From Elusimicrobiota bacterium (GTDB lineage Bacteria > Elusimicrobiota > Elusimicrobia > UBA1565), in NCBI GenBank assembly GCA_016218495.1, contig JACRDU010000150.1, positions 1-38,644 of the forward strand: 38,644 bases of DNA. The letters are read 5' to 3'. The position numbers and the translations under genes are program-made. The notes under the pieces are model-generated. The model worked only from the letters and a program-made list of their open reading frames with translations, did no database searches and was not told where the DNA came from. Position 1 is the stretch's first letter. Each line of letters begins with the position of its first letter. Of this stretch, positions 1 to 38,644 are shown piece by piece.

Positions 1-221
1 CACAGGGTCTCCGACGAGGAGTTCTCGCCGCGGGCGAAGGTGACCGCGCGCTTCTTGAAGCCCGGGACCCCGGCCTCCGAAGGCGACGAGAACGAGACTT
101 CGATCGCGGACGGCACGTTGTAGGATTCCCGCAGATGGTCGGCGAGGGCCGCGTCGTCGGCCGCGAGGGCCGGGACGGCGAGACCGACGGAAAAGACGGC
201 GCAGAGCGTTCTCAGGGTCAT
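1..221 (-). CDS. Exported protein, N-terminal part (runs off the window)
   Basis: The reading frame starts with ATG at 221 and is open to the left edge (73 codons seen). Residues 1 to about 20 form a signal peptide: a positive start, a hydrophobic stretch (LCAVFSVGLAV) and an ALA-AD cleavage site. The mature part begins DDAALADHLRESYNVPSAIEV and continues with a PGFKKRAVTF segment. This layout faintly recalls the N-terminal domain of periplasmic thioredoxin-fold (DsbA/DsbC-like) proteins, but no catalytic motif is inside the window, so the family is only a guess. It is transcribed away from the tRNA-Arg gene. Confidence 0.6.
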   Translation of the reverse strand, partial: MTLRTLCAVFSVGLAVPALAADDAALADHLRESYNVPSAIEVSFSSPSEAGVPGFKKRAVTFARGENSSSETL

Positions 222-263
222 GGCGCCTACTCTAACATTTCCCGCCGCCCCGATGCTTAATGC

Positions 264-269
264 TATAAT
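264..269 (+). promoter_or_regulatory. Probable -10 box of the tRNA-Arg promoter
   Basis: TATAAT preceded by TGC gives an extended -10 element, 28 nt before the first base of the tRNA. No good -35 box stands 16-18 nt upstream, so recognition would depend on the extended -10. Confidence 0.4.
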
Positions 270-297
270 CACCCCTCGCCGGACGCCGCCCCTTCAC

Positions 298-372
298 GCG
301 CTCATAGCTCAATGGATCGAGCGTCAGCCTGCGGAGCTGAAGATCCAGGTTCGATTCCTGGTGAGCGCACCA
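298..372 (+). tRNA. tRNA-Arg, anticodon GCG
   Basis: A full cloverleaf can be drawn. The acceptor stem is GCGCTCA (298-304) with TGAGCGC (362-368), followed by A369 and an encoded CCA (370-372). The D stem is GCTC/GAGC. The anticodon stem is TCAGC/GCTGA around the loop CTGCGGA. The T arm is CCAGG-TTCGATT-CCTGG. The anticodon GCG reads CGC/CGU directly. D-loop position 21 appears to be C rather than the usual A. The gene is intact, but everything 3' of the anticodon loop was supplied by the integrated element, because the same 50 bp recur at 8140-8189. Confidence 0.93.
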
Positions 373-378
373 ACTTCC
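329..378 (+). repeat. attL: 50-bp direct repeat, left copy
   Basis: Identical to 8140-8189. It begins at the first base of the tRNA anticodon loop and ends 6 bp after the encoded CCA. The match stops abruptly on both sides (C versus A before it, G versus C after it), as expected for an attachment core copied on integration. Confidence 0.9.
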
Positions 379-422
379 GTCTGAGAACCGCATAGCCTCC
401 CTGTCGTCGAGGAACGGTCACA

Positions 423-439
423 GGGCCCCCTAAGGGCCC
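423..439 (+). terminator. Short GC hairpin between tRNA-Arg and integrase
   Basis: GGGCCC (423-428) pairs with GGGCCC (434-439) around a 5-nt loop. There is no U-run, so it may be a weak terminator for the tRNA or an element in the integrase leader. Confidence 0.35.
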
Positions 440-475
440 GAGACTGCTAGCCTCGTTCCCGCCCGGGAGGGGACC

Positions 476-1441
476 ATGGACGTGCCGGGCATCGTCGCGC
501 TGAAGCCGGAAGCTCTGACCTGGGACACCGCCCTGCGGCTGTTCCTGCTGCGCTGCCGTTCCCAGAACGTGGCCAAGGGGACGCTGGCGCTCTACACCTG
601 GCACCTGGGAGGCATGCGGGCCTTCCTGGAGGCCCAGGGAGCCCTCCTGCCGGCCCAGACCGCGCCGGCGCACCTCCGGGGCCACCTGGAGGCCCGCAGG
701 GCGCGCGGCAACAAGCCCACGACGGTGGACTGCGTCTACCGCATCATGCGCACCTTCTGGGCCTTCCTCCACCGAGACGGCCTGGTGCTGGTGGACCCCA
801 TGACGAAGGTCGAGCGGCCGCGGCGGGAGCGCCGTTTCGCCAAGCCCGTCACCGAGGAGCAGCTGAAGCTCCTGCTCGATGCCATCGACACCGAGGACGT
901 GCTGGGCCAGCGCGACCACGCCCTCATGCTGTTCCTGGCCGACACCGGCCTGCGCATCAGCGAAGCCCTCTCCCTGCGCCTGGGGGACCTGGAGTGGGCC
1001 TCAGGCAGCGCCGTGGTGCTCGGCAAGGGCGGCAAGGAGCGGCGCGTGGCCTTCGGCCAGGTGGCGCGCAAGGCCCTGACGGCCTGGATCCAGCGCCGGG
1101 GCGCCGCCGAGGCGAAGGACCCGCTGTGGGTCAACCGCTACGGGGACCGGATGCGCCGGGACAACTTCAGGCAGCGCATGAAGGTCTATTCGAAGCGCGC
1201 CGGCATCGCCGCCCCGCGCCTCTCCCCCCACGCCCTGCGCCACTTCTTCGCGCTGGCGTTCCTCAAGAACGGCGGGGACGCCATGAGCCTGCAGAAACTG
1301 CTCGGCCATTCCTCCCTCGAAATGGTCCGCAACTATGTGAACATGACCGACGACGAGGCGATTGCGCGCCACCGCTCGGCCAGCCCTTTGGACAAGATGG
1401 GCCCGCTCCCCGGCGAACGGAGGCGGGTGAGGTTGAAGTGA
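476..1441 (+). CDS. int: Tyrosine recombinase/integrase of the island
   Basis: A 321-residue site-specific recombinase that would integrate and excise the island at tRNA-Arg. The N-terminal SAM-like core-binding domain covers about residues 10-110 and the catalytic domain about 122-300. All catalytic positions are visible: R160 (in TGLRISEALSL), K184 (GKGGKERR), H252 and R255 (PHALRH), H278 (LLGHSS) and the nucleophile Y287 (RNYVNM). The length and a short basic tail are normal for XerC/D-like phage and island integrases. A strong ribosome site (GGGAGGGG) precedes the ATG. It lies about 100 bp inside attL and is followed after 14 bp by a small zinc-ribbon gene, so the two may be co-transcribed. 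No excisionase is clearly recognisable. Confidence 0.95.
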   Translation: MDVPGIVALKPEALTWDTALRLFLLRCRSQNVAKGTLALYTWHLGGMRAFLEAQGALLPAQTAPAHLRGHLEARRARGNKPTTVDCVYRIMRTFWAFLHRDGLVLVDPMTKVERPRRERRFAKPVTEEQLKLLLDAIDTEDVLGQRDHALMLFLADTGLRISEALSLRLGDLEWASGSAVVLGKGGKERRVAFGQVARKALTAWIQRRGAAEAKDPLWVNRYGDRMRRDNFRQRMKVYSKRAGIAAPRLSPHALRHFFALAFLKNGGDAMSLQKLLGHSSLEMVRNYVNMTDDEAIARHRSASPLDKMGPLPGERRRVRLK

Positions 1442-1455
1442 GACAAAGAGGAGTC

Positions 1456-1740
1456 ATGGAGAAACAGACGAATGGTCGTTCCGCGAGACCCAAACCCGCG
1501 GCGCTCGAAGACACGTGTTGTCCTCAATGGCGCGTGGTGCTGAGGGCGGGCATCAACAGCAAGGAGCGGGGCGTCGTGGCCTCGGCAGACCCTGGAGACA
1601 AGTCGGTATTCTGGGATATGGGGACCATCGGGAAGGCGGGGCACGAACTGCACGGCGCGGCCTGGGAACGCATGGACTGGGCGGTGCAGTTCTGCCCATT
1701 CTGCGGCAAGCCCAAGAAGGCCGCCATGGAGGCCGCATGA
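1456..1740 (+). CDS. Small zinc-ribbon protein of the island
   Basis: 94 residues from ATG 1456, preceded by AGAGGAG. A C-terminal CPFCG knuckle (QFCPFCGKPKK) and an upstream CC pair near residue 20 suggest one zinc-binding ribbon. The middle part (AADPGDKSVFWDMGTIGKAG region) is not a family I recognise. Similar short CPFCG proteins are common in phages and islands. The stop overlaps the next start (ATGA), indicating translational coupling to the downstream gene. Function unknown. Confidence 0.65.
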   Translation: MEKQTNGRSARPKPAALEDTCCPQWRVVLRAGINSKERGVVASADPGDKSVFWDMGTIGKAGHELHGAAWERMDWAVQFCPFCGKPKKAAMEAA

Positions 1741-2102
1741 GCACCGCCACCACGCGCCCCACGTCGCTTCAGGGAGTCAGCCTGAGGCCGCTCGTCCAGG
1801 TGAACTCCGCGCCCGGTCAGTATGGGCCTGACTTCGGCAGCCGGAGGTTCGGGCAGGTGTTCGAGCTCGAGGCCGGCCACGACGTCCGGTTGTCGTTGGA
1901 CCTTGGAGACCAGGGGCCCATCCCCAACCGGCTCCTAGTGGACTCCACGCTGGGGGCTGATGAAGGTCATCTCTTGGTCACCAAGAGGGGAACGCGCTAC
2001 GCCGTCGAACCGAAGGCCGATTCCTGCCTCGAACGGGGACGCAGCAGGGACCAGCAGGCTCACGCCGTGGGCGTCGTTGTGGGGCACTGGAGAGAAGGCT
2101 AG
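1737..2102 (+). CDS. Hypothetical protein of the island (121 aa)
   Basis: Starts at ATG 1737 inside the stop of the preceding gene (ATGA overlap). The protein is polar, without membrane segments. It has a Gly/Pro-rich N-terminal half and a basic Arg-rich tail ending HWREG. I do not recognise the family. Gene status rests on the coupled start and the terminator-like hairpin that follows at 2152. Confidence 0.5.
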   Translation: MSTATTRPTSLQGVSLRPLVQVNSAPGQYGPDFGSRRFGQVFELEAGHDVRLSLDLGDQGPIPNRLLVDSTLGADEGHLLVTKRGTRYAVEPKADSCLERGRSRDQQAHAVGVVVGHWREG

Positions 2103-2134
2103 GCCGTGCGGGAATTGGAGGGTGCACGCGACCG

Positions 2135-2146
2135 ATAGCGCGCTAT
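2135..2146. promoter_or_regulatory. 12-bp perfect palindrome (possible operator)
   Basis: ATAGCGCGCTAT is perfectly self-complementary and lies in the gap just before the hairpin at 2152. It could be a dimeric-repressor site. No promoter box is clear beside it. Confidence 0.25.
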
Positions 2147-2151
2147 GCTTT

Positions 2152-2187
2152 GGGCCGTCCCTCTGGCGGGGGACGGGCCCCATTTTC
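2152..2187 (+). terminator. Terminator-like hairpin
   Basis: GGGCCGTCCC (2152-2161) pairs with GGGACGGGCCC (2170-2180) with one bulged base. It is followed by CATTTTC. It stands about 50 bp after the stop at 2102 and would end the integrase-led transcript. Confidence 0.5.
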
Positions 2188-2443
2188 ATCCTGAGAGGCG
2201 CGCCCTGCCGCGCCCCCTGATTGACCCCGGCTACGGCCGAGAGCTCACTGGCGGCTTTGGGGTAGGGGATAAGACATAACGTATGTGGGGCAGATTCGGA
2301 GGTCAGGGAACAGGAAAGAGTCGGGGGTGGACGGTCTTCTGCCTCAGAAATTATTCTCGGCCGACGGCTACCGGGTCTATTTCGAGCATGGGGCCCCGTC
2401 GTGGGACTCCCATGCCCAATCAACTGATTCACTGCGACTGTTT

Positions 2444-2782
2444 TTAGAACTTTTTTCCAGCGGCCAGTTCGCGGACCCATCGCAAACCGAAGACCACCAT
2501 GAAATATCCGCCGGCGAGGACGACCCCAGAGACGAGTATGACCCCCCCAGCAGCCCCCACAATCATCAGCAAATCCTTCAAGCGTTCCCAGAATTCGAGG
2601 CGATGCTCCCAGACGGTGAACAGCGCGCAGAGAATGACCAGGTAGCCCAGATATGCCAGCCCCTCTTTAAGCCAATGCAGCACGCCACGACGGCCGTTCT
2701 CTGGTGGAGTGGTCAACAGGGCGATGATACAATGTCGATGAGTAGACGATGAAGCGCCAGCCCGCGGGGAATCACTCCCCAA
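2444..2782 (-). CDS. Small two-helix membrane protein of the island
   Basis: The frame encodes two clear hydrophobic segments, one in LAYLGYLVILCALFTVW and a longer one in VGAAGGVILVSGVVLAGGYF. A charged stretch (EHRLEFWERLKDLL) separates them, and the tail is basic (WVRELAAGKKF). Such proteins in phage-like elements can be holins or superinfection factors, but nothing specific identifies this one. The annotated ATG at 2782 would overlap the divergent gene at 2749, and its first ~30 residues look unlike protein. A GTG at 2683 (79 residues) is a credible alternative, though neither start has a good ribosome site. Confidence 0.5.
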   Translation of the reverse strand: MGSDSPRAGASSSTHRHCIIALLTTPPENGRRGVLHWLKEGLAYLGYLVILCALFTVWEHRLEFWERLKDLLMIVGAAGGVILVSGVVLAGGYFMVVFGLRWVRELAAGKKF

Positions 2783-3321
2783 TCATTGACGCCCTTAATC
2801 GCGCCCTACTGAACGCTGCGCGCGCCCGGCACGCGCAGGGAAGGCCCAGCGCCTTCCGCCAGAAGGCCGAGGCAATGTTGACTGCCAAGGACCAGCGGGG
2901 CATTGGCCGGACTCCAAGCAGGCCGGTCGGGTGGTCCGCAGAGGATGCGGTGGCCGTTAGCAAGCTCCTGCGCGAGGCCAAGATAGTCCTCGCCGAGAGA
3001 GCCTACACCGACGCGATGCGCGCTTTACACAGAGCCCTCACCCGGGAAATCAGAGAGACGGCGAACGCGTTCTACAATCGGCGCAGGACGGATGGAATCG
3101 AGCCGCTTGAGTCTTCCTGCCGATGGATCCTTAAGCGCCTCCAGCGAGCCCGGAATCCGCTCTCCAGCAGACGCTACTGGCCGACAATAAAAAGCGCATT
3201 GAAAGGATCTCCGACGCTACGCTCCATCAAGCCCGCCACGCTCGCCGCCAGGCTCATCACGTCATGCGAGATGGACCTATCCGTCCGCAACCGTCTCCAT
3301 ACGATTCTCTGCCCGCGATAG
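2749..3321 (+). CDS. Hypothetical basic helical protein (190 aa)
   Basis: Starts ATG 2749. The protein is strongly basic (many Arg/Lys) and predicted mostly helical; residues 60-115 (SAEDAVAVSKLLREAKIV and onward) look amphipathic. There are no membrane segments or recognisable motif. A DNA- or RNA-binding role is possible from charge alone. The ribosome site is weak. Confidence 0.4.
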   Translation: MKRQPAGNHSPIIDALNRALLNAARARHAQGRPSAFRQKAEAMLTAKDQRGIGRTPSRPVGWSAEDAVAVSKLLREAKIVLAERAYTDAMRALHRALTREIRETANAFYNRRRTDGIEPLESSCRWILKRLQRARNPLSSRRYWPTIKSALKGSPTLRSIKPATLAARLITSCEMDLSVRNRLHTILCPR

Positions 3322-3480
3322 CGGCCGAGCTTCCCCGTCCCGCCCCAGCCGTGATGCTCCCGACGCGCTGACATCCCGCGCGAAATTACGGATGCCCTTT
3401 TCGTTGTCGTTTCGCTCCTAATTCTCGTCGGAGGGCTGGAAATACTCCCCGTCGCATCCTCCGGGATTTTCCATCAAACT

Positions 3481-3690
3481 ATGGGCATGAAGCATGTGCT
3501 CACCCAGGCTGGAAGAAGCCTAAACATCGAGCCCGCCATCCTTGCGGAATGGGAGCGCCGTGGAGACATTCGTGTCCGCGCCATCACGGACGGCTGGTTG
3601 CTCACCGTCAATCGCATGGAATCACGGGCGTCGTCGGCCGTTGCCGCGGCGAAGGCAGGCTCTGAGCCGAGAGGGGCGAAGCCGCACTAA
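3481..3690 (+). CDS. Small HTH-like hypothetical protein (69 aa)
   Basis: The segment LNIEPAILAEWERRGDIRV followed by GWLLTVNR resembles the helix-turn-helix plus wing of MerR/excisionase-type small DNA-binding proteins. If so, this could be the island's excisionase or a regulator. It has no clear ribosome site (starts possible at 3481 and 3487). A long hairpin follows immediately after the stop. Confidence 0.4.
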   Translation: MGMKHVLTQAGRSLNIEPAILAEWERRGDIRVRAITDGWLLTVNRMESRASSAVAAAKAGSEPRGAKPH

Positions 3691-3695
3691 AACAA

Positions 3696-3736
3696 TTCAC
3701 CCGCGCGATCCTGGGCAGGATTCCCGCGCGGGTGAA
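3696..3736 (+). terminator. Long hairpin between two island genes
   Basis: A 12-bp perfect stem, TTCACCCGCGCG (3696-3707) with CGCGCGGGTGAA (3725-3736), is extended by an inner 5-bp stem ATCCT/AGGAT (3708-3712 with 3717-3721) around a 4-nt loop, leaving a 3-nt bulge. It starts 5 bp after the stop at 3690 and ends 12 bp before the ATG at 3749. It could be a terminator without a U-run, or a control hairpin in the leader of the next gene. Confidence 0.5.
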
Positions 3737-3748
3737 GGGACAACGAAC

Positions 3749-4132
3749 ATGAATAGATTAGCAGATGAATCCGAGAATGCCCAGCTCAGGCTCCTCAACG
3801 GGAGGTCCGTCGGTCACATCGACGGGGAAACGGCGCGCCTCAGGGTCAAGCGTGGGCGTCACTTCTTTTGGAAGAAGCGCGGCTACTCGGTCGACGACCA
3901 CGTCCTCCGAACCATGCAGCGCGCCGGCATCAAGGAAATCGTCTTCGACGATTCGCAGCTTGGCCGTGAGTTTCGCATCCCTCTGGACCGCTTTCTCGAT
4001 GTCGCCGAGACCTTTGATTGCGGCTTCGGTCAGAAGTGGTGTGCCCATGAATGCCACTACGACGCCGCCGAGCTCCCCGACCGCCCCGACGATCAGCTCG
4101 ACCTTTTCAGCGGAGCGCCCCTCAGCGCATGA
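3749..4132 (+). CDS. Hypothetical protein of the island (127 aa)
   Basis: Start ATG 3749, with GAAGGGA as a plausible ribosome site. The first 60 residues are basic (LRVKRGRHFFWKKRGYSVDD). The middle is acidic and helical. A cysteine/histidine cluster (CGFGQKWCAHECHYDA, residues about 91-106) could bind a metal. The tail is acidic (DRPDDQLDLFSG); the QLDLF stretch resembles a bacterial sliding-clamp-binding motif (QL[SD]LF), so a link to the host clamp is possible. No family recognised. Confidence 0.55.
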   Translation: MNRLADESENAQLRLLNGRSVGHIDGETARLRVKRGRHFFWKKRGYSVDDHVLRTMQRAGIKEIVFDDSQLGREFRIPLDRFLDVAETFDCGFGQKWCAHECHYDAAELPDRPDDQLDLFSGAPLSA

Positions 4133-4463
4133 CCCATTTTCGTTTCCATTCGCGGCGCCCCGGCGTTCGCCGCCCCATGTCGTCAGTAGCCCGGGTCTGG
4201 GAGAAGCCACCCCTACGAGAGTGTGCAGTGGCCGCATTACCGACAATGGCAAAAGACTCGAGCAACGCGTCGACGGCGACCGAGCGAACGGGGTAATCAG
4301 GGCAGACGTGCCGTTAAATGCGCGGCAGTGTGCAGGGCAGTCGGGCACTGAACCGCGGACCAGGGCGGCAGCCATGTCGGGTTCGGCAGCGGGCAGCAGA
4401 CGCGGGCCGTGGGGCATACCCCAGGGAATGGTCGGGCATTGTCCGGAAAGACAGGGAGCGGGA
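4133..4463. other. Gap without a supported gene
   Basis: 331 bp. A GC hairpin GCGGCG/CGCCGC (4152-4173) follows the preceding stop and may end that transcript. The open frames here are compositional artefacts and I see no convincing promoter. Confidence 0.45.
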
Positions 4464-4739
4464 ATGGAAGACCTCATCGTCCATGAATTCGAGAAGAACG
4501 CCCGAGAGCGCGTGCGCGCCGTCGTGAAGGAGTTTAAGGGACGGCTGCTCATCGAGCTCCGGGCCTACTACCCGACCGAGGACGGGCAGTGGAAGCCCAC
4601 GCGGCGCGGCTTGACCCTGGTGGCTGACAAGGCGGGGCCCCTGCTCAAGGCCGCAGAGGCCATAGCGGCAGAAGTCCGACGCATCGAGGCCGAGACTCCG
4701 CATGAGGGCATCGACAAGGCCACCCATGAACAAGGCTGA
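4464..4739 (+). CDS. PC4/YdbC-like single-stranded-DNA-binding protein
   Basis: 91 residues from ATG 4464 (AGGGAGCGGG ahead). The core FKGRLLIELRAYYPTEDG, then QWKPTRRGLTLV and a C-terminal helix, matches the PC4 (transcriptional coactivator p15) fold: a curved beta-sheet with a K-G-x-x-x-x-x-R-x-(F/Y/W)Y signature followed by W-x-P-(T/S)-x-x-G-I/L. Bacterial and phage members bind single-stranded DNA or RNA and are involved in transcription, replication or recombination. A 35-residue charged N-terminal helix precedes the domain. The stop overlaps the next gene by 14 bp. Assignment is from the motif pattern. Confidence 0.75.
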   Translation: MEDLIVHEFEKNARERVRAVVKEFKGRLLIELRAYYPTEDGQWKPTRRGLTLVADKAGPLLKAAEAIAAEVRRIEAETPHEGIDKATHEQG

Positions 4740-4920
4740 CGAGTCTCTAGCCTTGATGCTCGACGGCTACGAGCTCGAGGCATTGATTAAGCTGCTCGAA
4801 TTCGCCGGGAAGCACAGCAAGGAATTCATTGTCGCCATAGAGAACGATGCCGAATGCGGAGGCCTTGTCCGGCTCACAGACAAAGCCGGAATGATGCGGC
4901 GCGGGGAGACCGTGCACTGA
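4726..4920 (+). CDS. Small hypothetical protein coupled to the PC4-like gene (64 aa)
   Basis: Starts at ATG 4726 inside the 3' end of the PC4-like gene. An upstream in-frame ATG at 4702 lies deeper in that gene and is less likely. The protein is acidic in its first half with a helical ELEALIKLLEFAGKHSKEFI stretch. No family recognised. Confidence 0.5.
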   Translation: MNKADESLALMLDGYELEALIKLLEFAGKHSKEFIVAIENDAECGGLVRLTDKAGMMRRGETVH

Positions 4921-5006
4921 TGCGGGGAGCCGCCGACAGGAAGGCCCCTGCGGCGAACGCGAATGGCCCTAGGAGCGCAGTTCCGGGCCGGCAAGGAGAA
5001 TGAGAC

Positions 5007-5450
5007 ATGCCAAGCAACGACTTCGGTTACAGCCCCACTGACGACTACTCTGCCCCGATCCAGTCGGCTCTTGCTCGACTGCGCTCCGGCCAGGCCAGGC
5101 AGCGCAACGTCCTGGCGGAGGCCACGCGCCGGGTCAGGACCTCCGGGGCCCGCTTTATCCCGGCCGAGACGCTCGAGCGGGGGTTCTCGGAGGCCGAGGC
5201 CGGGGTCTATGGCGACTTTGCCTTGGACCAAGCCCGCACCGGCATCGAGGACCGCCGGCGAGAGGAGGACTTCCAGCGCCAGCTCCAACTCATGGACCGC
5301 TCCCAGTCCTTGCAGGACGCCCTTGCCCGCCGCCAGGGCTCCGACTCTCTCAAGTCCAGCCTGATTAGCGGCGGGCTCGGGGCATTGGGGACCATCTACG
5401 CCGGACCGCTTGGCGGGGCTGCAGCCTCGACACTCTACAAACGCCAGTGA
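5007..5450 (+). CDS. Phage-structural-like protein (147 aa)
   Basis: ATG 5007 with AAGGAGAA ahead. The N-terminus is polar. A long charged helix (about residues 75-112, RTGIEDRRREEDFQRQLQL) is followed by a glycine-rich hydrophobic C-terminus (SGGLGALGTIYAGPLGGAAA). This order of polar head, coiled helix and glycine-rich membrane-active tail is typical of small phage internal-virion/DNA-ejection or pilot proteins. The resemblance is in composition only; no defining motif is present. The last bases overlap the next gene (GTGA). Confidence 0.55.
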   Translation: MPSNDFGYSPTDDYSAPIQSALARLRSGQARQRNVLAEATRRVRTSGARFIPAETLERGFSEAEAGVYGDFALDQARTGIEDRRREEDFQRQLQLMDRSQSLQDALARRQGSDSLKSSLISGGLGALGTIYAGPLGGAAASTLYKRQ

Positions 5451-5671
5451 GCCTGAGCGACCTGAAACGGACCGCAGAAGCACGGGCGGCGCAATTCCTG
5501 CTTTCTCCCGCGATGGCTCCCCTGGTCTTCTATCGTGGGCGGCCCATCCCAGCGCCGCAGGATGTCCGCTTTGGCCGGCTCGCCTTGGGCGTATCAGTCG
5601 GCCGGGATGCATCAGACCTTCGGGCCGGATTCCTACGGGAATTCGGAGCCCGCGCCGCGGAGGCCTCATGA
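5447..5671 (+). CDS. Hypothetical protein of the island (74 aa)
   Basis: Starts with GTG 5447 overlapping the preceding stop (GTGA), and its own stop overlaps the next ATG (ATGA). It is a link in a translationally coupled trio. There is a helical N-terminus, then VFYRGRPIPAPQDVRFG and an Ala/Arg-rich tail. Family unknown. Confidence 0.55.
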   Translation: MSLSDLKRTAEARAAQFLLSPAMAPLVFYRGRPIPAPQDVRFGRLALGVSVGRDASDLRAGFLREFGARAAEAS

Positions 5672-5943
5672 GCGACACCGACGGAATTCACATTTGCCCA
5701 CCCGGCACGCCGCACAGCTTCAAGGCAATCCGTTCCCGCTCGTCGACATCGGGGCCCCCATGGCACTACTTCAAGGGCTGCACCCGCTGCCCCGCGCTGT
5801 TGCTTCAGGTTGTCTCCGTGAAGACGGATGAGGCGGAGAACGTCTTGCCCTTCGTCTCCACCTTCGTCATTGCGCCCGGCAGAGATCCCGTGCGAATCTG
5901 CCCCCCCTCCTCCAAGTCCCTATCGCAGAGCGCCAAGTGTTAA
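5668..5943 (+). CDS. Hypothetical cysteine-containing protein (91 aa)
   Basis: ATG 5668 overlaps the previous stop. HICPPGTPH near the start and WHYFKGCTRCPA in the middle supply His/Cys pairs that could form a zinc site. A hydrophobic strand LLLQVVSV follows. No family recognised. It ends the coupled run that begins at 5007. Confidence 0.55.
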   Translation: MSDTDGIHICPPGTPHSFKAIRSRSSTSGPPWHYFKGCTRCPALLLQVVSVKTDEAENVLPFVSTFVIAPGRDPVRICPPSSKSLSQSAKC

Positions 5944-5968
5944 TATGGCCGAATCGCCGGAGTAGCCA

Positions 5969-6292
5969 TTGAGACCCGCGAAGGGGCCAATCTTGAAGAA
6001 GTCTGGTTTCTCCGCATCTGTCCACCTCGCCAAGCTCGCCCGAGACAAAAATATCCGCCTGACAGGGCTCAGGGTCAACACGGGGAAGATTGTCCTGGAA
6101 TTCCTGGACGGGTCCGAAGTCATAAGAGCTGAAATCTACGCCGACAAAGACAAGATTGAATTACTGCTCACCCAACGGAAGCCGAAGGAGTCGAAGCGCT
6201 CGTCAGAAGACCCGCTGGTGCGCGAAGTCATGAGGCGGTTCGGCCTGAATCAGGAAAACGCGGAACAGGTGATTAAGAAGTTCAGCTGTTAG
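5969..6292 (+). CDS. Hypothetical protein of the island (107 aa)
   Basis: The frame begins with TTG 5969 (CGGAG 6 bp ahead); TTG 5993 behind AAGGGG is an alternative start. The protein is rich in Lys/Glu with alternating beta-like strands (KIVLEFLDGSEVIRAEIYAD) and a C-terminal helical DPLVREVMRRFGLNQENAEQ segment. It looks like a genuine folded protein, perhaps nucleic-acid binding from its charge, but I recognise no family. It is convergent with the minus-strand gene at 6326. Confidence 0.6.
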   Translation: MRPAKGPILKKSGFSASVHLAKLARDKNIRLTGLRVNTGKIVLEFLDGSEVIRAEIYADKDKIELLLTQRKPKESKRSSEDPLVREVMRRFGLNQENAEQVIKKFSC

Positions 6293-6325
6293 CGAGAGCT
6301 CTGGGCGCCGGGGCCACGGCGCAGG

Positions 6326-6601
6326 CTACTCCTTCTTGTCGGTCGGGGCAGGATTCTCGGGACCCTTCGCGGGCAGCTTCTGGGGCGTCTTCGTCGGGAT
6401 GGACGAGACCGGCCGGAGCAGGAACGCCTTGCCACCATACTTCTTGTAGAACTCCGGACCCACCTTCGAGAAGGGAACGCCCGAGAGGGTCCGCTGCCCA
6501 GTCGTGTTCGGGGCCGTAGTCTCCGCCGGTGCAGAACCGCTCGAAGACTTGGCCTCCGAGTCGTCCGATTCGGGATTGCCATCCGCGGGCGGGAGATCCA
6601 T
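6326..6601 (-). CDS. Hypothetical low-complexity protein (91 aa)
   Basis: ATG at 6601. The first 45 residues are Ser/Asp/Pro/Thr-rich and probably disordered. A compact stretch follows (SGVPFSKVGPEFYKKYGGKAF, LLRPVSS) and then a Lys/Pro tail. Usage looks coding, but no family is recognised. It lies 11 bp downstream of another small minus-strand frame. The two form an opposite-strand block inside the otherwise rightward island. Confidence 0.45.
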   Translation of the reverse strand: MDLPPADGNPESDDSEAKSSSGSAPAETTAPNTTGQRTLSGVPFSKVGPEFYKKYGGKAFLLRPVSSIPTKTPQKLPAKGPENPAPTDKKE

Positions 6602-6612
6602 ACAGGGATAGT

Positions 6613-6798
6613 TTAGGCTAGAACCCCAAGCCTGTCCATGATTGCTTGTGCCCCGAGGTTCGTCCACTCGAAGAAGACACGCTCGCGGGTCTCCGTGGCC
6701 CGCTGCATGATGGCCTCCAGCTTCGTTATCGCGCCCGGGAGCGAGACAGGGCGCCTCGCATCGCCCGTCTGGAAAAGGGGACAAGGCCATCCCGGCAT
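6613..6798 (-). CDS. Hypothetical small protein (61 aa)
   Basis: The C-terminal half reads as a coherent amphipathic helix pair (ITKLEAIMQRATETRERVFF then WTNLGAQAIMDRLGV). The first ~18 residues after ATG 6798 look less natural, so translation may start later. It is read divergently from the Panacea antitoxin gene, whose promoter begins 50 bp away. Confidence 0.4.
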   Translation of the reverse strand: MPGWPCPLFQTGDARRPVSLPGAITKLEAIMQRATETRERVFFEWTNLGAQAIMDRLGVLA

Positions 6799-6821
6799 GG
6801 AACCAATTCAGGGGTTCGCGC

Positions 6822-6831
6822 GTATTAATAC
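6822..6831. promoter_or_regulatory. 10-bp palindrome upstream of the toxin-antitoxin promoter
   Basis: GTATTAATAC is a perfect palindrome and ends 16 bp before the -35 box of the antitoxin promoter. It could be an operator, but a short AT palindrome is weak evidence. Confidence 0.3.
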
Positions 6832-6847
6832 TGTGACCACAAAGTCC

Positions 6848-6876
6848 TTGAGGCCGAGAGCTTGCAGGGCTATAAT
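6848..6876 (+). promoter_or_regulatory. Sigma70-type promoter of the toxin-antitoxin pair
   Basis: TTGAGG (6848-6853), a 17-bp spacer, then a consensus TATAAT (6871-6876). The predicted start is near 6883, giving a leader of about 75 nt before the antitoxin ATG at 6959. Confidence 0.75.
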
Positions 6877-6958
6877 GCGTCACGTCACATGGCGCGCGAG
6901 GCCTGCTCCCCCTCCACCCTTCAGGGCTCCCCTGAGGTCTCGCCCCAGGGCTAATTGC

Positions 6959-7414
6959 ATGGCGACTGCGAAAGAAGTTACTAAGCTGTTCATGTCTTGG
7001 GCGAACCGCGATGGGGACCTCATCACGAACCTCAAGATGCAGAAGCTCCTCTACTACGCTCAGGCGTGGCACCTCGTCAACTATAACAAGCCGCTTTTCC
7101 CGGACCCCATCCAGGCATGGGACCTTGGCCCCGTAATCCCGTCAGTCTATCGGGATCTTCGAGAATTCCGCGCCGGGGCCATCGCATATAAATCTAAAGG
7201 CGATGAGGAAAAACACTTCACCCGAGAACAACTCTCATATCTGAAAGAATTCTATGCGATGTTCATAAAGTTTTCCGCACACGAATTAGTGAACATGAGC
7301 CACTCTGAGACTCCGTGGATGAAGGCCCACACCCAAGGGGCGAACATGGAAATTAGGACGTCAGACATGAAGACCTTCTACTTGGACCTCTATCGTCGGC
7401 GGAAGCACCAGTAG
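6959..7414 (+). CDS. panA: Panacea-domain (DUF4065) antitoxin
   Basis: 151 residues from ATG 6959 (MATAKEVTKLFMSW). The sequence ITNLKMQKLLYYAQAWHL, followed by PLFPDPIQAWDLGPVIPSVY, is the hallmark of the Panacea/SocA-like domain. In the family this domain is the antitoxin half of PanAT modules, which neutralise very different toxins by direct binding and often help mobile elements defend against phages. Here a toxin-sized gene starts within its stop codon, and a near-consensus promoter drives the pair. Codon use and GC are lower than in the flanking chromosome, consistent with recent transfer. The N-terminal extension seen upstream in this frame is not needed. Confidence 0.88.
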   Translation: MATAKEVTKLFMSWANRDGDLITNLKMQKLLYYAQAWHLVNYNKPLFPDPIQAWDLGPVIPSVYRDLREFRAGAIAYKSKGDEEKHFTREQLSYLKEFYAMFIKFSAHELVNMSHSETPWMKAHTQGANMEIRTSDMKTFYLDLYRRRKHQ

Positions 7415-7851
7415 TGGGGAAATCCAAACGCCATTTTACAGCAAGCGAATCCGCCCCTCCGTCCTCAAAGCTGGCAACTGGGTCTGTCCCAATTAATAAA
7501 CTCCACCCGATTTTTTCGTTTCGCTACCTGGATCACGACCACAACCGTTTCGGTGTCCACGCAATCAGAGATACCGAGGAATGGCGCCGCCTGACAAAGC
7601 AATTGCGGCAGATAAGCCAGATGGAGTGGGAAAGGATAAAACAGAGCGGGACTCAGTTTCGAGCTCACGAGATTAGCGAAACCAAACGCTCCCACCCTCA
7701 GCACATCGGCAAGCTACCGCCTATTTTTTCCGAGTTCGTCCCATTTCAATTCAAGGCATTCGACGAATGCAGAATTGTCGGCTTCTTTGATGCGCGCGCT
7801 ATTTTCAATATCGTTTGGATTGACCGAGAGCACGCCATCTATCCGGACTGA
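7414..7851 (+). CDS. Probable toxin partner of the Panacea antitoxin
   Basis: 145 residues. The start is a GTG (7414) that shares its first base with the antitoxin stop, so the two are translationally coupled. Recognisable blocks are FSFRYLDHDHNRFGVHAI near residue 30, a helical WRRLTKQLRQISQMEWERIK, and the C-terminal IVGFFDARAIFNIVWIDREH-AIYP. The pattern FSF-YLD near the N-terminus and F-IVW-D--H--YP at the C-terminus is what I recall for small proteins encoded next to Panacea genes. The toxic activity cannot be told from sequence. Confidence 0.7.
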   Translation: MGKSKRHFTASESAPPSSKLATGSVPINKLHPIFSFRYLDHDHNRFGVHAIRDTEEWRRLTKQLRQISQMEWERIKQSGTQFRAHEISETKRSHPQHIGKLPPIFSEFVPFQFKAFDECRIVGFFDARAIFNIVWIDREHAIYPD

Positions 7852-7907
7852 AGGGGAATCCCCCGCACGAAGCACACTCCGAACGCGCGCGTAGTATTAC
7901 ACTCATC

Positions 7908-7935
7908 TTGACGCCCGGAGCATCCCTGGTATGAT
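7908..7935 (+). promoter_or_regulatory. Strong promoter reading into the pseudoknot RNA
   Basis: TTGACG (7908-7913), a 16-bp spacer, and TATGAT (7930-7935) with the extended TGG just before it. The predicted start is about 7942, which is the first base of the pseudoknot stem. No coding frame follows before attR. Confidence 0.7.
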
Positions 7936-7941
7936 CCCGGT

Positions 7942-8024
7942 GCTCTCAGTCCAGTCCCGGGCGTAGCCAATTCCTGGCCCCTGGTGCAGCCGCCTTCGGG
8001 TGACTGAGAGCCACCGGGGGCCAG
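7942..8024 (+). ncRNA. Candidate pseudoknot RNA at the right end of the island
   Basis: Two long helices interleave as an H-type pseudoknot. Stem A is 10 perfect bp (7942-7951 with 8002-8011). Stem B is 13 bp with one G-U pair (7974-7986 with 8012-8024). The 3' arms are adjacent, so the helices could stack coaxially. The 15 nt between B5' and A3' contain a canonical C-UUCG-G tetraloop hairpin (about 7991-8001). A strong promoter starts exactly at stem A. Further hairpins follow (GCGAT/ATCGC 8048-8067; GGGCGGG/CCCTCCC 8074-8094, one mismatch), so the transcript may reach about 8095. No known RNA family matches by eye. Confidence 0.6.
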
Positions 8025-8064
8025 TTCTTTGGGCTTGAACGAGCCAGGCGATACGGGATGAAAT

Positions 8065-8142
8065 CGCTATACTGGGCGGGCAAAGGGCCCTCCCGGTGAA
8101 GGCTCTCCGACGGAGCACTGCGCGGCTGGCACCGCTATACTG
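8065..8142. repeat. Pair of 10-bp direct repeats beside attR
   Basis: CGCTATACTG occurs at 8065-8074 and again at 8133-8142; the second copy crosses into the attachment core. They may be integrase arm-binding sites or stray promoter-like boxes (each contains TATACT). Confidence 0.35.
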
Positions 8143-8189
8143 CGGAGCTGAAGATCCAGGTTCGATTCCTGGTGAGCGCACCAACTTCC
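8140..8189 (+). repeat. attR: 50-bp direct repeat, right copy (tRNA-Arg 3' remnant)
   Basis: Identical to 329-378. It contains the anticodon-loop-to-CCA half of tRNA-Arg without its 5' half, so it is a remnant of the original gene displaced by integration. Chromosomal sequence resumes after it. Confidence 0.9.
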
Positions 8190-8236
8190 CCGCCCTGGCG
8201 TGCCCGCGGCGCGCGGGCTATCCTCAATAGGCCCCC

Positions 8237-9283
8237 ATGCCAGCCCTGCCGCTGATGGTCTTGCTGCTGCCGTGCGCCTACGCCGCCGCCAGCTTCGGCA
8301 CCGCCGACGGGGTGCTGGCCCTGCAGGAGGCCCCGGGCTGGGAGACCAGCCACCCGGAGCCGCCCGCCCTGCTGTCGCTGCGCCGGGGCGCGGCCCGCTT
8401 TAGCGCCGAAGCGGCGGCCGACGACGCCGACCTCTCCGCGCTTGTGACCCGGGCCGCGCGGGCCGTCGTGCCCACCCATCCCCCCGGCGTCGAGCGGGCG
8501 GTTTCCGCCGCGGGGCTGCCCTACGCGCTGGCCTCCCGCCCCGTAGCGGGCCGCCTCTTCGCCGCGGCCGCCGTCGACCGCGTGCGCTACCTCTTCGAGT
8601 TCCGCGGCGTCCCCGGCGGCGAGGCCCGGAGCCTGCTCGATTCGCTCCACCGCCAGGGGGAGGCCCCGCCGGACGCCCCGGGACCCTCCGAGGGGACGGG
8701 CGCCGCGGAGGTCTCCGTCGCGGAGGCGGTCTACTTCGAAGGCGCCGTGCGCCTGGGCGCGCCCGCCGCGGGCCGCATGACCCCGCACGCCGACGGCTGG
8801 GTCGTCGGCTCGATGGCCACCTGGCGGGCCGGGGTCTCGGAGTCGAAGGTAGCCCCGCTGGCGGACTCCCCTCGGGAGGCGGCCGAGGCGTCCATCCAGA
8901 GGCGCTCCGAGCTGCTGGTCGCCGCCCGCCGCTGCAAGGGGGGCGACGTCATCGACCACCCGCTGGCCAACGGCTGGACCGTGCTGGAGCGGCCGTTCGC
9001 CTGTCCCGACGCGGTCCCGGGGAGCGTCACCTTCGTCGGAGCCGTGGCGCGGGAGGGCGGCCGCCCCCTCGACCTGGCGGGGGACTACGCGTCGGCGGGG
9101 GACTTCGACGCCATCCTGGCCTGGCTGGGGACGGGGACCGACCGTGCCGCGTCCCGCGCCGGAGCCCCCCTTCCGGAGCCCGCGCCCAGGCCGCGCTCCG
9201 CCGCCTCGGTCCTGGCGCTGGCGCTGGGGGCGGCCGGGCTGGCCGGCCTCGGGTTCACGGCGTTCCGTCAGCGCGCGCCGTAG
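8237..9283 (+). CDS. Exported, C-terminally membrane-anchored protein of unknown function
   Basis: 348 residues. There is an N-terminal signal peptide (LPLMVLLLPCAYAAA) and a C-terminal hydrophobic helix (ASVLALALGAAGLAGLGFTAF) followed by a short basic tail (RQRAP), so most of the protein would sit outside the membrane, held by its C-terminus. The Pro/Ala-rich stretch before the helix looks like a linker. The middle has alternating strands with no motif I recognise. It is the first chromosomal gene after attR and overlaps the convergent deformylase gene by 16 bp. Starts at ATG 8237 without a strong ribosome site. Confidence 0.7.
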   Translation: MPALPLMVLLLPCAYAAASFGTADGVLALQEAPGWETSHPEPPALLSLRRGAARFSAEAAADDADLSALVTRAARAVVPTHPPGVERAVSAAGLPYALASRPVAGRLFAAAAVDRVRYLFEFRGVPGGEARSLLDSLHRQGEAPPDAPGPSEGTGAAEVSVAEAVYFEGAVRLGAPAAGRMTPHADGWVVGSMATWRAGVSESKVAPLADSPREAAEASIQRRSELLVAARRCKGGDVIDHPLANGWTVLERPFACPDAVPGSVTFVGAVAREGGRPLDLAGDYASAGDFDAILAWLGTGTDRAASRAGAPLPEPAPRPRSAASVLALALGAAGLAGLGFTAFRQRAP

Positions 9284-9798
9284 CGCTCGAATTCTTCCGT
9301 GAAGGACAGCGTCGACAGGTCCGTCATCCGGTCCATATAGACCTTCCCGTCGAGGTGGTCGCACTCGTGCTGGATGATGCGCGCGAAGAAGCCCTCCGCG
9401 CGCAGGTCCAGCGCCGAGCCGTCGCGTCCCAGGGCCCGGACCCGCACCCAGGCGTGCCGGGGGACCGTCCCGCGCAGGCCCGGCACGCTCAGGCAGCCCT
9501 CGTAGCCGTCGACGAGCTCGGAGGAACGCTCGACGATCTCGGGATTGACCAGCACGGTCAACGGGACCGGGTCGACGCTGCGCAGGCGCGACGCCTCGGC
9601 CCGGACCTCGATGACGGCGGCGCGCAGGCCTTCGTGGACCTGGTTCGCCGCCAGCCCCACGCCCTGGTATTCCCGCATGGTGTCGGCCATGTCGTCGAGG
9701 AAGCGCTGGAAGGCCTGAGAGCGCACAGCCTCGGGAGGGACGGCCGCGCAGGCGCCGCGCACGGCCGGATGCCCCAGGCGGGCGGTCTTGAGGATCAC
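9268..9798 (-). CDS. def: Peptide deformylase
   Basis: Removes the formyl group from the initiator methionine of nascent proteins, using a bound metal. 176 residues from GTG 9798. All three signatures are present: GVGLAANQ (46-53), EGCLSVPG (100-107, metal ligand C102) and HECDH (144-148, ligands H144 and H148, catalytic E145). Length is typical. The GTG start overlaps the stop of the upstream ferritin-like gene (GTGA), so translation is coupled. A larger reading frame extends further upstream, but it only shadows that gene. Confidence 0.96.
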   Translation of the reverse strand: MILKTARLGHPAVRGACAAVPPEAVRSQAFQRFLDDMADTMREYQGVGLAANQVHEGLRAAVIEVRAEASRLRSVDPVPLTVLVNPEIVERSSELVDGYEGCLSVPGLRGTVPRHAWVRVRALGRDGSALDLRAEGFFARIIQHECDHLDGKVYMDRMTDLSTLSFTEEFERYGAR

Positions 9799-10322
9799 GG
9801 CAGGCCCGCCGCCGCCGCGGAGCCGGGGAAGTGCAGGCGCGCCAGCGCCACGTGGGAGACCTCTTCGTCGGCGATCCGGCCGAAGACCGCGGCGCTCTCG
9901 GGGTCCACGGGGGCCAGGAGGGTCCGGAACCTGTCGCCCGCCTGACGTCCCCGCTCCTCCGCCTTGGCGATGAGGATCTCGAACTCCTCGGCGCTCCGGC
10001 AGGCGGTCAAGGCGTCCCATAGCCGGGCGGAGACCCTGCGCCCGCCCGGGGCCGAGCCCAGCGCCGCGAGCCGGCCCAGCAGCCAGCCCAGGTGCCGGTC
10101 CTCCTCCTCGGCCAGGCCGGCCCAGCGCGCGCGCAGGCCTTCCGGCGCGTCGGGCAGCGCCGCGCAGGCCCAGAGGAACGCCTCGCGGGCCTGCAGCTCC
10201 GCGAAAGCGGCGACGCGCAGCCTGTCGGCCACGCCCTCGCGCGTCGCCGGGGAACGCATCGGAGCGGGGGGCTCCGATGCGGCGCACACGAGGAACGGGT
10301 TCCAGTCGGGAGCGGGGCTCAT
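9795..10322 (-). CDS. Ferritin-like (four-helix, putative di-metal) protein
   Basis: 175 residues. The pattern E-x-x-A-R-E-A-F near residue 42, then AEEEDRHLGWLL, and later FEILIAKAEERGRQ with IADEEVSHVALARL, places Glu and E-x-x-H residues as in ferritin-like di-iron proteins of the DUF455/MiaE-like kind. The reaction or substrate is not evident; these proteins include tRNA hydroxylases and iron-binding proteins. It is directly coupled to the downstream deformylase gene, itself an iron enzyme in many bacteria. Divergent from the hydrolase at 10357. Confidence 0.65.
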   Translation of the reverse strand: MSPAPDWNPFLVCAASEPPAPMRSPATREGVADRLRVAAFAELQAREAFLWACAALPDAPEGLRARWAGLAEEEDRHLGWLLGRLAALGSAPGGRRVSARLWDALTACRSAEEFEILIAKAEERGRQAGDRFRTLLAPVDPESAAVFGRIADEEVSHVALARLHFPGSAAAAGLP

Positions 10323-10356
10323 GTCGGGGATGCGGCCGTTATTCTATGATAAGCGG

Positions 10357-11100
10357 ATGAGCAAGTCCCAGAGCGCAATCCATTTCGAGGCCTTCGAGTA
10401 CAAAGACGGGGACACGGTCTGCGCGGGCACCTTGGTCTACGACGTCCATTCGGCGGGCCGCCTCCCCGGCGTCCTCATCGCGCCGACGTTCTGGGGAGCC
10501 GACGGCCTCGCGCGCCGCAAGGCGATGCAGGTGGCGCGCCTGGGCTACACCGCCCTCGTGATGGACCCCTACGGGGACGGGCGCGTCGCGGCGGACCAGG
10601 CCGAGGCCTCCCGGCTCATGGAAGCCGCGGTCGCCGACCGCGCGGCCCTGCGCCGGCGCGCCCAGGCCGCCCTCAAAGCCTTCCGCCACCACCGCCGCGT
10701 CGACGGCTCCCATGTCACCGCCATCGGCTACTGCTTCGGAGGGTTCGTCGCCCTGGAGCTCGCCCGCTCCGGGGCCGACATCTCGGGCGCCGCCTCTCTG
10801 CACGGCATCCTGGAGATGGGCGGGCCGCGGCCGCCGACCGAACTGCGCGCCCGGGTCCTGGTCCTGCACGGTTCCGACGACCCGCTCGTCCCGCCCGCCC
10901 AGGTCGCCGCCTTCATGGACGAGATGCGCGCCGCGAAGGCCGACTGGCAGTTCGTCCATTACGGCGGGGCCGTGCACGCCTTCACCAACCCGGACGCCGG
11001 CTCCGACCCGTCCGGCGGGTTCGCCTACGACGAGCGGGCGGACCACCGCTCCTGGAAGCTCCTCTCCTCGTTCCTCGAGGAGGGCTTCTCCCAAGGCTAG
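10357..11100 (+). CDS. Dienelactone hydrolase family protein
   Basis: 247 residues of alpha/beta-hydrolase fold. It has the nucleophile elbow GYCFGG with Cys as nucleophile (typical of dienelactone hydrolases), an acid in VLHGSDDPLVPP, and a catalytic His in YGGAVHAFTNP. The tail pattern (FTNP..G......YDERADHRSW) is characteristic of the family. The true substrate is unknown, as many members are general esterases. Starts ATG 10357, with a TATGAT box just upstream in the 34-bp divergent gap. Its stop overlaps the convergent tatC stop by 4 bp. Confidence 0.9.
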   Translation: MSKSQSAIHFEAFEYKDGDTVCAGTLVYDVHSAGRLPGVLIAPTFWGADGLARRKAMQVARLGYTALVMDPYGDGRVAADQAEASRLMEAAVADRAALRRRAQAALKAFRHHRRVDGSHVTAIGYCFGGFVALELARSGADISGAASLHGILEMGGPRPPTELRARVLVLHGSDDPLVPPAQVAAFMDEMRAAKADWQFVHYGGAVHAFTNPDAGSDPSGGFAYDERADHRSWKLLSSFLEEGFSQG

Positions 11101-11801
11101 ACCGAGCGGCGCATCGCGAGCAGGGAGAGCTCGAAGAGCACGACGATGGGGACGGCCAGCGCCACCTGGCTGATGACGTCCGGCCCGGGCGTCAGCATGG
11201 CCGCCGAGACGAAGCCCGCGAAATAGACGGCCCGCCGCTTGGCGGCCAGGCGCTCCTTGGTCACGATGCCGAGGCGCTCGAGCAGCAGCAGCACCAGCGG
11301 CAGCTGGAAGACCAGGCCGAAGGCCAGCGCCAGCGTCGTCACGAACTCCATGTAGGCCGCCACGCTCAGCAGCGGCCTGACCTCGGCCGAGCCGTACGCC
11401 ACCAGGAAGCGCATCGCGTTGGGGACGACGAGGACGACCGCCAGGGCCACGCCCAGCAGGAAGAGCACGTAGGACAGGGGCAGGATCAGGGAGATGGAGC
11501 GGCGGACCTTCTCGCCGAGGGCGCGCGCGGTGAAGGCCCAGACCTGGTGCAGCACGACGGGCAGGGCCAGCAGGAAGCCGCCCAGCATCGCGACCTTGAA
11601 GCGGGTGAAGAACGCCTCGGTCGGCGCGAGGAAGACGAGGCCTCCGGCCGGGCGCGCCAGCCAGGAGAGGAACTCCCCCGACCAGGACCAGGCGGCCGCG
11701 GTCCCGACGGCGACGGCCAGCAGCGCGCGGATGAGCCGCGTGCGCAGCTCGTCGAGGTGCTCGACGAGGGTCATCTCCTTGTCTTCGAGCTCTACAGCCA
11801 C
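11097..11801 (-). CDS. tatC: Sec-independent protein translocase TatC
   Basis: The multi-spanning receptor of the twin-arginine translocase, which exports folded proteins with RR signal peptides. It opens with the conserved MTLVEHLDELRTRL cytoplasmic helix and carries about six membrane helices, with the conserved F-x-x-x-E-A-F-T-type periplasmic segment seen as FLAPTEAFFTRFK. I place the start at GTG 11801, behind GGAGGTGG, giving 234 residues. The ATG ten codons further in sits directly against its purine-rich stretch, with no spacing. The start overlaps the moeA stop by 10 bp. Last gene of the Tat/molybdopterin operon. Confidence 0.95.
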   Translation of the reverse strand: MAVELEDKEMTLVEHLDELRTRLIRALLAVAVGTAAAWSWSGEFLSWLARPAGGLVFLAPTEAFFTRFKVAMLGGFLLALPVVLHQVWAFTARALGEKVRRSISLILPLSYVLFLLGVALAVVLVVPNAMRFLVAYGSAEVRPLLSVAAYMEFVTTLALAFGLVFQLPLVLLLLERLGIVTKERLAAKRRAVYFAGFVSAAMLTPGPDVISQVALAVPIVVLFELSLLAMRRSV

Positions 11802-12982
11802 CGGAACGCCACCTCCGTACCCGCCGCGAATGACTCCCGGCCCTCGGGCAGGACGGCCAGGGCGCGCGCCCGGACCCCCATCGAGAGGCGGCCGGAATGC
11901 TGGGGCAGCAGCGGGGTCAGGCTCACGGGCCTCCCCGAGCCCGCCGCTGCGCAGAAGAGGAACTGGCGCAGGGCCGCCGGCTTCTCGAAGCCCGCGGCCA
12001 GCAGGCCCGCCTCCGGGAAGGCCTTCCGCTCGGGCAGGCCCGCCATCCGCTCGAGCGCCGGCCGGGCGAACACCTCGGCGGTGACGAGCGACGAGACGGG
12101 GTTGCCCGGCAGGCCCCATACGGGCTTCCCCCCCGCCGACGCGAAGAGCAGGGGCTTGCCCGGCTTCACGGCCGTCCTCCAGAAGACCTCGCGGGCCCCG
12201 AGCGAGGCCAGGACGGGGCGCGTGAGGTCGCGGTCGCCCACCGAGACCCCGCCCGTCACGAAGACCGCGTCGCAGCGCGACAAGGCCGTCCTCAGGTGCA
12301 GCGCGAGGTCGTCCTTGTCATCGGCGGCGGCCCCGACCGGGACGGGGACGCAGCCCCAGCCGCGCAGGGCCGCGCACAGCGCCGGCGAAGAGGAATCCCA
12401 TCGCCCGGAAGGGCCGAGCGGCCGCCCCGGCCGCCGGAGCTCGTCGCCGGAGGTGACGACGCCCACCCGCGGGCGGGGGATGACGCGGATGTCCCGGACG
12501 CCGTGGGACGCGAAGACCCCGGTCTCGAAGGACCCGACGGCGCGGCCGGCCTCGACGAGCCTCTCCCCGCGGCGGGAGTCGGAACCGCGGCGGCGGACGT
12601 GCTGCCCGGGCTCGGGAGGATCCGGGAAGACCACCGCCCCGCCCTCCTCGCGGGCCAGCTCCTTGGGAACGACGCAATCGGCCCCCTGCGGCAGGCGCGC
12701 CCCGGTCCTCACGCGCACCGCGCCGCCCGGGGCGATGGGCGCCGGGACGTCCCCCGCCATCACGGCGGCGCCTGCGGGGAGCCTGGCGCCTGCGGCCCGG
12801 GCGTCGCCGGCGCGCAGCGCCCAGCCGTCCATCGCCGAGTCGTCGAAGCGCGGCAGGTCGTCGGGAGCGTAGAAGGCCTCCGCCAGGACCAGGCCGTGCG
12901 CGGCTCCGAGCGGCACGACGACGGCCGCCAGAGGGCTGACCGCCTCCAGGACCAGGCGCAGCGCCTCGTCAGGATGGGTCAT
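11792..12982 (-). CDS. moeA: Molybdopterin molybdenumtransferase MoeA
   Basis: Inserts molybdenum into adenylylated molybdopterin at the end of cofactor synthesis. 396 residues from ATG 12982. The N-terminal region has the hallmark LPRFDDSAMDGWALR. The central MoCF-binding domain has VGVVTSGDEL, FVTGGVSVGDRD and the KPGKPLLFA..GGKPVWGLPGNPVSSLV block, and the C-terminal domain IV is beta-rich. The start overlaps the mogA stop (ATGA). The product would act directly on the MogA product encoded just upstream. Confidence 0.96.
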   Translation of the reverse strand: MTHPDEALRLVLEAVSPLAAVVVPLGAAHGLVLAEAFYAPDDLPRFDDSAMDGWALRAGDARAAGARLPAGAAVMAGDVPAPIAPGGAVRVRTGARLPQGADCVVPKELAREEGGAVVFPDPPEPGQHVRRRGSDSRRGERLVEAGRAVGSFETGVFASHGVRDIRVIPRPRVGVVTSGDELRRPGRPLGPSGRWDSSSPALCAALRGWGCVPVPVGAAADDKDDLALHLRTALSRCDAVFVTGGVSVGDRDLTRPVLASLGAREVFWRTAVKPGKPLLFASAGGKPVWGLPGNPVSSLVTAEVFARPALERMAGLPERKAFPEAGLLAAGFEKPAALRQFLFCAAAGSGRPVSLTPLLPQHSGRLSMGVRARALAVLPEGRESFAAGTEVAFRWL

Positions 12983-13461
12983 CCCGGGTGGTCTCCGCCG
13001 GACAGCATCGCCACGGCGTGCTCGAGCAGGTCCGTGACCGTGCCGAGGGACTGGACCGCCCCCTTGGGGCTCCCCGGGAGGTTCAGGATGACGGTGCGCC
13101 CTCTCGCGCCGCAGACGCCGCGAGAGAGGGAGGCCGTCGGGGCCGTCCGCTCGCCTTCCCGCCGCATCCGCTCGGCCAGGCCGGGGGCCTCGCGTTCGAT
13201 GGCGTCGCGGGTCGCCTCGGGGGTGAGGTCCCTGGGTCCGAAGCCCGTGCCGCCCGTCGTCAGCACCAGGTCCGGCGCTCCAGGGCCGTCGCACCAGGCG
13301 CGCAACCGCGCGGCGACCGCCGCCCGTTCGTCGGCGACGACGGCCCGGTCGACGACGGTCCAGCCGCGCACCTCGGCGGCCGCGGCGACGGCGGGGCCGC
13401 CCAGGTCGGCCCGCTCCCCCCGCGCCGAACGGTCGCTGACGGTCAGGACGGCGACGCGCAT
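12979..13461 (-). CDS. mogA: Molybdopterin adenylyltransferase MogA (MoaB/Mog family)
   Basis: Adenylylates molybdopterin before metal insertion. 160 residues from ATG 13461, which shares a base with the moaE stop (TGATG). Diagnostic motifs are VLTVSDRSARGE at the start, LTTGGTGFGPRDLTPEATRD and LNLPGSPKGAVQSL. MogA and MoaB cannot be separated with certainty by eye, but the direct coupling to moeA supports the adenylyltransferase role. Confidence 0.93.
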   Translation of the reverse strand: MRVAVLTVSDRSARGERADLGGPAVAAAAEVRGWTVVDRAVVADERAAVAARLRAWCDGPGAPDLVLTTGGTGFGPRDLTPEATRDAIEREAPGLAERMRREGERTAPTASLSRGVCGARGRTVILNLPGSPKGAVQSLGTVTDLLEHAVAMLSGGDHPG

Positions 13462-13838
13462 CAGGAGAACTCCGCCTTCCAGATCGGGGCCGTCTCCTTG
13501 AGGCGGTCGATGACCTGCCGGCAGGCCGAGAACGCCGATCCGCGGTGCGCGGCCGCGGCGGCCACCAATACGCTGGCCTCCCCGACGGGAACCCGACCGA
13601 CGCGGTGGTGCACGGCGACGGCGGCGCCGTGCTCCTCTTCGGCCGCGGCGACGATGCGGGCGAGCTCCTTGGCGGCCAGCGGCTCGTAGGCCTCGTAGGC
13701 GATGGCCGAGATATCCGCCCCGTCCTCGCTGGCGCGCACGACGCCGGAGAAGACGACCACGCCGCCGCGCTCGTCGGAGCGCACCTCGGCGTAGACCGCG
13801 TCGAGCGAGAGCGCCTCCCCTGTCAGCCTGACGGGCAC
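13461..13838 (-). CDS. moaE: Molybdopterin synthase catalytic subunit MoaE
   Basis: Together with MoaD it puts two sulfurs into cyclic pyranopterin monophosphate to form molybdopterin. 125 residues. Recognisable are VVFSGVVRASEDG, the AYEAYEPLAAKEL helix, HHRVGRVPVGEASVLVAAAAAHR and the active-site tail DRLKETAPIWKAE with its two conserved lysines. The moaD stop is 3 bp upstream of its start codon. Confidence 0.96.
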   Translation of the reverse strand: MPVRLTGEALSLDAVYAEVRSDERGGVVVFSGVVRASEDGADISAIAYEAYEPLAAKELARIVAAAEEEHGAAVAVHHRVGRVPVGEASVLVAAAAAHRGSAFSACRQVIDRLKETAPIWKAEFS

Positions 13839-13841
13839 CGC

Positions 13842-14081
13842 CTAGCCTCCGCTCACGGGCGGGATCACCGCGACCACGTCCCCGTCCTGGAGGGCGCTGT
13901 CGGCCGGGGCGAACTCCTCGTTGAGGGCGAACCTCATCGAAGGCAGGTGGGGGGCGAGCGGGGCCAGGCGCGGGTCGCCCAGGAGGTCCCGCACCCGGGC
14001 GCCGGCGGGCGCCTCCAGGCGCAGCTCGGCGGATCCTACCAGCCGGCGCGCGACGGAGAAGAGCAGAACGCGGACCTTCAC
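13842..14081 (-). CDS. moaD: Molybdopterin synthase sulfur carrier MoaD
   Basis: Ubiquitin-like sulfur carrier, 79 residues from GTG 14081 (GTGA overlap with the moaC stop). The fold starts KVRVLLFSVARRLVG and ends with the required C-terminal Gly-Gly (VIPPVSGG), which is thiocarboxylated to pass sulfur to MoaE. Two conserved features, FALNEEF and DGDVVAVIPP, are present. Confidence 0.95.
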   Translation of the reverse strand: MKVRVLLFSVARRLVGSAELRLEAPAGARVRDLLGDPRLAPLAPHLPSMRFALNEEFAPADSALQDGDVVAVIPPVSGG

Positions 14082-14554
14082 CTGGGCGCCGCGGCGCGCC
14101 GGTAGGTCCCGGAACGGCCGCCGCTCTTCTCGAACAGGAAGATGGGGCCGATGACCATCGCGCGGTCCTCGGACTTGACCATGTCGTAGAGGGTGAGGCA
14201 AGCCGCCGAGACGGCCGCCAGCGCCTCCATCTCCACCCCGGTGCGAGAGCTGGTCCTCACCTCGGCCTCGACGCCGACGCCCTTCGCGCCCGGCTTCAGG
14301 CGCACCTCGGCGGCGTCGATGGGGATGGGATGGCAGAGCGGGATGAGCGCGCTGGCGCTCTTGGCCGCCATGATGCCGGCCAGCCGGGCGGCGGCGAGGG
14401 CGTCGCCCTTCTTGAGGCGGCCGCCGGCGAGCGCCCTGCGGGCGGCCGCCGACATCGTCACCGACCCGCGCGCCACCGCGCGGCGGGAGGTCACCGGCTT
14501 GCCCCCCACATCCACCATGAAGGCCTCGCCGCGGCTGTTCAGGTGGACCGGCAC
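14078..14554 (-). CDS. moaC: Cyclic pyranopterin monophosphate synthase MoaC
   Basis: Converts the MoaA product to cyclic pyranopterin monophosphate. 158 residues if started at GTG 14554, which keeps the family's N-terminus (HLNSRGEAFMVDVGGKPVTSR). The ATG at MVDVG would cut off a conserved segment. Signature blocks: KSASALIPLCHPIP, TGVEMEALAAVSAACLTLYDMVK and the C-terminal GGRSGTYRR. It begins 2 bp after the tatA stop. The preceding-step enzyme MoaA is not encoded in this window. Confidence 0.95.
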   Translation of the reverse strand: MPVHLNSRGEAFMVDVGGKPVTSRRAVARGSVTMSAAARRALAGGRLKKGDALAAARLAGIMAAKSASALIPLCHPIPIDAAEVRLKPGAKGVGVEAEVRTSSRTGVEMEALAAVSAACLTLYDMVKSEDRAMVIGPIFLFEKSGGRSGTYRRAAAPR

Positions 14555-14555
14555 C

Positions 14556-14759
14556 TTATTTCTTTTCCTGGTCCGACTCGACGGACTTCGGGGCGCCCTT
14601 TTCGTCCTTGTCGTCGAGCCCCTCTTTGAGGCCCTGCTTGAAGGCGTTGACCGAACGGCCCAGGGATTTGGCCACGTCCGGGATGCGGTCGGCCCCGAAG
14701 AGCAGGAGCGCGACGACCAGGATGATCAAGAGCTCGCCGTAACCGATGTTTGGAAGCAT
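14556..14759 (-). CDS. tatA: Twin-arginine translocase subunit TatA/E
   Basis: 67 residues. There is a short N-terminal membrane helix (IGYGELLIILVVALLLFGADRIP) with the conserved FG hinge, then the amphipathic helix VAKSLGRSVNAFKQGLKEG and a charged tail, exactly the TatA plan. It oligomerises to form the export pore with TatC. First gene of the operon ending in tatC. No TatB-like longer paralogue is present here, as in minimal TatAC systems. Confidence 0.95.
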   Translation of the reverse strand: MLPNIGYGELLIILVVALLLFGADRIPDVAKSLGRSVNAFKQGLKEGLDDKDEKGAPKSVESDQEKK

Positions 14760-14805
14760 GCCCGATTATACCAACCCCGACGGGCCTAAGTGGTATCCTC
14801 GAGGG

Positions 14806-15639
14806 ATGCGCGCGGCGCTCCTCCTGCTGGCCCTGGCCCTGCCCGCCCCCGCCCTCGAGGTCCGGGTCTCCCCCGCCCCCGCCCGTCCGGGCGACATCGT
14901 GGTCGTGACGGTGACCGGGGCCTCCCGCCCCTCCGAGGCCTCGCTGAGCTACCGCGGCAGGGACTACCCTCTCTTCGGCGACGGAACCGGAGGCCTGCGC
15001 GCCCTCATCGGCCTGACGGCCGAAGCGTCCCCGGGCACGGACCCCGTCCGGGTCCGGGACCCCCGCCTGCTCCGGGCGGACGCCGAGGCGCAGACGCCCC
15101 TCACGGTCGAGGCGCGCGCCTGGATGCTCCAGCGCCTGAAGATGACGCGGCGGCGCGCGGGCCTGACGGCCGGGCCGGGAGCGCGGGACGCGGTGGCCCG
15201 CATCCGCGCGGTGGCCGCAGTCGACACCGAGCGGGCGCTCTGGCGCGGCCTCTTCGTCCTCCCGGCCGTCGGCCGGCTCTCGGCCGTCTACGGCAACCCG
15301 CGCACGGTCAACGGCCGCCCTTGGGCCTGGCACAAGGGCGTCGACGTGGCGGCCCCGGTCGGCAGCGAGGTCCGGGCGCCCAACTCAGGGGTGGTGGCCC
15401 TGTCGGGGGTCTATCCGGTGCAAGGGGGGACGGTCGTCATCGACCACGGCCAGGGGCTGATGAGCGCCCTGTTCCACCTAGGGGAGCCCCTGGTCGGGGC
15501 GGGCGACGCGGTGGCGGCATCGAGCCCCGTCGCCCGCATCGGCGGCTCGGGCTTCTCCACCGGAGCGCACGTGCACTGGGGGGTGTATGTGCACGGCGCC
15601 GCGGTCGACCCCCTGCCGCTCCTGGAACGCCCTTTCTAA
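14806..15639 (+). CDS. Exported M23-family peptidase (peptidoglycan endopeptidase)
   Basis: 277 residues. Signal peptide (AALLLLALALPAPALE), then a beta-rich domain of about 100 residues, then the LytM/M23 zinc peptidase domain. Zinc-site motifs are visible: WHKGVDVAAP (H and D ligands) and HVHWGVYVHG (HxH). The GSEVRAPNSGVV, GGTVVIDHGQGLMSALFHL and GDAVAASSPVARIGGSG blocks are typical of the family. Both motifs are complete, so it is probably active, cutting peptidoglycan cross-links in the periplasm. Start ATG 14806, divergent from tatA. Its stop overlaps the convergent gene at 15636. Confidence 0.93.
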   Translation: MRAALLLLALALPAPALEVRVSPAPARPGDIVVVTVTGASRPSEASLSYRGRDYPLFGDGTGGLRALIGLTAEASPGTDPVRVRDPRLLRADAEAQTPLTVEARAWMLQRLKMTRRRAGLTAGPGARDAVARIRAVAAVDTERALWRGLFVLPAVGRLSAVYGNPRTVNGRPWAWHKGVDVAAPVGSEVRAPNSGVVALSGVYPVQGGTVVIDHGQGLMSALFHLGEPLVGAGDAVAASSPVARIGGSGFSTGAHVHWGVYVHGAAVDPLPLLERPF

Positions 15640-16301
15640 TACTGCTGGATCTTGCAGCAGTACATGAACCCCGTCGTCGGGATGGCCCCGCCCTCGATGC
15701 GCCCGGAGGTGGCGGTATAGGCCAACGCCGACCAGCCCAGGCCGCCGTTCGGGCAGTAGTCCGTCGTCCCGAAGGTATACGCGGTCCACCGGCAGGAGTT
15801 GGCCAGGTACTGGGTGTCGTTGGACCCTATGCGCACGCGGCCGGACTGGGCCCCGACGACCACATCCCCGGATTCCGAGTAGATCCCGTTCATCGACCAG
15901 GCGTCGCCGACCCGCAGCCAGGAGCCGCTCTCGTTGCCCTGGACGTGGACGTTCCGGTTGGTGACCGAGATGCCCGTGCCGTAGGTGTCGGTGTAGGTGC
16001 CGCCCACGCCGACGCGCCCGTCGAACTGGCTGGTATTCCCGGCGCCCGCCACGTTGAACTTCACCCCGCCGGGGGGAGCGGTGGTGCCGACGCCGACGGA
16101 ACCCCCGGTGTAGGCCAGGAAGGTGTTGTTCGTCGCGCGCATCTGGTCGTAGACCCCGTACGGCGACGGGTAATAGGTCGTCATAGTCAGCTGCTCGGTC
16201 GACAGCGCCCCCGGCTTGAGCGCAACGAGCGCCAGCGCGGCCAGGGCGACGACCTCCCTGCGCCCGAAGCTCACCTCGAACGTCCATCTCTTCCGTTCCA
16301 T
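15636..16301 (-). CDS. Secreted/surface protein with TTYYPSPYGVYDQMR signature
   Basis: 221 residues from ATG 16301 (GGAGGGGGG just before it). A basic start and a hydrophobic segment (VVALAALALVALKPGAL) form a signal or anchor, followed at once by TTYYPSPYGVYDQMRAT. The rest is Gly/Ser/Thr/Asn-rich with repeated beta-like units (GGSVGVGTT, GRVGVGGTY, SGRVRIGSND), and the C-terminal part contains Cys residues (SCRWTAY, DYCPNGG, MYCCKIQQY). I associate this signature with surface proteins abundant in Elusimicrobiota; their exact role is not established as far as I know. It lies last in the pilin-like operon, so a link to a pilus or its secretion system is likely. Confidence 0.75.
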   Translation of the reverse strand: MERKRWTFEVSFGRREVVALAALALVALKPGALSTEQLTMTTYYPSPYGVYDQMRATNNTFLAYTGGSVGVGTTAPPGGVKFNVAGAGNTSQFDGRVGVGGTYTDTYGTGISVTNRNVHVQGNESGSWLRVGDAWSMNGIYSESGDVVVGAQSGRVRIGSNDTQYLANSCRWTAYTFGTTDYCPNGGLGWSALAYTATSGRIEGGAIPTTGFMYCCKIQQY

Positions 16302-16318
16302 ACCCCCCTCCCAGGCCC

Positions 16319-16624
16319 CTACCAGTTCACGGTGTAGGTGACCTGACCTCCGACCGCGCAAGCGATCGACACGACCGGCCCGTTGTTCCCCGAATAATTG
16401 CAGGTGTCGCTGGCGCTCCCGCCGCAGGCGCTCCCACCCGCCCACGCCGCCGTCTTCTCCGCCATGCACGCCTCGACCCAGAACTTGTGCTCGTCGGAAC
16501 GCTTCACCCGAGCGATGATGGTGTGGTTCATGAACATCACCTGCATGACGCCCGTGGCCAGGATGATGAGCAGGATCGACATGATGAGCACCTGCACCAG
16601 CGCCGAGCCGCTCTCCCCCCTCAT
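16319..16624 (-). CDS. PilX-like/minor-pilin-like membrane protein
   Basis: 101 residues from ATG 16624, coupled to the upstream gene by ATGA. Residues 6-30 (SGSALVQVLIMSILLIILATGVMQV) form the N-terminal helix without a classical GFTLxE motif, as in PilX-type minor pilins. The C-terminal part holds four cysteines (EACMAEK, SACGGSASDTC, SIACAVGG). Context with two prepilin genes supports a minor-pilin role. Confidence 0.7.
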   Translation of the reverse strand: MRGESGSALVQVLIMSILLIILATGVMQVMFMNHTIIARVKRSDEHKFWVEACMAEKTAAWAGGSACGGSASDTCNYSGNNGPVVSIACAVGGQVTYTVNW

Positions 16625-17286
16625 AGCCGTCCGTCGAACTGCCCCGAGACGATGGTGTCGACCTCGTAGATGGCCTTCGGCATGCTCTGCGTCGCGTCCC
16701 GGCTCACCGAGAACGCGACGCGCACGGACGTGCCCCAGGACTTCTGCCCCGTGTTCCTCGTGAAATACTGGGGCATGGACGGGTCGGCCGAGACCTCGAG
16801 GTGCGAGGCCAGGACGAAAGGGGTCACGCCCGAGACGGTCGAGCCGCAGTTGCCCCCGTTGAGCGCGGGGGCCGCGCAGACGTTCGGCCAGCGGTAGTAG
16901 ACCAGGCACGGCGGCGGGGAGTCCGGGAGGGTGCAGGCCCCGTTGGTGTTGTTCTGGACGCAGAACCCGAAGCTCGTGACGGGCTGCGCGGCCGTGATCT
17001 GGGTGCCGTCGGTGGCCATGTTCGAGCACCCGCGCAGCACGCTGCCCGACCCGCCGGGCGCGGGCTCGTCGAAGCGGGTGGCGGAGACGACCTCCTGCGT
17101 GACCTGGCGCAGGGCGATGGCGGCGGTGCTCTTGAGGCGGGAATCGGTGATGATGCGCCCGCTCTGGTGGTAGGCCGTCGAATAGATGGCCGCCAGCCCG
17201 GCGACGACCATGCTGAAGATGAGCGACGCGAGCATCAGCTCCACCAGAGTGAAGCCGGCGGGGCGCCGCGCGCGCGACAGGGTCAT
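16621..17286 (-). CDS. Prepilin-type N-methylation protein (PilW-like)
   Basis: 221 residues from ATG 17286, overlapping the previous stop (ATGA). The prepilin peptidase site PAG/FTLVELMLASLIFSM, with Glu5, is followed by a long hydrophobic helix, as in type IV pilins and type II secretion pseudopilins. The globular part is Ser/Thr/Asn-rich with paired cysteines (RGCSN, FCVQNN, ACTLPD, PPCLVYY). Length and operon position match PilW-like minor pilins. Confidence 0.85.
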   Translation of the reverse strand: MTLSRARRPAGFTLVELMLASLIFSMVVAGLAAIYSTAYHQSGRIITDSRLKSTAAIALRQVTQEVVSATRFDEPAPGGSGSVLRGCSNMATDGTQITAAQPVTSFGFCVQNNTNGACTLPDSPPPCLVYYRWPNVCAAPALNGGNCGSTVSGVTPFVLASHLEVSADPSMPQYFTRNTGQKSWGTSVRVAFSVSRDATQSMPKAIYEVDTIVSGQFDGRL

Positions 17287-17744
17287 TCCACCCATGAGAT
17301 GCTGAACGAGACCTGCTTGCAGGTCTGCCCCCCGCAGTTCGCGTCCGTCACGACATAGGAGAGCTGCCCGTTGGTCGGCGCGGCCCGGAAGGAGGGCGGC
17401 AGGAAGTTCGTGACGTTGTGGTTGCCCGCCTGCAGGGCCCAGCAGCCGCAGGTGTCCCCGGGCAGGACCCAGTTGTTGGGCCCCGGAGCCGAGGTATCCG
17501 CCGTCACGAACCCCTTCAGTCCTTCCATGATCTGGCGCAGATAGAAGATCGCCTGCCCCCGTTTCCCGGATTTCTTGACCCCGATCCGCGCCGTCAGGAC
17601 AAGGGAGAACACCGAGGTCACCACGACCGAGATGAGCATCATCGCTATCAGGGTCTCGACCAAGGTGTATCCCCGCCGTGCGGCACGCGCACGGCGCCCG
17701 GCGGCACGACGGCCGCAGACGCTCCAGAGTCCCATTCGCTGCAT
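17283..17744 (-). CDS. Prepilin-type N-methylation protein (PilV-like)
   Basis: 153 residues. After a long basic leader comes RRG/YTLVETLIAMMLISVVVTSVFSL, a prepilin cleavage site and methylation motif with Glu5. The globular domain has cysteines (DTCGCWALQ, NCGGQTCKQ). A second ATG at 17735 would shorten the leader by three residues. First gene of the four-gene pilin-like operon behind a good promoter. Confidence 0.85.
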   Translation of the reverse strand: MQRMGLWSVCGRRAAGRRARAARRGYTLVETLIAMMLISVVVTSVFSLVLTARIGVKKSGKRGQAIFYLRQIMEGLKGFVTADTSAPGPNNWVLPGDTCGCWALQAGNHNVTNFLPPSFRAAPTNGQLSYVVTDANCGGQTCKQVSFSISWVE

Positions 17745-17770
17745 CCGGCCTCTCAGACCGGGTCTCTTGG

Positions 17771-17799
17771 AGTGTAACAGGCGACCCCCCCCTCGTCAA
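17771..17799 (-). promoter_or_regulatory. Sigma70-type promoter of the pilin-like operon
   Basis: On the minus strand: TTGACG (17799-17794), a 17-bp spacer containing a run of eight G, then TACACT (17776-17771). The predicted start is near 17764, about 20 nt before the first pilin ATG. The homopolymer run in the spacer could vary in length and change promoter strength. Confidence 0.7.
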
Positions 17800-17862
17800 T
17801 GAACAAAAAGCCTTTTGAAATAAGGATTTAACGCGTGCCCGCGGCCTGCAGCGAGGCCGGAG

Positions 17863-20763
17863 TCAGCTCAGGCCCTGCAGCCGCGTCAAGAACTCCTTGG
17901 CTCCAGGGCGCCTGGCGGGTTGGGGGTCCAACACGGCGTCGACCAGCGCGTCCAGCCCCGCGGGCAGGCCGGCGACCAGCGAGCACGGGGTCTTATACCG
18001 GCGCCGCTCCTTCTGCGCCAGGAAGTCCGGGCCGTTGAACGGCAGCTCGCCGGTCAGCATCTCGTAGAGCATGACGCCCAGGGAGAAGACGTCGGACGGA
18101 GCCCCCGCCTCGCCCAGGTGGTGCTCGGGGGCCATGTAGGCCGGCGTCCCCATCACCTCCTGGTGGGTCAGGCGCTTGACCGAGGCCTCGGTCTCGCGCG
18201 CCAACCCGAAGTCCATCACCTTCACGAAGCCCTGCTTGTCGACCATGACGTTCTCGGGCGTCAGGTCCCGGTGGAGGATGTTGTGCTGATGGGCATGGTC
18301 GACGGCGGCGCAGACGAACGCCATCACGCGCCGGGCTTCGGGCAGGGTCAGCCGGGTCCGCTCGTAGAGGGTCTTGGCCAACGAGTGGCCGTCGACGTAT
18401 TCGAAGACCAGGTAGATGCCCTCGGGCTGGGCCACGACGTCGTGGATGGCCAGGATGTAGGGGTGGGTCAGGCGCGCGATGATCGTCGCCTCGCGCATGA
18501 AGCGCTCGCGCGCGCGGGCGTCAGTGCGGAGCGTGTCCGACATCCGCTTGATGGCCACGCGCCGCATGAGGTTGTTGTCGTAGCCCTCGTAGACGATCCC
18601 CATCCCTCCCTCGCCGATCTTGCTGACGACCTTGTAGCGCCCGGCGATCAGCATCCCCACCTCGTCGCCGGCGGCCGGGGCCGGCGCGGCCTTCGCGGGC
18701 TCGGGGGCGGGGGCGGGGGCGGGGGCGGGACCGCGCAGCTTCGCGAGCCGGGACGCCGCGTCGCGGTACAGCACGCCCTTCTCCTCGAAGAGCGCATAGA
18801 CCTGAAGCGCGAAGCGCGTCTGCCCGCTCTCCTCGGCCAGCCGCGCCAGGGAATAAGGCCAGGCCGGGTCATCGGCCAGGGGCTTGCTCTGGAGCACGCG
18901 GCGCAGGAGGACCCCGGCGCGCTCCTCGTCTCCGGCCCTGAGCTGCAGCTCCGTCAGGTCCTGCTCGTCCTTCGCAGTCAGCTTCTGGGGAGGGATGGCG
19001 CGGTAGAAGAACTGCGCCGTCTGGGTCTGCCCGCCCTCCATGAACGCCCGCCCGAAGGCGGCCAGCAGTTCGCGGGACGCGTCGGAGCGGGCGAAGTCCT
19101 TCACGAAATCCTCGACGACGCCCGCCTTGATGCAGATGCCCGCGACGAGCCGGGCCTGGTCGGGGACGGCCGCGGCGCGCAGGATGGCCTCGCGGGTCAG
19201 CGCCGCGAAGGCGCCGCGGGCGTCCCCGACCCCGGACAGGCGGCGCGCCCTCTCCAGCGGCTGCTCTCCGGGGGCGGAGGGCGCGGCCGGGGCCGCGGGC
19301 TCGGGCGCGGGAGGCGGGTCCGTCGGCTTGCGGCGGAAACGCAGGGCGGGGTCCGACTCGACCGCGGGAGCGGAGGCCGGGGGCGGCGTCGCCTTCTTGG
19401 CCGGGACGGGGGGCGGGGCCTCCACGGCGGGCGGCGGCGTCGGCTTCTTGGCCGGCGCGGGGGGCGGGGCCTCCGCGGCGGGCGCGGGAGCGGCCTTGGG
19501 CTTGGCGGCCGCCTCCCTCAGGACCTTCGCGGCCTCCACATGGTTGTTCTGCATGGCGAAGGCCAACGGGGTGCGGCCCTTCTTGTCCCGGGCCAGCGGG
19601 TCGGCGCCGGCCGCCAAGAGGGACTTCACGACATGGTCGTGGCCCTTAAGCGCGGCCAGCATCAGGGGGGTGAGCCCGTCGTCGTCTTTGGCCCCGACGG
19701 AGGCCTTCCCGTCGAGCAGGGCCATGACCACGTCGTTGCGGCCCTTCTGCGCCGCGAGCATGAGCGCCGTCCAGCCGACCCGCTCCTTGGCGTCGACGGA
19801 GGCGCCGGCGCCCAACAGCACCTGCACCGCGGGGGCATGCCCGGCGTGGGCGGCGACCATCAGGGCCGTCACCTTCTCCTTGTCGGCGGCGCCCGCCTCG
19901 GCCCCGGCCCCGAGCAGGGCCTCGAGGGTCTCGGCGTGGCCCGCGCGGGCGGCGGCCATCAGCGGGGTCTCCCCGTCGGTGGACTTCGCCCCGGCCTCCG
20001 CCCCGCCCGCGAGCAGCACCTTCACGACCTCGACGGAGCCCTTCGAAGCGGCGCAGGTCAAGGCGCACCAGCCTCGCGCGTCCCTGGCCTGCACGTCGGC
20101 CTTCGCGCTGAGCAGCGCTTTGACGGCCGCCAGGTGTCCGCCGAGGGCCGCGACCAGCAGGGGGGTCCGCCCGTCCTTGGTCTTACCGTTCACATCGGCC
20201 CGTGCGGCGAGCAGAGCGGCGACCGCGTCGACCCGGCCGTGCTGGCAGGCCACGGCCAGCGCCGTGAGGCCGGACTTGTCCTGCGACCCGGCGTCCGCCC
20301 CGGCCGCCAGCAGCGCCTTGACGACGTCGACCCGCCCCTGTCCGCAGGCGAGCAGGAGCGCCGCCGACATCTCGGCCTTCCCGTTCGCCGTGGCCTTCAG
20401 GGCCGGCAGCAGCACCGCGACCACGTCGACGTGCCCCTGTTCGGCCGCCGCGCGCAGCGGGCCGGCGCCCGAACGGTCGGAGGCGGCGGCGTCCGCCCCG
20501 GCGTCGAGCAGGGTCTTGACGACCTCGAGGTGGCCGGCGTGGGCGGCGAGGGCGAGGGCGGTGCGGCCGTCCTTGTCGCGCGAGGCCACCGACGACTTGG
20601 CTCCCAAGAGGGCCTTGACGATATCGTCGTGGCCCTCCTGCGCCGCCACCATCAGCGCCGTGGCCCCGCCCTCGTTGGTCGCTTTCACGTCCGCGCCGGA
20701 GGACAGCAGCGTCTTCACGACGCCCAGGTGTCCTCTGCGCGCGGCGAATAGAAGCTCGTTCAC
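17863..20763 (-). CDS. Ankyrin-repeat / Ser-Thr protein kinase fusion
   Basis: 966 residues. Thirteen ankyrin repeats (about residues 1-430, 33 each, pattern G-TALM-AA--GH---V-ALL-AGA) are followed by a Pro/Ala-rich linker (about 430-520), a helical TPR-like region (about 520-670), a second Pro/Ala linker and a Hanks-type kinase domain (703-966). Kinase motifs are complete: GEGGMG loop 717-722, K739 (VAIKRM), HRD 831-833, DFG 851-853 and APE 878-880. The catalytic-loop lysine is Thr835 (HRDLTPEN), a variant also seen in other bacterial kinases. No membrane segment, so cytoplasmic. It lies 45 bp downstream of the membrane kinase gene, probably in one operon. Confidence 0.93.
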   Translation of the reverse strand: MNELLFAARRGHLGVVKTLLSSGADVKATNEGGATALMVAAQEGHDDIVKALLGAKSSVASRDKDGRTALALAAHAGHLEVVKTLLDAGADAAASDRSGAGPLRAAAEQGHVDVVAVLLPALKATANGKAEMSAALLLACGQGRVDVVKALLAAGADAGSQDKSGLTALAVACQHGRVDAVAALLAARADVNGKTKDGRTPLLVAALGGHLAAVKALLSAKADVQARDARGWCALTCAASKGSVEVVKVLLAGGAEAGAKSTDGETPLMAAARAGHAETLEALLGAGAEAGAADKEKVTALMVAAHAGHAPAVQVLLGAGASVDAKERVGWTALMLAAQKGRNDVVMALLDGKASVGAKDDDGLTPLMLAALKGHDHVVKSLLAAGADPLARDKKGRTPLAFAMQNNHVEAAKVLREAAAKPKAAPAPAAEAPPPAPAKKPTPPPAVEAPPPVPAKKATPPPASAPAVESDPALRFRRKPTDPPPAPEPAAPAAPSAPGEQPLERARRLSGVGDARGAFAALTREAILRAAAVPDQARLVAGICIKAGVVEDFVKDFARSDASRELLAAFGRAFMEGGQTQTAQFFYRAIPPQKLTAKDEQDLTELQLRAGDEERAGVLLRRVLQSKPLADDPAWPYSLARLAEESGQTRFALQVYALFEEKGVLYRDAASRLAKLRGPAPAPAPAPEPAKAAPAPAAGDEVGMLIAGRYKVVSKIGEGGMGIVYEGYDNNLMRRVAIKRMSDTLRTDARARERFMREATIIARLTHPYILAIHDVVAQPEGIYLVFEYVDGHSLAKTLYERTRLTLPEARRVMAFVCAAVDHAHQHNILHRDLTPENVMVDKQGFVKVMDFGLARETEASVKRLTHQEVMGTPAYMAPEHHLGEAGAPSDVFSLGVMLYEMLTGELPFNGPDFLAQKERRRYKTPCSLVAGLPAGLDALVDAVLDPQPARRPGAKEFLTRLQGLS

Positions 20764-20808
20764 CGCAGGTAGTATATCGGGCGGACGCGTCCTAGGCTAG
20801 GGTCCAGG

Positions 20809-22230
20809 TCAAGAATTCTGGAGCGCCCGGCAGGCGGACGTCAGCGCGGCGGCGGTCGGGAAGCGCCGCCCAGGCTCAGGGGCCAGGGCGATCTTGAACA
20901 GTTCGTCGACGCCGGGCGGCAGCTCCGGGACCAGGCGGCTAGGAGGCTCCCAGGCCCCCTCGCGCTTCTGGGCCAGGAAGTTCGGGCCCTTGAAGGGCAG
21001 CTCGCCGGTGAGCGCCTCGAACAGGCAGACCGCCAGCGCATAGCGGTCGACGGACGCCGACAGGCCGCCGAGCTCCTGCTCCGGAGCCATGTAGGGCGGC
21101 GTCCCCCAGGACGGGGCGCGCGTCAGGCGCGAGACGGACTTCGCCGCCTGGTAGGCGATGCCGAAGTCCGCGACCTTGACCTCCCCCTTGCTCGACAGCA
21201 TGATGTTGGCGGGCTTGATGTCGCGGTGGATCACCCTCTGCGTGTGGGCGTAGTCGACGGCCGCCCCGGCGCCCTCCAGGACCCGCAGCGCCTCGGGCCA
21301 GGACAGCCTCCCCTCCCGGGCCAGCCGGTCCTCGAGAGTGCCTCCGTCCACGAACTCGAGCGCCAGGTACACCTCGCCGGCGTGGCGCTCGGCGCCGTAG
21401 ATGGCCACCATGTTGGGATGCTTGAGCGCCGCCATCACCCGCGCCTCGGCGAGCAGGCGCTCGAGCTCCGCGGGGTCCTGGAGCAACTCCTTGCGCAGCC
21501 GTTTGAGTGCCGCCCGCCTTTGCAGGGTCTTGTCCATGGCCTCGAAGACTTCGCCCATGCTCCCGCGCCCCACCAGGCGCACCAGCTCGAAGTTACCGGC
21601 CACCGTGGTCGGGGCGGAGGAGCCGGGAGCGGCGAGGGCGGCCGGAGCGGGAGGCGGACGCCTCCCTCCGGAGAAGACATAGAGCAGGGCGACCGCGCTC
21701 AGGAGGGCGGCGAAGGACGCCGCGACGAGCCCCCAGCGCCGTGCCGCGGCCCGGCGGCGCAGGTAGTCGTCCCGCATCTCCCGGAACGCGCTGGTCTCGT
21801 CCTTGTAGGCCCCGACGAGGCGCTCGGCCCTGCGCCGCATCGCGATGTCCGCGTCCTCGAACCGGCGCAGCCGCGCGTTGTCCCCCTCCGCAGGTCCGCG
21901 CCCCTCCGCCGCCCCGTCGAGGCTGACAGAGATGGCGTGCACGCGGAGGCTGACCAGCTCCTGGGAATGGGCGCCGATGAGCTCCTCCTCCCAGAGCCAG
22001 AACTCGCCGAATTCCTGCTCGAGCGCGGCCATCCTCCCGACCTGGGCGGCCTTGCCGCCGGAGCCCGGGAAGGCGGTCCGTATGGCCTTCATCTCTTCGA
22101 CGACCGCGGCGGCGCGCTCGGCGCGGCCGGCGAAATCCGCCTCCATCTTCGCCAGGTCGCGGGCGGCCCGGGCAGGCGACGCAGAGCCGAGGGCCGTCAG
22201 CAGGCAGAGCGCGAATCCGGTCAGGTGCAT
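20809..22230 (-). CDS. Membrane-anchored Ser/Thr protein kinase
   Basis: 473 residues from ATG 22230. Signal peptide (TGFALCLLTALGSASPARA), then a helical, highly charged extracytoplasmic region (about 23-160), a membrane helix (about 166-187), a Pro/Ala linker and a cytoplasmic Hanks-type kinase domain (about 213-473). Motifs: GRGSMG loop 221-226, K243 (AALKRL), HRDIKPAN (HRD 335-337), DFG 355-357 and APE. This is a receptor-like layout: the outer helical domain could sense the envelope. The frame is open further upstream, but that part reads as non-coding, and the signal peptide sets the start. Confidence 0.9.
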   Translation of the reverse strand: MHLTGFALCLLTALGSASPARAARDLAKMEADFAGRAERAAAVVEEMKAIRTAFPGSGGKAAQVGRMAALEQEFGEFWLWEEELIGAHSQELVSLRVHAISVSLDGAAEGRGPAEGDNARLRRFEDADIAMRRRAERLVGAYKDETSAFREMRDDYLRRRAAARRWGLVAASFAALLSAVALLYVFSGGRRPPPAPAALAAPGSSAPTTVAGNFELVRLVGRGSMGEVFEAMDKTLQRRAALKRLRKELLQDPAELERLLAEARVMAALKHPNMVAIYGAERHAGEVYLALEFVDGGTLEDRLAREGRLSWPEALRVLEGAGAAVDYAHTQRVIHRDIKPANIMLSSKGEVKVADFGIAYQAAKSVSRLTRAPSWGTPPYMAPEQELGGLSASVDRYALAVCLFEALTGELPFKGPNFLAQKREGAWEPPSRLVPELPPGVDELFKIALAPEPGRRFPTAAALTSACRALQNS

Positions 22231-22362
22231 CGGGGGACCCGGCCCATTATGCCCCGGCCCTGGGGCCCGCGCAATGGGGCGGGCCATCCGGTACAACGGG
22301 ATGGAACCGCCTGTCGGCGGAGCGTCTCCGAGTGCGTTTCCATGAATTATGGGCGGCACGAG

Positions 22363-22414
22363 TCCCGCGGTTGTCCCCAACTCGCGGCGCCGCGAGTTGG
22401 GGACAACCCCGGGA
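22363..22414. repeat. 52-bp near-perfect palindrome
   Basis: Positions 22369-22408 are a perfect 40-bp palindrome (centre between 22388 and 22389). After one mismatch the pairing continues 5 bp more on each side. The arms contain TTGTCCCCAACTCGCGG. It lies in the divergent gap between the membrane kinase and rimO. It shares the GGGGACAA core with the repeats after purE, suggesting a REP- or MITE-like element. It could also act as a strong hairpin in RNA. Confidence 0.8.
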
Positions 22415-22442
22415 ACTGGGAGGGCGGGCCCTCGACAGGATG

Positions 22443-22448
22443 TATAAT
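22443..22448 (+). promoter_or_regulatory. -10 box upstream of rimO
   Basis: A consensus TATAAT lies 27 bp before the rimO ATG. No convincing -35 box is present at the expected distance. Confidence 0.4.
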
Positions 22449-22475
22449 GTGGGTCGCCTCCCCCGCCGCTCCCCC

Positions 22476-23786
22476 ATGAAGACCAAGACCCTCAAGAAGA
22501 ACAAGATCCAGGTCGTCACGCTCGGCTGCTCGAAGAACCTCTTCGACTCCGAGGTGCTGATGGGGCAACTGCGCGACAACAAGTTCGAGGTGGAGCACGA
22601 GACGGACTGCGAGGACGCCTCCATCGTCGTCATCAATACCTGCGGCTTCATCGACAACGCCAAGAAGGAGTCCATCGACACCATCCTGCGCTTCGGCGAG
22701 GCCAAGAAGAAGGGCCTGGTCGACAAGGTCATCGTCACCGGCTGCCTGTCGGAGCGCTACAAGGACGAGCTGGTCAAGGAGATGCCCGAGGTCGACGCGT
22801 TCTTCGGCACCCGGGACCTCCCCAACCTGCTCAAGGCCCTGGGTGCCGATTACAAGCACGAGCTGGTGGGCGAGCGCCTGCTGACGACCCCCCGCCATTA
22901 CGCCTACTTCAAGATCTCCGAGGGCTGCGACCGGCCCTGCTCGTTCTGCGCCATCCCGCTCATGCGCGGCAAGCACGTCTCCCGCCCGCTCGAGGAGATG
23001 GTGGCCGAGGCCAAGCGCCTGGCCGCCGGGGGCACGCGCGAACTCCTGCTCATCGCCCAGGACTCGACCTACTACGGGCTGGACCTCTACGGCAAGCGCC
23101 GCCTGGCCGACCTCCTGAAGGCCCTCTCCGACGTGGACGGCATCGGCTGGATCCGCCTCCATTACGCCTTCCCCACCGGCTTCCCGCTCGACGTGCTCGA
23201 CGTGATGCGCGAGCGGGCGAACATAGCCAAGTACCTGGACATGCCGGTCCAGCACGTCAGCGACCGGCTGCTCGAGTCGATGCGCCGCGGCACGACCAAG
23301 GCCAAGACCGAGGCGCTCATCGAGACCATCCGCGAGAAGGTCCCCGGCGTGGCGCTGCGCACGACGCTCATCGTCGGCTACCCCGGCGAGACCAAGGCCG
23401 AGCACGCCCAGATGCTGGAGTGGGTCTCGAAGGTCCGCTTCGACCGCCTGGGCGTGTTCCCCTACTCGCACGAGGAGAACACCCACGCCTTCACCCTCAA
23501 GGACAGCGTGCCGGCCAAGGAGAAGAAGCGCCGCTGCGACGCCGTGATGGCCGCCCAGCAGGAGGTCTCGCTGTCCATCAACGAGGCCAAGGTCGGCAAG
23601 ACCCTCAAGGTGCTCTTCGACTCCAAGGAAGGCTCGAACTTCGTCGGCCGCACCGAGCACGACTCCCCCGAGGTGGACAACGAGGTGCTGGTGGACGCCA
23701 AGAAGCACTACCTGCGCATCGGCGACTTCGCCGACATCAAGGTCACCGCCGCCGAGGCCTTCGACCTCTTCGGCGAGCCCGCATGA
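22476..23786 (+). CDS. rimO: Ribosomal protein S12 methylthiotransferase RimO
   Basis: A radical-SAM enzyme that methylthiolates an Asp of ribosomal protein S12. 436 residues. The N-terminal UPF0004 domain carries its cluster cysteines C18 (TLGCSKN), C56 (NTCGF) and C90 (TGCLSE). The radical-SAM cluster is C151-x3-C155-x2-C158 (EGCDRPCSFCAIP). A C-terminal TRAM domain follows (GKTLKVLFDS and onward). CSKNLFDSE and GKHVSRP favour RimO over MiaB. The N-terminus is Lys-rich. It starts at ATG 22476 with no strong ribosome site. Confidence 0.94.
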   Translation: MKTKTLKKNKIQVVTLGCSKNLFDSEVLMGQLRDNKFEVEHETDCEDASIVVINTCGFIDNAKKESIDTILRFGEAKKKGLVDKVIVTGCLSERYKDELVKEMPEVDAFFGTRDLPNLLKALGADYKHELVGERLLTTPRHYAYFKISEGCDRPCSFCAIPLMRGKHVSRPLEEMVAEAKRLAAGGTRELLLIAQDSTYYGLDLYGKRRLADLLKALSDVDGIGWIRLHYAFPTGFPLDVLDVMRERANIAKYLDMPVQHVSDRLLESMRRGTTKAKTEALIETIREKVPGVALRTTLIVGYPGETKAEHAQMLEWVSKVRFDRLGVFPYSHEENTHAFTLKDSVPAKEKKRRCDAVMAAQQEVSLSINEAKVGKTLKVLFDSKEGSNFVGRTEHDSPEVDNEVLVDAKKHYLRIGDFADIKVTAAEAFDLFGEPA

Positions 23787-23808
23787 GGCCCGCCGGCCGG
23801 GATGGGGC

Positions 23809-24330
23809 CTAACAGCCTCGGCCCTCGGTCGCCTTCGCGATGAGCGCTCCGACGAAGAACCCCGCGAGGAAGCCGGCGGCCGCTCCGATGGGGCCGCCGA
23901 GCAGGAATCCGACGAGGGCGCCGGCCATGCCGAAGGCGCCGGCCTTCATCGTCTTGTCGTAATCCCAGCCGGGCCCCTTCTCCTCCTTCTTCTCCCCTCC
24001 CGCCGCATAGACCGCGGGCGGCGGAGCGGCCGCGGCCGAAAGGCGCCGGGGCGCGCCGGCCGGAGCCGGGGACGCGGCATAGAAGCTCGCCGCCCGTGCC
24101 CCGAGGCTGACGGGGGCCGGGCTGGAGCGTTCGGCGAAGCCGCTTCCCGCGCCCGCCGCCGAAGCCTCCAGGGAGCCGCCCGCCCCGGCGAGAACGGCCG
24201 CTTCGGAAGCCTGGAGCTGGCCCAGGAGGCTCTCCGCGGACGGCAGGGAGATGCGGCGCGGGGCGTCGCCGCCGGCGCTGGCCGCCGAAGGCCGCAATGC
24301 GAGGCAGAGGAGGATGGCTGCCGCTGTCAT
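23809..24330 (-). CDS. Exported glycine-zipper protein
   Basis: 173 residues. A signal peptide (MTAAAILLCLALRPSAASA) is followed by an Ala/Ser/Pro-rich low-complexity region, then a lysine-rich spacer (GGEKKEEKGPGWDYDK). The C-terminal hydrophobic region has spaced glycines (GMAGALVGFLLGGPIG, AAAGFLAGFFVGALIAK), typical of glycine-zipper membrane segments. It ends in Cys. Probably an envelope protein; specific role unknown. Convergent with rimO. Confidence 0.7.
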   Translation of the reverse strand: MTAAAILLCLALRPSAASAGGDAPRRISLPSAESLLGQLQASEAAVLAGAGGSLEASAAGAGSGFAERSSPAPVSLGARAASFYAASPAPAGAPRRLSAAAAPPPAVYAAGGEKKEEKGPGWDYDKTMKAGAFGMAGALVGFLLGGPIGAAAGFLAGFFVGALIAKATEGRGC

Positions 24331-24504
24331 ATCAACAGGATGGCTCGGGCAGCGCTGCGGCGTCGAATTAAATCAGGCTGAAGAGGCCGGCGGCATGTTT
24401 CCCAGCGCTTTTTGAGGCCGGGCCTGCCTTGTTCATTGCGCCTTAAGGCGGGCCGCTCCGGCAGCGCTCCAAAGAGAACGAAAAAGCTATACTTGCTCCA
24501 CGAC

Positions 24505-24578
24505 GGTGCGGTACCCAAGTGGTCTAAGGGGCGGGTCTGCAAAACCCGTATTCATGGGTTCGAATCCCATCCGCACCT
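24505..24578 (+). tRNA. tRNA-Cys, anticodon GCA
   Basis: The acceptor stem is GGTGCGG (24505-24511) with CCGCACC (24571-24577) and discriminator T24578, the base expected for cysteine. The anticodon arm is CGGGT-CTGCAAA-ACCCG, anticodon GCA. The T arm is ATGGG-TTCGAAT-CCCAT. CCA is not encoded, unlike the tRNA-Arg in this window. A TATACT box lies 11 bp upstream (24488-24493). Confidence 0.95.
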
Positions 24579-24583
24579 AACTT

Positions 24584-26608
24584 CTATCGTCCCAGCCGCC
24601 GCTGCAGCTCGGCGCGCAAAGGCCCTCGCGACGCGGCGAGGGCCTTATCGTAGACGGCCTTCGCCTCCCCGGCCTTCCCTTGGGACTCCAGCAGCGCCCC
24701 CAAGGTCAGCGCGGCCCCGGTCTGCGCCGGGTCGAGCTCCAGGGCGCGCGCCAGCTGGGCCTCGGCCTCCTCGCCGCGGCCCGCCAGCGCCAGGGCCACG
24801 CCGCGGTCCGCCAGCGCCCCCGCCCCGTCGAGGCGGCCGGAAAGCGCCAGCGAGCCCTCCAGGTCGCCCAGGTCCTGCAGCCCCAGGGCCAGCGCCCGCC
24901 AGGCGGCCGGGGCCGAGGCCGGGGCGGGCAGGGCTGACTCCAGATAGCGCGGCGCCGAGAGGACGAGGCCGCGCGGGACGAGGGGTTTCAGCTCGGCCAG
25001 CAGGGAGCGGATGCCCTGTTCCTGCGAGGCCAAGAGGGCGCCGGCCGAGCCGACGGGGCCTCGCGCGAAGGCACAGGAAGCGCGCGCCTCGAGGGCGGAC
25101 CGAGCCTCGGCGCGCGCGGCGTCGAGGCTCCCGTCCCGGGCCAGGACCTCCGAGCGCATCAGCCCGGCAAGGGCGCGCTGGGCGCAGGCGAGCCCGGGGA
25201 ACTCCTCGAACGGGACGGCCTCGCCGGACAGACGGCGCGTCCAGGATTCGAGCATCCGGGCTTCGCCCAGGCCCCCGGCCGCCGCGGCGGCGAAGTCCTC
25301 GCGCGCCCCGGCCAGGTCGCCGCCGACCAGGCGCCGCCTCCCCCTCCACTCCCGGAGCAGGGCGTCGTCGGGAGCCTCGGAGACCGCCCGCTCGAGCGCC
25401 TCGCGGGATTCCGGCGGCAGGCCGCGCGCCCTGACGCCGTAGCGCAGGGCCGTCGTCATCGCGGCGGCCCCCGCGAACACGCCGCCCGCCAGCGCGACGG
25501 CGCAGACGGCCCAGGCCAGGGCCCGCGCGGCGGACTCCGCCAGAGCCCCCAGTCGGTAGGAACCGCGTCCCAACGGGCTGGCCGCCAGCAACGCCAGCAC
25601 CGGCCATAGCGGGACGAAGTAGTTCTCCTGGACGGCCATCGCGGCGTGGACGATGGCCAGATAGACGGCGAGGAGCGCCCAGACGCGCGTACGCGGCCGG
25701 CGGCGCGTGAGGCAGAAGCCCCAGGCCGCCGCGGCCCAGAGCACAGGCTCGAGGCCGACGACGAAGCTCAAGCGCAGGACCACAGCATCGAGGAACCGCC
25801 CCGGATGGGAGAGGATGTGCCCGACGGCCCAAGAGGCCGTCTCCAGGAAATTCAAGGGGTTGGGAAGCCCGGATCCGAGAGCCGACACGTCCCCTTCGAA
25901 CGTCCCGACCATCCCGAGCGCGCCGGCGATGATGTTGTTTCCGGCCTGTCCCGCTTCGAAGAAGTGGAGCCCCCCGCCGGCGCTGAGATGGGCGGCGACC
26001 CACGGAAGCACGGCCGCGTAAGGGAGGAGTCCGACCACGAACGCGCCGGCGCGCTCACGGCGCCGCCAAGCCCAGACGGCCAGGAGCGGGGGCAGGAAAG
26101 CCAAGGTCGAACGGAGGCAGAGCGCCGTCCCCAGCGCGGCGGCGGCGAGCAGGGAGCGGTTCTTGTCGGGGCGTCGGGCCCAGGCCGGCAGGACGAGGGC
26201 CAGGAGGACGACGAGGACGGACAGCAGGGCCTGCGGGTGGCAGGCGGGTTCGGGGGCGGCCCACAGGAGGGCGGCGCCCGCCGCGACCCCTGAAGCCAGG
26301 CTTCCCGCGGCGGTCCCGGCCGCGGCCGCCAAGACCGCGGGCCCGCTCCGGGCGAAGGCCTGCCACGCGCGACGCTGGCCTGAGGAGGCGCGTCCTTTCA
26401 GACAAGCCGTGGCCAAGGAGGCCCCCGGCATGTGATAGGCGGCGGAGACCGGCCCCGATGCGCCGTGCAGCAGGGCCGTGCCGGCCGCATGGTAGGTGGC
26501 CTCGCCGAAGAGGCAGTCGGCCGAAGGCCAGGGCCTGGCGGGAGCCAGGACCCAGGCCGCGGCGGCCAGGACCAGCACGGCCCCCGCCCGCTCGTGTCTG
26601 AGTGCCAC
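24584..26608 (-). CDS. Polytopic membrane protein with C-terminal TPR-like repeats
   Basis: 674 residues. The first ~390 contain an N-terminal hydrophobic helix and about nine further membrane segments (for example ALLSVLVVLLALVLPAW, VWALLAVYLAIVHAAM, LAWAVCAVALAGGVFAGA). The arrangement resembles GT-C glycosyltransferases (PMT/Dolichyl-P-mannose type), though the usual acidic motif after the first helix is not clear. The rest is helical and Ala/Leu-rich with TPR-like units (ADRGVALALAGRGEEAEAQL, ARALELDPAQTGAALTLGAL). It may transfer sugars in the envelope, but this is not proven. It ends just after tRNA-Cys on the opposite strand. Confidence 0.7.
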   Translation of the reverse strand: MALRHERAGAVLVLAAAAWVLAPARPWPSADCLFGEATYHAAGTALLHGASGPVSAAYHMPGASLATACLKGRASSGQRRAWQAFARSGPAVLAAAAGTAAGSLASGVAAGAALLWAAPEPACHPQALLSVLVVLLALVLPAWARRPDKNRSLLAAAALGTALCLRSTLAFLPPLLAVWAWRRRERAGAFVVGLLPYAAVLPWVAAHLSAGGGLHFFEAGQAGNNIIAGALGMVGTFEGDVSALGSGLPNPLNFLETASWAVGHILSHPGRFLDAVVLRLSFVVGLEPVLWAAAAWGFCLTRRRPRTRVWALLAVYLAIVHAAMAVQENYFVPLWPVLALLAASPLGRGSYRLGALAESAARALAWAVCAVALAGGVFAGAAAMTTALRYGVRARGLPPESREALERAVSEAPDDALLREWRGRRRLVGGDLAGAREDFAAAAAGGLGEARMLESWTRRLSGEAVPFEEFPGLACAQRALAGLMRSEVLARDGSLDAARAEARSALEARASCAFARGPVGSAGALLASQEQGIRSLLAELKPLVPRGLVLSAPRYLESALPAPASAPAAWRALALGLQDLGDLEGSLALSGRLDGAGALADRGVALALAGRGEEAEAQLARALELDPAQTGAALTLGALLESQGKAGEAKAVYDKALAASRGPLRAELQRRLGR

Positions 26609-26637
26609 GGCGCATTATAGAAGGAAGGGGGCCTCTG

Positions 26638-26667
26638 TTGCCTCCCGTCAGGGCATTTTGCTAACCT
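26638..26667 (+). promoter_or_regulatory. Possible promoter of the purine operon
   Basis: TTGCCT (26638-26643), an 18-bp spacer, TAACCT (26662-26667). The predicted start near 26674 coincides with the first hairpin of the leader. The boxes are only moderately good. Confidence 0.4.
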
Positions 26668-26674
26668 ATTTTAC

Positions 26675-26793
26675 CGACGGAGATTGCCGACTCCGTCGCT
26701 CACCAGAGCATGCCGAAGCCGATCCCCGACACCGCGCGGCGAGACCCACAGGACCCGACCGCGCGGTTCCCTCATTTAAGGGCCCTCGGGCCC
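26675..26793 (+). promoter_or_regulatory. Hairpin-rich leader of the purine operon
   Basis: Three stems precede guaB: CGACGGAG/CTCCGTCG (26675-26682 with 26691-26698), ACCGCGCGG/CCGCGCGGT (26731-26739 with 26759-26767) and GGGCC/GGCCC around CTCG (26780-26793). The last ends a few bases before the ribosome site. No known purine-riboswitch core is evident. It may be a leader controlling the operon by attenuation or protein binding, or simply structured DNA. Confidence 0.4.
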
Positions 26794-26813
26794 GCATCCG
26801 GAGGTGGATGACC

Positions 26814-27977
26814 ATGCCGCAATTCATCGGCCGTGACCGCGAAGTGCGCCGCTGCTACGGTTTCGACGAGATCGCCCTCGTCCCGGGGAGCGTGACCGTC
26901 GACCCCGAGGATGTGGACACCTCCCTGCAGATCGGCGACGTGAAGCTCGCCATCCCCTTCCTGGCCTCCGCGATGGACGGCGTGGTCGACTCGGAGTTCG
27001 CCGTCGCCATGGGCAAGGCCGGCGGGCTCGGCGTGGTCAACCTCGACGGCATCAACACCCGCTACGAGAAGCCGCGCGAGGTGGTCAGCCAGATAGCCGG
27101 GGCCACCCCGGACCAGGCCACCCAGCTGTTGCAGGACCTCTACAAGGAGCCGCCCAAGGAGCACCTGATTGCCCGGCGCATCGAGGAGATCAAGAAAGCC
27201 GGCGTCCCCTGCGCGGTGAGCACCATCCCGCAGAACGCCGACCGCTACGGCCCCATCGCGGCGGCCGCCGGCTGCGACCTGTTCGTCGTGCAGTCCACCG
27301 TGACCACCGTGCGGCACCGCTCGACGCGCTACAAGCCCTTCGACATCATCTCCTTCTGCAAGAAGATGAAGATCCCCGTCGTCGTGGGCAACTGCGTCGG
27401 CTATGACGTCGCCGTCGAGCTGATGGAGGCCGGCATCGCGGGCCTGCTCGTGGGCGTCGGCCCCGGCGCCGCCTGCACCACCCGCGGGGTCCTGGGCCTG
27501 GGCGTCCCGCAGGTCACGGCCACCATCGACTGCGCCTCGGCGCGCGACTTCTACTTCAAGAAGACCGGCCGCTACGTCCCAATCATCACCGACGGCGGCA
27601 TGTCCACCGGCGGAGACATCTGCAAGGCCATCGCCTGCGGCTCGGACGGCGTCATGGTGGGCTCGGCCTTCGCCCGCGCGAAGGAGGCCCCGGGCCAGGG
27701 ATATCACTGGGGCATGGCCACGCCGCACTCGAACCTCCCGCGCGGCACCCGCATCCGGGTCGGCGTGACCGGGACCCTCGACGAGATCCTCTTCGGCCCG
27801 TCCCGGCTCGACGACGGTTCGCAGAACCTGGTCGGCGCGCTCAAGACCTGCATGGGCGCGGTCGGCGCGATGAGCGTGCGCGAGATGCAGCTCACCGAGA
27901 TCATCGTCGCGCCCTCCATCCGCACCGAAGGGAAGCTCTTCCAGCGCGCGCAGCAGATCGGGATGGGGAAGACCTGA
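26814..27977 (+). CDS. guaB: IMP dehydrogenase, GuaB3 type
   Basis: Oxidises IMP to XMP, the first step to GMP. 387 residues from ATG 26814, which sits 9 nt after GGAGG; the ATG at 26808 is too close to it. The TIM-barrel has PFLASAMDGVVDSEFAVAMGKAGGLGVVN, the catalytic loop GPGAACTTRG with Cys221, and DGGMSTGGDICKAIACG for IMP binding. There are no CBS domains and the protein is about 100 residues shorter than standard GuaB, which identifies the GuaB3 subfamily known from actinobacteria and cyanobacteria. First gene of the purine operon, 9 bp before guaA, which uses its product. Confidence 0.92.
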   Translation: MPQFIGRDREVRRCYGFDEIALVPGSVTVDPEDVDTSLQIGDVKLAIPFLASAMDGVVDSEFAVAMGKAGGLGVVNLDGINTRYEKPREVVSQIAGATPDQATQLLQDLYKEPPKEHLIARRIEEIKKAGVPCAVSTIPQNADRYGPIAAAAGCDLFVVQSTVTTVRHRSTRYKPFDIISFCKKMKIPVVVGNCVGYDVAVELMEAGIAGLLVGVGPGAACTTRGVLGLGVPQVTATIDCASARDFYFKKTGRYVPIITDGGMSTGGDICKAIACGSDGVMVGSAFARAKEAPGQGYHWGMATPHSNLPRGTRIRVGVTGTLDEILFGPSRLDDGSQNLVGALKTCMGAVGAMSVREMQLTEIIVAPSIRTEGKLFQRAQQIGMGKT

Positions 27978-27986
27978 GGGAAGCCC

Positions 27987-29522
27987 GTGAAAGACTCCAT
28001 CGTCATCCTGGACTTCGGGTCCCAGTACACCCAGCTCATCGCGCGCCGCCTGCGCGAGCTGGAGGTGTTCTGCGAGATCCTGCCCGGAACGGCGAAGCTT
28101 GAGCAGGTCCTGGCGCACGCGCCCAAGGGCCTGATCCTCTCCGGGGGCCCCGCCAGCGTGCATGCCCACGGCTCGCCGCGTCCCGACCCGGCCGTGCTGG
28201 AGTCCGGCCTGCCGATGCTGGGGATCTGCTACGGGATGCAGCTCCTGGTCCAGCTGCACGGCGGACGGGTCGTCCCCGCCAAGCGCCGCGAGTACGGGCA
28301 TGCGAAGGTGGCGCTGCGCGGCTCCACCGAGCTCTTCCGGGGGCTCCCCCGCTCGCTCGACGTCTGGATGAGCCACGGAGACGGCGCGGCGCGCCTGGGC
28401 AACGGCTTCAAAGTCCTGGCCACCACGCCGTCGGCGCCCTACGCCGCCATCGGCGACGACCGGCGGCGGATGTACGGCGTCCAGTTCCATCCGGAGGTCG
28501 CCCACACGCCGCAAGGCGCGAAGCTGCTGGCGAACTTCGCCCGGCGCGTCTGCGGCCTCAAGGCGCGATGGAACATGAGGGGCTTCCTCGACGTCGCCGT
28601 CGCCGACGTCAAGGCGAAGGTCGGGTCCGAGCGCGTCATCTGCGGCCTCTCCGGCGGCGTCGACTCCTCGGTGGCCGCCGCGCTCATCCACCGCGCCGTC
28701 GGCAAGCGCCTGCACTGCATCTTCGTCGACACCGGCCTGCTGCGCCACGGCGACCGCGAGAAGATGGACCGCGTGTTCCGCAAGGGCTTGGGCCTCGACC
28801 TCAAGGTCGTGGACGCCTCGGCCATGTTCCTCAGGCGCCTGAAGGGCGTGGCCGACCCCGAGCGCAAGCGCAAGGTCATCGGCCGGACCTTCATCGAGGT
28901 CTTCAACGCCGAGGCCTCCCGCTACAAGGACGCCGGCTTCCTGGCCCAGGGCACGCTCTACCCCGACGTCATCGAGTCGGTCTCGGTGCACGGCCCATCG
29001 GCCGTCATCAAGAGCCACCACAACGTGGGGGGCCTCCCCAAGCGCATGAAGCTCAAGCTCGTCGAGCCGCTGCGCATGCTCTTCAAGGACGAGGTCCGCG
29101 AGCTGGGCAAGGTCCTGGGGCTCTCCGACGAGGTCACCCAGGTCCACCCGTTCCCGGGCCCGGGCCTGGCCATCCGCATCATCGGCGCCGTGACGCCCGA
29201 GGCGCTGCGCCTGGCCCGCGAGGCCGACCGCATCGTCCAGGAGGAGTTCCGCCGCTCCGGCTGGTACGACAAGGTCTGGCAGGCGTTCGCCGTCCTGCTC
29301 CCCGTGCGCTCGGTGGGCGTGATGGGCGACGAGCGCACCTACGAGAACGCGGTCGCGCTGCGCGTCGTCGAGTCCCGCGACGGCATGACCGCCGACTGGA
29401 CGCGCCTGCCCTACGACCTGCTGGCCCGCATCTCGAGCCGCATCGTCAGCGAGGTCCGCGGCGTCAACCGCGTCGTCTACGATGTCAATTCCAAGCCGCC
29501 GTCGACCATCGAATGGGAGTGA
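27987..29522 (+). CDS. guaA: GMP synthase (glutamine-hydrolysing)
   Basis: Converts XMP to GMP with ATP and glutamine. 511 residues from GTG 27987. The class I glutamine amidotransferase domain (1 to about 190) has the nucleophile C81 (GICYGMQ) and H168/E170 (FHPE). The ATP pyrophosphatase domain has the PP-loop SGGVDSS (222-228). The C-terminal dimerisation domain ends with the usual PPSTIEWE. All parts are complete. The stop overlaps the purC region (TGATG). Confidence 0.97.
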   Translation: MKDSIVILDFGSQYTQLIARRLRELEVFCEILPGTAKLEQVLAHAPKGLILSGGPASVHAHGSPRPDPAVLESGLPMLGICYGMQLLVQLHGGRVVPAKRREYGHAKVALRGSTELFRGLPRSLDVWMSHGDGAARLGNGFKVLATTPSAPYAAIGDDRRRMYGVQFHPEVAHTPQGAKLLANFARRVCGLKARWNMRGFLDVAVADVKAKVGSERVICGLSGGVDSSVAAALIHRAVGKRLHCIFVDTGLLRHGDREKMDRVFRKGLGLDLKVVDASAMFLRRLKGVADPERKRKVIGRTFIEVFNAEASRYKDAGFLAQGTLYPDVIESVSVHGPSAVIKSHHNVGGLPKRMKLKLVEPLRMLFKDEVRELGKVLGLSDEVTQVHPFPGPGLAIRIIGAVTPEALRLAREADRIVQEEFRRSGWYDKVWQAFAVLLPVRSVGVMGDERTYENAVALRVVESRDGMTADWTRLPYDLLARISSRIVSEVRGVNRVVYDVNSKPPSTIEWE

Positions 29523-29527
29523 TGACA

Positions 29528-30415
29528 ATGGCGAATTCCGCGACCGGTCCCGACCTGGGCCTCGAGCCCAGCTACCAAGGCAAGGTCCGCGACCTCTACG
29601 ACCTGGGCGACAAGCTGCTGCTGGTCGCCACCGACCGGATTTCCGCCTTCGACCACGTCCTCTCTCCGGCCATCCCGGACAAGGGCCGCATCCTGACGCG
29701 GATCTCCGCCTACTGGTTCCAAGAAACCAAGGGCATGGTGCCGAACCATGTCGTGTCCCACGACCTCGCCGTCATCGCGAAGGCCCTGCCCAAGGGGGCG
29801 CGCCTGGACCCTGCGGAGTTCGAGGGCCGCGTGACGCTGGCCCGGAAGGCCGAGCGCGTCGACGCCGAGTGCGTGGTGCGCGGCTACCTCGTCGGCTCGG
29901 GCTGGAAGGAGTACAAGAAGGGCGGGACCGTCTGCGGCCACGCCCTCCCCGCCGGCCTGCAGGAGGCCCAGAGGCTGCCGGAGCCGATCTTCACGCCCTC
30001 CACGAAGGCCGACCAGGGGCACGACGAGAACATCTCGCGCGAGCGGCTGGCCGAGATGGTCGGCGCCGACCTGGCCCGGCGCCTGGAAGGCCTCTCGCTG
30101 AAGCTCTACAAGGCCTGCGCGCAACGGCTCGCCGCCAAGGGCCTCATCCTCGCCGACACCAAGTTCGAGTTCGGCTTCATCGACGGCGAGCTCTGCGTGA
30201 TCGACGAGATGGTGACCCCCGACTCTTCCCGGATGTGGGACGCCGCGACCTACCGGGCCGGCAAGACCCCGGAGAGCTTCGACAAGCAGCCCGTGCGCGA
30301 CTTCCTCGAGGCGTCCGGCTGGGACAAGAACCCGCCCGCCCCGACCCTCCCGCCCGCCGTCGTGGCCGCGACCGCCGCCCGCTACCGGGAAGCCCTGGCG
30401 AGGATCGTGTCATGA
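29528..30415 (+). CDS. purC: SAICAR synthase (phosphoribosylaminoimidazole-succinocarboxamide synthase)
   Basis: Joins aspartate to CAIR in purine synthesis. 295 residues from ATG 29528, 8 nt after GGAG. The ATG at 29522, overlapping the guaA stop, is an alternative but too near the ribosome site. Motifs: YQGKVRDLYDL, LLVATDRISAFDHVL, ECVVRGYLVGSGWKEY, FTPSTKADQGHDEN, DTKFEFGF and DEMVTPDSSRMWD. The long form (about 295 rather than 240 residues) resembles the yeast/proteobacterial second type. The stop overlaps the purS start (ATGA). Confidence 0.96.
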   Translation: MANSATGPDLGLEPSYQGKVRDLYDLGDKLLLVATDRISAFDHVLSPAIPDKGRILTRISAYWFQETKGMVPNHVVSHDLAVIAKALPKGARLDPAEFEGRVTLARKAERVDAECVVRGYLVGSGWKEYKKGGTVCGHALPAGLQEAQRLPEPIFTPSTKADQGHDENISRERLAEMVGADLARRLEGLSLKLYKACAQRLAAKGLILADTKFEFGFIDGELCVIDEMVTPDSSRMWDAATYRAGKTPESFDKQPVRDFLEASGWDKNPPAPTLPPAVVAATAARYREALARIVS

Positions 30416-30894
30416 GCGCGACCGAGACGGCCGGGCACATCGTCGAGGTCGGCGCCAAGCCCGGGATGTCCGACACCACCGGGGCCGCGCTGATCGCCCA
30501 GATCCAGTCCATCGGCGTCCAGGCCGTGCAGGAAGCGCGCGTCCTCGCCCTCTACGACCTGCGCGGCAAGCTCAGCGCCGCCCAGGTCACCCAGGCGGCC
30601 AAGGACCTCCTGGCCGACCCCGTCACGCAGGACTTCCGGCTCGAGTCCCGGGCCGGGGCCTTCCTCCCCCCGCATTGGCGCCTGGAGGTCTGGCTGAAGC
30701 CCTCGATGACCGACTCCGTCGGCGAGAGCGTCAAGAAGGCCGTCCGGGACCTCGGGCTCCCCGAGCCCTCTGCGGTCCGCACCGGCCAGGCCTACCAGCT
30801 CTTCGGCAAGCTCAACAAGCAGCAGGTCGACCGCATACTCGAGCGGCTGCTCTCGAACCCGGTCATCCACCGGACCTCGGCGGAGCAGCGGTGA
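30412..30894 (+). CDS. purS: FGAM synthase subunit PurS, tandem two-domain form
   Basis: PurS bridges the amidotransferase PurQ and the synthase PurL in the three-part FGAM synthase. The usual protein is about 80 residues and dimerises; this one has 160. Two copies of the fold are visible: residues about 8-78 (VEVGAKPGMSDTTGAAL .. LYDLRGKLSAAQVTQAAKDL) and about 87-155 (LEVWLKPSMTDSVGESV .. AYQLFGKLNKQQVDRILERL). Each has KPGMSD/KPSMTD, a G-KL turn and the last helix with LL(A/S)(D/N)PV. A single chain could therefore replace a PurS dimer. Starts at ATG 30412 overlapping the purC stop; its stop overlaps purL. Confidence 0.9.
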   Translation: MSATETAGHIVEVGAKPGMSDTTGAALIAQIQSIGVQAVQEARVLALYDLRGKLSAAQVTQAAKDLLADPVTQDFRLESRAGAFLPPHWRLEVWLKPSMTDSVGESVKKAVRDLGLPEPSAVRTGQAYQLFGKLNKQQVDRILERLLSNPVIHRTSAEQR

Positions 30895-33338
30895 GCGCCT
30901 TGAAGACGGAAGCCCAGCCCCGCGGAGCGCACCCCCAGGCCGCCTGGTCCGGCGCCTCCGCCCGCGACCTCGCCGACATGAACGCGTCCCACGGCTGGTC
31001 CCTCGACGCGGCGGAGCTCGCCGCGGTGCAGGCCCATTTCCAGAAGCTCAAGCGCGAGCCGACCCGGGCCGAGGTCGAGACCTTCGCCCAGACATGGTCC
31101 GAGCACTGCAAGCACAAGACCTTCACCAGCCCCATCCTCTACCGCGACGGGAAGTCGACCAAGCGCATCAAGAGCCTGCTGGCTGAGACCATCGTCGACG
31201 CCACGGCCCGGCTCAAGAAGCCCTGGTGCCTCTCCGTCTTCGCCGACAACGCCGGCATCGTCGCCTTCGACAAGAAGTGGGCCCTGGCCTACAAGGCGGA
31301 GACCCACAACCACCCCTGCGCGGTGGAGCCCTACGGCGGAGCCGAGACCGGCGTCGGCGGCGTCATCCGCGACGTGCTCGGCGCGGGCCTGGGCGCGAAG
31401 CCCGTCCTGAACACCGACGTCTTCTGCTTCGCCCCCCCCGACTACGAGGGCCCCGTCTCCCCCGGGGCGCTCCACCCGCGCCGGACGCTGACCAGCGTCG
31501 TGGCCGGGGTGCGCGACTACGGCAACCGGATGGGCATCCCCACGGCAGCCGGAGGGGTCTGGTTCGACGAGGCTTACCGCCACAACCCGCTCGTGTTCGT
31601 CGGGACCGTCGGCTTGATCCCCCGCAGCGCGATCGCCAAGGCCGTGAAGCCCGGCGACCTAATCGTGGCGGCCGGCGGCCGCACCGGCCGCGACGGGCTG
31701 CACGGGGCCACGTTCTCCTCGGCCGCCCTCGACGACCAGGCCTCGGTCTCCGCCGTCCAGATCGGCCACGCCATCAACGAGAAGCGCCTCCTCGACGCCC
31801 TGATGCGGGCCCGCGAGCTCCGGCTCTACCGCGGCCTGACCGACTGCGGCGCAGGCGGGTTCTCGTCCGCCGTGGGCGAGATGGCCGAGCTGTCGGGCAA
31901 GCGCGGCGGCGCCCGCGTCCGCCTCGAGGCCGCGCTCTTCAAGACCACGGAGATCGCCCCCTGGGAGGCCTGGGTCTCGGAATCCCAGGAGAGGATGGTC
32001 CTGGCCGTCCCGAAGGACAAGCTCGCGGCCCTGGCCGACCTCTTCGCCTCCGAAGGCGTGGAGCACTGCGTGCTCGGCGAGTTCACCGACACCGGACGCC
32101 TCGAGGTCTCCTGGGCCGGCGAGGCCCTGGTCGACCTGGACCTCAAGTTCCTGCACAAAGGCGTCCCGCGCAGGGAGCGCTCCGCGGTGTGGGAGGCCCC
32201 CAAGGCCGGGCCCCTCGTCACCAACCGGCGCAACGAGCGCGCCCGGGCCGGAGAGGCCCTGCGCTGGTGCCTGGGCCACCTGAACGTCTGCAGCCGGGAA
32301 TGGATCATCCGCCAGTACGACCACGAGGTCCAGGGCGGCACCATCCTCAAGCCGCTCCAGGGCCTCCACCACGACGGCCCCGGCGACGCCTGCGTCATCT
32401 GGCCGCAGGCCGTCGTCGGCGAGGAGGGCTCCTTCCGGGGCTTCTCCGTAGGCCACGGGATGAACCCCTCCTACGGCCGCATCGACCCCTACGCGATGGC
32501 GCAGGCCGCCGTCGACGAGGCCCTGTCGAACCTCGCCTGCGTAGGCGCCGATGTCTCCCAGGCCGCCCTCCTCGACAACTTCTGCTGGGGCGACCCCGAG
32601 GACCCGAGCGAGCTCGGCCGCCTCGTGCGCGCGGCGCAGGGCTGCCGGGACGCCGCCCTGGCCTTCCAGGCGCCCTTCATCTCCGGCAAGGACAGCCTCA
32701 ACAATACCTATACCGACGCCAAGGGGCTCAAGCACTCGATCCCGGGGACCCTGCTCATCTCGGCGCTGGCCCCCGTCCCGGACGTGCGCCAGGCCGTGAC
32801 GATGGACTTCAAGACCGCCAACAACCCGGTCTATCTCGTGGGCTGGACCTCCAACGAGCTGGGCGGGTCGCTCTGGGAGGCCTTCGCCCAGGAGAAGGGC
32901 GGGGCCGTCCCCGTCGTAGAGCCCCGCTCCGCGAAGGAAGCCCTGTGGACGCTGTCTTCGGCCATCCGCGCCGGGCTGGTCATGAGCGCCCACGACCTGC
33001 GCGAGGGCGGCCTCGCCGTGGCCGCCGCCGAGATGGCGTTCTCCGGCGAGGTCGGCGTCCAGATCGACGTGGACCTGGTCCCGCGCACGCGCGACGTGGC
33101 CGACCCGGTCACGATCCTCTTCTCCGAGTCCCCGAGCCGGTTCCTGCTCGAGGTCTCGCCCGACAAGGAGAAGGCGTTCCTCAAGGCCATGAAGGGCGTC
33201 CCGATGGCCCGGGTCGGCAAGACCATCGCCAACCCCGTCCTGCGCGTCGTCGGCCTGGACTCCCGGACGCTGCTCGAGGAGCGCCTGAACGAGCTCAAGG
33301 CCGCCTGGCAGGCCCCCCTGCCGAGGATCCTCGGATGA
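30891..33338 (+). CDS. purL: FGAM synthase subunit PurL
   Basis: Catalyses ATP-dependent conversion of FGAR to FGAM, with ammonia from PurQ. 815 residues from GTG 30891 (GTGA overlap). Motifs: TWSEHCKHKTF near residue 68, AETHNHPCAVEPYGGAETGVGG, DRDGLHGATF-like GRDGLHGATFSSA, LTDCGAGGFSSAVGEM and HDLREGGLAVAAAEMAFSG. It is the small PurL type (no fused PurS or glutaminase domain), slightly long because of a 35-residue N-terminal extension. Flanked by its partners purS and purQ. Confidence 0.97.
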   Translation: MSALKTEAQPRGAHPQAAWSGASARDLADMNASHGWSLDAAELAAVQAHFQKLKREPTRAEVETFAQTWSEHCKHKTFTSPILYRDGKSTKRIKSLLAETIVDATARLKKPWCLSVFADNAGIVAFDKKWALAYKAETHNHPCAVEPYGGAETGVGGVIRDVLGAGLGAKPVLNTDVFCFAPPDYEGPVSPGALHPRRTLTSVVAGVRDYGNRMGIPTAAGGVWFDEAYRHNPLVFVGTVGLIPRSAIAKAVKPGDLIVAAGGRTGRDGLHGATFSSAALDDQASVSAVQIGHAINEKRLLDALMRARELRLYRGLTDCGAGGFSSAVGEMAELSGKRGGARVRLEAALFKTTEIAPWEAWVSESQERMVLAVPKDKLAALADLFASEGVEHCVLGEFTDTGRLEVSWAGEALVDLDLKFLHKGVPRRERSAVWEAPKAGPLVTNRRNERARAGEALRWCLGHLNVCSREWIIRQYDHEVQGGTILKPLQGLHHDGPGDACVIWPQAVVGEEGSFRGFSVGHGMNPSYGRIDPYAMAQAAVDEALSNLACVGADVSQAALLDNFCWGDPEDPSELGRLVRAAQGCRDAALAFQAPFISGKDSLNNTYTDAKGLKHSIPGTLLISALAPVPDVRQAVTMDFKTANNPVYLVGWTSNELGGSLWEAFAQEKGGAVPVVEPRSAKEALWTLSSAIRAGLVMSAHDLREGGLAVAAAEMAFSGEVGVQIDVDLVPRTRDVADPVTILFSESPSRFLLEVSPDKEKAFLKAMKGVPMARVGKTIANPVLRVVGLDSRTLLEERLNELKAAWQAPLPRILG

Positions 33339-34111
33339 AAAAGCCCAAGGTGCTGGTCCTGCGGACGGCAGGGACGAACTGCGACCTCGAAACGGCCTCC
33401 GCGTTCAAGATGGCGGGGGGCGAGCCGGAGCTCCTGAGCGTGCGCGACCTCCTGAGCGGCAAGGCCAAGCTCTTCAACTACGGCATCGTCGCCATCCCGG
33501 GCGGCTTCTCGTACGGCGACGACGTCGGCGCGGGACGGATCTTCGCCAACGAGATCCGGGGCCAGCTCCGGGAGCTGCGCGGCTTCATCCGCTCCGGCCG
33601 GCCCGTCATCGGCATCTGCAACGGGTTCCAGGTGCTGGTCAAGGCCGGCATCCTCCCCCAGACGCCCGCCGGCGACCAGGTCGCCTCGCTGTCGTTTAAC
33701 GACTCGAACCGCTTCGAGGCGCGCTGGGTCCGCCTGCGCATCAACCTGCAGAGCCAGTCGCTCTTCGTGAAGGGCCTGCCCGAGATGATCGAGCTCCCGG
33801 TCGCCCACGGGGAGGGGAAGTTCGTCGTGAAGTCGCCCAAGGTCCTCGAGATGCTCAAGAAGACCCGCGCCATCCTGATGCAATACGTCAACGAGGAAGG
33901 GAAGTTCACCGGCTACCCGGAGAACCCCAACGGCTCGCTCTTCAACATCGCCGCGATCACCAACCCCGAGGGCAACTGCCTGGGCCTGATGCCCCACCCT
34001 GAGCGCTACGTGACCCGCTGGCACCATCCGAACTGGACCCGGCAGACCTTCTGCAAGGAAGGGGTCGGCCTCGAGCTTTTCCGGAACGCCGTGAACCACG
34101 CGCTGAACTAG
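33335..34111 (+). CDS. purQ: FGAM synthase glutaminase subunit PurQ
   Basis: Class I amidotransferase that feeds ammonia to PurL. 258 residues from ATG 33335 (ATGA overlap). Motifs: RTAGTNCDLET, IPGGFSYGDDVGAG, nucleophile C95 in GICNGFQVLVKAG, and HPE in LMPHPERYV. The oxyanion region and catalytic triad are complete. Typical length is about 225, with the additional residues lying in the second half. Confidence 0.97.
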   Translation: MKKPKVLVLRTAGTNCDLETASAFKMAGGEPELLSVRDLLSGKAKLFNYGIVAIPGGFSYGDDVGAGRIFANEIRGQLRELRGFIRSGRPVIGICNGFQVLVKAGILPQTPAGDQVASLSFNDSNRFEARWVRLRINLQSQSLFVKGLPEMIELPVAHGEGKFVVKSPKVLEMLKKTRAILMQYVNEEGKFTGYPENPNGSLFNIAAITNPEGNCLGLMPHPERYVTRWHHPNWTRQTFCKEGVGLELFRNAVNHALN

Positions 34112-34130
34112 CGCGGGAGGTGGCTGGACC

Positions 34131-35584
34131 GTGTGCGGCATCATAGCCGTCGCCGATAGTCGCAACGCCGTCCCCCTGACGGCTACGGGGCTGTTCGCCC
34201 TCCAGCACCGCGGCCAGGAGGCGGCGGGGATCGTCGCGTCGGACGGCTCCCGCCTGCGGGTCCTCACCGGGCTGGGCCTGGTGGACGAGGCTTTCCCCGA
34301 GGGCTCCCTCAAGGCCTTGACCGGCTCCTACGCCGTCGGCCACACGCGCTACGCCACCTCCGGCGACGGCGACCTGCGCAACGCCCAGCCCCTGGTCTTC
34401 GAGCACGTGCATGGGCCGCTGGCCATCGCGCACAACGGGAACCTGACCAACGCCCGGACCATCCGCAAGAAGCTCGAGACGCGCGGGGCCATCTTCCGCA
34501 CCTCGTCGGACTCCGAGGTCATCATCCACCTCACGGCCCGCCATCCCGGGCCCATCGAGGACGCCGTCATAGCGGCGCTGCGCCAGGTCGAGGGCGCCTA
34601 CTCCTGCCTGTTCCTGACCCCGACCAAGCTCATCGCCGTCCGCGACCCCCTCGGGTTCCGCCCGCTGGTGATGGGCCGCATCGGGAAGGCCCGCGTCTTC
34701 GCCTCCGAGACCACGGCGCTGGAGCTCCTCGGCGCGCGCTTCGAGCGCGAGCTCGAGCCGGGCGAGATGGTCATCGTCGAGGGCGGCCGGCTGCGCTCGC
34801 TCAAGCCTTTCCCCGCCCACGGCCGCTCCGCCTTCTGCGTGTTCGAGAAGGTCTACTTCGCCCGGCCGGACTCCGTCTTCGGAGGGCGGACCGTGCAGAC
34901 CGACCGCCAGGCCCTGGGTGCGGAGCTGGCGCGGGAGATGTCCGAGATCGCGGCCGACATCGTCGTCCCCGTCCCGGATTCGGGCGTCCCCCACGCGATG
35001 GGCTTCTCGCGCGCCTCGGGCCTGCCGCTGGAGGTCGGCCTGGTGCGCAACCACTACATCGGACGGACCTTCATCCAGCCCGGCCAGGCCGCGCGCGACA
35101 TGGCGGTTCGCCTCAAGCTCGCCCCCGTCGCCTCCGTCCTCAAGAAGAAGCGCATCGTCCTCATCGACGACTCGATCGTACGCGGGACCACCTCGCGGCG
35201 CATCATCGGCCTGCTGCGCAGGGCCGGCGCGCGGGAGATCCACATGGCCATCGCCTCCCCGCCCATCGTGGCCCCCTGCTTCTACGGCATCGACACCCCC
35301 AGCCGCGCCGAGCTCATCGCGGCCACGCGCTCGCGCGAGGCCATCCGCCGCTTCCTGGGCGCCGACTCGCTGACCTACCTGTCCATAGACGGCCTGCTGC
35401 GCGCCACGGGGGGGACGGCAAAGGACACCTGCACCGCCTGCTTCACCGCGCGCTACCCCACGCCCATCGTCGACTTCGAGGAGCCCGGCCTCATCGGCTC
35501 GGAGGCCGGCGGCCCGGCGGCCGACCAGAAGGCGCGCGACGCCCGCGACCAGGCCCGCGACGCCGACGAAGAGGATATCTACAT

Positions 35585-35588
<4 letters not shown>
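34131..35588 (+). CDS. purF: Amidophosphoribosyltransferase PurF
   Basis: First committed enzyme of purine synthesis (PRPP plus glutamine to phosphoribosylamine). 485 residues from GTG 34131 behind GGGAGG. The N-terminal nucleophile Cys2 follows the start Met directly, so no propeptide is needed. The PRTase motif is VLIDDSIVRGTT (343-354). C236, C383, C434 and C437 match the spacing of the 4Fe-4S ligands known in the Bacillus-type enzyme, so an oxygen-sensitive iron-sulfur PurF is likely. The acidic/Ala-rich tail after residue 455 is an extension. Overlaps purD (ATGA). Confidence 0.97.
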
Positions 35589-36861
<1,273 letters not shown>

Positions 36862-36865
<4 letters not shown>

Positions 36866-37341
36866 AAGTCCTCGTCCTGATGGGCTCGGACTCGGACCTG
36901 CCGGTGATGAAGAAGGCCGGCGAGACCCTCAAGAAGTTCGGCGTCCCCTACAAGATGACGGTGGCCTCGGCCCATCGCACGCCGGAGCGCGTCACCGCCC
37001 TCGTCAAGAAGTCCGAGGCCGCCGGCTGCGGCGTCTTCATCGCGGCGGCCGGGATGGCCGCCCACCTGGCCGGCGCCGTCGCGGCGCAGACCACCAAGCC
37101 AGTCATCGGCGTGCCGCTGAACTCCTCTCTGGACGGCCTCGACGCCCTGCTCGCCACCGCCCAGATGCCCCCCGGCGTCCCCGTGGCCGCGGTGGCCGTG
37201 GACGGGGCGGCCAACGCCGCCCACCTGGCCGTGCAGATCCTGGCCGTATCGGACAAGGACCTGGCCGCGAAGCTCCGGGCCCATAAGAAGGAGATGTCCG
37301 AGGCCGTCCTCAAGAAAGCCGCCGCCGTCGAAGCCGCCTGA
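36862..37341 (+). CDS. purE: N5-carboxyaminoimidazole ribonucleotide mutase PurE
   Basis: 159 residues from GTG 36862 (GTGA overlap). Class I PurE motifs: [14 protein letters not shown] at the start, SAHRTPER (H38) and [26 protein letters not shown]. Class I enzymes use the N5-CAIR made by PurK, which is not encoded here, so purK should be elsewhere. Last gene of the nine-gene purine operon, followed by a repeat cluster. Confidence 0.95.
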
Positions 37342-37349
37342 CGGTGCCA

Positions 37350-37407
37350 GGGGACAACTCTCGCAACTGACGCAACTGTCGGGGACAACTCTCGCAACCG
37401 TTGCGAG
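37350..37407. repeat. Twin 18-bp repeats with hairpin after purE
   Basis: GGGGACAACTCTCGCAAC occurs at 37350-37367 and 37381-37398. The second copy overlaps a hairpin, CTCGCAA/TTGCGAG (37391-37397 with 37401-37407). The GGGGACAA core is shared with the palindrome before rimO and, as TGTCCCC, with the end repeats of the IS at the right edge. It may also serve as the operon's terminator, though no U-run follows. Confidence 0.7.
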
Positions 37408-37429
37408 GGTTGCTGCCTGTCACCGGCTT

Positions 37430-38464
37430 CTAGAGCAGGCGCAGGACGAGGGCCAGGCGGGCCTGGATGGTGGGCAGGGCTACGGCGCCCGTCACATTCC
37501 GGCCGCTGACCGCGGCCCAAGAAAACCCGGTCTCCAGGTCCAAGGCCTTCGTGGCATGCCAGCTCAGGCCCAGGTCCAAGAAGGGAGAGACCCGGGTGCC
37601 GGAATTCTCAGGCGACAATATCTGCGCCGGGGAGAGAGGAGGCGTTGTGGATTGATAGACCTTCTTCTGGAACAAATCCCAGCGCAGGCCCGCGCCCGCG
37701 GATACGGCCCAACGGACGGGAAAGCCCCCCACTCCCGGGAGCCAGCCGCGCCGGAATTCGAACAGTCTGGCGGCCAGCCCTTCGATGGATAGGTCATTCA
37801 CGGTCGTCCGTCGGTATCCGGCAGGGAACGCCAGACCTTCCTCGCGGCTGATGGAGTAGTTCGAAATCCGCAGCCCCGCCTGCCAGCGCTCGTCCAGGCG
37901 CCCGGTCACGACTCCCTGAAAGGCGAGATACGATAAATCGGTCTGCGTCCCCACCCCCGCCCAGTACGTCGTCCGCCCTTTTCCCGATGCGGAACGGCGC
38001 ATCAGCCTCTGGAGCAGCGGCGCCGGTTCGGCCCGAGCCGGCCCAAGGCGGGCGACATCGAATTGTTTGACGCTCGTGAAGGAAGCCAGCGCGACCACGT
38101 ACCCCTCGGGGCCGCGAACAACGCTCGCCCGGACCCAAAGGCCGTCTCTCAACGGGCGGACCTCCCCGGAGACCAAGAAGGCCGCCGCAGCGGCATCTTC
38201 GCGCAGGCGCAGGCCCGGCACGGCGACGAGGGCCTGTTCGAGGGCCAAGAACTCCTCCGCCCAGACCGATGCGGCCTCGGCGTCCAAGCCGGAATAGCCG
38301 AACGCACGCACAGACACGTCGGCGTCCATGCCCGACTCCGTGCGGCTGGAGACCTGCGCGGCGACGAAGGAAGCGATGGCGCGGCCGGTGTCTCCCGTCT
38401 CAGCCGCGGCGGGGACGCCGAGGAATAGTCCCAGAAGCGCTGCAAGGCCCGTTCTTGGGATCAT
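37430..38464 (-). CDS. Probable outer-membrane barrel protein with periplasmic N-terminal domain
   Basis: 344 residues. Signal peptide ([18 protein letters not shown]), then a domain of about 130 residues with alternating strands and helices ([36 protein letters not shown]) that resembles the FlgO/LpoB/TolB-N type of envelope domain. From about residue 165, amphipathic strands with aromatic ends follow ([68 protein letters not shown]), the look of an 8- to 10-strand barrel. Exact family unknown. Single gene between the purE repeat cluster and the IS. Confidence 0.65.
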
Positions 38465-38508
38465 CGGAAAACTATACTCCGAAGCGCAGTGTCAGGCAAT
38501 GGAGCGCT

Positions 38509-38565
38509 TCAACTCACGTAAGATGTCCCCCAATTCTGGCTCGTCAACTCACCTAAGATGTCCCC
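38509..38565 (+). repeat. Two 22-bp end repeats of the right-edge IS
   Basis: Positions 38509-38530 and 38544-38565 differ at one base only (CTCACGTAAG versus CTCACCTAAG) and both end in GATGTCCCC. They are spaced 35 bp apart. Repeats of this kind upstream of a transposase are probably its binding sites; the element's left end would lie at or just before 38509. Confidence 0.6.
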
Positions 38566-38607
38566 GAACAAGTCCCCCATGCGAGGGCTTTTCTGGGAGG
38601 TATACGG

Positions 38608-38644
38608 ATGAGTCCGTCGGCCAGGAGGGAGTACGTGGCGAGGA
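38608..38644 (+). CDS. IS transposase, N-terminus only (runs off the window)
   Basis: ATG 38608, 7 bp after GGGAGG, opens MSPSARREYVAR, which resembles the start of integrase-core (DDE) transposases beginning MSPxARREYLxxxxxRY. Only 12 codons are visible. Gene status is supported by the ribosome site and by the paired 22-bp end repeats just upstream. Confidence 0.55.
   Translation, partial: MSPSARREYVAR

What the first reader, a model, noticed from the sequence alone, without database searches (positions are those of the whole stretch)
7908..8094. Promoter-driven H-type pseudoknot RNA next to attR
Two long interleaved helices (10 perfect bp, 7942-7951:8002-8011; 13 bp with one G-U, 7974-7986:8012-8024) with abutting 3' arms and an internal cUUCGg hairpin form a textbook H-type pseudoknot. 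A good promoter (TTGACG-N16-TATGAT with extended -10) predicts a start at 7942, the first base of the first helix. This coincidence is hard to explain by chance. No reading frame follows. It could be a regulatory or decoy RNA of the island, an RNA partner of the toxin-antitoxin pair, or an RNA involved in mobility.
Basis: partly seen in the sequence, partly recalled or inferred. Interest (0 to 1): 0.78.

Follow-up and report, generated by a model that had tools for sequence, protein, structure and literature searches.

The report
Conserved pseudoknot RNA in integrating elements
Mobile DNA elements that insert into tRNA genes of Elusimicrobiota bacteria carry, at the end opposite their integrase gene, a previously uncatalogued RNA whose knot-like shape has been kept by matched mutations and which starts exactly at its own promoter, probably as the leading part of the transcript that makes integrase once the element has popped out as a circle.

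Summary
Observation confirmed. Both helices are exactly as described, and this is the only pseudoknot of that size in the window. DNA and covariance-model searches of 341 genomes of the phylum found 11 loci in 10 genomes; two carry Elusimicrobia names. Both helices covary: 14 of 23 pairs change on both sides, 0 of 500 shuffles do as well. In 10 of 11 loci an unconstrained pseudoknot search starts helix 1 five or six bases after a -10 box (the eleventh in the alignment), so the RNA should start base-paired. No Rfam family matches.

In 10 of 11 loci a tRNA or attR copy lies about 75-115 bp downstream. In three elements complete on one contig the integrase gene starts about 100-200 bp inside the opposite end, same strand. 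In the excised circle the promoter would read pseudoknot, attP, then int (345-368 nt), like the 3'-end promoters of ICEKp1 and ICEclc. A related element without the pseudoknot has a similar promoter there.

Best reading: a structured leader on a circle-specific integrase promoter, acting in cis. Main rival: a released trans-acting RNA. A toxin-antitoxin role is unsupported. Target-like sequence downstream is explained by DNA arm sites, not a guide. No transcription data exist.

The parts
7908..7935 (+). sigma70-type promoter TTGACG-N16-TATGAT with extended -10 (TGG)
   Evidence: a -10 box at the same distance from helix 1 in the relatives, TG-extended in 9 of 11
7942..7951 (+). helix 1, 5' arm; 7942 is the predicted transcript start
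   Evidence: 97% of cells paired, 7 of 10 pairs changed on both sides across 11 loci
7974..7986 (+). helix 2, 5' arm
   Evidence: 88% of cells paired, 7 of 13 pairs changed on both sides
7991..8002 (+). small UUCG hairpin inside the helix-2 loop (overlaps the first base of the helix-1 3' arm); the tetraloop varies among relatives
8002..8011 (+). helix 1, 3' arm
8012..8024 (+). helix 2, 3' arm, abutting the helix-1 3' arm
8025..8139 (+). stretch from pseudoknot to attR: right arm of the attachment site (DNA sites); no intrinsic terminator found
8065..8074 (+). CGCTATACTG, direct copy of the attR core boundary 8133-8142
8105..8115 (.). CTCCGACGGAG, arm motif close to att; a CGTCGAG counterpart lies at 405-411 in the left arm
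8140..8189 (+). attR, 50-bp exact copy of the tRNA-Arg 3' part
298..372 (+). tRNA-Arg(GCG) gene; attL is 329-378
476..1441 (+). tyrosine-recombinase integrase gene, 345 nt downstream of 7942 in the predicted excised circle

Best explanation
The feature is the 5' module of a conserved transcription unit at the attR-proximal end of tRNA-integrating elements of Elusimicrobiota. A sigma70-type promoter starts an RNA whose first nucleotide is already paired in helix 1; about 83 nt fold into an H-type pseudoknot with abutting 3' arms, and no intrinsic terminator was found before the arm sites and att. In the integrated state this transcript runs into attR. After excision the two ends join, and the same promoter would read pseudoknot, attP, then the integrase gene about 350 nt downstream, giving a circle-specific integrase transcript as with P3'end of ICEKp1 or Pcirc of ICEclc. 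The pseudoknot most likely works in cis on this transcript, either by sealing its 5' end against decay or, more speculatively, by acting on RNA polymerase as an antiterminator (like putRNA or canT) so that it passes attP. Shown by sequence: structure, covariation, promoter spacing, position and orientation. Inferred: transcription, start site, circle transcript, cis function.
For: 11 loci, both helices covarying, 0/500 shuffles. Helix 1 starts 5-6 nt after the -10 box in ten loci by an unconstrained search and in the eleventh by alignment. Elements complete on one contig (window, G161, G230) have int just inside the opposite end, same strand, with 345, 368 and 364 nt from predicted start to int in the circle. 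In G228, G232 and G234 RNA and integrase ends lie at the same tRNA type. The G219 element of the same integrase clade has a TGGTAAAAT box before its attR tRNA but no pseudoknot. Precedents: PMC13023037, PMC2892462, canT of Tn916 (PMC11658703), HK022 putRNA (PMC9378689).
Against: No transcript data. In most relatives a complete tRNA would lie between pseudoknot and int in the circle, and its processing would cut the pseudoknot off the int message. L030 has the RNA with no tRNA or att found downstream on its contig. In G159 and G164 the RNA stands before tRNA-Arg without a recognisable element or clade integrase. No classical terminator was found that an antiterminator would have to overcome; hairpins in the left arm lack U-runs and most are individually not significant.
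Confidence: 0.5

Rival explanations
1. A stand-alone trans-acting small RNA of the element (about 85-200 nt): made from its own promoter, released at attR or by RNase P at the downstream tRNA, and acting on other RNAs or on a protein (element regulation, immunity, host take-over). Its place at the element's end would be a cargo position.
For: Own promoter and self-contained fold; complete tRNAs downstream would release it; L030 lacks an att or tRNA downstream on its contig.
Against: Position next to attR, reading towards it, in 10 of 11 loci; no conserved single-stranded target region was tested; no terminator of its own found in the window.
Confidence: 0.33
2. The inverted repeats act as DNA: a cruciform, replication origin or binding site of the element.
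For: The stretch next to it carries DNA arm sites; one related contig has phage-type replication genes.
Against: G-U pairs are used in both helices, and a promoter with fixed spacing precedes the first helix; both point to RNA.
Confidence: 0.05
3. The RNA guides or assists the integrase: sequence after the pseudoknot copies the anticodon arm of the target tRNA, as a guide loop would.
For: Own-target copies better than chance in the window, G161, G166 and G234, weaker in the tRNA-Ala copy of G231.
Against: Not found in the other five tested; matching copies lie in the left arm, outside the pseudoknot RNA, and also in the G219 element without the pseudoknot, so DNA arm sites explain them; the recombinase is of the tyrosine type.
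Confidence: 0.04
4. RNA partner of the neighbouring Panacea-domain toxin-antitoxin pair, for example an RNA antitoxin.
For: It follows the second gene on the same strand; its 5' end is complementary over 11 of 12 bases to 7822-7833 in that gene, near what chance gives by my estimate.
Against: No relative of the pair on the other RNA-bearing elements compared; a single pseudoknot of about 83 nt, not short tandem repeats before a toxin gene.
Confidence: 0.02

Closest known systems
P3'end of ICEKp1 and Pcirc of ICEclc (circle-specific integrase promoters; PMC13023037, PMC2892462)
   Same: Promoter at the end opposite int, facing outwards, reading into int once the ends join; int next to the tRNA on the same strand.
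   Different: Those papers do not describe a conserved pseudoknot RNA; in ICEKp1 the start lies 15 bp from the junction, here about 200 bp before the att core.
canT of Tn916 (PMC11658703) and HK022 putRNA (PMC9378689), cis-acting antiterminator RNAs
   Same: Mobile-element or phage leader RNA; canT acts after excision.
   Different: No sequence comparison with either was made here beyond Rfam; antitermination is untested for this RNA.
GOLLD and ROOL RNAs, and the int-alpA motif (recalled from memory)
   Same: Structured RNAs linked to phages, mobile elements, tRNA genes or integrase genes.
   Different: No Rfam 15 family matches; this RNA core is only about 83 nt and a simple H-type pseudoknot.
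Type III toxin-antitoxin RNAs (ToxI-like)
   Same: Pseudoknot RNA near a toxin-antitoxin pair.
   Different: Single, larger pseudoknot downstream of the pair; not tandem short repeats upstream of the toxin gene.
IS110 bridge RNA (PMC11208160)
   Same: Non-coding RNA at the end of a mobile element.
   Different: Here the recombinase is a PF00589 tyrosine integrase; target-like sequence is a DNA arm repeat present on both sides of att.

Membership tests
Any Rfam 15 family | Match at or above the gathering score | tested here: not met
   Only two tRNA genes in the window; 7880-8200 gives only weak matches far below gathering scores
H-type pseudoknot RNA (structural kind) | Two interleaved helices, both supported by compensatory change | tested here: met
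   7 of 10 and 7 of 13 pairs changed on both sides, 0/500 shuffles
Circle-specific integrase promoter (P3'end/Pcirc type) | Outward promoter at the end opposite int, co-directional with int across attP | tested here: met
   Three elements complete on one contig
Circle-specific integrase promoter (P3'end/Pcirc type) | int transcript starting there in the excised state | not testable with these tools
   No RNA data held
Cis-acting antiterminator RNA (putRNA/canT type) | Suppresses termination downstream in cis | not testable with these tools
   Needs a terminator-reporter assay
Cis-acting antiterminator RNA (putRNA/canT type) | A terminator to overcome between RNA and int | tested here: inconclusive
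   Hairpins in 8 of 10 left arms at similar positions but without U-runs and mostly not above shuffles
Type III toxin-antitoxin RNA | Short pseudoknot repeats in tandem before the toxin gene | tested here: not met
   One pseudoknot only, downstream of the gene pair
IS110-type bridge RNA system | IS110-family recombinase | tested here: not met
   Integrase matches PF00589 only
int-alpA RNA motif | Match to its covariance model | not tested
   Recalled from memory; I did not confirm that it is in the Rfam copy used, and a paper search for it found nothing

The most novel reading that the evidence does not exclude
The pseudoknot is a compact state-dependent RNA switch: a cis-acting processive antiterminator folding at the first transcribed base, which lets RNA polymerase cross attP (often holding a whole tRNA) and the int leader only when the element is circular, so that integrase for re-integration is made mainly after excision.
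Probability: 0.18. Interest if true: 0.8.

Novelty: new variant of a known kind. Interest (0 to 1): 0.6.

Why it matters
It adds an RNA family with strong covariation evidence, absent from Rfam 15, at the recombination end of integrating elements in a phylum with little experimental work. It suggests that circle-specific integrase promoters can carry a conserved RNA module, which makes the question of how an excised element switches integrase on directly testable with a small reporter. It also shows that a pseudoknot plus promoter spotted by eye can be verified by comparative genomics.

Tried and rejected
(1) RNA guide: post-pseudoknot copies of the target anticodon arm looked like a guide, but matching copies occur in the left arm and in an element without the pseudoknot; rejected as unnecessary. 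A first, gapped version of the test was mostly uninformative, and the ungapped version was designed after seeing the sequences, so its p-values are somewhat optimistic. (2) The basic C-terminal integrase tail RRxVRLK as a possible RNA-binding mark: shared by clade integrases from genomes where no RNA was found; dropped. (3) Weak DNA hits L024-L027 are short matches without the structure; L041-L044 and L088-L099 score far below the family; viral-contig pattern matches are not members. (4) Of 22 pattern matches among named genome contigs only the two Elusimicrobia contigs are members. (5) 73 viral contigs with related integrases show no convincing RNA in the stretches held. (6) Control searches in other phyla could not be run because a genome handle is needed as centre. 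(8) Complementarity of the RNA 5' end to 7822-7833 is near chance level.

Full report
What is there. No other H-type pseudoknot of this size exists in the window; simulated sequence of the window's composition gives about 0.03 per window. Rfam has no match. The island runs from attL at the tRNA-Arg(GCG) gene (329-378) to attR (8140-8189), an exact 50-bp repeat, with a tyrosine integrase at 476-1441.

Is it conserved? A DNA search of 341 genomes of the phylum gave two clear relatives, in G228 and G231, with compensatory changes in helix 1. A covariance model from three sequences found eight more loci. A second model from all 11 found no further members, with a wide score gap (2e-23 versus 7e-4). 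Two of the contigs carry names, both 'Elusimicrobia bacterium', so I take the host phylum to be Elusimicrobiota. On the 11-sequence alignment 92% of cells pair and 14 of 23 pairs change on both sides, with 0 of 500 shuffles reaching either; slid structures fall to about 50% or less. Both helices contribute seven such pairs each. G-U pairs occur in both helices, which points to selection as RNA.

Where does it start? In ten of 11 loci an unconstrained pseudoknot search places helix 1 five or six bases after a -10 box (TAnnnT in ten loci, TAAAAA in G230), TG-extended in nine. The eleventh (G159, whose helix 1 has mismatches) shows the same spacing in the alignment. A sigma70 transcript would thus begin paired. 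From general knowledge of RppH and RNase E, a 5' end without unpaired bases is protected from 5'-end-dependent decay; that step is inference here.

Where does it sit? In ten of 11 loci a tRNA gene or tRNA-derived att copy follows: an Arg-GCG fragment in the window; complete Cys, Ala, Gly (two) and Arg-CCG (four) tRNAs on the same strand; and a tRNA-Pro copy read on the other strand in G230. In three elements both ends lie on one contig (window, G161, G230), and the integrase, 40-51% identical to the window's, begins about 100-200 bp inside attL on the strand of the RNA. In G228, G232 and G234 the RNA end and an integrase end are on separate contigs but share the tRNA type, which is suggestive, not proof. 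L030 is an exception without att or tRNA downstream on its contig. G159 and G164 show the RNA and tRNA-Arg without a recognisable element; these may be relics.

The stretch between pseudoknot and att. I first saw copies of the target's anticodon arm here and considered a guide RNA. The copies are better than chance in several elements, but matching copies lie in the left arm too, 54-89 bp from att in six of seven elements tested, three of them in elements where no shuffle of 400 did as well together with the pseudoknot-free G219, and a CTC(C)GACGAG-like motif flanks att on both sides. These are best read as integrase or accessory-protein sites in the two attP arms. The pseudoknot lies outside them.

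What it does. When the element excises, the promoter would read pseudoknot, right arm, attP, left arm and int, 345-368 nt downstream in the three complete elements. This is the layout of circle-specific integrase promoters in ICEKp1, ICEclc and ICEEc1, where mapping and reporter assays showed a 3'-end promoter driving int after excision (PMC13023037; Pcirc in PMC2892462). The G219 element, of the same integrase clade, has a TGGTAAAAT box about 120 bp before its attR tRNA but no pseudoknot, against about 205 bp in the window, as if the pseudoknot were a module placed after the promoter; this rests on one element. Cis-acting RNA is a known means for mobile elements to pass terminators after excision (canT of Tn916, PMC11658703; HK022 putRNA, PMC9378689). 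I therefore favour a cis role on the circle transcript (0.5), without being able to choose between 5'-end protection and antitermination. The strongest objection is that most relatives have a complete tRNA between pseudoknot and int, which processing would cut out; this favours the main rival, a released trans-acting RNA (0.33).

Limits. No transcript data, one phylum, 11 loci, and many contig ends close to the elements' ends. Controls in other phyla could not be run. A pattern scan of named genome contigs found members only in Elusimicrobia contigs, but an exact pattern misses diverged ones.

Noticed in passing
window 8065-8074, 8133-8142, 405-411, 8105-8115; arms of L069, L074, L209, L211, L212, L215: Both arms of the attachment sites carry element-specific direct repeats resembling the target core, and a CTC(C)GACGAG-like motif close to att: likely integrase or accessory-protein sites.
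   Followed up: partly
window 6959-7851: Panacea (SocA-like) antitoxin-domain protein followed by a 145-aa protein matching phrog_8366 of unknown function, with only a weak PADLOC match to NsnC: a probable toxin-antitoxin or defence pair.
   Followed up: partly
window 3765-4739: C-terminal part matches PC4, a single-stranded DNA-binding / transcription coactivator domain; the true start codon is probably well inside this ORF.
   Followed up: no
window 8116-8189: The window's attR holds only the 3' part of the tRNA, while most relatives have a complete tRNA downstream of the RNA.
   Followed up: yes
L030: The contig with an RNA copy away from att encodes a DnaB-like helicase and a weak O-like replication initiator match, and shares a protein family with window 3542-4132: phage- or satellite-like replication module.
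   Followed up: partly
L209:505-9301 (G219): Complete element at tRNA-Gly(CCC) with the same integrase clade and a similar promoter near attR but no pseudoknot.
   Followed up: partly
L068 and L073 (G164, G159): Pseudoknot RNA directly before tRNA-Arg(CCG) between apparently ordinary chromosomal genes, without a recognisable element: relics or kept RNAs.
   Followed up: partly
L070 (G166): Genes upstream of the RNA look like phage tail genes by eye; no family search was made.
   Followed up: no
L208, L211, L213, L215: Several contigs end within a few hundred bases of the integrase gene of this clade, perhaps because of variable or multi-copy elements.
   Followed up: no
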